A DNA stretch of 64,000 nucleotides from Candidatus Ozemibacter sibiricus (GTDB lineage Bacteria; Muiribacteriota; Ozemobacteria; Ozemobacterales; Ozemobacteraceae). The stretch spans positions 62,001 through 126,000 of the forward strand of contig QOQW01000018.1 of the NCBI GenBank assembly GCA_003327425.1, given 5' to 3'. Below are positions 1-64,000 of this stretch, one piece after another (position 1 is the first letter of the stretch; every line of letters begins with the position of its first letter). Position numbers and translations under genes: made by a program. The notes under the pieces are model-generated. The model made no database searches, had not been told where the DNA came from, and worked only from the letters and a program-made list of their open reading frames with translations.

Positions 1-53
1 ATCGCATCTTACCAGTCTTGGGTGATCGAGGGAAAGCGGGGTGGCATGCTTCG

Positions 54-83
54 TTGGTGTTCCTTGGGGAGTTGGGGTAGAAT
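54..83 (+). promoter_or_regulatory. putative sigma70-type promoter for the alpha/beta hydrolase gene
   Basis: TTGGTG at 54-59 and TAGAAT at 78-83 are separated by 18 bases. The -10 box matches the one at 5430-5435 exactly. Transcription would start near 90, leaving a leader of about 100 bases before the ATG at 188. No expression data are available. Confidence 0.5.
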
Positions 84-111
84 GGGGCGCCGGGCCCGGC
101 AGGCCGGGCGG

Positions 112-150
112 CGGTCGGGCTTCGATCGTGCTGCGGTCGGGCTTCGATCG
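112..150. repeat. 17-bp direct repeat in the leader
   Basis: CGGTCGGGCTTCGATCG occurs at 112-128 and again at 134-150, spaced by five bases, between the putative promoter and the start codon at 188. It may be a recent small duplication or an operator-like element. Nothing in the sequence decides between these. Confidence 0.6.
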
Positions 151-187
151 GGAGTTCCCGAACGGCAGACATCCAGGAGGAAGCGGC

Positions 188-1048
188 ATGGCGAATCGGA
201 TCAAGACTGCGGGGCTGACCATCCTCGACACGCGGATCTCCTACTTCGAGGTCGGGGCTGGGCGGCCCGTCGTGCTGCTGCATGGCAACCCCGGGACGAA
301 GCTCGATTTTCAGACTCTGGCCGAGACGTTCGGCAGCGATCAGGTGCGGTTCCTGGCCATCGATCGGCCCGGGCACGGGAACAGCGATGAGCTGCTGCCC
401 GAGACTCCCGATCCCTGGTATGACACGAAGGCCTATGCCGAGTTCCTCAAGCGGGTGGCCGGCGGCCAGGCATACGTGGTGGGCTATTCCCTGGGGGCGT
501 TCTGCGCCCTCAAACTGGCGTTGCGGTTTCCTGAGCTGGTGACGGGACTGGGCCTGATCGCCCCCTTCGTCGCGCCGCGCGATCCGCGCGAATCACCCTC
601 CGGGCTGCCGGCCTGGAGTCGCCACCCCCTGCTGGGAACCATCATGGGGCTGCTGCTGCCGACGCTGGCGGGGGGAAAGGTGCGGCAACACCTCATCGAC
701 GTCTGGCATCCCGCGACGATTCCCGAGACGGTCCTGGCCGAGGCGCACAAGCGCTATACGCATTTCGAAGCGCTGATCTCGACGTTGCGAGATAAGAACG
801 ACATGCTGCAGGTGCGCGGGGAGGTGACCGGCCGCCTGGGCGAGATCCGGTGCCCGACCCTGGCGATCCTGGGAGGGAAGGACGCGATCTGCGATCCAGC
901 CGCGCAGGGGGCCGTCCTGGCCGCCATTCCCGGCTTGCGGCGGGTCGACCTGCCCGAGGGCGGGCATGGGTTGCCGTTCACCCACACCCGGGAAGTTGGC
1001 GAAGCTCTGCTGGACCACCTGCAGACCATTCCGACCGGCCCGGCTTGA
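188..1048 (+). CDS. alpha/beta-fold hydrolase
   Basis: A 286-residue single-domain alpha/beta hydrolase. HGNPG (residues 32-36) fits the oxyanion-hole motif that follows strand 3. The nucleophile elbow is GYSLG with Ser101. Near the C-terminus GGKDAICD supplies the acid region and GGHGLPF the likely catalytic His. The ATG at 188 was chosen because AGGAGG at 175-180 lies seven bases upstream and the hydrolase fold begins right after it; an upstream in-frame ATG at 41 would add 49 residues of unrelated sequence. There is no signal peptide, so it should be cytoplasmic. The family includes esterases, haloperoxidases and C-C hydrolases, and the substrate cannot be read from sequence. The gene stands alone, about 250 bases before a prepilin-type cluster with its own likely promoter. 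Confidence 0.88.
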   Translation: MANRIKTAGLTILDTRISYFEVGAGRPVVLLHGNPGTKLDFQTLAETFGSDQVRFLAIDRPGHGNSDELLPETPDPWYDTKAYAEFLKRVAGGQAYVVGYSLGAFCALKLALRFPELVTGLGLIAPFVAPRDPRESPSGLPAWSRHPLLGTIMGLLLPTLAGGKVRQHLIDVWHPATIPETVLAEAHKRYTHFEALISTLRDKNDMLQVRGEVTGRLGEIRCPTLAILGGKDAICDPAAQGAVLAAIPGLRRVDLPEGGHGLPFTHTREVGEALLDHLQTIPTGPA

Positions 1049-1137
1049 GGGAAAGACGGTCTGGCCGGGGCGGCGCCTCCTTCAGCGGGGTGGCTCCTGC
1101 GGGGAAATGAATCCCGCCACCGCCCCAGGGTCAGGAC

Positions 1138-1185
1138 GGCGTCCTGCGCGGGTGGCGTCCTGCTCGGGTGGCGTCCTGCTCGGGC
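1138..1185. repeat. 16-bp tandem repeat, three copies
   Basis: Three head-to-tail 16-base units occupy 1138-1153, 1154-1169 and 1170-1185, each beginning GGCGTCCTGC. Copies two and three differ only at the last base, and copy one has one further change. They lie in the intergenic region between the hydrolase and the prepilin-type cluster. This looks like a minisatellite formed by slippage; no hairpin or gene is associated with it. Confidence 0.85.
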
Positions 1186-1278
1186 GGGTCCGGTGCCGCT
1201 GTCGCCCCTGCTCGTTCCGGTCAACACCTGATTTTCATGGGAAAATTCTTCTCTGAAGGGATCCTGGGTCTGATTGGG

Positions 1279-1284
1279 TATAAT
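1279..1284 (+). promoter_or_regulatory. possible -10 box of the prepilin-type cluster
   Basis: A perfect TATAAT sits in an AT-rich island (about 1276-1294) within otherwise GC-rich DNA, 11 bases before the ATG at 1295. No convincing -35 box lies 16-18 bases upstream. If used, the message would be nearly leaderless or translation would begin at a later in-frame ATG. Confidence 0.35.
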
Positions 1285-1294
1285 TTAAAAAGAA

Positions 1295-1873
1295 ATGGCA
1301 CTTCCTCTGGACCGCATGACCGTTGACCGCAGACCGACCGGTGGGCGGATCCCGCCGGGACGGCGGGGTGTGACCATGGTCGAATTGATCATCGCCCTCA
1401 TGATCCTGTCGTTTGCCGTGGCAGGCGGGTTCCGGGCTTTCCAGGTCTTCGCCGGGAAAGCCAGTCAGAACCTGTCGCAGCGCCTGATTCTGCAGATGGA
1501 GGCGCGCCGGGCCATCGTCGGGCTGTACAAGGCCGTGCAGGATGGCATCGAAGTGGTGATTCCCGCCCCCGGGCAGACGCTTCCGTACCTGGTGTTCCGC
1601 GATTTCCTGAACAACGTGCAGATCGTCTACCTCGAAAAAGATCCTGAGCTCTCGCGCGAAGAGGGCGAAGACCTGTACAAGGTCATGATCGGGGTGCGCG
1701 ATCCTTCCGGTCAGAAGGCGGTCAAGCCCAAGGTGCTGATGCGGTATGTGACCGGCCTGAATTTCACCACTCACCATGTAGGGGGAGTCTTCATCTCCTG
1801 CTCGATGCGGGGTGGCAAAGGAAGATTCTCGATGGTCAACTATGTTCGGCTCAAGAACATGGCAGCGGAGTAG
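1295..1873 (+). CDS. prepilin-type N-terminal cleavage/methylation domain protein (type II secretion or type IV pilus minor pseudopilin)
   Basis: 192 residues. A short basic leader ends in RRG and is followed by VTMVE and a hydrophobic stretch of about 18 residues. This is the class III (prepilin peptidase) signal: cleavage after Gly, with Glu at +5. The C-terminal part is a small globular domain without recognisable specific motifs, of a size typical of GspH/GspJ-type pseudopilins. It is the first of three co-directional prepilin-like genes and ends five bases before another in-frame ATG of the next gene. The start is uncertain: ATG 1295 and ATG 1316 both lack a good ribosome site, though both keep the cleavage site. 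The minor pseudopilin role in an inner-membrane pseudopilus is inferred from the signal and neighbours; no secretin or ATPase gene is in the window. Confidence 0.78.
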
Positions 1874-1919
1874 AACCATGCAGTATTGTCGGCGATGGGT
1901 TGGGGGGAGGAGCGGTCTG

Positions 1920-3948
<2,029 letters not shown>

Positions 3949-3962
<14 letters not shown>

Positions 3963-5403
3963 GAAGGTGACCATGCTCTGGCCGGCGCGGCCCATTCGCT
4001 TGCTTCTGAGGGTTCGGCGGGGGTTGACGCTGCTCGAAATCCTGATCGCCATGTCCATTCTGGTGGCATCGGCGCTGGTGCTCATCACCGCCTTCCGCCA
4101 CGGGGGCATGTCCGGCGAGTCCTTCAGCGCCGAGCATTTCACCGCGATGTTCCTGGCCCAGAAGGTCATCGAGGATATCAACGATCGGGTGGCGGTCAAC
4201 CCCCACTACTTCACCGCCCTCATGCACGCCGCGCAAGGCAGACCCCTGCCGGTCGTCGATGGGCAGAGCCCCTACTTCCGCCTTCTCGAGAACACCCAGG
4301 GATTCGGGACCCTCCTGACCGGCGAGGACGACCCCATCGTCAAAGCGTCCGGGCAGCTCTACGAACAACTGAAGAACTTCACCTGCCAGGTCGATACCTC
4401 CTTCGTCAAAGACCCCAACGACCAGTGGCGACCGATTCCCAATCTCCTCCAGGTGACGGTCACCATCGGCTGGAAGGACAAAGAGGGACGGACTCAGTCC
4501 TATCGTCTGGGGCAGATGATCCAGGGCATCGATACCGATGCCCTCAAATCCGTTCAACCGGACCTGGTTCCCGATTTTTCCGATGAGATCGCGATCAAGG
4601 CGCTCTATCAGTTCCTCGATCCCACCAAACGGCCGACGAACTATGAGTGGGCCGGTTTTCTCGCCGAGAACCAGGGGGGGGAGGTGAACGTGCTGCGGCC
4701 GCTCGGCGCGATCCTGGCCGGCCTGCTGATGTGCGAGACCACCTGCCGGGAGTACGATGCCGTCATCCGGAAGGCCAAGGATATGCTCAATAAGCTCGGG
4801 AAGAAGGGCAAGCCCTCGGTGGTCGCCAAATGGCGTGAGCATCTGGCCCGCCTGCGGGAACAGAAGGCCGCCTCGTTGTTCTATATCTTCGCCCGGATGG
4901 CCAACGACATCAAGCGGATGACGCAGTTCGTCCCCCCGATCGGAGAGGCCCGCCTCGGCAAGAAACTGTATGCGATCCGTCTCAAGCTGACGGGAGTGCC
5001 GGTGCTGCTCCTCAACCATCTGGTGAAGATCTCCCTCAGCTTCGCGGCGGCCGAGGCCAGCTACCGTGAGATTCTCCTGCCGCCCCACCCCGGCGTCACC
5101 CCCAGTCGGCGCATCGCCATGACCCACCACTGGCTGGACCTGCGGAAAATGGGTCTGTTGATGGCCGACCAATGGAACCTCGAACCAGCCAAGCGCCTGG
5201 CCGAACACCAGAAGATGCTCCGCACCCTGATCGCCGCCTACGAAGGCCGGCAGCCAGGGTTCGTCGAGTACCTCCGTCGCGAGCAGGAGATCGCTGCCAC
5301 GATGACGGCGCTCAAGAGCGAGCTGGCCGGTCTGGCGGCGCACATCAAACGGTCGCTCGGGGTCAGCGACCAGTTGCGGCAGATCCAGAACAAGTTCTAC
5401 TGA
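3949..5403 (+). CDS. prepilin-type protein with a large C-terminal domain
   Basis: 484 residues. A basic leader ends RRG, followed by [14 protein letters not shown]: a textbook prepilin peptidase site (Gly, then Glu at +5) and membrane helix, most like PilV/GspI. The rest, about 440 residues, is soluble, helix-rich in its second half and far longer than usual minor pseudopilins (120-250 residues). AGGAGG at 3941-3946 sits too close to ATG 3949 but five bases from GTG 3952, so GTG 3952 or ATG 3973 could be the true start; all keep the leader. It overlaps the preceding gene by 14 bases, indicating coupled translation. The reading frame is open far upstream (to 2959), but that part is only the GC-rich shadow of the preceding gene. 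The large C-terminal domain is not recognised. Confidence 0.78.
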
Positions 5404-5406
5404 CGG

Positions 5407-5435
5407 TTGAGTTCCCCGGCCAGCGGCCGTAGAAT
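5407..5435 (+). promoter_or_regulatory. sigma70-type promoter of the Sel1-repeat gene
   Basis: TTGAGT (5407-5412) and TAGAAT (5430-5435) are separated by exactly 17 bases, placing transcription start near 5442 and leaving a 30-base leader that carries AAGGAGG at 5461-5467. The site begins three bases after the stop codon of the preceding gene, so the Sel1 gene has its own promoter. Confidence 0.65.
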
Positions 5436-5471
5436 CCTGGTACGCCCCCCCGGGCCGTGCAAGGAGGACGG

Positions 5472-7958
5472 ATGAAACGGAACTCGCTGGTCTGGTCGAG
5501 CCTTTTCCTGCTGGTCGCTCTGGCGACCGGCGCCACTACCCCGAGCATCGTGGAATTGACGCGGGCCGCCGAACGGGGCGACACCTACGCCCAGTATCAG
5601 CTGGCCACCCGGCTGTACTTCGGCGATGGCTGCGCCCAGGATCATGCCAAGGCCTGCCACTGGTACCGGCGGGCCATCATGAACTTCCGGTCCTGGTATG
5701 GTCAGGCGCTTGGCCGCGTCGGCAGCGCGACGCCGTCGCTCTTGCGGGAAGCGGCTGAAGACGGCGATCTCGAGGCCCAGTTCCGGTTGGCGTCGCGCTA
5801 TCATTTCGGGCAGGGTGTCCGCCAGGATTTCGCCGAGGCTGCCAAATGGTACCGCCGGGCGGCCCTCGCCCTCGAGACCCCGCCCTGGTATCTGCCCCGC
5901 GAGCGGGGCCTGGCTGCCACCCGCGAGGCCAGCCCGCGCGATGCCGCCAGCGAGAAAACAGCGGGAGCGCCGAGCGAGGCGACCCGTGAGGGCCGCTGGC
6001 GGTTCCGGCAATATCCCGATTATCCCTGGTATCGCTGGTACCGCCTGGGCGGGAAGAGCTTCGCCGGGGTCGACCTGCCCACTCTGACCAAAGCGGCCGA
6101 AGCGGGCGACATCGATGCCCAGTACCAGCTCGGCTTGCGCTATCTGCATGGAGAGGGTGCGCCGCGCAATCTCGAGAAGGCCGCCCGCTTCCTGCATCGG
6201 GTGGCGGTGCGGCTGGTGGCCGGGGCGTTCGCCGAGACCCCGCCCGGGCCGGAGGACGCTCGGGCGCGGGCCGACCTTGAACGCCGCGCCGCGGCCGGCG
6301 ATATTCCGGCGCGCTTCCAACTGGGCGCCCGGTATCTGTCGGCCACAGGCCCGGAGCGGGACTACGCGCGGGCGGCCGAGTGTTTCAAAGCGGTGATCGA
6401 AGCGTGCGACGAGCTGCCCTGGCCTCCCTTCGCGGGTCGCGGCCTGTCGCCGGCCGGCGACGAGCGGCCGGGCGATCTGGCTCGAGCCGCCGAGCAGGGC
6501 GATCCCGTCGCCATGTTCGAGATGGGGAACCGCCATTTCTTCGGGGCAGGCGCGACCCGCGATCATGAGAAGGCCGCCCGCTGGTATCGCCGAGTGGCCG
6601 AGCAGTTGCAGCCGCCCTGGCGCGACCGGCTCGCCGCCGCGAAATATCGCGCCCTGCCCCTGCCGGAATTGCAGGCTCGCGCCGAGGAGGGCGAGGCCGA
6701 GGCGCGCTTCCAGCTGGCCCAGCGTCTGTTCCTGGGTCAGGGCGTCCCCCAGGATCGGTCGGAGGCGGCCCGGTGGTACCGGCTCGCCCTGCTCGACCGT
6801 CTGCCGTTCCACCGGGCGGGTGGGAGCGACCCGCGCGGGCGCCGGGCCGCCTTCGGTCGTGCGGAAAGCCGCGAGGGGCCGTCCTTCCTCACCGGGGTGG
6901 TCGACCCGCGGTTGTCGGAAGATGATGTGCGCCAGCTGCGCGAGTTCGATCGCCTGCCGCCCTGGCCGGTCGGTTCGCCCTGGGAGCGGCCCGATCTCTC
7001 GCTCGAGGACCTCGAGGCCCTGGTGCGGGCCGGCGGGTGGGCCGAGCCTTTCCCCTGGTTCAAATACCGCGAGGCGCATCGCTGGTTCCGCGACTACGCC
7101 GCCCTGCGGCAAGCGGCCGAAGCCGGCGACCCCGACGCCCAGTTCCAGGTCGGAGCCAAGTACTACTTCGGGGCGGGGCTTCCCCTCAACAAAGAAGAGG
7201 CCGCCCGCTGGTTCCGGCGGGCGGCGCAGAAGGAGCATCCGCTCGCCCGCTATTTCCTGACGCTGGTCTACGCCCGGCACGAAGATCGCGAGGCCCTGGC
7301 GGCGGCGGCCGCCAACGGCAATGCCGAAGCCCAGTACCAGCTCGGCACCCTGTACCATTTCGGCCGGCAGGCCACCCGCGACTTCACCGAGGCGGCGCGC
7401 TGGTATCGGCTGGCCGCCCAGCAGGGACATTCGATGGCCCAGTATCAGCTCGGCGCCCTCGCCTTCGCCCAGAACCGCTTTCCCGAGGCGGTGGACTGGT
7501 TGCAGAAGAGCGCCGCGCAGGGCAACCCGCTGGCTCAGTACAATCTTGGTATTTTGTACATGACCGGGCGCGGCGTCGAGCGCCGCCGGGACGAGGCCGA
7601 GCGCCTGCTCCGGCGGGTCGCCGAGAAGGGCGGGGTGCTGGCCCAGGCCCAGCTCGCCGGCTTGCTGATGGACGATCCGGCGGCGGTGACCGCCTGGTTC
7701 CGCAAGTCGGTGCTCGACGGCCTGGTCAATCCTCGCCTCGATGCCGGTCTCGTCCATGACGAGGGCTTCGGGTTCGCCGAAGCCACCCGGCAGGCCTGGG
7801 CGTGGTTGTCCCTCGTCACCGCGGGGCGGTCGGCCCCCTGGGCCGACGAGTATCGCCGGCTGCAAAGCCAGCTCGAAGCCCGCCTGTCGGCCGCCGACCT
7901 GGCCGAAGCCCAGGCCTTGGCCACCCGGCTGGCGCCGCTGGCGCGGGTCGCCGACTGA
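5472..7958 (+). CDS. secreted Sel1-like (TPR-like) repeat protein
   Basis: 828 residues. An N-terminal signal sequence (basic MKRN, hydrophobic core, ATGA cleavage region) is followed by about ten Sel1-type repeats of about 36 residues with the recurrent pattern AExGDxxAQYQLGxxYxxGxG...EAARWYRRA. Repeats are separated by unusual Trp/Tyr/Pro-rich inserts, for example PWYLP and YPDYPWYRWY. The start at 5472 follows AAGGAGG with four bases spacing and removes five spurious upstream residues. Sel1 repeats form solenoids that bind partner proteins; known members act in envelope signalling (ExoR), host interaction (LpnE) and polysaccharide assembly (AlgK). Here the protein is probably periplasmic or surface-exposed; the partner is unknown. 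Confidence 0.85.
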   Translation: MKRNSLVWSSLFLLVALATGATTPSIVELTRAAERGDTYAQYQLATRLYFGDGCAQDHAKACHWYRRAIMNFRSWYGQALGRVGSATPSLLREAAEDGDLEAQFRLASRYHFGQGVRQDFAEAAKWYRRAALALETPPWYLPRERGLAATREASPRDAASEKTAGAPSEATREGRWRFRQYPDYPWYRWYRLGGKSFAGVDLPTLTKAAEAGDIDAQYQLGLRYLHGEGAPRNLEKAARFLHRVAVRLVAGAFAETPPGPEDARARADLERRAAAGDIPARFQLGARYLSATGPERDYARAAECFKAVIEACDELPWPPFAGRGLSPAGDERPGDLARAAEQGDPVAMFEMGNRHFFGAGATRDHEKAARWYRRVAEQLQPPWRDRLAAAKYRALPLPELQARAEEGEAEARFQLAQRLFLGQGVPQDRSEAARWYRLALLDRLPFHRAGGSDPRGRRAAFGRAESREGPSFLTGVVDPRLSEDDVRQLREFDRLPPWPVGSPWERPDLSLEDLEALVRAGGWAEPFPWFKYREAHRWFRDYAALRQAAEAGDPDAQFQVGAKYYFGAGLPLNKEEAARWFRRAAQKEHPLARYFLTLVYARHEDREALAAAAANGNAEAQYQLGTLYHFGRQATRDFTEAARWYRLAAQQGHSMAQYQLGALAFAQNRFPEAVDWLQKSAAQGNPLAQYNLGILYMTGRGVERRRDEAERLLRRVAEKGGVLAQAQLAGLLMDDPAAVTAWFRKSVLDGLVNPRLDAGLVHDEGFGFAEATRQAWAWLSLVTAGRSAPWADEYRRLQSQLEARLSAADLAEAQALATRLAPLARVAD

Positions 7959-7997
7959 GCGGCGCGCCCGTCGCGGTCGCCGCCGCGGCGGACAGGC

Positions 7998-10900
7998 TCA
8001 CGGCGCGGTCGCCAGGCGGGCGATCAGGACGAGGGTGACGTCGTCCTGGGGCGGTTGTCCGCCCAGGTGCTGGTGATACCCCGCCAGCAGGCGTTCCTCC
8101 ATGCCGCGCGGATCGGGGTGCCAGCTGCGTTGGGCCAGGGCGGCCAGACCTTCGTAGCCCAGCATCCGGCCGGCCGGGTCGCGCACCTCGATGAGACCGT
8201 CGGTGGTCAGCACCAGCACGTCGCCCGGGTCCAGGCGAATCTGGCGCTGCGGGGCGGGGCAGCGCTCGCGTGCCCCGAGCGGATAGGAGGGCAGCTCGAT
8301 CCAGGCGACCGACTGGCCGCCGGCCCCGACCAGCAGGGCCGGGCCATGGCCGGCGTTGGCGAGGGTGGCCTGGCCGGTCGAGCGGTCCAGTTCGACGTAC
8401 TGGAACGTCATGAACCGGCGTCTTCCCTTCGCGCCCAGGCCGAAGAGCAGTCGGTTGAGTCCCTCGACGACGGCGGTCGGCGGGCGACCGTCGGCCGTGA
8501 GGTGGAGGACGCCGGCGCGGGCCATGGCCATGGTCAGGGCGGCCGGCAGGCCGTGGCCGGCCACATCGCCGATCACCGCCGCGCAGCGCGGGGCCTCCAG
8601 TTCCAGGTGGTCGAAATAGTCGCCGCCCAGTTCGCCCATCGACAGGCTGCGGCCCCTGATGACAAAGCCATCGGTCTGCAGGGGAGTCGCCGGAAAGAGG
8701 CTGGCCTGGACGACCCTGGCGACCTGCAGTTCTTCCAGGCCGATCAGAGCATGATTGAAGATGGTGCCCAGCTCGCCGAATTCGTCATTCCCCAGAGGCG
8801 GCAGGCGGTGGTCGAACCGTCGGTGCTCGATGGCCACGGCGGCGTCGGTCAGGTGCGCCACCGGTTGCAGCACGCGCCGCCACAGGAACGTGGCCAGGAG
8901 GAAGGCCACCACCAGGCTGGCCAGGGCGAAGCTCCCCAGTCGCCGCCGCCATTGCTCGACCTGGTGGTCGATGCCCTCGCGCGGCAGCACGGCGACCAGC
9001 ATCATGCGTTCCAGGTGACGTCCTGGCAGGCCGGCGACCAGATAGGTGCGTCGGCCTTGTCTGATCATGGTGGTGAGAGGGCGGGGCGACCGCTCGAGCC
9101 GCTCGAACACCCGAGCCAGAGGGGTATGCGTCGGTGGGCTCGACCGGGTGGGGCGGGGGGCGTCTGGGGGGCCATCGTCCTCGGTGGGCGGAGCCAGCGG
9201 ATCCGTGAGCGGGGAGCGGGGGGTACGCCGGGAGCGGGTGTGCAGACGGAATTCCAGGGCGTGGCGCAGGAGGCGAGGCCTGGAATGGCGCAGGTAGAGT
9301 CGATGCAGCTCGTCGACTGGCCAGATGCCGATGAACAGGTAGTCGGGAGCCCGACCGCCAGACGTGTGAAGGAAGGAGAGGTAGGCGAACGACCGGAGAT
9401 GGCCGAATCCCCAGACCGTGATGCGCTCGAGCGCCTGGAAGAAGGACTGGATGACCTCCACCATCGATTTCTGCAGCAGCGACTCGACCAGCATCTCCAG
9501 TTGCTCCCCTTCCAGGCGGGCCGCGGCGGACGTGGCGGCCTCTCCGCCGCCCACCTCCCGCAGGATCCGGCGGCCGGCCAGGCTGATCAGCAGATCCTCT
9601 TCGAGGTCGTTCGCGGCCGACTTCGGGCGACGCCCGGGACGGCGGATGCCGCGGGCCTCGCCCACGATCAGGCCCTTGGGGGTGACCATGCGGGGAGAAC
9701 CGCTGGCGATGAGGTAGAAGGACCCGATTCCCAGGCGCGTTCCCAGACTGGCGATGCGGGACCCCAGGTCGTGGTCGAGAGGATGGGCGGCCAGAGCCTG
9801 CCGCACCGGCGCGAGGAACCGTCGGACCGCTTCCTCGTGGCGAATGGTCCAGGTCGGAAACCGCCGATCGAAGGCGTCCAGGAAATCTCCCATCTGGCGC
9901 AGGGTCTGCCGTTCGAGGGCGGCCCGGCGCTGGGCCAGCGAATCGACGCCGACCACCAGGAGCACCAGCAGCGGGAGGCCGGTGGCCAGGAGCATCAGCA
10001 GCGCGATCTTGCCCTTGACTGAGACCTCGCGGCCGGAACGATGGCCCCGGCCTCCGAACGCCCAGATGCCGACCAGGAGGCTCCAGATGGTTCCGGCCAG
10101 GCGGGCCAGCCACGGCAGGTCGGCAGGGTCCGGGCCGCGGCGAGGTGGGCTGGTGGGGCCCAGGGGCATCACCCCGATCAACCATCGCCGGGGGGCCACC
10201 TGGCGAAATCCGAACAGGTGGTGACCGGATCTGATCCGGGTTTCCAGGGCGGCCTGGGCGGTGGCCAGGGCGGCCCGGGCGGCGCCTGGCGGGGGTGGCC
10301 ACCATGATGGCGAGAGCGGTCGGTTGGCGAAGAAGGTGGCGGGGGCGACCGCTGCCGAGGACGGCTGGCCGATGCCGGGAGCGCCGGGCCAATGTTCCAG
10401 GCCGTTCTCGAGCAGGCCGAACCGCGGGTGGCCAGCCGGCCGTCGGTCGTTGAGCCAGGCCAGCCATGACCGCAGGCTGCGGGCGTCGGTCATGGCCTCG
10501 GCCCGGGCCTGCACCAGCAGGACATGGTCTTCCCCTGCCGCAAACCAGAGGTAGGGCCAGGCAGACTGCACGCTGGCCTGCACCATCCGGGGGTTGAAAG
10601 GCAGAGCCATGTAGAGGGTATCGGGCAGGATCTGATGGCCCAGGAGGCGTCGCATGGCTGCGAACAAGGCCTGGTGGGGCGGGTGGTGGAAGGGGCGGAA
10701 GCGGCCGGTGGCGCGGATCTGCAGACCGGCCACCAGCGCGCGCGCCTCGGAGGCGGGGACGGACCAGGGGGTGGTGCGCCAGAGGGTGCGGCCGTCGCGG
10801 GCGAAGACGGTGGCGACCATCGGGGCCTGCCAGCGACGGACGAACCGCGGCCAGGCCCGAGCCAGCCAGGCCACCGGATCAGGATGCGCCTTGGCCCGCT

Positions 10901-11153
10901 GGGCCAGGCGATCGAGCAGTCTGCCCCAGCGATAAGCCGGGGCAACCAAGGGCGCCACCGCATCGAGGCAGGACTCCAACTGGCGTCCGAGCGCCGCTTC
11001 CCGGGCGGCTTCGCGGCTCTCTCCAGCCGCGTCGATCGCTCCGGCCAGCAGCCAGGCGGGAGCCGCCCCCAGGCCGAGCACGATGAGCAGCGGGCCCAGC
11101 CAGCCGAGAAAGAGGCTGCTCCGATCTTGGGAAGAGGCCGGGGTGCGTGTCAT
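7998..11153 (-). CDS. membrane SpoIIE/PP2C-family serine phosphatase with HAMP domain (copy A)
   Basis: 1051 residues. An N-terminal membrane segment, a large extracytoplasmic sensor region, further membrane segments about one third along, a second sensor-like region with a Pro/Ser-rich linker, then a last membrane helix, a HAMP domain and a C-terminal SpoIIE-type PP2C phosphatase. The phosphatase carries the metal-binding motifs GGDYFD, GDVAGHG, TTDG and DDVT, so it should be active. Such enzymes dephosphorylate phospho-serine on STAS anti-sigma antagonists. The true start is ATG 11153; the frame is open to 12533 but that extension lacks protein character. Start and upstream stop overlap as ATGA, so it is translationally coupled to copy B. 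The STAS protein at 21454-21825 is a candidate substrate, by inference only. Confidence 0.88.
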   Translation of the reverse strand: MTRTPASSQDRSSLFLGWLGPLLIVLGLGAAPAWLLAGAIDAAGESREAAREAALGRQLESCLDAVAPLVAPAYRWGRLLDRLAQRAKAHPDPVAWLARAWPRFVRRWQAPMVATVFARDGRTLWRTTPWSVPASEARALVAGLQIRATGRFRPFHHPPHQALFAAMRRLLGHQILPDTLYMALPFNPRMVQASVQSAWPYLWFAAGEDHVLLVQARAEAMTDARSLRSWLAWLNDRRPAGHPRFGLLENGLEHWPGAPGIGQPSSAAVAPATFFANRPLSPSWWPPPPGAARAALATAQAALETRIRSGHHLFGFRQVAPRRWLIGVMPLGPTSPPRRGPDPADLPWLARLAGTIWSLLVGIWAFGGRGHRSGREVSVKGKIALLMLLATGLPLLVLLVVGVDSLAQRRAALERQTLRQMGDFLDAFDRRFPTWTIRHEEAVRRFLAPVRQALAAHPLDHDLGSRIASLGTRLGIGSFYLIASGSPRMVTPKGLIVGEARGIRRPGRRPKSAANDLEEDLLISLAGRRILREVGGGEAATSAAARLEGEQLEMLVESLLQKSMVEVIQSFFQALERITVWGFGHLRSFAYLSFLHTSGGRAPDYLFIGIWPVDELHRLYLRHSRPRLLRHALEFRLHTRSRRTPRSPLTDPLAPPTEDDGPPDAPRPTRSSPPTHTPLARVFERLERSPRPLTTMIRQGRRTYLVAGLPGRHLERMMLVAVLPREGIDHQVEQWRRRLGSFALASLVVAFLLATFLWRRVLQPVAHLTDAAVAIEHRRFDHRLPPLGNDEFGELGTIFNHALIGLEELQVARVVQASLFPATPLQTDGFVIRGRSLSMGELGGDYFDHLELEAPRCAAVIGDVAGHGLPAALTMAMARAGVLHLTADGRPPTAVVEGLNRLLFGLGAKGRRRFMTFQYVELDRSTGQATLANAGHGPALLVGAGGQSVAWIELPSYPLGARERCPAPQRQIRLDPGDVLVLTTDGLIEVRDPAGRMLGYEGLAALAQRSWHPDPRGMEERLLAGYHQHLGGQPPQDDVTLVLIARLATAP

Positions 11154-14100
11154 GCCGTCGTTCCTGGGCAGGGTGCGCGCTGCATGATCACCAGGGTCAG
11201 GTCGTCTTCGGCGGTGGGAGCCCAGCCCCGCAGCGCGTTCCAGATGGCGGCGACCATGCGCTCGGGGTCGGCCTCGTGCGCCGCGGCGACCGCCTCCCGG
11301 AACCGGGGGAACCCGAAGATCTCGCCCTGGGCATTGCGGGCTTCGATGAACCCGTCGGTGTACAGGATGAGCCGGTCGCCCGGCGCCAGTGCCAGGCGAA
11401 GGGTGCCGACCCGTGGAGTGCGTACCGCCCCGATGGGCGCCCCGGCTATTTCCAGGTAGGTGGCGGCACGGTCGGTGGCGCGCACCAGGAGCGGGTAGCA
11501 GTGTCCGGCATTGGCGAGGGTCACTTGCCCGGTATGACCGTCTCCCACGGCGCACAGCATGGTCATCGGGCGGTGCATCAAGCTGGGCTGGCCATGGCTT
11601 GCGGCGCGTCGGGCCACCGCTGGCCGGCGATGGGCTTCCTGGTTGGCTCGGAACAGGCGATGGAGCGATCGCAGCAACATCTGCGGGTCGGTGCGGCTGG
11701 CCTCGGCCAGGGCCACGCCGGCCTTGGCGAAGGCCATCATCAGGGCGGCCGGCACCCCGTGCCCGGCGACGTCGCCCACCAGCACGCCGCAGCCGTTCTC
11801 TCCGGCCGTGAAGAAGTCGAACAGGTCGCCTCCCAGATCGGTCACTGGCTCCGATCGCCCACAGCAGATGAACCCCCCATGGCAGAATCGCTCGCCCGGC
11901 AGCAGGCTGCCCTGCACGACTTTCCCCAGGTCGAGCTCTTCGAGGCTCACCAGGGTGCGGTTCAGGCTGTCGCCGAGATGCCCCAGTTCGTCTCGATCGA
12001 AGGCGGGCAGCCGGAACCGGAACTGGCGGGCGGCGATATGGCGGGCGGCGGCCGCGAACCACCCCAGCGGTCCGAGAAACTGGCGGGCCAGCAGCTGGCC
12101 GATCACCAGGGTCAAGACCAGGCTGCCGAGGCCGAACAGGAGCAGTCGTCGACGCAGCGCGTCGACTCTTTCCTCCACGACGTGGCGTGGCAGGAACGCC
12201 CCCAATGTCACCTCGGGCATGGCCTGGCCTCGGAAGCCGGTGCCCAGCCAGACGGTACCAGAGGCGTCGGGCAGTTCGAGGAGATCGGTGGGCAGTTCGC
12301 CCGAAGCCGGGAAGACCCGCCGGGCCTGCCGCGGCCAGGGGCAGCGGGCCGAGCGCACGAGACGGCCGTCGCTCAGGCGGGCCGCCACCCGGAAGGCGGT
12401 GGCGGAGGGGGAGAGCCGGGGGAGGATCTGGCGCAGGAACAGTTCCTGCATGCGAGCTTCGCTCCAGAATACGAAGAGGATATGGTCGGCTTGTCCGCGC
12501 TCCAACGGGCCCAGGACCTCCCAGAAGCACCATTTGGGGGCGTCGCCGAACCGCATGCGGTGGACGCGGCCCAGATACTCAAGGGCGCTGTTGAGGACGC
12601 TTTCCAGATGGGTAGGGATCCCCTGGGCGGAATAGGCCCGATTCCCTTGCTCGATGTCGATGAGCTCGCCATTGAAAAAGCGCAGGAAATCGCGCCCGAT
12701 CACCCGCAGGTGGGTGGTGGGGTAGCGCGGCCCGGCCCGGCCTTCCGTCAGATGGGACATCACGATCCGCGACTGGCTCGATACCACGTAGAATTCGGTC
12801 GGCGAGCAGGCGGCCAGGCATCTGGCCAGGCGTGCTCGCATGGCGTCCGACAAGGCGTTCGGCATCTTTCGCAGATCGAGCCGATGCAGCCCGACGCGCA
12901 GCCGCTCGGTCAGCTCCTCGGCGATGGTCGGAAAGCGGGCATCGCAGGCCCGCAGCAAGCGGGTCCCCTGGAGCCGGACCTGTTCGCGCCAGGTGGCCCG
13001 CTGGTTCTGCAGGTAGTCATGACCGATGAAGCCCAGCACCAGGAGCGGCAGACCGTTGGCATACAGGAACACCCCGACCAGTTGCCAGCGGAGCGACAGA
13101 TAGGGCAACGGGCGGCCTCGCCACGACGACCAGGCGCCCCACAGCCAGGGCAGGGCGAGCAGGGCCAGACCGAGGTGCACACGTTGCCGCACGAGGCGGG
13201 GATCGGGGAGGGCCCGCTCGCGGAGAACCCAGGCGAAGGCATGGCGGCCGGCTTCGAGCGGCCGGATGGCCAGGAGCAGGTGGGCCGTCTCCTGGAACGG
13301 CTCGGCGGTGTTGTCGAACGCGGCCAGGGCCAGTTCGATCTCGCTCTGCCAGGCCATCCCGGGGCGGGTGAAGATCTGTCGCGGCCGGTGGGATGCCCCC
13401 GCTCGTTCCTGGCCCTCGGGGAAGGCGAATCCCGTGCCTTCCCCGGCCGGCAGTCGAGCGTTGAGACGGCGGGTCTGCCAGCGCAGACCGCATTGCCGGT
13501 GCAACAGGTCCCAGCGCAGGAAGACCAGGACTCCCAGCCGATCGTCGACGCGGAACCAGCAATGGCTGCGGTCGGGGCGGAAATCGGCCAGGATGACGGA
13601 CCCCAGCGGGTCAGGCAGGAAGGGTAGGCGCAGGTGCCAGGGGACGAGGAAACCGCCCAGCACCGAGCGGAGCAGCTTGATCTGTTCGGCCACTTCGGGC
13701 AGTCCGAGCGGGTCGATGGCGGGATCTTGACGGCCGGCTATCGTCAGAGCCCGCAGGGAGGTCCAGACCCGGGTCAGCACATAGCGCCAGCCGCGGATGT
13801 CGGTCAGCGCCTCCTGGAGGCGACCGCGACCGTCCCAGACGACGAACTGCAGGCCACCGGGAAAGGCGCGCTGCAGGCGTCGGCGCCAGACCGCCATGCG
13901 CCGCACCGGATCGGGACTGGTCACGGCGTCTTCCCATGCCCGTCGCAACCGATCGTGGAAAAAGAAGACGTCGCGCTTGTACGGGTCGAGCCGGTTGAGC
14001 CGAGCTTCCAAGCGTCCGAGGGTGGCCAGCCGCTGTCGTTCGGCAACGACCTTGAGGAGATGGTCGGTGGCCGTCACCAGGAGGATGCCGGGGAACACCA

Positions 14101-14161
14101 GGAAACAGAAGCCCAGGCTGGCCCAGGCCAGTACCCGTTGGATCGGGCCTCCGACGGTCAC
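11150..14161 (-). CDS. membrane SpoIIE/PP2C-family serine phosphatase with HAMP domain (copy B)
   Basis: 1003 residues, with the same layout as its downstream partner: N-terminal membrane helix, extracytoplasmic sensor, paired membrane helices, second sensor region, membrane helix, HAMP and SpoIIE/PP2C domain. Metal motifs GGDLFD, GDVAGHG, LYTDG and DDLT are all present. The start codon is GTG at 14161, with a GGAAGGA ribosome site about nine bases upstream; the overlapping ATG is followed at once by a stop. It shares overall architecture with copy A but is clearly diverged, so the pair is an old tandem duplication whose sensor regions probably read different signals and converge on an anti-sigma antagonist pathway. 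Confidence 0.88.
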   Translation of the reverse strand: MTVGGPIQRVLAWASLGFCFLVFPGILLVTATDHLLKVVAERQRLATLGRLEARLNRLDPYKRDVFFFHDRLRRAWEDAVTSPDPVRRMAVWRRRLQRAFPGGLQFVVWDGRGRLQEALTDIRGWRYVLTRVWTSLRALTIAGRQDPAIDPLGLPEVAEQIKLLRSVLGGFLVPWHLRLPFLPDPLGSVILADFRPDRSHCWFRVDDRLGVLVFLRWDLLHRQCGLRWQTRRLNARLPAGEGTGFAFPEGQERAGASHRPRQIFTRPGMAWQSEIELALAAFDNTAEPFQETAHLLLAIRPLEAGRHAFAWVLRERALPDPRLVRQRVHLGLALLALPWLWGAWSSWRGRPLPYLSLRWQLVGVFLYANGLPLLVLGFIGHDYLQNQRATWREQVRLQGTRLLRACDARFPTIAEELTERLRVGLHRLDLRKMPNALSDAMRARLARCLAACSPTEFYVVSSQSRIVMSHLTEGRAGPRYPTTHLRVIGRDFLRFFNGELIDIEQGNRAYSAQGIPTHLESVLNSALEYLGRVHRMRFGDAPKWCFWEVLGPLERGQADHILFVFWSEARMQELFLRQILPRLSPSATAFRVAARLSDGRLVRSARCPWPRQARRVFPASGELPTDLLELPDASGTVWLGTGFRGQAMPEVTLGAFLPRHVVEERVDALRRRLLLFGLGSLVLTLVIGQLLARQFLGPLGWFAAAARHIAARQFRFRLPAFDRDELGHLGDSLNRTLVSLEELDLGKVVQGSLLPGERFCHGGFICCGRSEPVTDLGGDLFDFFTAGENGCGVLVGDVAGHGVPAALMMAFAKAGVALAEASRTDPQMLLRSLHRLFRANQEAHRRPAVARRAASHGQPSLMHRPMTMLCAVGDGHTGQVTLANAGHCYPLLVRATDRAATYLEIAGAPIGAVRTPRVGTLRLALAPGDRLILYTDGFIEARNAQGEIFGFPRFREAVAAAHEADPERMVAAIWNALRGWAPTAEDDLTLVIMQRAPCPGTTA

Positions 14162-14415
14162 ATGGTCGTCTCCTTCCCAGCCGCCGCGGTTGGCCGCTTC
14201 CCTGCTCGAGCATCAGCCGGCCATTTTGAGGGCTGGTGGTCGTTCTTCAGTCTACCCTCGCCCCCCCTCGCGAGCAACCTGAGCGTTCCTGCTACCGCAG
14301 GTCTCGTTCACGATCAGGAGCGGTGAGCCGGGGAAAGGCTCCTCAGGTCGCCCCCGCTGACTGATGGGCGGCGGTCAGCATCCTATGTACCACTCCATGC
14401 TGCGAAAACTTCAGG

Positions 14416-15372
14416 GTGGACTTTCGTCCGATTGCATTGCCCGGCCACCTATGGGAAAATAGAGGTATCATAGCTCCCGAGAGGATGGTTTTGACATTCC
14501 CTGATCCGTTCCCCGATTTTCGCTGCGACCGAGCGCTGCCCGCCGTCGAAGCCGATCCCACCCAGATGCGGCAGGTCATCATGAACCTGGTCATCAACGC
14601 GTCCGAAGCCATCGGCGAGAAGGACGGCCAGATCATCATCGCCACCGGGGCGCGGGAGTGCGACGAACCCTACCTGCGCGAGACCTGGCCCAACGACCCG
14701 CTGCCCGCCGGTCGGTATGTCTTCCTCGAAGTGGCCGACAACGGCTGCGGCATGGATCGCGACACGCTGACCCGCATCTTCGACCCCTTCTTCAGCACCA
14801 AGTTCACCGGCCGGGGGCTCGGCCTGGCGGCCGTGCTGGGCATCGTGCGCGGTCACAAAGGCGGCATCAAGGTCTACAGCGAGGTCAGCCGGGGAACCAC
14901 CTTCAAGGTCCTGTTCCCGGCCACGCCTCGCCAGGCGGTCGGTCCCTCGCCCGGCGAGGCCGCCTCCGAGTGGGGGGGGCAGGGCGTGGTGCTGGTGGCC
15001 GACGATGGCGAAGAGATCCGGCAGGTGGCGCGGGCCATGCTCGAAGAGCTGGGCTTCACGGTGCTGACCGCTGTCGACGGCAAGATGGCGCTCGCCCTGT
15101 TCCGGGAAGCCCACCCGCGGCCGGTGCTGGTCCTGCTCGATCTGACCATGCCCACCATGGGAGGCGAAGAGACCTACCGCCTCCTGCGCCAGATCGATCT
15201 GACCGTGCCTGTCGTCATGATGAGCAGGTTCAACGAGCAGGAGGTCAGCCAGAAATTCCTCGGCCGTGGCCTGGCCGGCTTCGTCCAGAAGCCGTTCGAT
15301 CTGGCGGCCTTGCGGCAGGCCATCCGGCGAGCTCTGGCTGAAGAGGCACCCCGGCCTCCGGCCGAACGGTAA
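14416..15372 (+). CDS. N-terminally truncated hybrid histidine kinase (HATPase_c plus receiver), possible gene remnant
   Basis: 318 residues from a GTG start. Residues of about 40-175 form an intact HATPase_c domain: N box NLVINASEA, G1 box DNGCGMD, F box FDPFFSTKF, G2 GRGLGLA. A receiver domain follows, with acidic DD, phospho-acceptor Asp242 in LLDLTMP, the switch Ser in MMSR and Lys in QKPF. In relatives these domains are preceded by PAS and a HisKA domain with an AHDFNN H-box; here the first 40 residues show none of this, and the 254 bases upstream hold no remnant in any frame. Without the phospho-accepting His it cannot act as a classic kinase alone. ATG 14485 is another possible start; ribosome sites are poor. 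It may be a decayed gene or a partner of another kinase. Confidence 0.65.
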   Translation: MDFRPIALPGHLWENRGIIAPERMVLTFPDPFPDFRCDRALPAVEADPTQMRQVIMNLVINASEAIGEKDGQIIIATGARECDEPYLRETWPNDPLPAGRYVFLEVADNGCGMDRDTLTRIFDPFFSTKFTGRGLGLAAVLGIVRGHKGGIKVYSEVSRGTTFKVLFPATPRQAVGPSPGEAASEWGGQGVVLVADDGEEIRQVARAMLEELGFTVLTAVDGKMALALFREAHPRPVLVLLDLTMPTMGGEETYRLLRQIDLTVPVVMMSRFNEQEVSQKFLGRGLAGFVQKPFDLAALRQAIRRALAEEAPRPPAER

Positions 15373-15525
15373 GGCGATTCAGCCTGGTCGATCTGAACGA
15401 CCGGCTGTCGCGGTCGGACCGCTGCGGCACCGTCCCGCCCGGGCGTGGCCGACCCGAGGGCCCCTCCCAAGAGGGGCATCCGTTTCACCTGTGGGCGAGG
15501 CGGCCGTCTTCCCCGGCGGGTCGGC

Positions 15526-16974
15526 TCAGAACTCGCAGCTCTTGGGCGTGCGCGGGAAGGGTTGCACGTCGCGGATGTTGCTCATGCCGGTGACGAACAT
15601 CAGGAAGCGCTCGAACCCCAGGCCGAACCCACTGTGAACGGCGGTGCCGAACTTGCGCAGCTCGAGATACCACCAGATGCTCTCCCGGGGGATCTTCATC
15701 TCGTCGACCTTCATCTGCAGCACGTCGTAGCGCTCTTCGCGCTGCGACCCGCCGATGATCTCGCCGATGCCGGGGGCCAGCACATCCATGGCGCGCACCG
15801 TCTTGCCGTCGTCGTTGAGCCGCATGTAGAAGGCCTTGATCTCTTTCGGATAGTCGGTCAGGATGGTCGGCTTCTTGAAGTGCTTCTCGACGAGGTACCG
15901 CTCGTGCTCCGATTGCAGATCGATGCCCCAGCGGTCGACGGGATACTGGAATTTCTTCTTCTTATTGGGGGGCGAGTCGCGCAGGATCTCGATCGCTTCG
16001 GTGTAGGTGATGCGCTCGAACTTGTTCTCGAGCACGAAGCGCAGCTTGTCGAGGAGGTTGTACTCGCTGCGTTCCTCCTGCTTCTTGGTCTTTTCCTCTT
16101 CTTCGAACCGTTTGTTGAGGAAGGCCATGTCGTCGGGGCAGCGCTCGAGGGCCCACTTGATCAGATACTTCAGGAAGTCCTCGGCGAGGTCGGCGTTGTC
16201 GTTCAGATCGGCGAAGGCCACTTCGGGCTCGATCATCCAGAACTCGGCGGCGTGCCGCGAGGTGTTGGAATTCTCGGCCCGGAAGGTCGGGCCGAACGTG
16301 TAGACCTTGCCCAGGGCCATGGCGGCCAGTTCGGCCTCGAGCTGCCCTGACACGGTCAGGTTGGTCGAGCGGCCGAAGAAGTCCTGCGACCAGTCGACGG
16401 AGCCGTCAGGCAGCAGCGGGGGCGACTTGGGGTCGAGGGTGGTGACCCGGAACATGGCGCCGGCGCCTTCGCAGTCCGAGGCGGTGATGATCGGGGTGTG
16501 GATGTTGAAGAACCCGCGCTCGTGGAAGAAGGTGTGGATGGCGTAGGTCATCGCGTGCCGCATCCGGAAGACGGCGCCGAAGACGTTGGTGCGGAACCGC
16601 AGGTGGGCGATCTCGCGCAGGAACTCGAACGAGTGCTTCTTCGGCTGGAGCGGATACTGCTCGGGATCGGCCGCGCCCAGGACCTCGATGGTGCGGGTCT
16701 TCAGCTCGACGGCCTGCTCGGTCCCCTGCGAAGGGATCAGATTTCCTTTGAGCCGGACGGCGGCCCCCGTTGTGACGTTGGCCAGGGCGCTCTCAGGAAT
16801 GGTTCCCTCGTCGAGATTCACCACCGCCTGCAGGTTGCGGATCGTCGATCCGTCGTTGAGCGCGATGAAGACGACATTCTTGCTGGTGCGTTTGGTGCGG
16901 ACCCAGGCCTGCACCTCGATGGGGTCGGCCGAGGGAGGGGTCTGCAGCAAGCGGGCGATGGTGGGCGTCAGCAT
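15526..16974 (-). CDS. asnS: asparaginyl-tRNA synthetase
   Basis: 482 residues, the usual length for bacterial AsnRS. An N-terminal OB-fold anticodon-binding domain (about residues 15-115) is followed by a class IIb catalytic domain with motif 2 in [16 protein letters not shown] and motif 3 in [12 protein letters not shown], ending in PFPRTP. These separate AsnRS from AspRS. The start at 16974 follows AAAGGA about five bases upstream; an extension to 17064 adds only unlike sequence. It charges tRNA-Asn with Asn in the cytoplasm, so this organism can make Asn-tRNA directly. Not in an obvious operon. Confidence 0.96.
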
Positions 16975-17164
16975 GGGTTCATTCCTTTGTGCGGAAGGTT
17001 CGACCCCGGCCCGGACGGCCGGGGCGTGCGTCGCGAGTATACCGCGCCCACACCGCCCCGACAAGGCCCCAGGCGACCCACCCTGGCTGGATCTCCCGGG
17101 CTGTGACCGGGCTGCCCGCCTCCACCACTGACGGCCGTCAGCTCGGGGGCGGGCGGTTCGTGGC

Positions 17165-17578
17165 TCACTGGCGGTTCAGGTTTTCCAGGAATTCGGGGTA
17201 CAGATCGATGTCGTGCAGGATGAAGGTGATGACCTGCTTGAAATCCAGGAAGGAGACGTTGACCCGGAATCCTTTCTCGGCCAGCATCACGGTGAACCGG
17301 TTGCGGTCGAAGTCGATCTTGGTGATGACGCCGGTCAGTTGATGGCCATCGTCGAGGAGGAAGGTCATCACCGGGACCTTGATCTGCGGGTTCTTCTCGC
17401 GCTGGGCCTGGGTGGCGGCATAGGCGCCGAGCACCTTGACGAAATGCTTGGGCGCCAGCTTCTCGAGCACCGCCCGCGGCGGGAACGAGCGATCGTCGGT
17501 CGGCTGGGCCAGCCCGAGGGCAGGGATGAGGGCGAGGGCGAAAGCGATGGACAGTGCGAAACGAAAACGACGGAACAT
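17165..17578 (-). CDS. small secreted protein of unknown function
   Basis: 137 residues. MFRRFRF and a hydrophobic core ending ALGLAQP form a clear signal peptide. The mature part, about 110 residues, has alternating hydrophobic patches that could form a small beta-rich domain ([24 protein letters not shown] reads like an Sm/SH3-like barrel, where a loop GxITxID recurs) and is free of Cys. The start follows AGGAGG with six bases spacing; the reading frame is open to 17983 but that extension is not protein-like. No homologue recognised. Confidence 0.72.
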
Positions 17579-17753
17579 GATGAACCTCCTGAAGGTAGTA
17601 GTTGCAGCATACTGGTCAGGTCGGGCGTTGTAAACCCTTGCCAAATGCTGGAGGCCTGGGCGACGTGACGATGGCCAACGTCGGGGCGACAGCAGGCCAC
17701 CCCCGGGTGGGCCCGGGGGTGGCGCGGGGAAGGGTGGGAGGGGAGGGATTCCG

Positions 17754-18782
17754 TCAGTATTCTTGTCCGGACATGATGAACTGTTTGATGAAGTTGTAGC
17801 GGGCGGGGTCCTGGGCCCGCAGGGTGGCGCTGTCTTCGAAATAGACCCGGACGCATTCGGCCATGTCTTCGGCCGGATTGGTATTGCCGTAGTCGCTGAT
17901 CGAACTGGTGCGGGGACGGTTGCCGGCCCAGAACAGCCTGGTCCATTGCTGCTCGATGGTCGGGTTGGATCGCTGGAAGGCATGGGTCATCTCGTGCACC
18001 AGGGTGCCGCGGAACGAGCCGTCGGCCAGGCAGGTCTTCGAGATGCGCATCAGACCAGTGGCGGGATCATACAGGCCGGCGCATTCGAACTGGGGACCCT
18101 GGATGCGCCCGTTGCTCTGGATGACCGTGGTGCAGCGGCGGAAGCCGGCCGGCAGGCGGGCCAGGACATCGCGCATCAGCCGGAGTTCGGACGCGCTCCA
18201 TTGGCCGGCCGAGCAGGAGAACCCGGCGCCGATGTCCTCGTTGGGGCCATTGCGCAGGGTGATCCCGAACTGGCTGCGGATCTCGCCGGCCAGCCCCTCG
18301 GCCGAGCCATCGCCGGTCGAGCCGGTCGAGGTGCCATCGGAGGTCGAGCCAGGGGTGCGGCCCGTGCTGGTGCCGCCCGTCGAGCCGGGACCGCTGGTGA
18401 TCCCAGGGCCGCCGATGGTCCCGATGTTGATGCCGAACAGGTTCAGGAGCTGAGAGATGAAGTTCCAGACCTTGGAGAAGACATTCCTGATGGTGTCGAT
18501 GATGCGTCCGACATCAGGAGGGCTGCCGGCGGAGGAATCGGAGCCGGGGTCGGTCGGATCGGTCTCGGAAACCTCGCTGGTGTCCTGGTCATCGGTGGGG
18601 AAGGTGTCGCTGGTGGCGTCGGACCCGGTATCGGTTCCGGTCACGGCTCCGCCGCCGTCATCCTCTCCCACGACCTCCTGGTCGGAGGGAATGATGTCTT
18701 CTTCCGCGCGGAGAGCGGCGGGGCCGCTCAGCACCATCATGGCCAGGACCAGGAGCGAGGTCAGGAGCCGGTATCGTGACAT
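17754..18782 (-). CDS. secreted putative zinc metallopeptidase (HEMTH zincin), paralogue 1
   Basis: 342 residues. A signal peptide ends near ALRAEE and is followed by PSDQEVVG, a motif shared with the next gene. Then come an Asp/Thr/Ser-rich linker (about 40-90), a short amphipathic helix (about 95-120), a Gly/Ser/Thr linker and a C-terminal domain of about 180 residues with H263-E-M-T-H267. The downstream block DYGNTNPAEDMAEC (about 297-310) holds Glu305 and Glu309 as candidate third zinc ligands, as in gluzincins. Four Cys lie in the catalytic domain, suggesting disulfides. AAGGAGGAG about six bases upstream supports ATG 18782. It is predicted periplasmic or secreted. The family is not identified and peptidase activity is inferred from HExxH. 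Confidence 0.75.
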   Translation of the reverse strand: MSRYRLLTSLLVLAMMVLSGPAALRAEEDIIPSDQEVVGEDDGGGAVTGTDTGSDATSDTFPTDDQDTSEVSETDPTDPGSDSSAGSPPDVGRIIDTIRNVFSKVWNFISQLLNLFGINIGTIGGPGITSGPGSTGGTSTGRTPGSTSDGTSTGSTGDGSAEGLAGEIRSQFGITLRNGPNEDIGAGFSCSAGQWSASELRLMRDVLARLPAGFRRCTTVIQSNGRIQGPQFECAGLYDPATGLMRISKTCLADGSFRGTLVHEMTHAFQRSNPTIEQQWTRLFWAGNRPRTSSISDYGNTNPAEDMAECVRVYFEDSATLRAQDPARYNFIKQFIMSGQEY

Positions 18783-18895
18783 GGGTATCTCCTCCTTGGC
18801 ACGCCCTTATCAGGGCGTCTGCAGGGATTACGCGCGGCGGAGCCGATTCGTTACCGGATGGTCGAGGTCCTTGTCGCAGACCGCTCAGCCGGCGT

Positions 18896-19867
18896 TCAGA
18901 ATTCCTTGCCTTCCATGATGTGGGTCTTGACGAACTCGTAGCGGGCGGGGTCGCGGCGTTTCAGCCAGGCGCCGTTGGTGTAGTAGAGGCTGACCGATTC
19001 GGCCATGTCCTCCAGGTAGTTGGTGTTGCCGTAGTCGGTGGGGGAGGACGTCCGGTTGCGGCCCCAGAACTGGGCGCGCCAGGCCTGGACGACGCGAGAG
19101 TTCCCCTGATAGTTGTGGGTCATTTCGTGGATGATGGTGCGGATGCCGGAAGAGCCCATGGTGGCGCCCGAATAGATCCAGATGTTGCCGCCGCCCACTT
19201 CGCCCAGGCCCAGCAGGCCGCCGCGGTAGCCTTCCATGGTCATCGTGCGGTTCCACTTGCGGAAACTGGCGGGCAGGACGCTGAGGGCCTTGTAGACCGC
19301 CTGCAGCGAGGCGACCGACCAGCGAGCGCTGCCATCGCGCATCGAGACCCCGAACTTGGAGCGGATTTCGGCCACCAACGTGGCTTTGTCGCCGGGGATG
19401 TCGCCGGTGACCCCGGTGCCGCCGGAGGGCGGATCGGGAGGTTCGACCCCGTAGCCGCCGCCGTCGTCATCGCCGCCGCCGGTCCAGCCGCCACCGCCGC
19501 CGCCATCGCCACCACCGGTCCAGCCGCCGCCACCACCGAAGATGCCGTTCAGGAACTCGCAGATCCGGCTGAACAGGTTGCCCAGGAACTGGAAGAGCCG
19601 GCCCAAGAAGCCGCAGCAGAACGCGGCGACCTGTTGGCCGGCGGCGGCGACCGGCGCGATCGCTGGATCCTCGGGCTCCGTGGCCGGGGCGGCCACCGCC
19701 TCTGAGCTGGGGCCCGCGACGGGCACAGCAGGCGCCGGGGGCAGGGGGGCGCCGACCGCTTCCTGGTCGGAGGGCAGGAGCGGTTCCTCGGCCATGCCAG
19801 GCAGGGGCAGGAAGACGGTCAGGACGACCAGCAGGGCCATGAGTCCGGTTTTCTGCCACGTTGTCAT
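18896..19867 (-). CDS. secreted putative zinc metallopeptidase (HEMTH zincin), paralogue 2
   Basis: 323 residues, paralogous to the gene just downstream. It has the same plan: signal peptide (cleavage near GMAEE), PSDQEAVG, Pro/Ala linker, amphipathic segment (about 82-110), a Gly/Trp-rich linker with two copies of GGGWTGGGD, then a catalytic domain with H247-E-M-T-H251 and the conserved block DYGNTNYLEDMAES (278-291), with Glu286 and Glu290 as possible third ligands. ATG 19867 follows AAGGAGGT; the 47 residues encoded upstream are spurious. The catalytic domains and both short motifs are conserved while the linkers have diverged almost completely, which points to selection on the catalytic part and the N-terminal tag. 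Confidence 0.75.
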   Translation of the reverse strand: MTTWQKTGLMALLVVLTVFLPLPGMAEEPLLPSDQEAVGAPLPPAPAVPVAGPSSEAVAAPATEPEDPAIAPVAAAGQQVAAFCCGFLGRLFQFLGNLFSRICEFLNGIFGGGGGWTGGGDGGGGGGWTGGGDDDGGGYGVEPPDPPSGGTGVTGDIPGDKATLVAEIRSKFGVSMRDGSARWSVASLQAVYKALSVLPASFRKWNRTMTMEGYRGGLLGLGEVGGGNIWIYSGATMGSSGIRTIIHEMTHNYQGNSRVVQAWRAQFWGRNRTSSPTDYGNTNYLEDMAESVSLYYTNGAWLKRRDPARYEFVKTHIMEGKEF

Positions 19868-20007
19868 GGGAGACCTCCTTGCATCGGTGGAATGATTCAT
19901 GGAGGGCGATGGGTTCACCCGGGTTACGCCGCGGGAACGGCAGATGTTTCGCGAACGGATGAACTTTTTTTGCCGCGGTCCGACCTCGGATGAATGCGGT
20001 CTCTGCA

Positions 20008-20036
20008 TTGACAGCGCGACGGTACCGTGCTAAGAT
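20008..20036 (+). promoter_or_regulatory. strong sigma70 promoter of tRNA-Thr
   Basis: TTGACA (20008-20013) and TAAGAT (20031-20036) are spaced by exactly 17 bases. The start of transcription would be near 20043, about 19 bases before the tRNA. This is the best consensus promoter seen in the window and gives the host promoter style. Confidence 0.85.
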
Positions 20037-20061
20037 GAGGCGCATTGCGTGACCTGTTCGA

Positions 20062-20133
<72 letters not shown>

Positions 20134-20210
20134 TTCGCTTTCCTTTCCGGTTCCTTTCCGGTTCTTTGCGGCCGGTAGTTCTGACGAGCCACGCTGCGCA
20201 CGGGAGCGCC

Positions 20211-21140
20211 ATGGAAGACAAGATCATCGGGACCAGCCCAGGGATTCGCGAGGTCCTGTCCTTGGTCGAGAAGGTCTCTCCCAGCGATGTGACCGTCCTC
20301 ATCACCGGGGAAAGCGGCACGGGCAAGGAGATGGTCGCCAACACCATCTACCGTCTCAGCCCCCGGAACCAGAAACCCTTCATCAAGCTGAATTGCGCCG
20401 CCATCCCCAGCGAGCTGCTCGAGAGCCAGATGTTCGGCCATGAGCGCGGCGCCTTCACGGGAGCGGTGGCCCGCCAGGAAGGGTGCTTCGAACGAGCCAA
20501 CCACGGGGTGCTCTTCCTCGACGAGGTCGGCGACATGTCGCTGGTCACCCAGACCAAGCTGCTGCGGGTGCTGCAAGAGAAAGAATTCGAACGGATCGGC
20601 GGGAAGGAGACCATCAAGGTGGATGTCCGGCTGATCGCCGCCACCAACAAGAACCTCCAGGAAGAGATCCGCCAGAACCGATTCCGGGAAGACCTGTACT
20701 ACCGGTTGAATGTCGTTGAGATCCGCATTCCGCCGTTGCGCGAGCGTCTCGAAGATCTGGGCCTGCTCGTCGAATCCTTCCTGGCCATGTTCGTCAAGAA
20801 GTACAACAAAGAAGAGATGACGGTCAGCGAGGCGGCCATGAAGGTGCTGCAAGGCTATTCCTGGCCGGGCAACGTGCGGGAGTTGCGCAATGTCATCGAG
20901 CGCGCGGTCGTTCTGTCGCGGGGGGTGACCATCGAACCCGCCGACTTTCCTGACAAGGTGCGGGTTCCCCCCACCGGCGCCACCCCTCCCATGGGTGATG
21001 GCCAGATCCTCACCTTGGAAGAAATGGTTCGCCTCTACATCCGCAAGGTCGTCGAATACACAGGAGGGAACAAGCTCCAGGCAGCGCGCCTCCTCGACAT
21101 CGATCCCAAAACCCTGCGGACCAAATTGCACGCCGATTAG
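20211..21140 (+). CDS. sigma-54-dependent transcriptional activator lacking an N-terminal sensor domain
   Basis: 309 residues. The protein begins straight at the AAA+ domain: Walker A GESGTGKE (33-40), the sigma-54 contact loop GAFTGA (80-85), Walker B LFLDEVGD (101-108), and the arginine-finger region FREDLYYRL. The C-terminus carries a Fis-type helix-turn-helix (GGNKLQAARLLDID...). Such proteins hydrolyse ATP to open sigma-54 RNA polymerase promoters. A receiver, GAF or PAS domain is missing, as in PspF or HrpR/S, so activity must be controlled by a partner or by expression. ATG 20211 is preferred over an upstream TTG at 20166, which adds sequence without homology. ComFB-like and STAS genes follow 15 and 25 bases after each other. 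Confidence 0.93.
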   Translation: MEDKIIGTSPGIREVLSLVEKVSPSDVTVLITGESGTGKEMVANTIYRLSPRNQKPFIKLNCAAIPSELLESQMFGHERGAFTGAVARQEGCFERANHGVLFLDEVGDMSLVTQTKLLRVLQEKEFERIGGKETIKVDVRLIAATNKNLQEEIRQNRFREDLYYRLNVVEIRIPPLRERLEDLGLLVESFLAMFVKKYNKEEMTVSEAAMKVLQGYSWPGNVRELRNVIERAVVLSRGVTIEPADFPDKVRVPPTGATPPMGDGQILTLEEMVRLYIRKVVEYTGGNKLQAARLLDIDPKTLRTKLHAD

Positions 21141-21155
21141 GCGGGGGTACACCGT

Positions 21156-21428
21156 ATGGCAGAAATCCAGATGATCAACAAAATGGAATCTGTGGTAAAA
21201 TCGGTGGTGGAGAATTACCTGCATGACCACCCCGATATCTGTTCGTGTGAACGTTGCACGCTGGATATGATCGCTTTGACCCTGAACGCGCTGCCGCCCA
21301 GGTACGTGGTGACCACGCTGGGCGAGGTCGTGACCAGCGTCGACCTCCAAGGGATCCAATCCACCGCGGATATCATGATGGCACTCATGCGGTCCATCGA
21401 GATCGTGAAGAAAAAACCAAGACACTGA
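21156..21428 (+). CDS. ComFB-like (late competence development) family protein
   Basis: 90 residues, cytoplasmic. The pattern ICSCERCTLDMIALTLNALPPRYVV is typical of ComFB: a Cys cluster (Cys29, 31, 34) followed by helix and LPPRYVV. In several bacteria ComFB-like proteins bind cyclic di-nucleotides such as c-di-GMP and influence motility or competence; whether this one does is unknown. It starts 15 bases after the sigma-54 activator and ends 25 bases before the STAS gene, suggesting a three-gene regulatory operon. Confidence 0.85.
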   Translation: MAEIQMINKMESVVKSVVENYLHDHPDICSCERCTLDMIALTLNALPPRYVVTTLGEVVTSVDLQGIQSTADIMMALMRSIEIVKKKPRH

Positions 21429-21453
21429 CCTAGATAGGTGAAAGGGGAATCAA

Positions 21454-21825
21454 ATGGCAGACCAGAAAACCGCAGGCGGGAAAGAGAAGCTGTCCTTCGA
21501 TCGTCGCGATGGCGTGAAGGGCTATACCATCCTCTCCCTGATCGGCGATCTCGACATGTGGACCCTCCCCCTGGCCAAAGAACGCATCAACGGCCTGGTC
21601 AACGAGGGCAAGGTCAAGATCATCCTCGACCTCGAGCGGATGAACTACATCGACTCGTCCGGTCTCGGCTTCTTCATCGGCACGCTCAAGAAGCTGCGGG
21701 ATGCGGGCGGCGACCTCATCCTGGTCAACCTCAACGCGTACATCTACGGCATTTTCAAGCTCATCCAGCTGCAGCACATCATCAAGACCTACGACAGCCT
21801 GGAAGAAGCCGAAAAAGAACTCTGA
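21454..21825 (+). CDS. STAS-domain anti-sigma factor antagonist
   Basis: 123 residues, one STAS domain. The signature NYIDSSGLGFF contains the phosphorylatable Ser (68 or 69) before GLG; ILDLERM and LILVNLN complete the fold. Homologues such as SpoIIAA/RsbV bind an anti-sigma kinase when unphosphorylated and are reset by SpoIIE-type phosphatases, two of which lie at 7998-14161. GAAAGGGGAA precedes the ATG. No anti-sigma kinase (SpoIIAB/RsbW-like) was seen in this window. Confidence 0.93.
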   Translation: MADQKTAGGKEKLSFDRRDGVKGYTILSLIGDLDMWTLPLAKERINGLVNEGKVKIILDLERMNYIDSSGLGFFIGTLKKLRDAGGDLILVNLNAYIYGIFKLIQLQHIIKTYDSLEEAEKEL

Positions 21826-21855
21826 ACCGAAGTTTTATTTGAAAGGACCTGTCCT

Positions 21856-22170
21856 ATGAAGCCCAAGATCCATCCCGAATTCCACAAGATCAACGTCACC
21901 TGCGCCTGCGGCAATGCCTTCGAAAGCATGTCCACCGCCAAGGAGCTGAAGGTGGAGGTCTGCTCGGCCTGCCACCCCTTCTTCACCGGCACGCAGCGCT
22001 TCGTCGATACCGCCGGCCGCGTCGAGCGGTTCCAGGCCAAGGTCGAGGCCCAGAAAGCCGCCGCCGCCCAGGCGGCCGCCGCCAAAGAGAAGAAGACCCG
22101 CCGGCCCAAGGCCGCGGCGGCCCCCGCCCCCGCGACCACCACGACCCCCGAACCCACTCCCGAAGCGTGA
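21856..22170 (+). CDS. rpmE: 50S ribosomal protein bL31, zinc-binding form with an Ala/Lys/Pro-rich C-terminal extension
   Basis: 104 residues. The first 65 match bL31: MKPKIHPEF, then Cys16-x-Cys18 and Cys36-x-x-Cys39 that bind zinc, and [19 protein letters not shown]. Zinc forms are normally about 65-75 residues; the last 35 here (Ala/Lys, then Thr/Pro) are an extra flexible tail. GAAAGGA lies upstream of the ATG. It sits 30 bases after the STAS gene. It bridges the small subunit head and central protuberance in the ribosome. Confidence 0.96.
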
Positions 22171-22267
22171 CGATCGCGCCGGCCCGGCTTGAGCGGCCCC
22201 CTTCGCCGGGAGCCGCTCGGCCGGGCTGGAGCCGCGGGCCCGGGAGCCCAGAGGATCGACGATCCGC

Positions 22268-22990
22268 GTGCATATCCACCTGTTGAAGCACACTCCCGAC
22301 CCCGACCGGCTGGTGGCTCTGGCCGCCCGCCGTTGCTACTCCAGCCTGCCGGCCGCCGCCATCGATCAGAAGCTGAGCGAGGCCGAAGTCGACCGGCTGC
22401 TGGGGCTGTTGCGGTTGCGCAATCATCTCTCGCCCTTCGAGCACGTCTCGTTCACCTTCAGCGTCGATGGGGTGTCGCGCGCGCTGTCGCACCAACTGGT
22501 GCGGCATCGCATCGCCTCGTACTCGCAGGAAAGCCAGCGCTACGTCGAATACCTCAAGCTCGACCGCTTGCCGTACGTGGTCCCGCCGTCCATCCGCGAC
22601 CGCCCCGAGGCGGAAGCCGAGTTCACAAGCGCCACCGAGCACGCCCTGGCCGCCTATCGCCGGTTGCTGGCCCTCGGCGTGCCGCCCGAAGACGCGCGCT
22701 ACGTCTTTCCCAACGCGGTCGAGACCAAGTTGATCTTCACCCTCAACGCCCGCAGCCTGTTCAACTTCTTCGAACAGCGCTGCTGTCAGAAAGCCCAGTG
22801 GGAGATCCGGCACCTGGCCCACCAGATGCTGGCCGCCGTGCGGGCGGTCGCGCCCCGCATCTTCCAGACGGCCGGCGCCCCGTGCGGTTATGAACGCCCC
22901 TACTGCCGGGAGAACGACCCCGCCTGTCCGCGCTTCCCTGCGGCCCTGTCCACCCCCACCAACCGGTCATCAGGAGTTGATCATGAGTAA
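22268..22990 (+). CDS. thyX: flavin-dependent thymidylate synthase
   Basis: 240 residues. The ThyX motif RHRxxSxxxxSxR is complete: R79 H80 R81, Ser84, Ser89, Arg91. HLSPFEHVSFTF and LFNFFEQRCCQKAQWEIR, which bind dUMP and FAD in the family, are also present. It makes dTMP from dUMP with methylene-tetrahydrofolate, FAD and NADPH, so the organism likely lacks or does not need ThyA/FolA. The start is GTG at 22268 with a weak ribosome site. The stop overlaps the start of the next gene by eight bases. Confidence 0.96.
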   Translation: MHIHLLKHTPDPDRLVALAARRCYSSLPAAAIDQKLSEAEVDRLLGLLRLRNHLSPFEHVSFTFSVDGVSRALSHQLVRHRIASYSQESQRYVEYLKLDRLPYVVPPSIRDRPEAEAEFTSATEHALAAYRRLLALGVPPEDARYVFPNAVETKLIFTLNARSLFNFFEQRCCQKAQWEIRHLAHQMLAAVRAVAPRIFQTAGAPCGYERPYCRENDPACPRFPAALSTPTNRSSGVDHE

Positions 22991-24056
22991 CGCCAGGCCA
23001 GTCTCCCGTGAATCCATCGACCAGATCGATGCCCAGATCGTGGAACTGCTCGATCAGCGGGCCCGCCTCGCCCTCGACCTCGGGCAGGCCAAGACCGAAA
23101 GCGGCGAGGGCGCGTTCGTGCCTGTCCGCGAAAATGCCGTCCTGGCCAAGGTCACCCAGGGCCACCGCGGCCCCTTCCCCACCGGGTCGTTGCGGGCGGT
23201 GTTCGGCGAGATCATCTCGGCCTGCCGACAGCTGCAGACGCAGGAACGCACCATCATTCTGGGCGAGCGGTACGGCTGGGTGCACGACGCGGCGCTCGCC
23301 CAGTTCGGGTCCAGCACGGTCTTCACCGCCGTCGAGGGCGGTGACGAGGTGATCGAGGCGGTCAAAAAAGATCCGCAGGCCCTGGCCTTCCTGCACCTGG
23401 GCGCCGGCAATCCCGATATCAACCTGCTGCTCGAAGCCCTCCTGGCCGGCAAGCTCCAGATCATCGCCGAGACCACCTACCTGCCGCGGTTTTCGCTGGT
23501 CTCGGCCCAGGCCATCGAACTCCCCGAGGTGACCGATCTGTTCACCACCCGCGAGATCCTGACCACCCTGCGGCACTGGGTGTTGTCGCTGTCCTTCCCG
23601 GTGCGCATCAACATCTGCCGCTCGGTCGAAGAGATCATCGAGAATCTCGTCGAGAATCTGCCCAACGCCGGCCTGCTGCCGCAAGGGGTGGCCAAGACCC
23701 TCGGCCACCATCTCATCCAGGGCAACCTCGAACCGCACGCCAACGTTCCCCGGCGCTGCGTGACTGTTTCTGGCAAAGCCGATCGCGAAATCGCCAAGGG
23801 CATGAAGACCTCCATCCTGTGCACGTTGCGTCAGGAACCGGGCGCGTTGCACCGCTTGCTGGGGGTGGCGGCCAGCTACCAATGCAACCTGCTGGGCATT
23901 CAGATGTTCCCCTTCACCGGCAAAGCCTGGGACGACCTGTTCCTGCTCGACTTCGCCTGCCCGGGCGAGACCAAGAACCGTGATGCGATGCTGGCCGAGC
24001 TGGCGGCGGCCTGCCTGCTGTTCCAGTGGGTCGGCACCTATCCGGTCATGAAGTGA
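22983..24056 (+). CDS. chorismate mutase (AroQ) fused to a degenerate prephenate dehydratase-like region and ACT domain
   Basis: 357 residues. Residues 1-80 are an AroQ-type chorismate mutase with active-site residues in place (Arg9, Arg26, Lys37, Arg49 in PVREN). The middle (about 85-265) aligns in order with prephenate dehydratase, but the start motif GxxGTFS is absent and the catalytic TRF triad region reads PRRC before VTVSG. The C-terminal ACT domain (about 275-355; EPGALHRLL, WDDLFLLDF) is recognisable, though ESRP, the Phe-binding motif, is replaced by QMFP. The mutase reaction (chorismate to prephenate) is likely retained; dehydratase activity and Phe feedback probably are not. The gene overlaps thyX by eight bases; AGGAG precedes the ATG. 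Confidence 0.8.
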   Translation: MSNARPVSRESIDQIDAQIVELLDQRARLALDLGQAKTESGEGAFVPVRENAVLAKVTQGHRGPFPTGSLRAVFGEIISACRQLQTQERTIILGERYGWVHDAALAQFGSSTVFTAVEGGDEVIEAVKKDPQALAFLHLGAGNPDINLLLEALLAGKLQIIAETTYLPRFSLVSAQAIELPEVTDLFTTREILTTLRHWVLSLSFPVRINICRSVEEIIENLVENLPNAGLLPQGVAKTLGHHLIQGNLEPHANVPRRCVTVSGKADREIAKGMKTSILCTLRQEPGALHRLLGVAASYQCNLLGIQMFPFTGKAWDDLFLLDFACPGETKNRDAMLAELAAACLLFQWVGTYPVMK

Positions 24057-24112
24057 CGTCGGGGCCCGGCGTTCACCACGACCGCCGCGACCGCTGAGAC
24101 CGCCTGCCCGCC

Positions 24113-25927
24113 ATGCGCTCGCCCGATCTCCAACAGCGGTTCCAGGCGCTGGTCAAGGCGGCGGAGGCGGGAGACCATGCCACCGCCCTGCTGATCGCCA
24201 CTTCGCTGAAAGACGCGATGCTGGCCGAGTCCTCCGCGATCGATCCGGTCGACTTCGGCTGGGTACGGCACTATCAATTCCGCAGCCTCTATTTCCTCAA
24301 AGAGTACCGGAAAGCCTGGGAGCTGTTCCACGAGCCGGTGCGAGTGCCCTGTGTCGATCAACCGCTGAACCAGGTGTGGCGGTTGTCGGTCGCCTCCGAG
24401 ATCGCGGCGCATCTGGGCAAGCCGCCTGAGGTGGTGCGACTGGGCCGGCTGTGCGTGCGCTTCAAGAAGAAGAACAAAGCCGACCTGCGCGAACAGGTCA
24501 CCACCTGGAACAATACCTGCCTGTTCCTGAACCGCTGCGGCGGGGATGCATTGAACTGGGAATATGCCCGGGCCCTGGCCGATCTCGGGCGCGAGACCGG
24601 CATTCCCTGGCTGCTCAATGAAGGATTCCGTTTCTTGCTGGCGCATTTCGAGAAGGCGCCGCGTCCGACGGTGTTCCTGTTCCTCCAGACGATGCTGCCC
24701 CACCTGCAGGCGGTGGCCAGCCGCCCAGAGGCCGAGGCCGCCGACCGTGACCAGGCCATCGCCCACCTCGAGCGGGGGGGGGCCCTCTTCGCGGCCGAGC
24801 GGCAACGCCGAGTGGCGCGCCCCGCCCGTCCCGATCTCGATCGCGCCCTGCGCGAGGCCATCATGCACGGGCAGGGGGGCCTGGTCCGTGATCGGCTGGC
24901 CCAGGGAGCCGACCCCAACGCCTTCGTCGAATTGCCCGGGCTGCCCTGGCCCTCCGCGCCGGCCCTGATCTCCGCCGTCTCGACCAAGAACCCCGAACTG
25001 GTTCGGCTGCTGCTGCAGAGCGGCGCCGATCCCCTGCTCATCCTGGCCGATCATGGGGTGTCCCCCCTGCTGGCCGCGGTGGCGGCCGGGCCGCGCGACG
25101 TGGTGCGTCTCCTGATCGAAGCGGGGGCCGACCTCCACCAGACCGATCTCGATGGCCGGACCGCGCTGCACTGGGCGGCGGCCGATGGCCAGACCGGGGT
25201 GCTCGACGATCTGCTGACCGCCGGGGCCGATCCCGAGATCGCCGACCCCGAGGGATATACCCCCGCTCTGCTCGCGGCCGGGCGCCCCCGCCCCGACTCC
25301 CTGAAGATCCTGTTCCGCCACGGGGCCGATCGCCAGGTCACCCTGGCCAGCGCTGGGCATGCCACGTTGTTGCACGTGGCGGCAGCGGCGGGCGCCACCG
25401 ACACCGTGCGTTTTCTGATGGAAGAGGGGTTCGATCCGCACATGCCGGATGCCAACGGCAAGACGCCCCTCGATCTGGCCGAGGCGGGCGGGCATGCGGC
25501 CACGGCGGGCGCCCTGCGTGGCGAACCGCCCGGTCTCCTCGAGGGACTGACCGGCTCGGTCGCCGGATTTTTCGAAGACAAGGTCAAGGGGAAGGTCGAG
25601 CAGGTGCAGGGGGTCGTCGAAGAGACCGTCTCGACCCTGAAATCGACCGTCAAAGATCAGGCCGAAACCCTGCCCGGCGCCATGAAGGAGGCCATGGGGG
25701 CGCTCAAGGCCACGGTCAAGGGCAGCGTGCTCCCCTTCCTGTCGAACCTGTTCTCCGCGACTCCGGCTCCGCCCGCCTCCCCGCCGGCTCCTCCGGTCCC
25801 TCCGCCGCCTCCCCCGCCACCACCCCCGCCTCCCTCCGCGCCGCCCGCGACCGGCCGGGTGCCCACCAAGCCATCCGATGAACCTGGTGGCACCCCTTCT
25901 TCCGAGGACGACCCCGCCTCCTCCTGA
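24113..25927 (+). CDS. ankyrin-repeat protein with Pro-rich C-terminus
   Basis: 604 residues. The first about 230 residues form an alpha-helical, TPR-like region without clear motif. About six ankyrin repeats follow (residues about 240-470), with patterns such as GVSPLLAAV, LLIEAGADL, GRTALHWAAADGQ and GKTPLDLAEAGGH. After these come an amphipathic region (KVKGKVEQVQG..., about 485-545), a hydrophobic patch and a tail with long Pro runs ending in Ser/Asp/Glu. No signal peptide is evident. Ankyrin domains bind proteins; the partner is unknown. The start lacks a strong ribosome site. It ends 82 bases from convergent mgtE. Confidence 0.85.
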   Translation: MRSPDLQQRFQALVKAAEAGDHATALLIATSLKDAMLAESSAIDPVDFGWVRHYQFRSLYFLKEYRKAWELFHEPVRVPCVDQPLNQVWRLSVASEIAAHLGKPPEVVRLGRLCVRFKKKNKADLREQVTTWNNTCLFLNRCGGDALNWEYARALADLGRETGIPWLLNEGFRFLLAHFEKAPRPTVFLFLQTMLPHLQAVASRPEAEAADRDQAIAHLERGGALFAAERQRRVARPARPDLDRALREAIMHGQGGLVRDRLAQGADPNAFVELPGLPWPSAPALISAVSTKNPELVRLLLQSGADPLLILADHGVSPLLAAVAAGPRDVVRLLIEAGADLHQTDLDGRTALHWAAADGQTGVLDDLLTAGADPEIADPEGYTPALLAAGRPRPDSLKILFRHGADRQVTLASAGHATLLHVAAAAGATDTVRFLMEEGFDPHMPDANGKTPLDLAEAGGHAATAGALRGEPPGLLEGLTGSVAGFFEDKVKGKVEQVQGVVEETVSTLKSTVKDQAETLPGAMKEAMGALKATVKGSVLPFLSNLFSATPAPPASPPAPPVPPPPPPPPPPPPSAPPATGRVPTKPSDEPGGTPSSEDDPASS

Positions 25928-26009
25928 GCGGTCATTCCCTGGTAACAGGAATCGCCTTCTGAGCGAGGGCGAGGGGAGCGGTCGCAGGCGCGGGGGTCGG
26001 GTCGGGCCC

Positions 26010-27389
26010 CTACAAGCCGAGAAGGAGCTTGGCGGTGGAGAAATACAGGAGCAGGCCGGTGATGTCGACGATCGTGGTCAGCGCCGGACTGGCGATGACG
26101 GCCGGGTCATAGTTGAAGCGCACCGCCAGCAGGGGCAGGAGGGCGCCGATGAGGGTCGCCGTGATGACCTGGAAGCTCAGGGCCAGAGCGATGGCGAAGC
26201 CGATCTGACTGAGGGAGAAGCCCGCCGGGATGGTGGTGCCCTGGGAGAGGAACATCACTTTCCCCCACGAGAGGGTGCCGAGAACGAGGCTCAACAGCAG
26301 AGCGATCTGGAATTCCTTCCAGAGGATCGTTCCGATATCCTTGAAGCCGACCTCCCGCAGAGCCAGCGCTCGAACGATGACGGTGGCGGACTGGCTGCCG
26401 ACGTTGCCGCCGGTGTCGGCCACCATGGGCATGTACAAGGCCAGGATCATCATGCTGTGGAGGACATTTTCAAAAGAATGGATGATGCTGCCAGAGATGA
26501 GCCCCAGAGCGGCCAGGCCGACGATCCAGGTGGCGCGGTTCTTGAAATGGATCAATGGGGAGGTCTTCAGGTAGACCCCGACCTCGTGATCCCCGGCGAT
26601 GGCCATGAACTTCTCCATGTCTTCGGTGTGCTCCTGGGACAGCACGTCGATGGCGTCGTCGTGGGTGATGATGCCGACCAGGGTGTCTGATTCATCCAGG
26701 ACGGGGAGGGCCAGCAGGTCATATTTCTGGATTTTGCGCGCGGCCTCTTCCTGATCGTCTTTCAGGCGGCAGTACACGGGTTCGGGTTCCATCAGCGAGC
26801 GAACGGTCTCTTGCGGGGGCGCCAGGATGAGGTCTTTCAACGAGATGACGCCGAGCAGTCGCCGGTTTTCATCGACCACGAAGGCGACGTAGATGGTTTC
26901 TTTGTTGGGAGCTTCGAGACGCAGGCTGGCGATGGCCTCGGCCGCGTTCTGATCCGCCCGGACGGTGGCGTATTCCGAGGTCATGACCGAGCCGGCCGTG
27001 CCTTCGCGATGGGCGAACAGCCGCCGGATGTCTTCCCGCTCGGCTTGCGCCAGCGCGGGCAGGATCGCTTCGCGGGTCTCCCGGCTCATGTCTTTGAGGA
27101 GGTCGACCCGGTCGTCGGCCGGCATCTCGGTCAAGATCTCGGCCATTTCTTTCCGAGAGAGGATGCGGGCCAAAGCTACCTGGTGATCCGGTTCGAGGTA
27201 GCTGAAAATGGCCACGCGGGTGGGAAGATCGAGATGCTTGAGCGCTTCCCAGATGTCGCTCGGCTCGAGGCTGCTGAGGATTTCGGCGCACACCGGCGCC
27301 GGATTGTCCTCGCAGAATTCCTTGATGGCATCGAACTGTTTGTCGGCGAGGACCTGTTTGACGTCCTGGGCCAGCCAGTTGTCTTTCAT
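26010..27389 (-). CDS. mgtE: MgtE-family magnesium transporter
   Basis: 459 residues, full length for the family. An N-terminal superhelical MgtE_N domain (about 5-130) is followed by two CBS domains (about 135-255) and a five-helix transmembrane domain. The pore signature YMPMVADTGGNVGSQSATV and the following REV are present. MgtE is a Mg2+-gated channel in the inner membrane whose N and CBS domains close the pore at high Mg2+. ATG 27389 is supported by the typical MgtE N-terminus. No Mg riboswitch was recognised in the 255 bases up to the tRNA gene. Confidence 0.95.
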   Translation of the reverse strand: MKDNWLAQDVKQVLADKQFDAIKEFCEDNPAPVCAEILSSLEPSDIWEALKHLDLPTRVAIFSYLEPDHQVALARILSRKEMAEILTEMPADDRVDLLKDMSRETREAILPALAQAEREDIRRLFAHREGTAGSVMTSEYATVRADQNAAEAIASLRLEAPNKETIYVAFVVDENRRLLGVISLKDLILAPPQETVRSLMEPEPVYCRLKDDQEEAARKIQKYDLLALPVLDESDTLVGIITHDDAIDVLSQEHTEDMEKFMAIAGDHEVGVYLKTSPLIHFKNRATWIVGLAALGLISGSIIHSFENVLHSMMILALYMPMVADTGGNVGSQSATVIVRALALREVGFKDIGTILWKEFQIALLLSLVLGTLSWGKVMFLSQGTTIPAGFSLSQIGFAIALALSFQVITATLIGALLPLLAVRFNYDPAVIASPALTTIVDITGLLLYFSTAKLLLGL

Positions 27390-27644
27390 CGTTCGCTCCT
27401 GCGTCCATGGCGATGGCGGGGCGAACGGAAGGAGGACCTAGCGGTTTCCAGAACGCCCCGGCAGAGACAGGCCGACCAACGATGCCAACCGCACCGGGAT
27501 CGGCCGTGGGAACATGCCCGCGGGATGACTACTGTCGCCATCGGGGTCCATAACGGCCTCCTGGTGCTTCCACCGGGGACGGTGGGTGAAGTACACGGCT
27601 GGGTTTCTTGTTCAGGAACCCGACCGAACGTCGCCAAAACAAAA

Positions 27645-27718
27645 CGCGCCCAAGAGGATTCGAACCTCTGGCCTACAGCTCCGGAGGCTGTCGCTCTATC
27701 CAGCTGAGCTATGGGCGC
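27645..27718 (-). tRNA. tRNA-Arg (anticodon CCG)
   Basis: Read on the minus strand: acceptor GCGCCCA/TGGGCGC, D arm GCTC/GAGC, anticodon stem ACAGC/GCTGT with loop CTCCGGA (anticodon CCG, reading CGG), T arm AGAGG/CCTCT with TTCGAAT, discriminator G. CCA is not encoded. A good promoter precedes it on the same strand. Confidence 0.95.
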
Positions 27719-27728
27719 ATCGGTGGCC

Positions 27729-27757
27729 ATCCTATCACAAGGCGGCCGGCAATTCAA
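27729..27757 (-). promoter_or_regulatory. sigma70-type promoter of tRNA-Arg
   Basis: On the minus strand TTGAAT (27757-27752) and TAGGAT (27734-27729) are 17 bases apart, with transcription expected from about 27722, only a few bases before the tRNA at 27718. Confidence 0.78.
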
Positions 27758-27920
27758 CCGCGACGGCACCCGAAAACCAGTCGATGGACCGACCACATCA
27801 CCAAGGGCGGCTCGAACCGTGGTGCGTGAAAGCTGGCCGCGATGAACCCCGCCGCCTTGCCTGTGAGTGGCCTCAGGTGTCCGCCCCTTCCGTGGCCGTT
27901 CCTCGCAACAAGGAGGCGGG

Positions 27921-28313
27921 TCACTCGTCGTCGGGCGGGGGCAGGCCCTCCCAGATCGCCACGGCGGCCGAAGCTGTGCGCGAATGGGTGATCGACAGGT
28001 GGAAGCGCCAGGGGCCGCGCCGGGTGGCGTAGGCGTCGTACCGCTCGCCCAGCACCACCTCGGGAAACGGGCGCGCCTGGCGCAGGAGCTCGATCTCGTG
28101 CCAGGCCATGAACCCGGGAAACCCCAGGGCTTTGAACACCGCCTCTTTGGCGGCGAAGCGCGCGGCCCATCCCTGGGCGCCCCGCTGGGCGGCCTCGCCT
28201 TCCGCCAGTTCCCGCGCCGTGAAGACCTTGCTCAGGAACCGCCGGCCGTGCCGTTCCAACACCGCACAGAACCGGTCGTGCTCGACCAGATCGATGCCGA
28301 CCCCGAGGATCAT
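27921..28313 (-). CDS. acpS: holo-[acyl-carrier-protein] synthase
   Basis: 130 residues, the usual AcpS size. GIDLVE with Asp8 and FAAKEAVFKALG with Glu57 are the two Mg2+-binding motifs; SITHSRTASAAVAI is the C-terminal signature. It transfers phosphopantetheine from CoA to acyl carrier protein. ATG 28313 was chosen because the protein fold starts there; the stop of the upstream gene overlaps it as ATGA. The next plus-strand direction neighbour upstream on this strand is a small unknown gene, so the two are co-translated. Confidence 0.95.
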   Translation of the reverse strand: MILGVGIDLVEHDRFCAVLERHGRRFLSKVFTARELAEGEAAQRGAQGWAARFAAKEAVFKALGFPGFMAWHEIELLRQARPFPEVVLGERYDAYATRRGPWRFHLSITHSRTASAAVAIWEGLPPPDDE

Positions 28314-28591
28314 GGCAGGCGGCGCAACTGTCCCTGGCGCTGCAGATCGGCCAGCACGGCGGCGCAGAACCCCGGCTTGCCGCGGATGACGATGGTGCGG
28401 CGTTCGCCTTTCTCCCAGCGCAGCAGGCCCCACAGCACATCGACCCGTTCGTACTCGGGGCTGGTCCATTCGACCCGCACTTCGTCCTCGGCCCGGAAGA
28501 AGTCGAGGACGCGGGTGAGCAGGGAAACCTGCACCTGATGTCCGTGCTCGGTTTGATCGATGCGGACGACCAGATCGGAGCGGTTTTCCAT
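28310..28591 (-). CDS. small cytoplasmic protein of unknown function
   Basis: 93 residues without signal or membrane segment. It is rich in charged residues and alternates strands and helices (VVRIDQTEHGHQVQVSLL, RRTIVIRGKPGF). Its stop overlaps the acpS start by four bases (ATGA), which supports it as a real, coupled gene. GGAGAAACC lies upstream of the ATG. No homologue recognised. It could be a small regulatory or YbeD-like protein, but this is a guess. Confidence 0.7.
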   Translation of the reverse strand: MENRSDLVVRIDQTEHGHQVQVSLLTRVLDFFRAEDEVRVEWTSPEYERVDVLWGLLRWEKGERRTIVIRGKPGFCAAVLADLQRQGQLRRLP

Positions 28592-28684
28592 CGATGGTTT
28601 CTCCTGGTTTCTCCTGGCGACGAGGCGTCGAGGCGTCGGGGCGCCGTGGGGCGAGCGGGCGGCCCCGCCTGCCCGGGGGAACCG

Positions 28685-29935
28685 CTACAAGGTCAGCACC
28701 TTGGTCTCGACCTTGCGGACGGCATCCCGCATGGCATCGGCGGCGGTCTTCTGGCCCGTGAGAATGGCTTCCATCTCGGGGTTGACCACGTTCTCGAGCA
28801 TCTCGAAGCTGGTGACCACGGGGTTGCCGACCGTCGTCTTCATCTGTTCGAGGAAGACTTTGAGGTGCGGATCGTCGATCTTGAGCAGATCATAGGCCCG
28901 GAGGTTGACCGGAATCTGGTTCAGTCGCTGGCACCACTTCGCCTGCACCTCGGCCGAGGTGAAGTAGGCGAGGAAGTCGAAGCACGCCTGATGATGCTTG
29001 CCGGCCCGGAAGATGACCGCGTTGTTGCCGCCGACGTTCGAGCTGGTGCCGGCCGGCCCGGCCGGGATCAGCCCGACCCCGAACTCGAGCTTGCTGTTGG
29101 CGAAGCGCGGCAGGTTCCAGGGGCCGGTGAAGATCATCGCATATTTCTGGTTCTGGAAGCCCTGCTCGGGCGGAGTGCCGCCGGCGCGCCACGCGCCCGC
29201 CTCGATCTTGTGGGTGGCGAACAGCGATGCCTTCAGTTCGAGCGCGGCGATGGCCTGGGGCGAGTCGAGCAGGCATTTCTTGCCGTCTTCCGAGATCAGA
29301 CGGGCGCCGAAGGTGTTGAAGAAGGGCAGGGTCCACCAGACGGTGTTGTCCATGCCGAAGGCGTAGATGCCCTTCTGGGCGTCGGTCAGCTTCTTGCCCA
29401 TCTCGATGAACTCCTCCCAGGTCTTGGGAGGTTTCTCGGGGTCGAGGCCGGCCTCGCGGAACATGGCTTTGTTGTAGAACAGGGCCACGCAGTTGGTCTG
29501 CTCGGGGAACCCCTGGTACTTGCCGTCGATGAAATTGGTCTGCAACGGGCCGGGCACGTACTGGTCCTTGATCTTGTCGAAGCCGAGCGGGCCCAGGTCG
29601 ACGCAGGCGTTCTTGCGGGCCAGCTCGCAGACGAACGACCAGTCGACGCGGGCCATGTCGGGGCCCAGACCGACGGTCAGCGCGGTGCGGATCTTGGGCT
29701 TGTGCCCGTCGAACGGCAGCCGGATCGGCCGGATCGTCCAGCGGGCGTTGGCCGGCAGCTTCTCCCAGTCGGCGATGATCTCCTTGAGGGCGGCCGTCTC
29801 TTCATCGCCGTAGGTATGCCAGAAGGTGAGCACGGTGCGGCCGTCGGGCGTGCGGGTGACATCCTGGCTCCAGGTCAGGAAGGCCAGCAGGACGTAGAAG
29901 ATCGCGAAGGCCAGCAGCAACGGGTTGCGTTTCAT
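28685..29935 (-). CDS. carbohydrate ABC transporter, extracellular solute-binding protein (family 1, UgpB/MalE-like)
   Basis: 416 residues. An N-terminal hydrophobic segment (MKRNPLLLAFAIFYVLLAFLTW) without a lipobox serves as signal or anchor. The mature protein matches cluster B sugar-binding proteins: VLTFWHTYGDEE near the start, GKYQGFPEQTNCVALFYNKAMF, PKTWEEFIEMGKKLT, and MIFTGPWNLPRFA. It would bind a sugar or glycerol-3-phosphate-like ligand in the periplasm and deliver it to the two permeases encoded just upstream. It is the last gene of a three-gene operon (13 bases after the second permease). No ATPase gene is present. Confidence 0.93.
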   Translation of the reverse strand: MKRNPLLLAFAIFYVLLAFLTWSQDVTRTPDGRTVLTFWHTYGDEETAALKEIIADWEKLPANARWTIRPIRLPFDGHKPKIRTALTVGLGPDMARVDWSFVCELARKNACVDLGPLGFDKIKDQYVPGPLQTNFIDGKYQGFPEQTNCVALFYNKAMFREAGLDPEKPPKTWEEFIEMGKKLTDAQKGIYAFGMDNTVWWTLPFFNTFGARLISEDGKKCLLDSPQAIAALELKASLFATHKIEAGAWRAGGTPPEQGFQNQKYAMIFTGPWNLPRFANSKLEFGVGLIPAGPAGTSSNVGGNNAVIFRAGKHHQACFDFLAYFTSAEVQAKWCQRLNQIPVNLRAYDLLKIDDPHLKVFLEQMKTTVGNPVVTSFEMLENVVNPEMEAILTGQKTAADAMRDAVRKVETKVLTL

Positions 29936-29948
29936 CGGCCGGCCTCCC

Positions 29949-31451
29949 TCATTCCTTGACCGCGCCCTGGGTCATGCCCTCGATGAAGTACTTCTGGGCG
30001 ATGAGGAAGAGTACGGCGATGGGCACGATCGAGAAGCACGAGGCGGCCATGATCTGCCCGGTCTCGGACGTGTACTGGCCGCGGAACAGCGCCAGGCCGA
30101 CCGGCAGGGTGATGCTGAGTGGATTGGCGAAATCGGTGACGATCAACTGCCACAGGAAGTTCGACCAGTGGAACAGGAAGGTCAGCAGGAACAGGGTCAG
30201 GATGATCGGCATGGCCAGCGGGATGATCACCACCGTGAAGCACTGCCATTCGGAGGCCCCGTCGATGCGGGCCGCCTCGAGCAGCGAGCTGGGGATGGTG
30301 TCCATGTACTGCTTGAGCATGAAGACGCCGAAGACCGAGGCCAGGTGCGGCAGGAACATGGCCAGCTTGGTGCCGCACAGGCCCATCTGGCAGATCATGA
30401 AGAACTGCGGCACCATGTACATCAGGCCGGGAATCATCATCGTGCCGAGCAGCACGCTGAACAGGCCGTTCTTGTACGGCAGGTCCTTTTTCGAGAAGAC
30501 ATAGGCGGCCATCGCCGAGAACAGCGTCACCAGGAAGGCGGCGGTGGTGGCGACGAACAGGCTGTTGATGAAGTAGGTGCTGAAGTTGTTCTTCTGCTCG
30601 ATCACATCGTCGACCCGCGCACCGGGGCCGACGGCCTGATCGAGCTTGAGCACCTTCCGGAAGTTGTCGATGGTCGGTTCGTTGGCCACGATGTCGAAGG
30701 GGTTCTTCTCGTTGAAGATCAGTTCGGTGCCGGAGGCCTTGAACGAGGTGCAGAACATCCAGAAGAAGGGGAAGAGCACGACGACCACCCCGACGGTCAG
30801 CGCTTCATAGAGGGCCAGCGCCTTGAGGAAAGCGGAGCGTTCGTGGGTCGGGGTCTTCAACCAGCGGGCGATGACCAGCACCACGAGGGCGAGCACGCCC
30901 ACGGCGGTCGCCCCATCGACGAACGGCTCGAGGCGGTCCATCACGGTGACGTGGGTGCCGGGTTCGACCTGGGTGAGACGCCAACCGGCTTCGCCACGGG
31001 CGAAGTCGCAGACCACCCGCCCCTTCTTGTTCTTCTCGAAGACCATGCGGTAGGCGAGCCGGGCCGTCGTCCCGTCGGCCTGCACGTAGCTGGCCTCCTT
31101 ATCGAGGAAGCGGGAGCCGCCGCGCCCGAAGCGTTCGCGCGTGCTGGTCAGGAACGAGGTCCAGGCGGCGGGGTCCTTGGTCAGGAGGGCCTCGGCGGCG
31201 AAGACGTCAGGCCGCTCGCCGCCGGGCGTGGCCGCTTGCAGGCTGTCGAAGACCGGCGTGGCAAGCGCCTCGAGTTCTTTCAGCAGCGGGGCGGCGGGGA
31301 AGGCGGGGTGGGTCGAGGGCGGGTTGGTCAGGCTGACCACGACCATGGTGCCGAACTTCAGCAGCTGTCCGAGCACGCCGCCGGACAGGATGATGAGGCC
31401 GGCGATCAGCAGGATGAACGCCACGACGCGGAAGGGTGCGCTTGCGAGCAT
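29949..31451 (-). CDS. carbohydrate ABC transporter permease (MalG/UgpE-like) with an extra N-terminal domain
   Basis: 500 residues, about 220 more than a usual MalG/UgpE protein. The C-terminal about 285 residues are a normal permease with the ATPase-coupling EAA loop EAARIDGASEWQ. The N-terminal extension has a membrane helix (about 9-35), roughly 145 residues outside the membrane (containing AYRMVFEKNKKGRVVCDF and GWRLTQVEPG, like a small alpha+beta domain) and a second helix (about 180-203). It belongs to the permease frame and is continuous, so it is not an assembly artefact of two genes. It may contact the binding protein or sense substrate. Confidence 0.9.
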   Translation of the reverse strand: MLASAPFRVVAFILLIAGLIILSGGVLGQLLKFGTMVVVSLTNPPSTHPAFPAAPLLKELEALATPVFDSLQAATPGGERPDVFAAEALLTKDPAAWTSFLTSTRERFGRGGSRFLDKEASYVQADGTTARLAYRMVFEKNKKGRVVCDFARGEAGWRLTQVEPGTHVTVMDRLEPFVDGATAVGVLALVVLVIARWLKTPTHERSAFLKALALYEALTVGVVVVLFPFFWMFCTSFKASGTELIFNEKNPFDIVANEPTIDNFRKVLKLDQAVGPGARVDDVIEQKNNFSTYFINSLFVATTAAFLVTLFSAMAAYVFSKKDLPYKNGLFSVLLGTMMIPGLMYMVPQFFMICQMGLCGTKLAMFLPHLASVFGVFMLKQYMDTIPSSLLEAARIDGASEWQCFTVVIIPLAMPIILTLFLLTFLFHWSNFLWQLIVTDFANPLSITLPVGLALFRGQYTSETGQIMAASCFSIVPIAVLFLIAQKYFIEGMTQGAVKE

Positions 31452-31461
31452 GGCTGCCTCC

Positions 31462-32400
31462 TTACTGGTTCGATCCAGAGAAGAACTTCTGCTGGATGAA
31501 GGTGATGATGAGGGTGATGGTCAGCAGCACGTAGGAGATGGCCGCCGCGTAGCCGTAGCGGCCGCCCTCGAACTGCTTGTACAGGTAGTAGCCCGAAACC
31601 GAGGTGCTGCCCAGGGTCTCGTCGCCGATGACCACCTGCGGGCCGCCCGCGGTCATGGCGTAGATCTCGGTGAAGGCGTTGAGCGAACCGATGACGCCGG
31701 TGATCACCATGAAGACCAGGATCGGTCGCAGCAATGGGAGGGTGATCTTCCAGAACTGCTGCCATTTGGTGGCGCCATCGATGTCGGCCGCCTCGTAGAT
31801 GCATTCGGGGATGTTCTGCAGGGCGGCCAGGAACAGGATCATGCCGAAGCCCGCTCCTTTCAGCACCATGGCGATGACGACGGCGGGCAGGGCGGTCAGC
31901 GGACTGCCCAGCAGACCGGTGGTGTTGAAGAAGTTGTCAGGCCCGAGGAAGACGGTGGAGATCTGGGCCAGGGCCCCGTATTTGGGGGCGTAGATCAGGT
32001 ACCAGATGACCCCGACCACCAGCATGTCGAGCACATTGGGCAGGAAGAAGGCGCTGCGGAAGAACTCCTTGCCGCGCAGCCTGTTGTTCAGAAGGAGGGC
32101 GAGGCCGAGGGCGGCGGCGATGCCGAGCGGGATGCTGAGACCGCCGTAGATGAGCGTCACGGCCAGCGACCACCAGAACTGCGGATCGTTCAGCTTCCAG
32201 CCGGTCGGGGTCTGGTGGATGCCCAGGATGTTGATGTAGTTGGCCAGGCCCACGAACTCGAGGTTGGACAGGCTGAAATCGCGGGGCGAGCCGAAAAAGC
32301 TCAAAAAGAACGAATAGGCGATCGGGAACAGCAGGAAGACCGCGAACAGGAGCAGGAACGGCAGAAGGAAGAGGAGAGAGCTGAAGGTTTCCTTCTTCAT
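31462..32400 (-). CDS. carbohydrate ABC transporter permease (MalF/UgpA-like)
   Basis: 312 residues with six predicted membrane helices. The EAA loop EAADIDGATKWQQFWKITLPLL couples to the ATPase. It pairs with the permease encoded 10 bases downstream. AAGGGGAA precedes ATG 32400. The lack of a linked ATPase is common for importers that share an MsmK/UgpC-type ATPase encoded elsewhere. Confidence 0.94.
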   Translation of the reverse strand: MKKETFSSLLFLLPFLLLFAVFLLFPIAYSFFLSFFGSPRDFSLSNLEFVGLANYINILGIHQTPTGWKLNDPQFWWSLAVTLIYGGLSIPLGIAAALGLALLLNNRLRGKEFFRSAFFLPNVLDMLVVGVIWYLIYAPKYGALAQISTVFLGPDNFFNTTGLLGSPLTALPAVVIAMVLKGAGFGMILFLAALQNIPECIYEAADIDGATKWQQFWKITLPLLRPILVFMVITGVIGSLNAFTEIYAMTAGGPQVVIGDETLGSTSVSGYYLYKQFEGGRYGYAAAISYVLLTITLIITFIQQKFFSGSNQ

Positions 32401-32434
32401 GTGATTCCCCTTGGAAGATGTACCAGAATAGGTG

Positions 32435-33010
32435 TCACGGGGATTCTAACACAAAACAAGGGAAGTCCAACTCGTTCAATTGCCGGGCGATTTTCTCGGC
32501 GGCCGCCTCGTCGGCGAAGGGGCCGATGGTCAGGCGGAACATCTCATACTGCTCGTTCGGTGGCGTCAGGGTGGCCATGAACCCCTTCTTGCGGGCCCGC
32601 TCCTGCGCGAGCCGGGCCGACTCCTCGTCGCCGAACGCGCCCAATTGCACGTAGAAGGCGGGTGAGGCGGCTGCCTCGGTGGGGTGGGCGGTGGCGCCCT
32701 CGCCTGTCGTCGCTGCCTGGCCTGCCCGCGGGTCGACGAGCAGGCCGACCGCCGCCGAACCTGGCCGACCGCCGGTCTGGGGGGCGACCCCGGTCATGGC
32801 GGTCGAGGTCGGGGCGTCGGGCAGCGGGGTCTCGACCGGTCGGACCATGGGTGGGGCCTTGTCGAAATCGATCAGGAACCAGCCGCACACCCCCATCAAC
32901 AAGATGAGGACGACGTAGACCGCTCCCTCCTTCACCCCGTCGAGGGACTGGTCGGTGGTCGGTCCCCAGTCGAAGCGACGCGGGACCGGTGGCTGGATCG
33001 ATTCAGGCAT
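32435..33010 (-). CDS. SPOR-domain membrane protein
   Basis: 191 residues. A cytoplasmic N-terminus of about 28 residues, one membrane helix (AVYVVLILLMGVCGWFLI), a Pro/Thr/Ala-rich periplasmic linker and a C-terminal SPOR domain of about 75 residues (FYVQLGAFGDEESARLAQE ... FRLTIGPFADEAAAEKIARQL). SPOR domains bind denuded peptidoglycan glycans at the division septum. The layout matches DedD/FtsN-type proteins, so a role in division or wall remodelling is likely. It ends 34 bases before the ABC operon on the same strand. Confidence 0.92.
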   Translation of the reverse strand: MPESIQPPVPRRFDWGPTTDQSLDGVKEGAVYVVLILLMGVCGWFLIDFDKAPPMVRPVETPLPDAPTSTAMTGVAPQTGGRPGSAAVGLLVDPRAGQAATTGEGATAHPTEAAASPAFYVQLGAFGDEESARLAQERARKKGFMATLTPPNEQYEMFRLTIGPFADEAAAEKIARQLNELDFPCFVLESP

Positions 33011-33102
33011 CGGCGGATGCTAGCACAGTCGGCCGGTCGTCGCCAACCCTGCCTTCAGGTGGGGGTGGCGGTTCGTGGTGGTCAGGAACGACATGGCCGG
33101 GA

Positions 33103-34104
33103 TCATGCCTGCTCAGCGGGCGGGCGGACGCGGATGGACAGCGCCTGGCCGCAACGGCAGCGGTTCCCGGCGAGGTGGGCGCGGATGCGGTAGCCGTGGC
33201 GCGTGATGACGGTGGTGCCGCAGGCCGGGCAGACGGTGTCCTGGCCCTGCGGGAGATCGGCGTTGCCGACATAGACGTAGCGCAGATGGCGGCGGGCGAT
33301 CTCGGCGAAGGCGGCCAGCGTAGCGGTCGGCGTTGGGGGAGCCGTCTCGCGGAACCGAGGAAAGTAGCGCGAGATGTGATGGGGGATCTCCGGCGACAAC
33401 GCCGCCACCCAGCGCACCAGCTCTTCGAACTCGGCGGGATCATCGTTGCGACCGGTGACGACGAGGGTGGTCAGCTCGACATGCACCCCGGCCCGCACCG
33501 CCGTCTCGATGTTGCGGAGCAGCGGCGCCAATTGGCCGCCGCAGAGGCCGCGGTAGAATTCATCGCGGAACGACTTGAGGTCGATGTTCATGGCATCGGT
33601 GAGGCCGCACAGCTCGCGCCACGGAGCGTCCTCCAGGAAGCCGTTGGTGACCAGCGCGACCTGCTGCCCGGCCTGGCGCAGCAACGGTGCGGTGTCTTTG
33701 ATGTATTCGAACCAGATGCCCGGTTCGGTATAGGTGAAAGCCACCCCGATATTGCCTGGGGTACGGGCGGCCATCTCGGCCAGCCGCGCCGGGGAGACCT
33801 CTTCGCCCGGCACCTCTTCCTGCGAGATCTCGCAGTTCTGGCAGAATCGGCACGAGAGGTTGCAGCCGAAGGTGCCCACCGACAGGATGTTGGAACCGGG
33901 GAAGAAATGGTAGAGCGGCTTCTTTTCGATGGGGTCGAGGTGGGCGGCGACCACGATCGAGTAGTTGTACAAGATCATCTGGCCGTTCCGCGCCCCGCGG
34001 CCGTGGCAGCGACCGCGGCGGCCCTCGGCGATCAGGCATCGGTTCGGGCACAATCGGCAGTCGAGGCGGTCGTCGCGCGGTTCCCAGTATTCGGCGTGTC
34101 GCAT
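33103..34104 (-). CDS. amrS: AmrS-type radical SAM protein (AmmeMemoRadiSam system, PflA-like)
   Basis: 333 residues. Cys16, 19, 23 and 33 form an N-terminal Cys cluster typical of the family; Cys81-x3-Cys85-x2-Cys88 (FGCNLSCRFCQN) binds the SAM-cleaving [4Fe-4S] cluster. LYNYSIVVAAHLDPIEKKPLYHF and FTYTEPGIWFEY are family signatures. A C-terminal extension with CPACG and CRCG looks like a zinc ribbon. AGGTG about five bases upstream favours ATG 34104 over GTG 34110. The AmmeMemoRadiSam enzymes occur with Memo and AMMECR1 proteins, which are not seen here; the substrate is not known. Confidence 0.9.
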   Translation of the reverse strand: MRHAEYWEPRDDRLDCRLCPNRCLIAEGRRGRCHGRGARNGQMILYNYSIVVAAHLDPIEKKPLYHFFPGSNILSVGTFGCNLSCRFCQNCEISQEEVPGEEVSPARLAEMAARTPGNIGVAFTYTEPGIWFEYIKDTAPLLRQAGQQVALVTNGFLEDAPWRELCGLTDAMNIDLKSFRDEFYRGLCGGQLAPLLRNIETAVRAGVHVELTTLVVTGRNDDPAEFEELVRWVAALSPEIPHHISRYFPRFRETAPPTPTATLAAFAEIARRHLRYVYVGNADLPQGQDTVCPACGTTVITRHGYRIRAHLAGNRCRCGQALSIRVRPPAEQA

Positions 34105-34135
34105 CGTCACCTGGCGATTTCCGATCTGGTGCCGA

Positions 34136-34717
34136 TCAATTCTCGAAATGAACGAAATCGATGAGCAGAGTGGCGGCCATCAGCAGCAGCTTGCGCGGAC
34201 CTTCCCACTCGGCCGGGCAGGTGACGGTGAAGTTGTCGGCATCGGTGAACGCTTCGGTGAAGAAGCCCGACCAGCGTTTGCGGATCTCGCCGCGCTGGAC
34301 CCAGTTCTCCATGATGTAGAAGGTCCAGGGCCACCAGAAGGGGCCGATGATCTGGAAGAGCGTGCGATGCAGCGCATCCTCGACGATGTAATGGCGCTCG
34401 AGGAGCGAGAACTGCCTCTGGATGGCGCCCATGTAGCGCTGGCGCCCGTCGCGCACGACCAGGCGGGGGAGGAAGAAGGCGAATTCCTTCTTCAGGAACA
34501 TCAGATAATCGCCGTTGCGATCCCAGACGTCCATTTCGAAGGCGCGTCCCCCGCGCAAGAACATGCGGCCCAGCCAGCTGCTCACCTCGCGGGCCTCGGC
34601 CAGCGTGCGGAGCTTGTCGTCGTAGATCGTGTACTTGTTCTCGGTCTCCCAGCCGAGGAACACCTCGGTCATCTCTTTGTGCTGCTTGACTTGGAAGGTC
34701 ACGTTCGGCATGCGCAT
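34136..34717 (-). CDS. phospholipid scramblase-like/LURP-one-type protein
   Basis: 193 residues. The sequence follows the tubby-like scramblase pattern: FQVKQ, NKYTIYD, AFEMDVWDRNGDYLMFLKKE, VVRDGRQRYMGAIQRQFSLLERHYIVED and a final DNFTVTCP...LLLMAATLLIDFVHFE helix. The family forms a 12-stranded barrel around a central helix. Bacterial members have no proven scramblase activity. It starts 31 bases upstream of amrS on the same strand, so the two may be co-transcribed. The assignment is from memory of the family pattern. Confidence 0.75.
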   Translation of the reverse strand: MRMPNVTFQVKQHKEMTEVFLGWETENKYTIYDDKLRTLAEAREVSSWLGRMFLRGGRAFEMDVWDRNGDYLMFLKKEFAFFLPRLVVRDGRQRYMGAIQRQFSLLERHYIVEDALHRTLFQIIGPFWWPWTFYIMENWVQRGEIRKRWSGFFTEAFTDADNFTVTCPAEWEGPRKLLLMAATLLIDFVHFEN

Positions 34718-34743
34718 TCCCCTCGAACGGTGATCTGGGCGGA

Positions 34744-34767
34744 GACGCGGTCACGGACGCGGTCACG
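34744..34767. repeat. 12-bp tandem repeat between divergent genes
   Basis: GACGCGGTCACG occurs twice head to tail (34744-34755, 34756-34767), 27 bases upstream of the scramblase-like start and 56 bases before the M48 start. A TAGTAT box (34799-34804) lies next to it on the plus strand. The pair could be an operator shared by divergent promoters. Confidence 0.6.
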
Positions 34768-34822
34768 GTCGACCGGTCGCGGCGTCATGATCTCATGATA
34801 GTATGATTGAGAGGGAATTGTC

Positions 34823-35938
34823 ATGACCTCCTTCCAAGCGATCGTCTTCGGCCCCGACGATCTCGGCCGGGAACGGCCCGGCCAGGTCGTGGTCGAGCCT
34901 GATGGGCTGCGGGTCGACGTCGCGGGCGAACAATGGCGGCTCGCGTTCGCGGGGCTCGATCTCAGCCGTGGCGGGATCGACGACCTGGCCATCGTCGTGG
35001 CCGGGCGCACCGCGGGCGGCCAGGAGCTGGCGCTCCATCTGTCCGATGAAGCCTTCGTCGCCGCCCTGGCCCGGGTCGTGCCCCGCGAACGGCGTCCCGC
35101 CGTGGCCCGCCTGCGCTGGCAGGGGGAGACGAGACGCCGGCGCTGGCGGTGGTATCTGGCGGTCGTCGCCGGGGGAGTGCTGGGGGTGATCCTGTTCTTC
35201 AACCATCTGGCCGGTCTGGTCGCCAACCTGGTGCCCGTGTCCACCGAAATCGCCCTGGGGGAGGCCATCGCCGACAGCCTCGTCGAGCGCGGAACCCTGC
35301 TCGCCACCGGGCCGGCGGTGACCACGGTCACCCAGGTCTGGCAGGCGGTGGCGCGCGGACTGCCCCCCGCTCCCTTCCCGTTCCGGGTGCGGGTGGTCGA
35401 TTCGCCCCAGGTCAACGCCCTGGCCGCGCCGGGCGGGCAGATCGTGGTCTTCACCGGTCTGCTGACCCGCCTGGAGAACGCCGAAGAACTGGCCGGCATC
35501 CTTGCCCATGAAGCGGCCCATGGGCTGTGCCGGCACGGCCTGCGCCAGGTGGTCAAAGGGCTGGGGGTGTCGGCCGTGATGATGCTGGTTGTCGGCGACC
35601 CCGGCGGCCTGGGCCGCGCCGTCCGCCAGCTCGGCTCCCGGCTGTTCCTGCTCTCCTACAGTCGGGACGACGAACGGGAGGCCGACCGTCTGGCGGTCGA
35701 GATCCTGCGGCGGGCTCGCATCGATCCGTCGCGCTTTCCTGAGTTCTTCATCCGCCTCGAGAGAGAGGGCGGCCTGCCCGAATTCCTGACCATTCTCTCG
35801 ACCCACCCCAGCCACCGGGAGCGGCAGCGCGACCTGCAGGCCCTGCTGCAACCCGGCGACACCGCGGTGCCGCGGCTGGCCATTCCCCTTCCTGCTGCTT
35901 CACCAGGGCGTTCTGGCCGGTCGAACGGTTCGCGCTGA
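34823..35938 (+). CDS. M48-family zinc metallopeptidase
   Basis: 371 residues. An N-terminal soluble part of about 105 residues with a beta-rich pattern, one membrane helix (about 110-130) and an M48 domain with H229-E-A-A-H233; the glutamate in DDEREADRLAVEIL supplies the third zinc ligand. NALAAPGGQIVVFTGLL is the substrate-cleft strand. ATG 34823 follows GAGAGGGAA. Homologues such as HtpX, BepA and LoiP degrade or fold membrane and outer-membrane proteins. Here the helix orients the peptidase domain to the periplasm, by inference. Confidence 0.92.
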   Translation: MTSFQAIVFGPDDLGRERPGQVVVEPDGLRVDVAGEQWRLAFAGLDLSRGGIDDLAIVVAGRTAGGQELALHLSDEAFVAALARVVPRERRPAVARLRWQGETRRRRWRWYLAVVAGGVLGVILFFNHLAGLVANLVPVSTEIALGEAIADSLVERGTLLATGPAVTTVTQVWQAVARGLPPAPFPFRVRVVDSPQVNALAAPGGQIVVFTGLLTRLENAEELAGILAHEAAHGLCRHGLRQVVKGLGVSAVMMLVVGDPGGLGRAVRQLGSRLFLLSYSRDDEREADRLAVEILRRARIDPSRFPEFFIRLEREGGLPEFLTILSTHPSHRERQRDLQALLQPGDTAVPRLAIPLPAASPGRSGRSNGSR

Positions 35939-35986
35939 TTCCCTGAGCCGGGCCAGAATGTCGGCGGTATGGCTGGGGGCTTGCCC

Positions 35987-36613
35987 TTACTTGGTACGGG
36001 AAGCGGCCTTGCGGGAAGATGGTTTCTGCGGAGACGCGACCTTCCGGGCAGCGGCCTGGCGAGATGGAGCGGTCTTGGGTGTCCTGGCCCTGGTGGCGGT
36101 CTTGGTGGTCTTGCCGCTCTTGGCAGTTTTGGTGGTCTTGGCAGTCTTGGCAGTCTTGGCGGTTTTCTGGCGGGCGGCGGCGGTGGCCTTCGTCGGGGTC
36201 GGCTGGGCGGTGCGGCGGGCCGGCGAGGAGACGAAGAAGGCGGCCGCTTCGTTCTTCACGGTGAGGAACTTCTTGACCCAAGCCTGGTAGGCCTTCATCT
36301 CGGCGTCGGGAATGGCGAAGAGCTTCTGCAGCCGCCGGATGAGGCGGCTCTCTTCGGGAGCGACCCGGCCATCGCAGGCGGACAGGCCGATCAGTTCGAG
36401 CATGATGGCCGTCCGGGAGCCGTGGTCGGGAAACCAGGTGCGGAGCACGTCGTCGGTGGGGTCAGGAATCAGTTCCTGCTGCCCCATCTCGGCGCTGAGC
36501 GCGTAGATCATCTCCCGCTCCTGGTCGCTGATCCTGGCATCGGCCTCGATCAACTGCTGGGCGAGGCCCAGGAACAATTTCTGCTGGGTGTCATTCAGAC
36601 TTTTCAAGAACAT
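35987..36613 (-). CDS. TerB-like protein with a Lys/Ala/Thr-rich, histone H1-like C-terminal tail
   Basis: 208 residues. Residues 1-130 form a helical, acidic TerB/DUF533-like domain with two similar halves (EADARISDQEREMIYAL and CDGRVAPEESRLIRRLQ), whose acidic loops can bind metal in the family. Residues about 140-208 are almost only Lys, Ala, Thr, Arg, Ser and Pro with repeats of AKTAKT/TTKTAK; the net charge is strongly positive, like bacterial H1-type DNA-binding tails. The start is ATG 36613; the frame runs open to 37393 but that part lies in the neighbouring gene region. The DNA-binding role is inferred from composition. Confidence 0.75.
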   Translation of the reverse strand: MFLKSLNDTQQKLFLGLAQQLIEADARISDQEREMIYALSAEMGQQELIPDPTDDVLRTWFPDHGSRTAIMLELIGLSACDGRVAPEESRLIRRLQKLFAIPDAEMKAYQAWVKKFLTVKNEAAAFFVSSPARRTAQPTPTKATAAARQKTAKTAKTAKTTKTAKSGKTTKTATRARTPKTAPSRQAAARKVASPQKPSSRKAASRTK

Positions 36614-37036
36614 GCTCTCTCTTGCTCCTCTGCAAAGGTGATGGCCACGGCACAAGGCTAGCAGATGGGGCGTGCCTCCGGCAACTGCGCCTGGCACATC
36701 CGTCGCCAGGCCAGTTCGGTCGGCGGCGATCGGTTGGTGGGAACGTTCCTGGAGCCTGGTCGCGCGCCAGGGGCCGCGCCAGCCGGCATGGTCGGCAGCC
36801 ATGCCCCCTCTTGCTGGGCAGGAGCGGGTTGGCGGGTCCAAGCTCGACACTCCTCCCTCGCAGCCTGCTCGGGTCCTTGGAACATGGGCATCGTGGCGGG
36901 GTCGCAGCAACCGATGACAGGAGGGAACCGTTCGTGGTAGACTGGCCATGTCTGGTGGACGTTTGAGAAGGGCATCAGGGAGTAGAGCGGCCGGCGATGA
37001 GAGCGCGGCCGAACGTCCACGGGGGAGGTTGGTACC
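36614..37036. other. intergenic region between divergent genes
   Basis: 423 bases between the TerB-like gene (minus) and the hybrid kinase (plus). Short open frames on both strands lack protein character. ATGACA (36914-36919) and TAGACT (36938-36943), 18 bases apart, may be the kinase promoter; GGGGGAGG (37021-37028) is its ribosome site. No further structure was seen. Confidence 0.5.
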
Positions 37037-38962
37037 GTGGATTCCCACCTGTCCTTCTATGTGGCGCGTACCCGGGATGGCCTGTTCCGATGCGGGTTCG
37101 AAGACCAGCGTCTGCTCTGGGTCAACCAGGGATTCGCCGACCGGTTCGCGTTTCCCGCTGATCCGACCAGTCTGGTCGGGCGCCGCTTGCCGGAGATCGT
37201 TCGCGACAACCCTTTCTGGGTCGAGGCCTGGCACCGCCTGCGCGAGACCGGGGAAGTGCACGATCTGACCGGGGCCTGTCGTCTCGTCGGCGAGCAGGAG
37301 TGCTGGGTCGGCCTCGAGGCCTGCTTGACCGGGCCGGCGGAGGCGCCGGATACCTGCGTCGAGGGCTGCCTGCGCGATCTGACCGAACGGCATCGCCAGG
37401 AAGACGAAGCGACGCGCCAGATGGCCCGCATCCAGGATCTGGTCGCGCGCCTGGGCCTCGGGGTGATCCTGGTCGATCCTGACGATCGCATCAGCCTCTG
37501 GAATCCGACGGCCGCCGATCTCACCGGCTGGCCGACCGCCGACGCTCTGGGGCGTCCCTTGAGCGAATGCTTGACCATTCTACGGGAGGACGGGGCCGTT
37601 CCGCTGCCTGACCCCACCGGACCATCCCGCCGCTTCGGCCGGCCGTGCGAGCTGGCCTGGCCCAGCCTGCTGGTCACCCGGAAGGGCCGCCGCCGCCGGA
37701 TCATGGGGCGGATCGACCCGGTGCCGATGCCCGACGCGGCAGGGACGCGACAGGGCGCCGCCATCGTCTTCCAGGACATCACGCTGTTCGTCCGGTCGCG
37801 TCGCGAGATCGAGAAGGCGCGGCGGCTCGATACCCTCAGCCTGCTGGCCGGCGGTATCGCCCATGATTTCAACAACATCATGACCGGACTGTTCGGCTAT
37901 ATCGGCCTGGCCCAGGCCGATGCCCCGCCGGGGTCGCGCCTCGCCGACCGCCTGGCCAAGGCCGAGTCGGCCCTGAGCAAAGCGCGCGGCCTGTCCAACC
38001 AGTTGCTCACCTTCGCCCGGGCCCGACCGCCCCAGAAGCGGGCCGTCAGCCTGGCCGACTTCCTGCGGCAGGAGGTGCAGACCGCGCGGCTGGGCACCGC
38101 GCTGACCTGCGAATTCGATCTGGCGCCCGATCTGTGCCCGGTCGATCTCGACGAGGTCCAGTTCGCGCCGGTCATCCATGCGCTGGTGGCGCAGGCCGGC
38201 CGGTCCCAGCCCGCCGGCGGCGTCCTGCGGGTGCGAGCTGGCAATCTGTGGGTCGACGCCACCGAAGGCGTGCCGCTGCCGGAAGGCCGGCACGTGGTGG
38301 TGACCTTCGAAGACCAAGGGGACCCCCTGTCGGAAGCGACCCTTGATCGGCTGTTCGAACCCTATGCCGTGCCGACCCCGACGACGGGAGAAGGCTTCGA
38401 TCTGCCGCTGGCCTATGCCATCGTCAAGAACCACGGCGGGTGGCTGACCGCGCTGGCCGGCCCGACGGGCGGCACGATCTTTCGGCTCTATCTGCCGGCT
38501 TCCGTCCTGTGGCAGGACGATGCGCTGAGCAGCCTCGCGGTGGAGCAGCTCGGCGCCAAGGTCCTGCTCATGGATGATGAAGAGATCATCCTGGCGGCGG
38601 TCGGCGAGATGCTTCAGCACCTGGGGTGCATGGTCGAACTGGCCCGCGACGGGGATGAAGCCATCGAGAAATTCCGGCAGGCCCAGGCCATCGGCGCTCC
38701 CTTCGATGTGGTCATCCTCGACCTGACGGTGCCGGGCGGCAAAGGAGCGCGCGAGTGCCTGCCCCACCTGCTGGCTCTCGATCCCCAGGCCCGGGTGGTG
38801 GTGGCCAGCGGGTATTCGACCGGCCCGGTCATGACCGACTACCAACGCTTCGGCTTCGTGGGCGCCATTCCCAAGCCCTTCGAGGTGCGGAGCCTGGGCG
38901 CCTTCCTGAGGCATCTCCTCGGTTCGCGCGCCTGGTCGGCGAAGGGCGGCGCCGCCGTCTGA
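37037..38962 (+). CDS. PAS-containing hybrid histidine kinase with a degenerate ATPase domain
   Basis: 641 residues, no membrane segment. A PAS-like domain (about 10-120), a second PAS domain (about 130-255), HisKA with phospho-acceptor His276 in GGIAHDFNN, a HATPase_c-like domain (about 340-490) and a receiver with Asp562 in VVILDLTVPG and KPF at its end. The ATPase domain is eroded: the N box reads VIHALVAQAGRSQ without the usual Asn, and G1 reads DQGDPLSE instead of DxGxG. The kinase may therefore be inactive and act as phosphatase or phosphorelay protein. GTG 37037 follows GGGGGAGG with eight bases spacing. Together with the truncated kinase at 14416, it shows loss within this receptor family. 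Confidence 0.85.
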   Translation: MDSHLSFYVARTRDGLFRCGFEDQRLLWVNQGFADRFAFPADPTSLVGRRLPEIVRDNPFWVEAWHRLRETGEVHDLTGACRLVGEQECWVGLEACLTGPAEAPDTCVEGCLRDLTERHRQEDEATRQMARIQDLVARLGLGVILVDPDDRISLWNPTAADLTGWPTADALGRPLSECLTILREDGAVPLPDPTGPSRRFGRPCELAWPSLLVTRKGRRRRIMGRIDPVPMPDAAGTRQGAAIVFQDITLFVRSRREIEKARRLDTLSLLAGGIAHDFNNIMTGLFGYIGLAQADAPPGSRLADRLAKAESALSKARGLSNQLLTFARARPPQKRAVSLADFLRQEVQTARLGTALTCEFDLAPDLCPVDLDEVQFAPVIHALVAQAGRSQPAGGVLRVRAGNLWVDATEGVPLPEGRHVVVTFEDQGDPLSEATLDRLFEPYAVPTPTTGEGFDLPLAYAIVKNHGGWLTALAGPTGGTIFRLYLPASVLWQDDALSSLAVEQLGAKVLLMDDEEIILAAVGEMLQHLGCMVELARDGDEAIEKFRQAQAIGAPFDVVILDLTVPGGKGARECLPHLLALDPQARVVVASGYSTGPVMTDYQRFGFVGAIPKPFEVRSLGAFLRHLLGSRAWSAKGGAAV

Positions 38963-39184
38963 TCTCGGCCGGCGGCGGTCGTGGGGGCGGTTCCTCGCCA
39001 GGCGGCGGGCAGCGGGGCTGACCGTTGGCGGGAGCGGCGCCGGCGACACCGCCGACACGGCTGATGTCGCGGGCAGCAGGCGGGCGGCGGGAACCCCAGA
39101 GAAAGGAACACCCCGGGTCTCGGGCTTGTGAAATACCTGAAACCCAGGCTGTGGGGGGCGGAAGACCGACCGCCCGACGGGCGG

Positions 39185-39844
39185 TTATTCCTCGACGATG
39201 ACGACGACGCCGTCTTTTTCCATGATGCGGAAGGCGGCCCGGCTCTCGGTCGACCAGCGACCGTGCTCGTCGCTGACCTTGACCGCCCACAGGTAGCGGT
39301 GCAGAGGCAGGTAGCCCTCGTCGAAAAGGGCGACGCCGGGCTTCACCGACACGCGCTCCCAGACGGTCTGGTTGGTGTCGAGGTCATACAGGGTGATGGC
39401 GCCGTAGCGAGCGGCGGGGGCGGCTTTCCAGGTGAAGGCGGGTTTTCGTGCGGCCGAGATCGGGGCGATTTTCAGGTCAGTGGGGGCGGCCGGGGCGGGG
39501 GGCGGGGTGACGGGTTCGCCATAGGTGAGGGTGACGGTGAGAATGCCGCGGGCCGGCTCCTGGAAATGCTTGGGCAGCCGAACCTTGACGTAGTAGTAGG
39601 TCGGGGTCAGTTCTTCGGCCTCGATGACGAGCCGACCCTCGAGCTGGAGGCGGCGCGTGCGGAAGATTCGGCCCGTGAAGGCGGCAGCCTCGGGCAGGTC
39701 GATGCGGTGCTCCCAGCTCTGGGGATGACTGTTGACCAGGAGCTGGTGGTCGAACACCTTGGTCAAGGTCGCCACTTCCGCCTGGGCCGTCGCTCCGGCC
39801 AGCAGCACGAACAGGCAGCACACCGCGATGGTCAGCTTCTTCAC
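39185..39844 (-). CDS. secreted protein with a fibronectin type III-like domain
   Basis: 219 residues. A signal peptide (MKKLTIAVCCLFVLLAG, cleavage near AQAE) is followed by a beta-rich domain of about 95 residues, a PVTPPPAPAAPT hinge and a C-terminal domain (about 120-215) whose ARKPAFTWKAAPAARYGAITLYDL ... YLWAVKVSDEHGRWS pattern resembles FN3. The start is GTG 39844, with GGAGGTG just upstream. The protein is likely periplasmic or surface-associated; partners unknown. Confidence 0.75.
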   Translation of the reverse strand: MKKLTIAVCCLFVLLAGATAQAEVATLTKVFDHQLLVNSHPQSWEHRIDLPEAAAFTGRIFRTRRLQLEGRLVIEAEELTPTYYYVKVRLPKHFQEPARGILTVTLTYGEPVTPPPAPAAPTDLKIAPISAARKPAFTWKAAPAARYGAITLYDLDTNQTVWERVSVKPGVALFDEGYLPLHRYLWAVKVSDEHGRWSTESRAAFRIMEKDGVVVIVEE

Positions 39845-40204
39845 ATCACACCTCCGGGTCGGGTGGGTTCACTCCCACCTCCGATGCCTTCCATGGTAGG
39901 GGAAAGAATCCGCTCCGGCAAGGATCAGATGCGGCCAGGCGAGGATGGGCCCGCGCGGCTGTCCTTGGAAGCGGCGAAGGGTACCGGCGTTACAAAAAAT
40001 ATGCAGGTGGGTGATGATGTGGAAGGGCGGCAGCCTGTCAGAGGCGGGGCGGCGGGTTCGGCCGCCTCGTCGCTCGATCGAAGAGACCCGGCCGAATGGT
40101 GGCTTGGGATGCCGTCAGAGCGTGGCGATTTCTCAAAGCGCGCCTTTTGACCCGGGGCTTCCCCTCATGGTAAGGTAGGCCTTCCACTCCACAGGAGGTT
40201 TCCC
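39845..40204. other. intergenic region between divergent units
   Basis: 360 bases upstream of the MoxR/VWA operon. It contains a small hairpin in the leader of the FN3-like gene (GGTGGG 39862-39867, CCCACC 39874-39879), a short AT-rich patch near 39990-40005 and the operon promoter described separately. No coding signal was seen. Confidence 0.5.
40147..40176 (+). promoter_or_regulatory. likely promoter of the MoxR/VWA operon
   Basis: TTGACC (40147-40152) and TAAGGT (40171-40176) are 18 bases apart. Transcription would start near 40183, with AGGAGG at 40193-40198 and ATG at 40205. The style matches the tRNA promoters in this window. It would drive at least the genes up to 55148. Confidence 0.6.
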
Positions 40205-41227
<1,023 letters not shown>

Positions 41228-41267
41228 GAAGAGAGGAGAGCACCGGGTTCGCCCCCGGCCTGACCGT

Positions 41268-42188
41268 ATGGACAAGACCCGCCGGCTGTCGCGGTTCCTC
41301 GACCCCAAGGTCCTGGCCTCCATCGCCTCGATGGAGATCCGGGCCCGCAGCGTGGTCGAAGGGGCGATCGAGGGGTTGCACAAGAGTCCCTTCAAAGGCT
41401 TCAACGTCGAGTTCGCCGAATACCGGTCCTACGTGCCGGGCGATCCCATCCGCGACATCGACTGGAAGGTCTTCGCGCGCACCGACAAATACTACATCAA
41501 AGAGCACGAAGAAGAGACCAATCTCTCGGGGTATCTGATCATCGACACCAGCGGCTCGATGTCGTTCAAAGGCGATGGCGCCGCCTTCAGCAAGCTCGAG
41601 TACGCCGCCACCCTGGCCGCCTCGCTGGCCTTCCTGATGCTGAAGCAGCAGGACTCGGTCGGGCTCGTCACCTTCGCCGATGGCGTCCGCAAGATCGTGC
41701 GCCCCAAGTCGGGCATGGGGCATCTGAAGGGCATCTGTCGCGAACTGGAAGCGACCGAACCGACCGGAGCCACCGACATCGGCGAGACGCTCGATCGGGT
41801 CGCCGAGACGATGCGCAAGCGCGGGCTGCTGATCATGTTCTCCGACCTGATGGACTCGGCCGAGGCCATCATCGCCAAGGCCCGCCAGCTGCGGACGCGC
41901 CGGCACGAGATCGTGCTCTTCCATGTGCTCGACCGGCAGGAACTGACCTTCCCCTTCGAAGACACCATCCTCTTCCGCGACCTCGAGGATCGCAGCGAGA
42001 TCGTGGCCGATGCCTACGCCTTGCGCCGCGAGTACCTGCGGCGGGTGCAGCATCTGGTGACTACCTTCCAGTCGGCGTTGCGCCGGGCCGGCATCGACTA
42101 CCTGCTGGCCGACACCTCGCGGCCGATCGAGGCCAGCCTGCGGCAGTTCTTCACCCGTCGCATGGCGGGCGGGATCAGGGTGGCTTGA
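41268..42188 (+). CDS. DUF58 (VWA-like) protein
   Basis: 306 residues. The DUF58 signature FAEYRSYVPGDPIRDIDWKVFARTDK (about residues 45-70) is complete, followed by a VWA-like fold with the metal site DTSGSMSF. No membrane segment. The family lies next to moxR in most bacteria and is thought to link the ATPase to its VWA partners. The ribosome site is weak. It is 40 bases after moxR and one base before the next gene. Confidence 0.94.
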   Translation: MDKTRRLSRFLDPKVLASIASMEIRARSVVEGAIEGLHKSPFKGFNVEFAEYRSYVPGDPIRDIDWKVFARTDKYYIKEHEEETNLSGYLIIDTSGSMSFKGDGAAFSKLEYAATLAASLAFLMLKQQDSVGLVTFADGVRKIVRPKSGMGHLKGICRELEATEPTGATDIGETLDRVAETMRKRGLLIMFSDLMDSAEAIIAKARQLRTRRHEIVLFHVLDRQELTFPFEDTILFRDLEDRSEIVADAYALRREYLRRVQHLVTTFQSALRRAGIDYLLADTSRPIEASLRQFFTRRMAGGIRVA

Positions 42189-42189
42189 G

Positions 42190-44352
42190 ATGCTGACCTT
42201 CGGGCATCCGCTCTTCCTGACCGGGCTGCTGACGGCGGCGGTGCCGATCTGGCTGCACCTCTACTATCGCCGCACGCCGGTGCCCAAGGATTTCCCGAGC
42301 CTGCGGCTGATCCGGCTGTCGGTCGAGGCGGTGGTGCGCCGGCTCAAGCTGCGCAACTGGCTGCTGCTGGCCTTGCGCCTGCTGGTGCTGCTGCTGCTGG
42401 TGCTCGGGCTGGCCCGCCCCTACCTGGGCAGCACCTTCGGCAGTCTGGCCCACACCGGGGCTCCGGCCGCCTTCGTCGTCATCCTCGACAACTCGCTCTC
42501 GATGGGCGTCACCCACCAGGGCATCTCGCTCTTCAACTCGGCCAAGGCCAAGGCCCTCGAAATCCTGGAGCGGATGGGGCCGTACGACAAAGCTTCGGTC
42601 GCCCTGCTGCACGACCCGGGCACCCTGCTGTTCACGCAACTGTCCTGGGACAAGCAGGACCTGAAGGAAGCGGTGCGCAACGCGCCGCTCAGCTATTCCG
42701 GCACCAACCTGCCCGGCGTGCTGCAGGCCGCCGTCAAGCTGGTCGCGCCGGTGCGGTCGTACAAGCGCGCCGTCTATCTGATCACTGATATGACCAGCGT
42801 CGCCTGGAAACCTCTGCTCGAGAGCGGCGACGTGCTGGGGCGCATCGATCCGGGGATCGAACTGGTCCTGATCCCCGTCGGGGACGGCTCGCCGCCCAAC
42901 CTGGCGGTGGCCGAGGTGAGCCTCGACCAGCCGCTGGTCATGAAAGGGCGCCCTGCCACCGTCTGGGTGACCGTCGCCAACCACGGCGACCGGGCGCGCA
43001 CGACCCGGCTCTCCCTGCTGGTGGATGGCGACAAGAAGCAGGAAATGCCGCTCGAAGTGCCGGCGCGCGGGCGCCAGCGCGTCAAGGTGCCGGTGACCTT
43101 CCCGGCCGAGGGGATGGTGGCGGTGACGGCGCAACTGCCGGCCGATGCCCTGCCGCACGATGATGTGCGGTATCTGGCGGTCCAGGTGCTGCCGCCCCAG
43201 AAGGTGCTGATCGTGAAGCCTCCCGCCGAGCGCGATGGGACGCCCAGCCGCGATGACCTCTTCCTGCGGTTCGCCCTCAACCCGCTCAATCGCCGCGAAG
43301 GGGCCACCTTCCTGGTCGAGAGCCGTGAACCTGAAGAGGCCCTGTCGCTGCGCCTGGCCGATTATACCGCCGTCTATCTGGTCAACCAGCGGCAGTTGCC
43401 CGAACCGTTGGTGGGGCGCCTGATCGACTATGTGCTGGGGGGCGGCTACTGCGTCATCTTCCTGGGGTCGCGCACCGACCCCGAATGGTACAATGCCCAC
43501 CTGCTCGATGCGCCAGGCGGTCGGCACCTGCTGCCGGCCCGGCTGTTCAAGCGGGTTGGAAATGCCGTCAGCAAGGCGATCGCCTACCAGTTGACCGACC
43601 TCGATCTCGGCCACCCGGCGTTCAGTCTGTTCGCGACCGAAGGCAATGGCGATCCGCGGCGGGCCCACGTCTGGGAATTCTTCCAGGTGCAGCCCAACCC
43701 CGGGGCGCTGGTGCTGGCGCGCATGAGTCACGGCCTGCCCGGCCTGGTCGAAGAACGGCGCGGCCAGGGCAAGGTGCTGCTGGTGGCCTTCTCGGCCGAC
43801 ACCAGCTGGACGAACTGGCCCCTCAAGCCCACCTTCCTGCCGTTCCTGCACCAGAGCCTGGCCGGCATGCTGGGCCGGCGCGGCCTGCGCGGCGAGGCCA
43901 TCCGGCCCGGCATGCCGGTGTCGATGGTCGTCCAGCAGGAGGACCTGCAGAAGGTCACGCTGGTGCCGCCGCAGGGACCGCCGGTCGAGCTGCCCATCCG
44001 GCGCGAGGGCGGGGGCGAGGGCCTGCTGCATTTCTCGACCACTCGCACCGAGCTGCCCGGCTTCTACCGGCTTCTGCTCGAAGGCAAGGAAGGCACCCGC
44101 ACCGAAGCGTTCACGGTCAATCCACCACCCGAAGAAAGCGATCTCGAGCGTATTCCGATGCAGAAGATCCCACGGTTCCGGCCGGTGACGCATCGGGCCG
44201 GCTCGGCCACCACCCTGGGCGAGAAGGTCCAGGAGGTACGGGAGGGGAAGGACATCAGTCGCTTCCTGCTCTGGCTGCTGCTCGCGGCCGCCCTCGCCGA
44301 GACGATCGTGGCCAACCGGCCATCGGGGCTGCGTGCGGAGGCCCGCGCATGA
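42190..44352 (+). CDS. BatA-like membrane protein with VWA domain
   Basis: 720 residues. The N-terminus is the aerotolerance-regulator (BatA) segment: a hydrophobic helix, the basic RRTPVPKDFPSLRLI stretch and a second helix. A VWA domain begins near residue 92, with MIDAS residues in ILDNSLSMG. A large periplasmic part follows (about 225-680, with beta-sandwich and Rossmann-like patterns), then a C-terminal helix near 690-710. It starts one base after the DUF58 stop and overlaps the next gene by four bases (ATGA). BatA/B-type proteins work with MoxR in the inner membrane; the cargo is unknown. Confidence 0.92.
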   Translation: MLTFGHPLFLTGLLTAAVPIWLHLYYRRTPVPKDFPSLRLIRLSVEAVVRRLKLRNWLLLALRLLVLLLLVLGLARPYLGSTFGSLAHTGAPAAFVVILDNSLSMGVTHQGISLFNSAKAKALEILERMGPYDKASVALLHDPGTLLFTQLSWDKQDLKEAVRNAPLSYSGTNLPGVLQAAVKLVAPVRSYKRAVYLITDMTSVAWKPLLESGDVLGRIDPGIELVLIPVGDGSPPNLAVAEVSLDQPLVMKGRPATVWVTVANHGDRARTTRLSLLVDGDKKQEMPLEVPARGRQRVKVPVTFPAEGMVAVTAQLPADALPHDDVRYLAVQVLPPQKVLIVKPPAERDGTPSRDDLFLRFALNPLNRREGATFLVESREPEEALSLRLADYTAVYLVNQRQLPEPLVGRLIDYVLGGGYCVIFLGSRTDPEWYNAHLLDAPGGRHLLPARLFKRVGNAVSKAIAYQLTDLDLGHPAFSLFATEGNGDPRRAHVWEFFQVQPNPGALVLARMSHGLPGLVEERRGQGKVLLVAFSADTSWTNWPLKPTFLPFLHQSLAGMLGRRGLRGEAIRPGMPVSMVVQQEDLQKVTLVPPQGPPVELPIRREGGGEGLLHFSTTRTELPGFYRLLLEGKEGTRTEAFTVNPPPEESDLERIPMQKIPRFRPVTHRAGSATTLGEKVQEVREGKDISRFLLWLLLAAALAETIVANRPSGLRAEARA

Positions 44353-46622
44353 GATGCCTGTTCGCGCTGCTCGGCTTCGATCTGGGGCCGATCCAGGCAG
44401 TCGAGACGATGAATCTCGGCTTCAGCTGGGGCTGGGCGGCGGTGGTGCTGTTGCTGGCCCTGCTGCTGCCGCTGTTCCTGTGGTTCCTGCGCCCCTTCGA
44501 GGGCAAGCCGATCACTGGCGGGCTGGCGGGCGGGCTGACCGCCCTGCGGATCGGCTTCGTCGTCGGGGTGGTCTGCCTGCTGGCCGGCCTGCGCTGCACC
44601 GTGACCGGCTGGGTGCCGCAGAAGAACAAGCTGGCCGTGCTGATCGACACCTCTCGCAGCATGAGCATCGTCGAAGAGGGGAAGAGCCGCCTCGAGCGGG
44701 TGCGGCAGGCCCTGGTCGACGACGCCCTGCTGACCGGGCTCGAGCGCCAGACCGGCCTGTCGCCTGCCCTGTTCTCGTTCGCCGGTACGGTGGCCCCGCT
44801 GGCCGCCGAAGATGTGGCCTCGTTCGCCCTCCAGGCCGAGGGCACCCAGACCAACCTGAGCAAAGCGATCGGCGACGTGGCCAACCACCTGGGCGAGGGG
44901 AATCTGCTGGGCATGGTCGTGTTGACCGATGGGGGTCACAATCATGGCGACAACCCGTTGGACGCGCTGGGCCGCCTGCGCACGCCCCTGTATTTCCTGG
45001 CGGCGGGCCGGGCCGGACAGACCCGTGATCTGGCCGTGACGCTCGATCGCCCGCCCTCGCTCGGCTATCTGAACTCGATGACCCGGGTGCGTGGCGAGAT
45101 TCGGCTGCATCGGGTGGCCACCGACACCGTGCCGGTGCAGATCCGCCGCGACGGCAAGCTCGTCGAGACCATCGCCGTGCCGGTGCCGGCCGGCCAGTCG
45201 CGCGTGCCGTTCGCCTTCAACATCCCCTGCGAGACCGAGGGCACCTTCACCTATGCGGTGGCGGTGCCGCAACTCGAGAACGAGCTGACCCTCGAGAACA
45301 ACGAGTCGGGGTTCCTGATCAAGGTGGTCAAGGAGCGGCTGAAGGTGCTGATCGTGGCCAACGCCCCCTCCTGGGATCTCGCCTTCCTGCGCTGGGCACT
45401 GAAGAGCGACCCCAACAGCCATGTCGATGCCTGGGTGCGCCTTACCGACACGCGCTGGAGCCGCATGGAGAATTTCGTTCTGAAGGGCATCCGGCCCGCG
45501 CCCGAACTGGGTCCCGATCTCGAAGATGCAGACGTCCTGGTCGTTTCTGGGGTGGCCGAGCGGGTGCTCGCTCCGCATGCCGAGGCGATCACGCGGCGGG
45601 TCGAAGCCGGCAAGATGGGGCTGCTGGTGCTGCCCGCGGCGCGCGGCTACCGGCCCCTGGGCTATGCCGGCTCGCCGCTGGCCGCGCTCCTGCCGGTCGA
45701 TGTCGGCACCGAAGCCTGGCGCGGCGTGCCATCGAGCCTGGCCCTGCCGGCGGCCGAGCCCGGGTATGCCTTCCTGCGCCTGCTCGATGACCCCGTCGAG
45801 AATGCCCTGTTCTTCAAGGCCATTCCCAAGCTCGATGGATTGTTCACCTACGGACCGCCCAAACCGGGCGCCGAAGTGCTGCTGACCTCGAGCCTCGATC
45901 AGAATGGGCGCCCCGCCCCCGCCCTGGTGCAGCAACGAGTCGGCCGTGGGCAGGTGGCGATGCTGCTGGGCGGCCCGCTCTGGCCGATGGGGTTCAAGAT
46001 GGTGCCGACCGACCGGACGATCAAACCCTACACCGCGTTCGTGCTCAACCTGTGCAAATGGCTGGCCAATCGTCGCGAAGACGCGCTGGTCACGCTCGAA
46101 ACGCCCTCGGCGCGCGGGTTCGTCGGGCAGCCCAGCGTCTTCCGCGTCTGGGTCATGGACAGCCGTCGCCAGTACGTCACCGCCGCCCAGGTGTCGGCCG
46201 TCGTCGAAGCCAAAGGGCGGGAGCCGGTCACCCTGTCGTTCATCGGCACCTCGGAAAAGGGCTGCTACGAAGCGACCTTCGTCCCGCCCTGGCGCGGGTT
46301 GTATGCGGTCACCGCCACCGCGCGCGCCCAGGGCAAGGTGCTGGGCGAGGCCAAGGGAGAATTCCTGGTCGAGGTGCCCACCGCCGAGTTCGACAACCCC
46401 GAGGTGCAGGTCGAGCTGATGCAGCAGCTGGCCAGTGCCACGGGCGGGGCCTTCTTCCCCGTCGAGCAGACCGCGGCCCTGGTGCGGTCCTTGCGGGCGA
46501 CGCCCGGTCAGAAACGGGAGACCCGCATCCTCGATTTCCGCGACAGCTACCTGGTGCTGGCTCTATTGCTGGCGCTGCCCCTCGCCGAGTGGATCCTGCG
46601 CCGCACGAAAGGATTGAGCTGA
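44349..46622 (+). CDS. second membrane-anchored VWA-domain protein of the MoxR operon
   Basis: 757 residues. Two to three N-terminal helices (about 22-85), then a VWA-like domain with MIDAS in LIDTSRSMS (about residue 99), a periplasmic region with beta-sandwich domains and a glutamine-amidotransferase-like Rossmann patch (about 330-520), and a final membrane helix (about 735-750). ATG 44349 is preferred, as GGAGG lies seven bases upstream and it overlaps the previous stop as ATGA; ATG 44409 is the alternative. It shares its plan with the BatA-like protein just upstream, so the two may form a pair. Confidence 0.88.
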   Translation: MRCLFALLGFDLGPIQAVETMNLGFSWGWAAVVLLLALLLPLFLWFLRPFEGKPITGGLAGGLTALRIGFVVGVVCLLAGLRCTVTGWVPQKNKLAVLIDTSRSMSIVEEGKSRLERVRQALVDDALLTGLERQTGLSPALFSFAGTVAPLAAEDVASFALQAEGTQTNLSKAIGDVANHLGEGNLLGMVVLTDGGHNHGDNPLDALGRLRTPLYFLAAGRAGQTRDLAVTLDRPPSLGYLNSMTRVRGEIRLHRVATDTVPVQIRRDGKLVETIAVPVPAGQSRVPFAFNIPCETEGTFTYAVAVPQLENELTLENNESGFLIKVVKERLKVLIVANAPSWDLAFLRWALKSDPNSHVDAWVRLTDTRWSRMENFVLKGIRPAPELGPDLEDADVLVVSGVAERVLAPHAEAITRRVEAGKMGLLVLPAARGYRPLGYAGSPLAALLPVDVGTEAWRGVPSSLALPAAEPGYAFLRLLDDPVENALFFKAIPKLDGLFTYGPPKPGAEVLLTSSLDQNGRPAPALVQQRVGRGQVAMLLGGPLWPMGFKMVPTDRTIKPYTAFVLNLCKWLANRREDALVTLETPSARGFVGQPSVFRVWVMDSRRQYVTAAQVSAVVEAKGREPVTLSFIGTSEKGCYEATFVPPWRGLYAVTATARAQGKVLGEAKGEFLVEVPTAEFDNPEVQVELMQQLASATGGAFFPVEQTAALVRSLRATPGQKRETRILDFRDSYLVLALLLALPLAEWILRRTKGLS

Positions 46623-46729
46623 TGTGCCGTCGTCATGCCGTCCCCGGCGACCGGGCTGAGGCAATCCTCGCTCGGGGGAAACCCGTTTGCCCAGAGATGC
46701 ATCAACCATTCACGAAGGCCGCGACGGCC

Positions 46730-47440
46730 ATGAACCTGTTCGGCCGAGCCGCCAGATGGCGAATCGGCTCCCCACGATATTGGGCTGGGGTGCTGATGCT
46801 CCTGCTCGGTCTGGCATGGGCTGGGCCGGCGGCGGCCGAGTGGGGGGCCATCGCCATTCCCCGCGTGCAGTACGGCGGCGGTGGCGACTGGTATACCGGG
46901 CCCACCTCGATCCCGAACCTGTTGAAGGCGGCCGCCGAACGGCTCGGTCTGCCCACCCGCCCCGACCATTTCGCCATCCGGATCTCCGACCCTGAGCTGT
47001 TCTCCTACCCGATGCTGTATTTGGCCGGGCATGGCAACGTCAAATTCGACGATCAGGAAGTGAACCGCCTGACCGCCTGGCTCGACAATGGCGGCTTCCT
47101 GTGGATCAACGACAGCTACGGCATCGACCGCAGCGTGCGGCGCGAGTTGCGGAAGATCTATCCTGACAAGGAGCTGGCGTTGGTGCCGCCAGACCATCCC
47201 ATCTTCCATCAGGTCTACGACTTTCCTGACGGCCTGCCCAAGATCCATGAGCACGATGGCAAACCGCCCCAGGCCTATGGTATCTTCAGCAAAGGACGGC
47301 TCGTCGTCTTCTATACCTACGAATCCGACATCGGCGACGGCCTCGAAGACGAGGGCGTCCATCCCACCGATACCCCTGAAGTGCGCGAGAAGGCCATGCA
47401 GATGGCGCTCAATATCCTGGTCTTCGCTCTGTCCCAGTGA
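46730..47440 (+). CDS. DUF4159-domain secreted protein
   Basis: 236 residues. A signal peptide (VLMLLLGLAWAGPAAAE) is followed by a DUF4159 domain of about 200 residues: GGGGDWYTGPTSIPNLLKA, LYLAGHGNVKFDDQEV, WLDNGGFLWINDSYGID, DHPIFHQVYDF. The domain resembles class I amidotransferase-like Rossmann folds but has no nucleophile Cys in the right place. The start is unsure: ATG 46622 (overlapping the previous stop, AAAGGA eight bases upstream), ATG 46697 or ATG 46730; the last gives the best signal peptide. DUF4159 proteins typically lie next to moxR/DUF58/VWA genes. Confidence 0.85.
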   Translation: MNLFGRAARWRIGSPRYWAGVLMLLLGLAWAGPAAAEWGAIAIPRVQYGGGGDWYTGPTSIPNLLKAAAERLGLPTRPDHFAIRISDPELFSYPMLYLAGHGNVKFDDQEVNRLTAWLDNGGFLWINDSYGIDRSVRRELRKIYPDKELALVPPDHPIFHQVYDFPDGLPKIHEHDGKPPQAYGIFSKGRLVVFYTYESDIGDGLEDEGVHPTDTPEVREKAMQMALNILVFALSQ

Positions 47441-47449
47441 GGTGCCGCG

Positions 47450-50400
47450 ATGGATGAACGCAAGACCCGCCACCTGCTGGCGTCCTATCCCGAACGGCGC
47501 GCGCAGCTCGCGCAGCAGCTGGCTTCATACACCCGCTCCCGGCAGTTGCGGGTCTTCCTGGTGCGCAGCTTCTGGACGCTGGCCGCTCTGGCCGGTCTGC
47601 TGCTCGTCTTCCTGCTGGTCGAACGCACGCCGATCCAATCGGAATTCCTGCGCTGGGTCTTCGCGGCCCTGGTCTATGCGACGGCGGGCGGCGGCGGCTT
47701 CCTGACCCTGCGCGCCCTGCTCACGCCTCCCGGCGCGGTCGAAGCGGCGGTCGAGATCGAAGAGGCCGCCCCGCGCTTCCGGTCGGGGTTGTCGAGCGCG
47801 GCCGAGTTTCAGGCTGTCCCTGACGCGCCCGGCACCTCGACCGCCCTGCGCAAACTGACCGTCGCCCAGGCGGCGGAAGAGCTGTCCGAGGCCGATCTGA
47901 CCCTGGCGCTCCGTCGCTTTTCGCGGCGGCGGGCGCTGGCCACCCTGGTGACGCTGGCCCTCGTGCTGGCGGTGTGGGCCAGCCTCGCCCCGCGCGAGGT
48001 AAAGCAGGGAGCGCTGCGGCTGCTGCTGCCGTTCGCCGATCTGGCGGCCTTCTCTCACCTCGAGGTGATCATCTACCCGGGCAACGTCCTGGTGGCCCGG
48101 GGCGATCATCTCCAGATCAGCGCGGTGCCCAACCAGCCGCTCGAACGCGATCCGGTGCTGGTGCTCTTCCGGCCGGGGGCTGCCGAAGGCACGCCCACCG
48201 AGATGTATCCTGACGAATCGGCGTCGCGGGCCCGCTATGTCTACACTTTGACCGGTCTGCAAGAATCGACCGACTATCAAGTCACGGCCGAGCGGTTCGT
48301 TTCTGAACGTTTCGCGGTCACGGTCGTGCCACGCCCCGAGGTGAAACGCCTGCAGGTGACCATCCATCACCCGGCCTATCTCGCGTCGCAACCCGAGAAA
48401 CTCCCCGAAGGGAAAGGGGATTGCACGGTGCTCGTCGGCACCCGCATCGACATCGAAGGCGAGGCCAGCCAGCGGATGAAATCGGTCGAGGTGCTGCTCG
48501 AACCCGGAGCCACCCAGACCTGCGAACTGGTGCATGGCGATGGGTTCCGCACCAGCCTCGAGGTGGCGACCGATACCCGCTTCTCGCTTCTGTTGCGCAA
48601 CGAGTTCGGGCTGACCAACGACAAGCCGGTGCGCTACCAGATCACCGCCATCCACGACGCCTCGCCGACCGTCACCATCCTGCGGCCGGCCGCCGATCTG
48701 CCCTTCCCCAAGAGCAAGCGGCTCGACCTCAAGGTGGTGGCCAAAGACGATTTCGGCGTGGCCGGCATGGTGCTCTACTACTCGGTGGGCGATCGCCGGC
48801 ATGTCATTCCCCTCAACATGAAGCCCGATCTGACCCCGGTCAAGGAATACGAGGTCGACTATCCCTGGATGCTCGACACCCTGGCGGTGGCGCCCGGCAC
48901 CGAGATCTCGTACTTCGTGAAGGTCGATGATGCCCGGCAGCCGGTCGCCAACGTCGCCACCACCCCGACCTTCAAGGTGGCCATGCCCTCGATGCTCGAT
49001 GTCTATCGGGGGGATGACGAGGCGCAGGGCGAGGTGGCCACCCAGTTGCGCAACCTCCTGCAGGAGCAGAGGGCGCGGCGGGAAGCCCTGAAGAAGACCT
49101 ACGAGAAGATCAAGCACGAGGGCAAGCTCGACCCCCAGACCGAGCAGGAGCTGGAGCAGGCCATCAAGGAAGGCGAGAGGCGCGATCGCGAGGCGCAGGA
49201 GATCCTCGAAAAGTTCGAGCAGATGCAGCGCAACCTCGAGCAGAACCCCTTCTCGTCGCCGGAAGCGATCGAGAAACTGCAGAAGATCAGCCAGCTGATG
49301 GACCAGGTCCTCGACGACGAGGGCAAACGATTGATGCAGCAACTGCGCGATTCCCTGCAGACCATGAAAATCGACCCCAAAGACATGGAGAAGTTCGAGG
49401 AAGCCTTCAAGATGGACAACTATCTGAAGGAACTCGATCGCACCGTGGAACTGCTGACCCAGCTGCGCGACGAGATGAAGATGAACGCGCTCGGGCAGGC
49501 GCTCGAAGACCTCAAGCGGCGGCAAGAGGCCATCGCCTCCGAAACCGCCGCGCTGCTGCAGAAGCAGCAGCAGGCCGGCGGGCTGACCCCCGAGCAGCAG
49601 AAACGGCTCGACGACCTGCGGCGACGGCAGGCGGCGCTCGCGTCCGAGGCCGCCGCGCTGCAGCAGAAGCAACAGCAGGGGTGGTCGCCCGAAGAACAGG
49701 CCCGGCTCGATGAGCTGGTTCGACAGGCCGAACAACTGGCTTCGGCCGCGGCCGCCCTGCAGAAGAAGCAACAGGAAGGCGGTCTCACCGACCAGGAGAA
49801 ACAGCAGCTCGCCGAGCTGCAACAGAAGCTGGCCGAGCTGGCGTCACAGACGGCCGCCCTCGAACAGAAGCGACAGGACGGCGGCCTGACGGCCGAAGAG
49901 CAGAAGCGGCTCGAGGAACTGGCCCGGCAGCAGCAGGAGCTGGCCTCGGAAACGGCGGCGCTCGAGCAGCAGCAGAAGGGCGGGCTGTCCGACGAAGATC
50001 GCAGCCGCCTGAAAGATCTGGCCCGGCAGCAGGAGAAGATCAAGGAAGAGCTGGCCGAACTGCAGAAGCAGTCGAAGGAGCTGGCCGAGAAGAAGCCGGC
50101 TCCCGGGCAACCCGACCACCCGGCCAAGGAAGATCTGAAGAACCTGCGCGATCAGCTCGAGAAGCAGGATTTTCGCAAGACGGCCGATGACATCAAGAAA
50201 GACCTCGAGCAGCAGAACCTCGACAGCGCCCAGCAAGGGCAGCAGCGGATGTTGAAGTTCCTCGAGGCCCTGCGCAAGGACGGGCAGAAGATCTGTCAGG
50301 CCTGTTCCGGCGGGGGGGCGGCGCCGCAGCTCGACCTGTCGCGCTTCATCCGACGGGCCATCCAGGTCTCGCGCGATCAGGAATTCCTGCTGCAGCAACT

Positions 50401-51292
50401 GCAGGGGCTGCCCGACCAGTTCATGCGGGGCCAGCGCCCCGCCATCGAAGGGACGATCGACGAGGTCTCGGTGCTGCAGGTGCTGGTCAAAGAGCAGGCG
50501 AAATCGCTCGAAGAGGGGCTCGAAACCCTGGTGCGAACCAGTTTCATGGTCGATCCCGAGGTGCTCGATTCCCTCAAAGGGGTGCAGGGCATCTTTTCCG
50601 AGATCGTGAAAAACCTTGAAGACCGGGCCCTGGGCCAGTCCCGCCAGCAGCAACGCGAGGTGATCCGGCGGTTCAATCTGCTGGCCATGGACCTGATGCG
50701 GGCCCAGGACTCGCCGCCCCAGTCGGCGCAGGCCCAGAGCAACAATCCGCGCAACTTCCTGCAGCAGTTCAAGGATCTGACGCGGCGTCAGCTCAGCCTC
50801 TACCAGAAGAGCCTGCAGCAGCAGATGTCGGGCCGCGACCAGAAGACCCTCGAGCAGATGCGCCAGATGGCGCTCGAACAGCGCATGATCCGCGAAGCCC
50901 TCGAGCAGTTGATGCGCGAAGGCAAGCAGCAGCGCCAGCTGCTCGGCCGCATGGACGACGTGCTGGAGGACATGAAAGACCTCGAGACCAAGATTCTCGA
51001 TCCCAACCTGAAGCGAGAAGTGGCCGAGAAGCAGAAATCGGTCTACGATCGCATGCTCCGGGCGCAGAAATCGTTGCGCAACCGCGATGAGGAAAGCGAG
51101 GAACGCAAAGCCGAGAAGGCCTCGGACCTCAAACAGCCCCGCGCCGACAAACCCCTGCCTGAGCTCGGCACCGATACGCGCGATCTGTCGCGCGATTTCC
51201 TCAGCGATCTGAAGGAAGACTTCCCGAAATCGTACGAGACGCAGTTGAACGACTACTTCAAATCGCTCAGCCTGTACGGAGGCGACCGATGA
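47450..51292 (+). CDS. large membrane-anchored coiled-coil protein (DUF4175-like)
   Basis: 1280 residues. Two N-terminal helices (about 38-58 and 65-85) and one near 160-180 anchor it. Residues about 200-520 are beta-rich periplasmic domains of Ig-like pattern. The remaining about 750 residues are nearly all coiled coil rich in Gln, Glu, Lys, Leu and Arg, including 34-residue tandem repeats (about 689-860). A CQACSGGG motif sits at about 948-955 in a break of the coil. This layout matches DUF4175-type proteins next to moxR/VWA genes in planctomycetes and Bacteroidetes. It is long enough to span the periplasm. Its stop overlaps the next gene by four bases. A structural scaffold role is inferred. 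Confidence 0.85.
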   Translation: MDERKTRHLLASYPERRAQLAQQLASYTRSRQLRVFLVRSFWTLAALAGLLLVFLLVERTPIQSEFLRWVFAALVYATAGGGGFLTLRALLTPPGAVEAAVEIEEAAPRFRSGLSSAAEFQAVPDAPGTSTALRKLTVAQAAEELSEADLTLALRRFSRRRALATLVTLALVLAVWASLAPREVKQGALRLLLPFADLAAFSHLEVIIYPGNVLVARGDHLQISAVPNQPLERDPVLVLFRPGAAEGTPTEMYPDESASRARYVYTLTGLQESTDYQVTAERFVSERFAVTVVPRPEVKRLQVTIHHPAYLASQPEKLPEGKGDCTVLVGTRIDIEGEASQRMKSVEVLLEPGATQTCELVHGDGFRTSLEVATDTRFSLLLRNEFGLTNDKPVRYQITAIHDASPTVTILRPAADLPFPKSKRLDLKVVAKDDFGVAGMVLYYSVGDRRHVIPLNMKPDLTPVKEYEVDYPWMLDTLAVAPGTEISYFVKVDDARQPVANVATTPTFKVAMPSMLDVYRGDDEAQGEVATQLRNLLQEQRARREALKKTYEKIKHEGKLDPQTEQELEQAIKEGERRDREAQEILEKFEQMQRNLEQNPFSSPEAIEKLQKISQLMDQVLDDEGKRLMQQLRDSLQTMKIDPKDMEKFEEAFKMDNYLKELDRTVELLTQLRDEMKMNALGQALEDLKRRQEAIASETAALLQKQQQAGGLTPEQQKRLDDLRRRQAALASEAAALQQKQQQGWSPEEQARLDELVRQAEQLASAAAALQKKQQEGGLTDQEKQQLAELQQKLAELASQTAALEQKRQDGGLTAEEQKRLEELARQQQELASETAALEQQQKGGLSDEDRSRLKDLARQQEKIKEELAELQKQSKELAEKKPAPGQPDHPAKEDLKNLRDQLEKQDFRKTADDIKKDLEQQNLDSAQQGQQRMLKFLEALRKDGQKICQACSGGGAAPQLDLSRFIRRAIQVSRDQEFLLQQLQGLPDQFMRGQRPAIEGTIDEVSVLQVLVKEQAKSLEEGLETLVRTSFMVDPEVLDSLKGVQGIFSEIVKNLEDRALGQSRQQQREVIRRFNLLAMDLMRAQDSPPQSAQAQSNNPRNFLQQFKDLTRRQLSLYQKSLQQQMSGRDQKTLEQMRQMALEQRMIREALEQLMREGKQQRQLLGRMDDVLEDMKDLETKILDPNLKREVAEKQKSVYDRMLRAQKSLRNRDEESEERKAEKASDLKQPRADKPLPELGTDTRDLSRDFLSDLKEDFPKSYETQLNDYFKSLSLYGGDR
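49514..50020. repeat. 34-residue (102-bp) coiled-coil tandem repeats
   Basis: About five tandem units of 34 residues share the pattern QxxLASExAALxQKQQxGGLTxEEQxRLxEL. Units differ enough in DNA to show they are old, but the period is constant, and the GGLT turn at the same place in each unit suggests repeated helical hairpins rather than one straight coiled coil. Confidence 0.75.
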
Positions 51293-53826
51293 ACCGAGCG
51301 GCGCGGCAATGGGTGGCCGGCCTCGGGTTGGCGGTCGGCGTGGCGGTCGGCGTGGTCGGCCTGGGCGGCGGCGGGTTGGACCGGTTGGCGGGGGGGCGCG
51401 CCGGTTGGGCCCAGGAGGTGGCGGGCGACCCCAACGAAGCGGTGCTGCTGTTCAACGACGCCATGGGGGAATACGCCCAGCGGCGGTTGCAGCCGGCCCG
51501 TACCCGCCTCGAGGAGATCATCCGGCGGTTCCCGAAGCATCCGTTGGCGGCGCGGGCGCGCCTCGAACTGGCCCGGGTCTGCAAGGATCAGCGCGAGTTC
51601 GACCGGGCGATCGAGGTGTTGACCGGGCTGGTCACCGACGAAACGGCGCGCAGCGAGTTCCAAGCCGCGCGCGAGATGCTGCTCGACCTCCTGTTCGACC
51701 TGCACCGCTACAAGGCCGGTCTCGACCTCTTGGAAAAATGGTGGCAGGAGAACCCCGGCGATGTCGAGATCGGCCGGCGGCTGGCCCGCTTCTATCTGTC
51801 AGCGGGGAAGCCCGACGAGGCGCGGCTGCTCCTCGAGGGCCTGCTCGAGCGCACGGCCCGCCCCGATGTTTTCAACGACCTGCTGCAGATGGCCATTCGG
51901 CAGGGGCGGGTCGAAGGGCTGCGCACCCTGATCGAGCAGCGCCGGGCCCGGTACCGCACCGTCGACTACCTCGATTTCGTCTCCGACTGTCACCTCGCCC
52001 TGAAAGAGACCGAGAAAGCCGCCACGCTGCTGCGGGAGGCGAAGGAAACGGCGGGCGAGCTACGCCTGCTGCGCAAGCTGGCCCAGATCGATCTGAGCCG
52101 CAACGATCCGGCGCGGGCGCTCGAGTCGCTGCGGCTGCTGCAGAAGATGTTCCCCGATCAGTGGGAGTACGCCAAGGCGGCCGGGCGCTGCCTGTTCCTG
52201 CTGGGGCGCAAAGATGAAGCGGTGCGCGAATGGCGGGAGCATTTCCAGAAGCGTGGGGCGCTGGGAACGGAAGGTTTCCAGCTGCTCATCGAGGTCTTCA
52301 TCGAGCACCGGTTGTACGAAGAGGCGCTGGCCGTCTTCGCCGAAGCGCGCCAGTTGTTCGGCAATCCCACCATGTTCGCCGAGGAGAAGGCCGGGGTGCT
52401 GGAAGCGCTGGGGCGCCGGTACGAGGCGCTGGCCGAATATTTCCTGACGCTGGTCAACGGGGTCTATAAAAGCGAAATCTTCGACAAGCTCTACGAGAAT
52501 CGTTCGCCCGAGTTCGACCTCGCCGCGCTGCTGAAAGGGGCCTTGCGGGCGACGCCGACCCTGGCGGTGCGCCGGGCTCTCATCGAGATGTGGTTCCGGG
52601 ATGGCGAGGCGGCCTGCCTGCCCGACCTGCTGCAACTGACGGCGGGCGATGGCAACGTGCAGGAACTCGTCTACGAACGGATCCGGCAGGAGTCGTTCAC
52701 GCACCCGACCCCCTTCCTGCGGGCGGTGATCCTCGGCCTGATCAAACAAGAACGGGCGGGATCGCTGGGTCTGCGCCTGCAGCTCATTCTGTTGACGCTG
52801 CCCGACCAGACCGACGCCCAGGCCGAAGAGGCCCTGGCCGAAGCGTCGGCCACCGCAGCGCTGCCGGCCGTCGCCGATGTCGGCTTGCTGAACCGGCTGC
52901 TGGTCGAGATGGCGCGGCTGGCCTGGGAGCGGTTCGCGCGGGTCGGGCCGGCCCTGGCCTGGCTCGGCCGGGTCACCGGCAGTCCGACGGCCGCCGCCAC
53001 CCCGGGGGCGGCCTTCGAGGCGTGGCTGATGACCATGCGCCTGCAGGCGTCGCTCGGGAACCTGCCAGCGGCCGACGAAGCCCTGAGCCGGGCGCGTCAG
53101 ATGGCCGCCGGCCTGGGCGGCGCGCCCCGGCCCGGGGTCGTCCAGCCGCGGCTGCCGGGCGGCGGGCCGTCAGGGTCGCCGGTCTTCGATGGCTACAACC
53201 CCGAAGACGAGTTCGATGCCCTGTTCGATCTGACCGAACTCGGGCCCGAAGCGGCCGCCCGCCTGCTGTACGAGGAGGGGTGGTTGCTCGCCCAGAAAGG
53301 CCGGTTCCAGGAAGCGCTCGACAAGCTGCGCGAGCTGACGACGCAACAGCCCGAATCGATGTGGATGAACGACGGCCTGCATCTGGCGCTGACCCTGACC
53401 ATGGGCTCGGTCGGCGATCTCGAACCGCTGAAGAAGTATTTGGCGGCCGAGCGGGCCGCCTCGGTCGGCAGTACTTCCACGGCGCTCGCGTTGTGGAACG
53501 AAGTGGCGAGCGTCGCCTCGGAGACGGCGTTCGGCCGCGATGCCCGGGCGCGAGCGCTGCTGGTCGAGGCCGAGTTCTCACCCGATCCGTCGGCGGTGCT
53601 GAAGGAAGTCGAAGGGTTCGTCCGGCTCAATCCGACCCACTGGCTGGCACCGGACCTCTGGATCGCCCGCGGGCGCCTGCTGCGCGAGACGGGGGCGGCC
53701 CCCGAGGCGCTGGCCGACCATTACAAGGAGTTTCTCGATCGCTATCCTGGCGATCTGCGCGCGCGGCGCGCCAAACTGGCCCTGGCCGATCTGATGCGGG
53801 CCAAGGCCGCCCAGGGGAAACAATGA
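51289..53826 (+). CDS. secreted TPR-repeat protein
   Basis: 845 residues. A signal peptide (GLGLAVGVAVGVVGLGGGGLDRL..., cleavage near GWAQE) is followed by a long array of TPR-like helical pairs (for example AVLLFNDAMGEYAQRRLQPARTRLEEIIRRFPKHPLAARARLELARV, and AGKPDEARLLLEGLLER). A Gly/Pro-rich break lies near 600-625. TPR solenoids bind proteins. It overlaps the coiled-coil gene by four bases and the next gene by four bases, so it is coupled to both. The likely place is the periplasm, near the coiled-coil protein. Confidence 0.88.
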   Translation: MNRAARQWVAGLGLAVGVAVGVVGLGGGGLDRLAGGRAGWAQEVAGDPNEAVLLFNDAMGEYAQRRLQPARTRLEEIIRRFPKHPLAARARLELARVCKDQREFDRAIEVLTGLVTDETARSEFQAAREMLLDLLFDLHRYKAGLDLLEKWWQENPGDVEIGRRLARFYLSAGKPDEARLLLEGLLERTARPDVFNDLLQMAIRQGRVEGLRTLIEQRRARYRTVDYLDFVSDCHLALKETEKAATLLREAKETAGELRLLRKLAQIDLSRNDPARALESLRLLQKMFPDQWEYAKAAGRCLFLLGRKDEAVREWREHFQKRGALGTEGFQLLIEVFIEHRLYEEALAVFAEARQLFGNPTMFAEEKAGVLEALGRRYEALAEYFLTLVNGVYKSEIFDKLYENRSPEFDLAALLKGALRATPTLAVRRALIEMWFRDGEAACLPDLLQLTAGDGNVQELVYERIRQESFTHPTPFLRAVILGLIKQERAGSLGLRLQLILLTLPDQTDAQAEEALAEASATAALPAVADVGLLNRLLVEMARLAWERFARVGPALAWLGRVTGSPTAAATPGAAFEAWLMTMRLQASLGNLPAADEALSRARQMAAGLGGAPRPGVVQPRLPGGGPSGSPVFDGYNPEDEFDALFDLTELGPEAAARLLYEEGWLLAQKGRFQEALDKLRELTTQQPESMWMNDGLHLALTLTMGSVGDLEPLKKYLAAERAASVGSTSTALALWNEVASVASETAFGRDARARALLVEAEFSPDPSAVLKEVEGFVRLNPTHWLAPDLWIARGRLLRETGAAPEALADHYKEFLDRYPGDLRARRAKLALADLMRAKAAQGKQ

Positions 53827-55148
53827 ATCAGTTGCCACCAAGCATGACCATGAAGGGAACGAACGATCGAAGGCGGCGGGGGCGCCGGCGGGCCGTGGCC
53901 CTGGGGCTGGGCATCGTGTTCCTGCTGCTCTGCCCGTGGGCCGGGCCGGGGCTGGCCGGGCGCCTCCTCATCCCGATGGATGACGCGCAGACCGATCATC
54001 TGCGGGCCTACGGCCTGGCCTACCATGCGCTCGACAAGCATGGGATCGACGTCGAGTGGCTGCTGAACTACCGTTGCGGCTCCTTCCTGTGCGACGACCT
54101 GCCCGCCCTGCGCGATCGGGCGCGGGAAGTGGGCGTGCGGGTCGAGCCGATCGGCGACGACGAGGCGCTGGCCATCTTCGCTCGCATCGAAGAAGAGAAC
54201 ATGGAGCGCGTCCTGCTGGAGAAGGCGCCCAAGGTGGCCGTCTATTCCCCCGACTATGCCGAACCCTGGGATGATGCCGTGACGCTGGTTCTCGATTACG
54301 CCCAGATCCCCTTCCAGAAGTTCTATGACGCCGAGGTGTTGAATGGTGATCTGGCCAAGTACGACTGGGTCCATCTGCACCACGAAGACTTCACCGGGCA
54401 GTTCGGGAAGTTCTACGGCAGTTTCCGGTTCGCCGACTGGTATCGCAAGCAGGTGACGCGCGCCCAGCTCGATGCCCAGAAGTTCGGTTTCCGGAAAGTG
54501 CCGGAACTGAAGCTGGCCGTGGCGCGCGGGATCAAGAAGTTCGTGCAGAACGGGGGCTTCCTGTTCGCCATGTGCTCGGCGGTCGATACGCTCGATATCG
54601 CGCTCGCGGCCAATGGCACCGATATCGTGGCGCCCGAGCTCGATGGCGACCCCATCGACCCCTTGTACGAGTCCAAGCTCGATTATGGCGAATGTCTGGC
54701 ATTCACTGGCTTCAAGCTGATTCCCGATCCGATGATCTACGAATTCTCGGATATCGACGTATCGAACAATTACATGGGCGATGCGGGGTCCTTCAAGCTC
54801 TTCGAGTTCTCGGCCAAGATCGATCCGATCCCGACCATGCTCACCCAGTGCCATCGCAATGTCGTCGACGGCTTCTTCGGGCAGACCACCGCCTTTCGCA
54901 AGAGCCTGCTGAAGCCGTCGGTCACCATCATGGCCGAGAACAATGACGGATTGTCGGTGAAATACATCCGGGGCGATTTCGGGAAGGGCAGTTTTTCCTT
55001 CCTCGGCGGGCATGATCCCGCCGATGTCAGCCATATCGTCGGCGAGGGGCCGACCCGCCTCGAGCTGCACAAGAACAGCCCGGGCTACCGGCTGATCCTC
55101 AACAACATCCTGTTCCCCGCCGCCAAGAAGAAGGAGCGCAAGACCTGA
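53823..55148 (+). CDS. secreted protein of the so-called asparagine synthetase B-like family found in Bat/MoxR operons
   Basis: 441 residues. A basic N-terminus and hydrophobic helix (about 24-45) form a signal sequence or anchor. The rest follows a pattern I know from Bacteroidetes proteins labelled asparagine synthetase B: LLIPMDDAQTDHLRAYGLAY, VEWLLNYRCGSFL, EKAPKVAVYSPDY, LHHEDFTGQFGKFYGSF, GGFLFAMCSAVDTLDIALAA, DIDVSNNYMG, and LHKNSPGYRLILNNILFPAAKKK. No synthetase or Cys-2 glutaminase motif is seen, so the name is misleading; MCSA within GGFLFAMCSA resembles a nucleophile elbow of class I amidotransferases (the Cys may be functional). It ends the coupled part of the operon. Confidence 0.85.
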   Translation: MNQLPPSMTMKGTNDRRRRGRRRAVALGLGIVFLLLCPWAGPGLAGRLLIPMDDAQTDHLRAYGLAYHALDKHGIDVEWLLNYRCGSFLCDDLPALRDRAREVGVRVEPIGDDEALAIFARIEEENMERVLLEKAPKVAVYSPDYAEPWDDAVTLVLDYAQIPFQKFYDAEVLNGDLAKYDWVHLHHEDFTGQFGKFYGSFRFADWYRKQVTRAQLDAQKFGFRKVPELKLAVARGIKKFVQNGGFLFAMCSAVDTLDIALAANGTDIVAPELDGDPIDPLYESKLDYGECLAFTGFKLIPDPMIYEFSDIDVSNNYMGDAGSFKLFEFSAKIDPIPTMLTQCHRNVVDGFFGQTTAFRKSLLKPSVTIMAENNDGLSVKYIRGDFGKGSFSFLGGHDPADVSHIVGEGPTRLELHKNSPGYRLILNNILFPAAKKKERKT

Positions 55149-55290
55149 CGACCACCGCCATGCGGCCCGCCAGAGCCAGCGCGCCCTGCCGCCGCGGCCG
55201 GCCTGCTCCGCCGGCGGTCGGGGTGGCGTCGGCGCCGGATGGTCGGGTGCCGCCGACGCCCCTCGCCTCGCCTCGCTCGCCGAACTGCCG

Positions 55291-56961
55291 ATGATCTCCG
55301 CGTTCCTGCCGCTGATCCTGCTGGCCTACGCCACGGTGGAGGCCGAGGGGACGCTGGCCTTGCTGCCGTGCACGTTCGCGGTGCTCTGGGTGTGGGTGAC
55401 GCTGCTGGCGGTCTGGGTCTGGCTGCCCGATTGGCTCGAAGAGCGCCAGGGGCCTGATGGGCCGACGGTGTCCTTCTTGACCGTGCAGGCGGTCTTCCAA
55501 TGGGGAGTGGTGCTGTGGATCATCGCCCTGCAGGCCTTGTCAGCGCCCGGCCGGCTGCTTTTCCCCGCTCTGGCCCGGCTTCTGCCGCAGGCCTGGCCGA
55601 TGCTGGTCTCGACGGGGTTGTACGTCTGGCTGCACTGGCTGAGTCGTGGGGTGTTCCAGCGGGCGTTCCGGCTGCTGTTGCACCCTGATCAGTCGCCGGG
55701 GGAATTCTTCCGGGCCCGCCTGACCCTGCCGATCCTGTTCTTCCCGCCGATGTTGCTGTGGATGGTCGTTGAAGACCTCTGGCTGGGGCGGGCTTCGTTC
55801 TCGGGCATTTCCGATCTGCAGACGTTCGTACTGGCGCCGCTGTTCTTCGTCGGGCTCTACCTGCTGTCGCCCCATCTGTTCAACCTGGCCTGGCGAGCGA
55901 CTCCCATGGCCGATGCCGACCTGCAGGCGAAGATCATCGCGCTGGCCGAGCGGGTCGAGACCCCCATTTCGGGGGTACGGGTCTGGGACACCTTCAAGGA
56001 GCCGATTCCCAATGCGGCGGTGGCGGGGCTGTCAGCGCGGTTCCGATTCGTCTATATCACCCAGTATCTGCTCGATCTGTTTCCGCCGCGCGAGATCCTG
56101 GCCATCATCGCGCACGAACTGGGGCATCTGCGGCTCGGCCACGTCTGGACCTACCTGTTCTTCTCGCTCGATCTGGTCTTTTTGTCGCTGTGGCTGAAGC
56201 TCGAGCTGTTCTTCCGGCACCCCTGGCTGATCCTGCGGTATGAGAGCCTGGAATCGACGGTCGACCTGGTGGTCTTCCTGGCCGTCTTCCTGTTCCTGTT
56301 CACGCGGCTGACGCGGCGCAGCGAGCTGGAAGCCGACCGCTTCGCGGCGGCGGCCACCGACGGGGCGGTCTTCGCAGGCACCCTGCGGGTGTTGCAGGAG
56401 TTCATCACCCCGCCGTCGACCTGGACGCCGCGCTGGCTGCTGACCCACCCCGAGTTCGAGGAGCGGATCGAAGCGGCCTTGTCCTATCACGACACGGTGA
56501 CGCCGCTGGTCGAGCGGGCCCGCTGGATGCGCGGCTGGCTGCTGGCGGTGGGGGTGGCCCTGCTCGCCCTGTCCTGGCCTTCGGCTCGGCAGGTGATGAT
56601 CCTGGCCCGGGCGGCCTCGGCCATCAAGGCGGGGGAGGTCGCCAGCGGGCTGGCGGCGCTGCGCTCCCTGCGGGCCGACGTGCAAGAGCATCCGATCGTG
56701 GTGGAATTGCTCGGGGCCGCCGCGGCCCGGCAGGGGCGCTGGCCGCTGGTGGGGTATTTCGCTGCGCTGCGCGCGTTCGAGAACCTGGGGCGACTCGGAC
56801 CGCCGTTAGAGGTATTTGAGCATGCGGCTGCGCCAGAAGTTGCTCTTCACTTCCAGATCGTGCAGTTTTTGCTGCAGGCGCTTGACCTCCGGCGAGTTCA
56901 TGGCGTATCCCTTTTTGATGAGATTCTCGATCATGTCCAGATTGCGCTCGGTCAGCGTTGA
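55291..56961 (+). CDS. integral membrane M48-family metallopeptidase
   Basis: 556 residues. About seven membrane helices; between the fourth and fifth lies the M48 motif HELGH (IIAHELGHLRLGH), with the third ligand in RRSELEADRFAAAA. The plan resembles HtpX/STE24-type peptidases, which cleave membrane proteins. The gene begins 142 bases after the previous stop, in the same direction as the MoxR/VWA operon, so it may belong to it. The last about 50 residues (after LGPP) are encoded antisense to the small gene at 56806-57045 and look unlike the rest; the natural end may be near 56805. Confidence 0.9.
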   Translation: MISAFLPLILLAYATVEAEGTLALLPCTFAVLWVWVTLLAVWVWLPDWLEERQGPDGPTVSFLTVQAVFQWGVVLWIIALQALSAPGRLLFPALARLLPQAWPMLVSTGLYVWLHWLSRGVFQRAFRLLLHPDQSPGEFFRARLTLPILFFPPMLLWMVVEDLWLGRASFSGISDLQTFVLAPLFFVGLYLLSPHLFNLAWRATPMADADLQAKIIALAERVETPISGVRVWDTFKEPIPNAAVAGLSARFRFVYITQYLLDLFPPREILAIIAHELGHLRLGHVWTYLFFSLDLVFLSLWLKLELFFRHPWLILRYESLESTVDLVVFLAVFLFLFTRLTRRSELEADRFAAAATDGAVFAGTLRVLQEFITPPSTWTPRWLLTHPEFEERIEAALSYHDTVTPLVERARWMRGWLLAVGVALLALSWPSARQVMILARAASAIKAGEVASGLAALRSLRADVQEHPIVVELLGAAAARQGRWPLVGYFAALRAFENLGRLGPPLEVFEHAAAPEVALHFQIVQFLLQALDLRRVHGVSLFDEILDHVQIALGQR

Positions 56962-57045
56962 ATACTTCTGGATCTGGGTCATGATGAATTCCTCATCCTC
57001 AGGGGGATGAACAAGGGGGGAGGGCCGTTCCCGAATGTCGGACAT
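56806..57045 (-). CDS. small helical cytoplasmic protein of unknown function
   Basis: 79 residues: MSDIRERPSPLVHPPEDEE, then two helices (YSTLTERNLDMIENLIKKGYAMN, KRLQQKLHDLEVKSNFWRSRML) that can form a coiled coil. The composition and heptad pattern look real, and the start lies 29 bases from the divergent SLH-like gene. Its 3' half overlaps the 3' end of the membrane M48 gene by 156 bases on the other strand. The ribosome site GGAGCGGAAAGC precedes the ATG. No homologue recognised. Confidence 0.65.
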   Translation of the reverse strand: MSDIRERPSPLVHPPEDEEFIMTQIQKYSTLTERNLDMIENLIKKGYAMNSPEVKRLQQKLHDLEVKSNFWRSRMLKYL

Positions 57046-57073
57046 GCTTTCCGCTCCTGATTCTCCTGACGTG

Positions 57074-58225
57074 ATGCGAAGGTTCTATCGGCTGACGGCG
57101 GCGTTTGGTTTAGCCCTCTGCCTGGGCTGGCCAGCCGCGGCTCCGGCCGCTTCCCCGGTTCCCTCTTCGCCGCAATCCGCGGCCTCGATGCTGACTGCCG
57201 CGACCGCCCCTGCCCCATTGCCACCGGCCGTCGGTCCGGCGGGGGCCCCGGCGCCTGAGACCGGCAGGGCCGCGGGGCCAGCGGTCGGCCGGCCGAGCCA
57301 GATTTCCCGCCTGCAGTTGCTGGAGGAAGTCAGCCGCGCCTGGGGGGGCCGCCCCTGGACCGAGGCCGAAGCCCTGCAGAGCGGGTTGCTCGAGCCCTAT
57401 GCCGACGGGAAGATCCATCTCGACTGGCCGTTGTCGCGCGGGGTCGCCGCCCGGGTGCTGGCCCGGGTGGTGCGGCGGCTCGATCCTGCGGCCGGGTTCC
57501 CCAAGGCGTTCAGCGACGTGACGGCGAGTTCGCCCGTCGGGGCGGCCCTGGGTATCGTCGGGCAGGCCTTCCGGCCGGTGGTGGGCGAGCGGTTCGCGGC
57601 CGACCAGATCTTCTCGCCCGACGATCTGCAGTTCGCCATGGCCACGCTGGGGCGCCTGATCCCGGCGTCGCTGACCTTGCCGCTGGTGCCCGGCCCCGCT
57701 TCCGAAGACCAATCCCTCGATGGTCTACAGGTCGGGCGTCGGATCGATCTGGGCTTTTCCGAAGGGCCGCGAGGCGAGAGCTCCTCGTCGATCGGGCTGG
57801 CGCTGGCTTCCGATGTCCAGCGCCTGAGCCGCCTGGCGCCGCTGGTGCCCGCCGACCAGCTGGCGCCGCAGACCCAGTTCGATCTCGAGGCAGCCGCCGA
57901 CGGATTGGCGGAAATGGAGCGCGCTCTCGACTCGTTCGAAGTGACCATCTACGATGTGACCCTGGCTGACCCGAAGGATCGCGGGCTCGAGGCCGAGATT
58001 CGCGAGTTCCTCGGCCAGATGAAGGAAACCCTCGACCACAGCCGGGAAAAGCTTCGCCTGTCGCGGCGGCAGCTCCAGGCCGCCCTGCTTGTCGATCCGC
58101 AGAGCATGGAACGGTGCGCCGAACTGCGCTCTCGTCTCGAGATGGCGCTCTTTCGGCTCGAGAGCCTGGCCGAACGGGTCGACAAGCGTCTGCAAGCCAT
58201 TTCCCCCCAGGGAGCTGCCGAATGA
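57074..58225 (+). CDS. secreted SLH-like and coiled-coil protein
   Basis: 383 residues from ATG 57074 (ATG 57035 adds 13 residues and would overlap the divergent start). A signal peptide (FYRLTAAFGLALCLGWPAAAPA) is followed by an Ala/Pro linker, an SLH-like region (RLQLLEEVSRAWGGRPWTEAEALQSGLLEPY ... FPKAFSDVTASSP) and a C-terminal helical region (about 270-380) with coiled-coil character. SLH motifs usually tether proteins to the cell wall or outer membrane-peptidoglycan layer. The stop overlaps the next gene by four bases (ATGA). Neither start has a strong ribosome site. Confidence 0.75.
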   Translation: MRRFYRLTAAFGLALCLGWPAAAPAASPVPSSPQSAASMLTAATAPAPLPPAVGPAGAPAPETGRAAGPAVGRPSQISRLQLLEEVSRAWGGRPWTEAEALQSGLLEPYADGKIHLDWPLSRGVAARVLARVVRRLDPAAGFPKAFSDVTASSPVGAALGIVGQAFRPVVGERFAADQIFSPDDLQFAMATLGRLIPASLTLPLVPGPASEDQSLDGLQVGRRIDLGFSEGPRGESSSSIGLALASDVQRLSRLAPLVPADQLAPQTQFDLEAAADGLAEMERALDSFEVTIYDVTLADPKDRGLEAEIREFLGQMKETLDHSREKLRLSRRQLQAALLVDPQSMERCAELRSRLEMALFRLESLAERVDKRLQAISPQGAAE

Positions 58226-59118
58226 ACCGTGGCTGTCGCCCTCAGGTCTTGTCTGCCTGGCATGGTCTGACCTGGCTTGCTCGCCCCGATCGTCCGGCTC
58301 CCGCGCGGCCACCCCTCTGGGAACAAGGCGATCCCGAAGGATCAAGAACCTTGGGGTGGGGCAAGGGTCGATTCGCTTCCGATCTTCGCCGGCGGGCGGG
58401 GCGGGTCCTGTTGGCGGTTCTGCTGCTGCTGGCCAGTCGGGCCCTGGAACGACCGGCGATCGCCGAAAGTCGCAATCCCCTGGCGTCGTATTTTTCCCGC
58501 CTGCTCGACGAAAGTCGGGCCGAAACCGCCATCGGACTGCTGCTGCTGAGCGATTTCCTGAAAGAGACCGATGGCGCTTCCCGGACCGTGCAGGTGCCCG
58601 ATCTCGACGCCCTGGTCGAACGGCTGGCCGCACGGACTTCCCGGCCGACGCTGCCGTACCGGGTGGTGGTCATCGACAGCGCCGTGCCTGGCGAGATTGC
58701 GTTCCCCGGAGGGCCGATCATCCTGACGTCGGGGTTGCTGGCTCTGGCGGCCACCCCGGAAGAACGGGCCTTCCTTGTGGCGCGCAACCTCGTCCACGTC
58801 GCCTTGCGGCATCCGATGGCCGCCATCAAGAAAGAAGGCTTGTATGCGCCGATCTTGAAGAATCTCAAGCTGTCCGAGGAGCGTCGGGACCGCGAGGCGG
58901 TTCGCCATGTGCTGCGCGGCTTCATCAAGGCCGCCACCGGCATGGACCAGAAGAAAGCCGACCGCGAAGCCCTGGCCTTGTTCGACCAGCCCGAGGCGGG
59001 ACGACAAGCGGGCCTGTCATTGTTGCGGAAACTCGAGAAGGAGTTGTGGCCGATCGCTCCCTGGGAATGGTTCGACCTGCCCGGGCGCATCCAGAGCCTG
59101 GAGTCGCTGGCTCCGTGA
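58222..59118 (+). CDS. M48-like protein with lost zinc-binding motif (pseudopeptidase)
   Basis: 298 residues. A cationic N-terminus, one hydrophobic helix (about 60-75) and an M48-like domain: YRVVVIDSAVPGEIAFPGGPIILTSGLLALAATPEERAFLVARNLVHVALRHP. In active relatives this place reads AHELAHVALRHP; here His becomes Arg and Glu becomes Asn, so the first zinc ligand and the catalytic acid are gone, while the second His is kept. The protein is coupled by ATGA to the SLH-like gene and lies near a HEAT-repeat gene. It may act as a scaffold or inhibitor, as other pseudoproteases do. Confidence 0.8.
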   Translation: MNRGCRPQVLSAWHGLTWLARPDRPAPARPPLWEQGDPEGSRTLGWGKGRFASDLRRRAGRVLLAVLLLLASRALERPAIAESRNPLASYFSRLLDESRAETAIGLLLLSDFLKETDGASRTVQVPDLDALVERLAARTSRPTLPYRVVVIDSAVPGEIAFPGGPIILTSGLLALAATPEERAFLVARNLVHVALRHPMAAIKKEGLYAPILKNLKLSEERRDREAVRHVLRGFIKAATGMDQKKADREALALFDQPEAGRQAGLSLLRKLEKELWPIAPWEWFDLPGRIQSLESLAP

Positions 59119-59162
59119 CCGACGATGTGAGTCTGGGGCGAAAGATGGGGAGCGACTGAGGC

Positions 59163-61535
59163 ATGGCGAGCGACGCGTTTCCCCACAACCCCCGGGAGCG
59201 GCTGTACGATCCCGACCCGGCGACCCGCCGCATGGCGGTGGCGGCCATCGCCCGCGAGCCCCTGCCCGAGGATCGCGAGTTCTTCGAAGAAACCCTGTTC
59301 AGCTCCGATACGGCGACCGCCCTGCTGGCCCATCTTGGTCTGCGGGCCCTGGCCCCGCCGCCTGCCTCGCTCGATCAGACCTGGCGCGAGACGTTCGCCG
59401 AATCGGTCGAGCTGCTGGTGCAGCGGGCTTCATCCGGGCCCGTCCAGTTACGGGTGGCGGCGTTGCAGGCCCTGGCCTTCGCTCCCGAAGGACTGACGGT
59501 CGCGCTGGTCGACCGGGTCCTGCAGTCGCTGACCGACGCCGCCACGGTCGAAACCGGCCTGTGGCGGGAAGCGCCCACCCTGCCTTTGGTGCAGGTTCGC
59601 CGCTCGCTCGATCTGCCCGAAGGCTTCGCCTTGCTGCTGTCGGCTCTGCCGCTCGGCAAGGAGCGGATCCAACTATTGCGACGCGAACTGGGCCGGAAGG
59701 AGAGCCATCGGCTGCTGCCCGTGCTGATCGCGTTGCAATTGATGCCGGTTCCCGAACTGACCGACCAAGTCCTGGCCTGCGTGCGGTCGGGCGAGCCCCG
59801 GGTGGCGATCGAGGCGGCCCGCGCCCTGCTGGCTTGCGGTGGCAAGAAGGTCTACCTGATGATCCTGTCGCTGCTGAAGGAGACGGTCGATCCGCGCAAG
59901 AAGGCGGGCCTGCTGCCGCTGGCCGCGCAGACCGGCCGCCGCGAGGTCTGGCAGGTGCTGCTCAGCCACCTGCGGCACTCCTCGCCGATCGTGCGCCGAG
60001 CGGCGGTGGTGGCCGTCGCCTCGTTCCCCGGCCTGGCCACCGACAAGACGGCCGCCCTGGCCCCCCTGCTGAAAGACAAAGAGGCGGGCGTCGCCTGCGA
60101 GGCGGCCCGCTTCCTGTGGCAGCTCGGCTCGATGGAGGCGCTCACCCTCCTCGAAGACCACTTCCGGCGCGGCGACCCGCACCAGCGGGCCGTCGCGGCC
60201 GAGCTGCTGGGCGAGCTGCCGGCCGAGACGGCGGCTCCCATCCTGATCGAAGAGTTCGGGAAGGAGCGCCACGGCGACGTCATCCGCCAGATCATCCTGT
60301 CGTTGCGTCGTCTGCTGCCGCAGCTGGCTCCCAGCTCCGGGTTGTGCGATCGGCTGCTGCCCGTGTTGCGCCGCCTGCTGGGGTCGACCGATCCGTTCAA
60401 CCGCAGCCAGGCGGCGGTCCTGGCGGGCATTCTCGGGGCTCCCGCCGAGGACCTGCTCCTGTCGGCCATCGAGAAGCCCGAGCATCCCCATGTGCTGGCT
60501 TCCCTGCTGGCGGGACTCGGCCGCATCGGGCACGGCCGTCTGCTCGTTCTGGCGCGCTTCCATGACCACCCCGATCCGCGGGTGCGGGCCAACCTGATGA
60601 CCGCTCTGCTGTCGGCGGGGCCGGGCGCCATTCCCTACCTGACGACGGCGTTGAAAGACCCATCGCCGCGGGTCGGCGCGGCCGCCGCCCACAGTCTGTT
60701 CATGCTCGGACAGGTCGAGGTGGTGGCCGTGTTGAACCGTATGCTGCTGGTGCCGTCGCCGGTCTCGGTGCTGGCCGCCTGCCACGCCCTCGGCCGGCTG
60801 CTGCGGGTGCAGGTGGCGACCTTGCCGTCAGACCACCCGCTCGCGCTCACCCTGGGGCGGCGAGCCCGAACGAAGGTCGCCGCCGACCCGGTCGATGGTC
60901 CCGCCTTGCTGCGGGCTCCGGAGCTGCCGCGGGTCTTCGAGGAGCTGGCCTTGGCGCGCGGCGATCGCGAGAAGACGGCCTGGGTGCTCGAGAACCATCT
61001 CAAGGCCAACCCCGCCTCGCCGGCCCTGCGGCGGATGCTGGCTTCGGTCTGGGCCGTGCAGGGCAAGGCCGAGCCGGCGCTCAGCCTGCTCGAAACCTGC
61101 TTGCGCGACCATCCGGGCGTCCTGGCCGATCTGCTCGATGCCTACCGCCTGTCGTTGATGGTGGGCGACCTGCCGCGCGCCGAGGCCTACGGGCAGCGGG
61201 TGCAGGGCATGTACCGTCGCATCCTCGACGCCTGCCTCGATCTATGTCAGAATCTGCGCGGGCGCGGCACCGAAGCGATGCTCGAGCGGCTCCACTCCCT
61301 CAGCTCGCCCAGCATGAACATCTATGCCGCGATGATCCAGTTGAAGGCGCTGCAGGGCGATACCGAGACGGTGCTCGAGCTGCTTACCGAGATCCTGCTC
61401 GCCCGCCCGGCCAACGGGGTGGTGGCCCAGAAACTGGCCAACCTGCTGCCTGAATCCCTGGGGGATCTGCGCCAGGCGCTGTTCACGTATGTTCAATCCT
61501 TGCCGGTCGCTCCCGCCTCCGCGGGAGATGCCTGA
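59163..61535 (+). CDS. HEAT-repeat protein with C-terminal TPR-like region
   Basis: 790 residues without a signal peptide. Residues about 10-560 are HEAT-type helical pairs (PDPATRRMAVAAIAREPL, VRRAAVVAVASFPGLATDK, HPDPRVRANLMTALLSAGPGAIPYL, DPSPRVGAAAAHSLFMLGQ), followed by TPR-like pairs (about 590-780; VWAVQGKAEPALSLLETCLRDHPGVLADLLDAYRLSLMVGDLPRAEAY). HEAT solenoids bind proteins. It starts 44 bases after the M48-like gene on the same strand. GGGAG lies 11 bases before the ATG. Confidence 0.88.
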   Translation: MASDAFPHNPRERLYDPDPATRRMAVAAIAREPLPEDREFFEETLFSSDTATALLAHLGLRALAPPPASLDQTWRETFAESVELLVQRASSGPVQLRVAALQALAFAPEGLTVALVDRVLQSLTDAATVETGLWREAPTLPLVQVRRSLDLPEGFALLLSALPLGKERIQLLRRELGRKESHRLLPVLIALQLMPVPELTDQVLACVRSGEPRVAIEAARALLACGGKKVYLMILSLLKETVDPRKKAGLLPLAAQTGRREVWQVLLSHLRHSSPIVRRAAVVAVASFPGLATDKTAALAPLLKDKEAGVACEAARFLWQLGSMEALTLLEDHFRRGDPHQRAVAAELLGELPAETAAPILIEEFGKERHGDVIRQIILSLRRLLPQLAPSSGLCDRLLPVLRRLLGSTDPFNRSQAAVLAGILGAPAEDLLLSAIEKPEHPHVLASLLAGLGRIGHGRLLVLARFHDHPDPRVRANLMTALLSAGPGAIPYLTTALKDPSPRVGAAAAHSLFMLGQVEVVAVLNRMLLVPSPVSVLAACHALGRLLRVQVATLPSDHPLALTLGRRARTKVAADPVDGPALLRAPELPRVFEELALARGDREKTAWVLENHLKANPASPALRRMLASVWAVQGKAEPALSLLETCLRDHPGVLADLLDAYRLSLMVGDLPRAEAYGQRVQGMYRRILDACLDLCQNLRGRGTEAMLERLHSLSSPSMNIYAAMIQLKALQGDTETVLELLTEILLARPANGVVAQKLANLLPESLGDLRQALFTYVQSLPVAPASAGDA

Positions 61536-61638
61536 TCGCTAGGTAGCCTGGGACTTCTCTGGCGTCGAACGGCGGGCCGCCTTCCGAGGTTCCTTGTCGG
61601 CCGCAGGATCAGGCTGGAAGGGGCGACGACGCTGGGGG

Positions 61639-62673
61639 TCAGGGTTGTTCGGGCTTTTTCTCGACCTTGGGGGCTGCCAGATAGGGAGCGGGTTCCTCCG
61701 CGAGGTGGGGAGGGCGTTGGGCGATGTCTCTCACTTCCTCCAGAGATAGCCCGGTGATTCGGGCCACTTCTTCGGGGGAATCGCCCCGCTGCAAAAGCAG
61801 CCGGGCGATCTCACGGGTTTTCGCCAGGCCGATGGCCAACCCCTCGGCCCGTCCCTCGGCCCGTCCTACCGCTAGCCCTTCGGTTCGCCCTTCCGCAAAT
61901 CCCTGGGCCTTCCATTCCTTGACCCATTCTTTGACGGTCTCTTCGAGCATAGGGGGTACCTCCTGCAATTCCTGGAATTCGGGAAAGTGATGACCCGGCA
62001 CCTTGCCGGGGAGAAGCACCCGACCGATCCAGATGGTGAAGGAGCGGCGCAAGCCGGTTTGTTCCGGTTCGTGCCACCAGGCGATCAGGTGCTCGAGCGT
62101 TTCTTTGATTTGTTGGGGAGTCTGGCAGCGTTCGAGAGCGAACAGGCTGGCGACCAGGTTGCGGGCGGCCAGCGACTCGGGTGGAAAGGCTCCTTCTTCG
62201 ATCAATAGATAGCGGAGCCGGGGAAGATACTCGCGCAATCGGCCCGGCCCTGGGACAATCAATTCGCCGATGTCGGTCGGGGCGGTCCACCGGGGACGTC
62301 CGTTGTAGAGAACGATGGGGAGGACAGGAGGGAACAACCCGCCCGGGGCGACCTCCCCGGCGCGGGCCAGATCTTGGTAGAGCAGGCCGAGGTAGGTCAT
62401 GATGCGGATGGCCATCAGGCGATCCACTTCCGACTGGAACTCGATCAGCAGATAGACATACAGCCACTGGTCCCGGAGTCGGACCCGCCAGATGACGTCG
62501 TCATGCCGTTCGCGCAGGTCATCGGTCACATAGGAGGCGTTGCGCCTCTCGAGGGTCGAAAAATCGACCATCTCCACCCAGTCTTCATGGACGAACCCGC
62601 GCAAGAGTTCTTCGATCATCTTGGCGTGGGAGAACAGCAGCTTGTAGCCATGATCATGCTCATGCGTGGCCAT
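61639..62673 (-). CDS. Rpn/YhgA-family PD-(D/E)XK nuclease
   Basis: 344 residues. The N-terminal about 250 residues match the Rpn (recombination-promoting nuclease, formerly putative transposase YhgA-like) family: HDHGYKLLFSHAKMIEELLRGF, then DDVIWRVRLRDQWLYVYLLIEFQSEVDRLMAIRIMTYLGLLY with the core Asp and the E-x-Q motif, and PVLPIVLYNGRPRWTAP. The C-terminal 90 residues hold a repeat of EGRTEGLAVGRAEG type and a final helix-turn-helix-like stretch (DSPEEVARITGLSLEEVRDI) that often varies in the family. GC content is like the neighbours. It may work in recombination or defence; no inverted repeats mark it as a transposon. Confidence 0.92.
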   Translation of the reverse strand: MATHEHDHGYKLLFSHAKMIEELLRGFVHEDWVEMVDFSTLERRNASYVTDDLRERHDDVIWRVRLRDQWLYVYLLIEFQSEVDRLMAIRIMTYLGLLYQDLARAGEVAPGGLFPPVLPIVLYNGRPRWTAPTDIGELIVPGPGRLREYLPRLRYLLIEEGAFPPESLAARNLVASLFALERCQTPQQIKETLEHLIAWWHEPEQTGLRRSFTIWIGRVLLPGKVPGHHFPEFQELQEVPPMLEETVKEWVKEWKAQGFAEGRTEGLAVGRAEGRAEGLAIGLAKTREIARLLLQRGDSPEEVARITGLSLEEVRDIAQRPPHLAEEPAPYLAAPKVEKKPEQP

Positions 62674-62836
62674 GCTTTAAGAATACCATGCCCCCATGCG
62701 TATTCGGGTGCCTGGAGAGAACGTTCGGCAGCCAAGATCGACCGCCTCCGGGCCGGTTGCTCAGGCAAGCAGGTGTCGTTCGAGGGGAAGGAGGAAAGCC
62801 CCTTGGTGGATCTGATAGCGAACCACCGAACCACAT

Positions 62837-62863
62837 AAAAAGGGCGACGGTGGTCCGTCGCCC
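62837..62863 (-). terminator. rho-independent terminator of the Gln/Gly/Tyr-rich secreted protein gene
   Basis: A perfect 9-bp stem (GGGCGACGG 62842-62850 pairs with CCGTCGCCC 62855-62863) with a four-base loop; on the minus strand it is followed by TTTTTA. It lies 40 bases after the stop of the gene at 62903-63727. Confidence 0.92.
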
Positions 62864-62902
62864 TGGGTGAACCGGAGAGGATCCGGTTGCTGCTGTTCGG
62901 GA

Positions 62903-63727
62903 TCAGTACCCGTCGGAGACGGGGGTGAGGGTGCTGGGAATGCCCTGGCTGGGGGGATTGATGTTCTGGCCCTGGCCCCAGCCATTGATGGTGATGACGG
63001 GGGTCGAGGGGTAGACGGTGACGATCGTGACGCCGGTGGTCCCGGTGGTGGTGATCGACGTTCCGGAGGGCTGGGCATACTGGATCTGGGTGCCGCCCTG
63101 GCTGGCGATGATCGAGCGCATCATGGCGCTGAGCTGGGCGATCATCATCCGGACGTTCCGCTCGTCGTTCATGACGAGGTGGAACTTGATCTTGCTGAGA
63201 CGCTGGTCGATCTCGGCCAGCAGCGGCATGTAGGCGGGGTGCATGACCGTCCGCGACAGGGCCGATTTGGCGTTGTTGAGGTAGCCGATCGACATCAGGT
63301 TATTCAAATAATGGGGATTGGAGCGCAGCGACATCTGGCACATCTCGAGATCGCTCAGCACCAGATTCAGCATCATGACCAAGGCCTGGAAGTCGGCATA
63401 CGAGGGCTGGCCTGACCCATACTGGCCGCTGGAGCCACCATACCCGCCGTAGCTGCCCTGGCCGGTCTGCCCGGCATAGCCGCCCTGCCCCTGCTGACCA
63501 GGGTAGCCTTGGGTGTACCCGCCCGACTGCTGCGTGGGGCCGCTTTCCACCGGCTTGCCGAGGAACTGCCCCTGGCCTGCGCTGCCGCTCTGCCCATAAG
63601 ACCCGCTCTGATCGATGGGGGCGGGTTCCATCGGGGGTTGCTCGGGGACTTCATAGCCGCCGGCAAAAACCGGAGTGGCCAACAGACAGATCAGACAACC
63701 GATGATCAGCTTCCGGGCGGTGGTCAT
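62903..63727 (-). CDS. secreted protein with Gln/Gly/Tyr/Ser-rich low-complexity region
   Basis: 274 residues. A signal peptide (MTTARKLIIGCLICLLATPVFAGG) is followed by about 100 residues of GYxGQxGQG-type sequence, a helical region (about 120-215; YADFQALVMMLNLVLSDLEMCQMSLRSNPHY...) and a Thr/Ser/Val-rich C-terminus. ATG 63727 is chosen for GAGGAG upstream; an ATG at 63751 adds eight residues. The low-complexity part resembles FUS-like or spider-silk-like sequences that can self-associate. A clear terminator follows. Function unknown; a surface or matrix protein is possible. Confidence 0.78.
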   Translation of the reverse strand: MTTARKLIIGCLICLLATPVFAGGYEVPEQPPMEPAPIDQSGSYGQSGSAGQGQFLGKPVESGPTQQSGGYTQGYPGQQGQGGYAGQTGQGSYGGYGGSSGQYGSGQPSYADFQALVMMLNLVLSDLEMCQMSLRSNPHYLNNLMSIGYLNNAKSALSRTVMHPAYMPLLAEIDQRLSKIKFHLVMNDERNVRMMIAQLSAMMRSIIASQGGTQIQYAQPSGTSITTTGTTGVTIVTVYPSTPVITINGWGQGQNINPPSQGIPSTLTPVSDGY

Positions 63728-63899
63728 GCGTGCGCTCCTCGTATGTGGCATTCCTTGTGGATGACCACGGAAGCAATTGTCGTGCCAGAAAATGTTCGCC
63801 AGGAGCCGGAATTGGCCCTTGGTCGAGCGAACATTGCTGGAAAACGGGCGCCCGCGCCGCCGGGAATCCGGCAGCCAGGCACCCCGCGCGGGGTACCCC

Positions 63900-64000
63900 T
63901 CAGTTGCGCATGCTGTGAATGGGCGCAGGGATGCGCCCGCCCCGGCGCACGAAGCGGCTTGGCGAGAACTTCGAGACGTCCATGATCGGGCCCTTGCCGA
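63900..64000 (-). CDS. 3' end of a gene resembling the PFL/DUF711 (UPF0210) family, partial
   Basis: The last 33 codons are inside the window: [16 protein letters not shown], then [16 protein letters not shown] and a TGA at 63902-63900. RGGRIPAPI and the final N match the C-terminus I remember for UPF0210/DUF711 proteins. The rest lies beyond the window edge, so the family call is tentative. Confidence 0.55.

What the first reader, a model, noticed from the sequence alone, without database searches (positions are those of the whole stretch)
17754..19867. Pair of secreted HEMTH zincins with a shared PSDQExVG tag
Two adjacent secreted proteins keep HEMTH, the block DYGNTNxxEDMAE and a short motif PSDQExVG just after the signal peptide, while the linkers between these parts differ almost completely. 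Both also have an amphipathic segment before the catalytic domain. The catalytic family is not one I recognise. The conserved N-terminal tag may be a sorting or binding site.
Basis: partly seen in the sequence, partly recalled or inferred. Interest (0 to 1): 0.58.

Follow-up and report, generated by a model that had tools for sequence, protein, structure and literature searches.

The report
Secreted proteases with N-terminal address tags
Two neighbouring secreted zinc proteases of an uncultured bacterium carry a short peptide label at the front of the mature protein; unrelated wall- and protein-cutting enzymes of close relatives carry the same label, and a sister label in the same protease family sits in gene clusters for pilus-like secretion machines, so the label may be an address for export.

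Summary
Both ORFs (17754-18782 and 18896-19867, minus strand) encode a Sec signal peptide, the tag EExxhPSDQExVG at residues 27-39, a strongly amphipathic helix, a low-complexity linker and one catalytic domain. That domain is a gluzincin of the lethal-factor/PPEP/MtfA fold (HEMTH plus Y298-x6-E305; VIA Z 10-14), below every Pfam cut-off. It is multicopy in Candidatus Riflebacteria: 27 of 39 phylum genomes, six copies here.

The tag is more than a family trait. Within the genus it also heads another HETTH protein, a C39-like peptidase, a glucosaminidase (variant tag) and two unassigned proteins. In two ortholog pairs it is nearly unchanged while its flanks drift.

Most of the family carries a different tag (SYLDTIYxA) at the same place. 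In ten active-gene loci, and in all seven genes for catalytically dead tandem partners, that tag stands beside same-strand pseudopilin genes. Best reading: mature N-terminal docking tags that load Sec-exported hydrolases onto pseudopilin tips, working like TcpF/CofJ on type IVb pili.

The pseudopilin link is circumstantial for the SYLDTIY tag and absent at every PSDQE locus read. No binding, secretion or proteolysis is shown.

The parts
17754..18782 (-). Tagged secreted zincin 1 (342 aa)
   Evidence: ORF; AlphaFold; paralogues
18705..18782 (-). Zincin 1: predicted Sec signal peptide, residues 1-26
   Evidence: Sequence pattern; helix 3-19 in the model; cleavage site inferred
18666..18704 (-). 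Zincin 1: tag EEDIIPSDQEVVG, residues 27-39
18438..18512 (-). Zincin 1: amphipathic helix, residues 91-115
   Evidence: pLDDT about 80; moment 0.70, 4 of 1000 shuffles reach it
17757..18305 (-). Zincin 1: catalytic domain, residues 160-342, lethal-factor/PPEP/MtfA fold
17982..17996 (-). Zincin 1: HEMTH, residues 263-267
17856..17891 (-). Zincin 1: Y298-x6-E305 D M A E309
   Evidence: YX6E signature in passages of PMC6356308 and PMC12828418
18896..19867 (-). Tagged secreted zincin 2 (323 aa, ATG at 19867)
19790..19867 (-). Zincin 2: predicted Sec signal peptide, residues 1-26
   Evidence: Sequence pattern; cleavage site inferred
19751..19789 (-). Zincin 2: tag EEPLLPSDQEAVG, residues 27-39
   Evidence: 13 of 14 residues of the tag stretch kept in the ortholog L091/L108
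19538..19621 (-). Zincin 2: amphipathic segment, about residues 83-110
   Evidence: Moment 0.68, 0 of 1000 shuffles reach it
18899..19390 (-). Zincin 2: catalytic domain, about residues 160-323
   Evidence: Alignment
19115..19129 (-). Zincin 2: HEMTH, residues 247-251
18998..19033 (-). Zincin 2: Y279-x6-E286 D M A E290

Best explanation
The two genes encode Sec-exported zinc endopeptidases of the lethal-factor/PPEP/MtfA fold. After signal-peptide cleavage the new N-terminus exposes a short disordered tag (EExhPSDQExVG). The tag, helped by the amphipathic helix behind it, is an address read by a shared receptor, so that hydrolases of unrelated folds can be sent to the same place through a flexible linker. 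The most likely reader is the tip of a type II/IV pseudopilus (minor pseudopilins), working like the N-terminal type IVb pilus secretion signal of TcpF and CofJ. Shown by sequence: the tag, its sharing across enzymes, its conservation, and the conserved operons of the sister tag SYLDTIYxA with pseudopilin genes. Inferred: that the tag is an address at all, that its reader is a pseudopilin, and that the PSDQE tag works like the SYLDTIY tag. By fold and motifs the domain should cut extended peptides; its substrate is unknown.
For: 1) PSDQE just after a signal peptide: 4 proteins here against 0.003 expected. With two same-genus genomes there are 10 tagged proteins (8 exact, 2 variants): 4 of this zincin family, 2 orthologous HETTH proteins, 1 C39-like, 1 glucosaminidase, 2 unassigned. 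2) In two ortholog pairs the tag is 13/14 and 12/13 identical with 11 of 13 codon changes synonymous; the linkers are 18/45 and 45/58 identical, the signal peptides 16/25 and 18/29. 3) The tag is disordered in the model and sits on unrelated domains, so it is not an active-site part. 4) 9 of 10 tagged proteins have a strong amphipathic helix; lipoprotein members have one directly after the lipobox, so a lipid anchor and a tag occupy the same place. 5) A second tag, SYLDTIYxA, is in 19 of 24 family genomes. It is on zincins in 28 of 29 loci read and on a thioredoxin-like protein in one. 6) 17 of 25 such genes have a same-strand pseudopilin within 2.5 kb, against 7 of 288 background genes; the order is conserved and a related cluster is in this genome. 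7) 7 of 7 tandem partners lost HExxH in both domains but kept the tag. 8) The genome has 111 N_methyl, 22 T2SSF and 5 secretin matches.
Against: No PSDQE gene read has a pseudopilin neighbour: 0 of 4 zincin genes, and none was flagged in any of the eight PSDQE neighbourhoods. The PSDQE tag has no aromatic residue, unlike the TcpF/CofJ signals. It is limited to one genus (3 of 24 family genomes). The C39-like protein has no amphipathic helix before its domain (0.25). The 17-of-25 count is not independent: most of these loci are orthologous operons of one lineage, and 8 of 18 active SYLDTIY-type genes have no pseudopilin nearby. Pseudopilins are so common here that adjacency alone is weak evidence. 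No complex was modelled, and the pseudopilin subunit names rest on weak or absent profile matches.
Confidence: 0.45

Rival explanations
1. The tag with the amphipathic helix is a surface- or membrane-retention module unrelated to pseudopilins: the tag binds an outer-membrane or envelope protein, the helix lies on the membrane, and the hydrolase is displayed on a flexible stalk.
For: Amphipathic helix in 9 of 10 PSDQE proteins; lipoprotein members replace the tag by a lipobox and keep the helix; no pseudopilin flagged beside the PSDQE genes.
Against: The catalytically dead tandem partners keep their tag with only a short stretch and, by eye, no clear amphipathic helix before the first domain. 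The conserved pseudopilin operons of the sister tag are left unexplained.
Confidence: 0.27
2. The tag is a propeptide or zymogen element that keeps the enzyme latent until it is cleaved off.
For: Position directly after the signal peptide, upstream of the catalytic domain.
Against: One tag on folds with unrelated active sites; disordered in the model; the sister tag is kept on partners without an active site.
Confidence: 0.06
3. No function: the N-terminal piece was copied from gene to gene by recombination and is conserved by recent common descent only.
For: Limited to one genus; the signal peptides are similar too.
Against: The tag is kept with mostly synonymous codon changes while signal peptide and linker drift. 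The four PSDQE zincins do not form one clade in the tree (p-AU 0.036; modest, and it would also fit recombination).
Confidence: 0.15
4. The tag marks substrates for an envelope protease or a sortase-like enzyme and is removed or joined to another molecule.
For: A short conserved linear motif in a disordered region.
Against: No partner enzyme was found or sought; the known sorting motifs of that kind are C-terminal (recalled, not from a call).
Confidence: 0.07

Closest known systems
Type IVb pilus secretion signal of TcpF (Vibrio cholerae) and CofJ (ETEC), PMC9565799 (abstract and passages read)
   Same: Sec-exported soluble protein whose flexible mature N-terminus carries a short signal; TcpF is encoded in the same operon as the minor pilin that docks it (as for the SYLDTIY tag); an aromatic residue is central there, and SYLDTIY has two.
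   Different: There one pilus is described with one secreted protein and a lineage-specific signal. Here one signal is shared by many unrelated hydrolases. The PSDQE tag has no aromatic residue and no pilin neighbour was seen. Binding untested.
PilY1 with its minor pilin clusters, PMC7541494 (abstract and passages read)
   Same: A type I signal-peptide protein encoded with PilX/PilW/PilV-like minor pilins and proposed as an analogue of T2SS substrates; several clusters per genome.
   Different: No PilY1 domain was matched; the partner is a small peptidase or its dead copy behind a flexible linker.
Pro-Pro endopeptidases PPEP-1/2/3, PMC12828418 (passages read)
   Same: Secreted zincin fold (VIA Z 10.7-11.4); HEXXH; PPEP-3 Tyr190 and third ligand Glu197 lie seven residues apart, as Y298 and E305 do; His157 to Glu197 is 40 residues, H267 to E305 is 38.
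   Different: 14-21% identity over the aligned residues; specificity unknown; no such tag, helix and linker were described in the passages read.
Anthrax lethal factor C-terminal domain and MtfA (M34/M90), PMC6356308 and PMC5668564 (passages read)
   Same: Fold (lethal factor Z up to 14.0; Klebsiella 3dl1 Z 10.5, which I take from recall as MtfA) and HEXXH + YX6E.
   Different: Below the Pfam cut-offs for ATLF and M90. Only the peptidase domain of lethal factor is matched by the domain. MtfA is cytoplasmic (recalled).

Membership tests
Lethal-factor/PPEP/MtfA-like gluzincins (M34/M90 group) | HEXXH on a helix | tested here: met
   HEMTH 263-267 in helix 257-272
Lethal-factor/PPEP/MtfA-like gluzincins (M34/M90 group) | YX6E, with the Glu as third zinc ligand | tested here: met
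   Y298 and E305; Y298 invariant and E305 nearly invariant in 32 sequences; signature from PMC6356308. The ligand role is inferred.
Lethal-factor/PPEP/MtfA-like gluzincins (M34/M90 group) | Shared fold | tested here: met
   VIA Z 13.3-14.0 for most lethal factor rows (9.8-12.9 for six others), 10.7-11.4 PPEPs, 10.3-10.5 3dl1/3khi; Foldseek E from 1.5e-3 for lethal factor, weaker than 0.001
Pfam PF07737 ATLF | Profile score over the curated cut-off | tested here: not met
   17.5 against 27.4 bits
Pfam PF06167 Peptidase_M90 | Profile score over the curated cut-off | tested here: not met
   23.1 against 26.2 bits
Pro-Pro endopeptidase | Cleaves between two prolines | not testable with these tools
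   No assay
TcpF/CofJ-type pilus secretion signal | Short flexible N-terminal peptide on a Sec-exported soluble protein | tested here: met
   signal peptides by pattern only
TcpF/CofJ-type pilus secretion signal | Encoded with the cognate minor pilin | tested here: inconclusive
   Met for the SYLDTIY tag in 17 of 25 genes; not met for PSDQE, 0 of 4
TcpF/CofJ-type pilus secretion signal | Critical aromatic residue in the peptide | tested here: inconclusive
   SYLDTIY has Tyr; PSDQE has none
TcpF/CofJ-type pilus secretion signal | Binds the minor pilin and is exported by the machine | not testable with these tools
   No complex prediction or experiment
PilY1 | C-terminal PilY1 propeller domain | tested here: not met
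   No such Pfam family among the matches to the two window proteins or among the 25 listed of 27 families matched by the 32 members scanned

The most novel reading that the evidence does not exclude
Riflebacteria use short linear N-terminal address tags, read by dedicated minor pseudopilin tips, to load many unrelated hydrolases onto a type II/IV secretion machine, with catalytically dead zincin tandems as structural partners. It would be a transplantable sequence signal for pseudopilus-dependent export, shared across folds.
Probability: 0.25. Interest if true: 0.85.

Novelty: new variant of a known kind. Interest (0 to 1): 0.6.

Why it matters
[quoted passage not shown] A tag that recurs at the same place on unrelated enzymes, plus a sister tag in operons with pseudopilins and a dead enzyme copy, gives concrete peptides and cognate pseudopilins to test. 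It also adds a phylum-wide, multicopy secreted branch to the lethal-factor/PPEP/MtfA fold. I found no paper on it in the listings, which searched Riflebacteria with peptidase, Ozemobacter, Riflebacteria with pseudopilin, Riflebacteria with secretion terms, and type II secretion with pseudopilin and metalloprotease. The library is open-licence PubMed Central only, and the tag letters themselves were not searched.

Tried and rejected
Pattern searches outside a signal-peptide setting: of 13 places with CCNWSNGAYCARGAR in this genome (control 2), 4 follow a signal peptide. The other 9 are other frames, internal sites, the T/C variants that the pattern also allows, or a stop. In one search the matches outside the genus (E 0.004-0.09) were read: those that passed the script's filter are signal-peptide likeness without PSDQE. 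L110 (G010) holds PSDQE right before a stop, after a run of repeats; all of these were dropped. A zymogen role is unlikely because the tag is shared by unrelated folds. Shared neighbours of PSDQE genes: an all-against-all comparison of 11 regions found mainly orthologous gene order and the zincins themselves. NCBIfam gave nothing for the window proteins, and a single-sequence PDB search gave nothing. The profile PDB search gave a low-complexity match, weak VgrG2b and lethal factor matches and other unrelated weak ones. A viral-contig scan found 1 relative.

Limits of the counts: tag classes are regular expressions. They filed L065's second gene as lipoprotein and the L006-type N-terminus (SPFQDVLITTEDQ) as other; 8 of 18 active SYLDTIY-type genes have no pseudopilin within 2.5 kb. 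A first version of the count missed pseudopilins and was replaced. The tree has 44 rows after duplicates and rows without HExxH were left out; its bootstrap had not settled and long branches meet. A list of pseudopilins was cut short by the tool, so only totals are used. The second AlphaFold model (L094) gave a low-confidence short helix in the tag (residues 29-36) and a helix 72-93; it was not fold-searched.

Full report
What is there. The window lies in a 5.68 Mb genome (G000, 97.87% complete) whose named relatives are mostly Candidatus Riflebacteria/Ozemobacteraceae. Two minus-strand ORFs, 17754-18782 and 18896-19867, code for 342 and 323 residues. Each has a signal peptide by pattern, then EEDIIPSDQEVVG or EEPLLPSDQEAVG, an unlike linker, an amphipathic segment, a second linker and a catalytic part with HEMTH and DYGNTNxxEDMAE.

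The catalytic domain. AlphaFold2 on window protein 1 with 31 relatives gives about 97 pLDDT for residues 160-342 and below 50 for most of the tag and linkers. VIA comparison gives Z up to 14.0 for lethal factor, 10.7-11.4 for PPEP-1/2/3 and 10.3-10.5 for the Klebsiella structures 3dl1 and 3khi, which I take from recall as MtfA. Foldseek's own E-values for lethal factor start at 1.5e-3, and its only rows better than 0.001 are the two chains of 4l7a, a putative metallopeptidase. MtfA and lethal factor share HEXXH and YX6E (PMC6356308, passages); PPEP-3 has His153/His157, Tyr190 and Glu197 (PMC12828418, passages). Window protein 1 has H263/H267, Y298 and E305. Pfam scores stay below cut-off for M90 (23.1 of 26.2) and ATLF (17.5 of 27.4). 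I therefore call it a new branch of this fold group, not a member of a named family. The family has 6 copies in this genome (leaving out a seventh match with E 0.03 and a stop) and occurs in 27 of 39 genomes of the phylum.

The PSDQE tag. Of 13 matches to the tag's DNA pattern in this genome, 4 follow a signal peptide: the two window genes, L002 and L003; a profile of the N-terminus, built from these four and L048, finds the same four. Expected by composition: 0.003. Among 24 family genomes only the three of this genus have strong matches: 4, 2 and 2. G001 has two more variant forms that I accepted after reading them. The ten proteins are four zincins of this family, two orthologous HETTH proteins without a Pfam family over cut-off, one C39-like peptidase (PF13529, 31.2 bits, cut-off 24), one glucosaminidase with the variant LSSDEE (PF01832, 5e-38), and two proteins with no Pfam family over cut-off (L107/L048 and L121). 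L107 looks NlpC/CHAP-like to my eye only. Nine of the ten have an amphipathic helix with moment 0.62-0.73; the C39-like one does not.

Selection on the tag. In the ortholog pairs window protein 2/L108 and L002/L116 the tag is 13/14 and 12/13 identical, and 11 of its 13 changed codons are synonymous. Linkers are 18/45 and 45/58 identical, signal peptides 16/25 and 18/29, amphipathic parts 19/28 and 28/40, catalytic parts 154/163 and 233/260. The second linkers, 41/48 and 46/68, also belong in this comparison. In the zincin tree window protein 1 is nearest to lipoprotein L005, and window protein 2 pairs with L091; holding the four PSDQE zincins together is mildly rejected (p-AU 0.036).

A sister tag. 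Many other family members have a different conserved stretch just after the signal peptide, consensus QSxSYLDTIYxAxxxG. A profile of it has matches in 19 of 24 family genomes. Of the 30 loci given for it, 29 could be read (L148 has too short a frame; loci of the weakest own-genome matches were not counted): 28 carry the zincin domain and one, L143, a thioredoxin-like domain. Ten further matches got no locus and were not read. Lipoprotein members (L005, L074, L077) start their amphipathic helix right behind the lipid cysteine.

Pseudopilin operons. In L092 the order is a 701-residue protein with a PilX/GspK-like start, two pseudopilins, the tagged zincin, a second tagged protein, then further pseudopilin-like genes. 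L083, L085, L089, L094 and L096 repeat the first five positions, the small first pseudopilin being seen there; L084 is cut or altered at its start. Profile support is thin: N_methyl at 21.5 and 30.7 bits for two L092 proteins (cut-off 21.2), weak XpsI and GspH matches, none for the 701-residue protein. In this genome the zincin pair on contig 45 lies among pseudopilin genes. Same-strand pseudopilins within 2.5 kb: 17 of 25 SYLDTIY-type genes (10 of 18 active, 7 of 7 inactive), 0 of 4 PSDQE zincin genes, 1 of 16 other, 1 of 4 lipoprotein-type, 7 of 288 background genes from 40 windows of two genomes. These loci are related by descent, so no probability is claimed. The genomes are rich in pseudopilins: 111, 131, 122 and 85 N_methyl matches in four genomes; this genome also has 22 T2SSF and 5 secretin matches.

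Dead partners. The second tagged gene of these operons encodes two zincin-like domains in tandem, both matched by the family profile. In 7 of 7 proteins neither domain has HExxH, yet the tag is kept. A tag kept without an active site argues for assembly or delivery, not catalysis.

Mechanism. TcpF and CofJ dock by a short mature N-terminal peptide on a trimeric minor pilin; that peptide is called the T4bP secretion signal (PMC9565799, abstract and passages). PilY1 is encoded with minor pilins and was proposed as an analogue of T2SS substrates (PMC7541494, passages). The SYLDTIY tag fits this pattern by position, operon and aromatic residues. The PSDQE tag fits by position and modular sharing only. 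I rate an address or docking tag as likely and a pseudopilin reader as plausible.

What is not shown: cleavage sites, secretion, binding, proteolysis, and any direct link between PSDQE and a pseudopilin.

Noticed in passing
L083, L084, L085, L089, L092, L094, L096 (second tagged gene, e.g. L092 8611-9963): Tandem zincin-like proteins in which both domains have lost HExxH, encoded directly behind the active enzyme.
   Followed up: partly
G000, G005, G009, G012: 85 to 131 N_methyl (pseudopilin) matches per genome in these Riflebacteria, a very large repertoire.
   Followed up: partly
L002 1399-2805 and L116 1501-2928: Tagged secreted protein with HETTH and a Cys/Gly-rich N-terminal part; no Pfam family over cut-off.
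   Followed up: no
L094/L201 (DYKG01000028): Contig titled Candidatus Methylomirabilis whose length equals that of G009 contig 78 (45334), a genome the tool places in the window's own family; the record title is probably wrong.
   Followed up: no
L143 607-1629: SYLDTIY-tagged protein with a thioredoxin/DsbH-like domain instead of the zincin.
   Followed up: partly
window 20166-21842: A sigma-54-type regulator, a small protein and a STAS-domain protein divergent from the pair, kept beside tagged zincins in G001 and G002 (names are my reading of the sequences).
   Followed up: no
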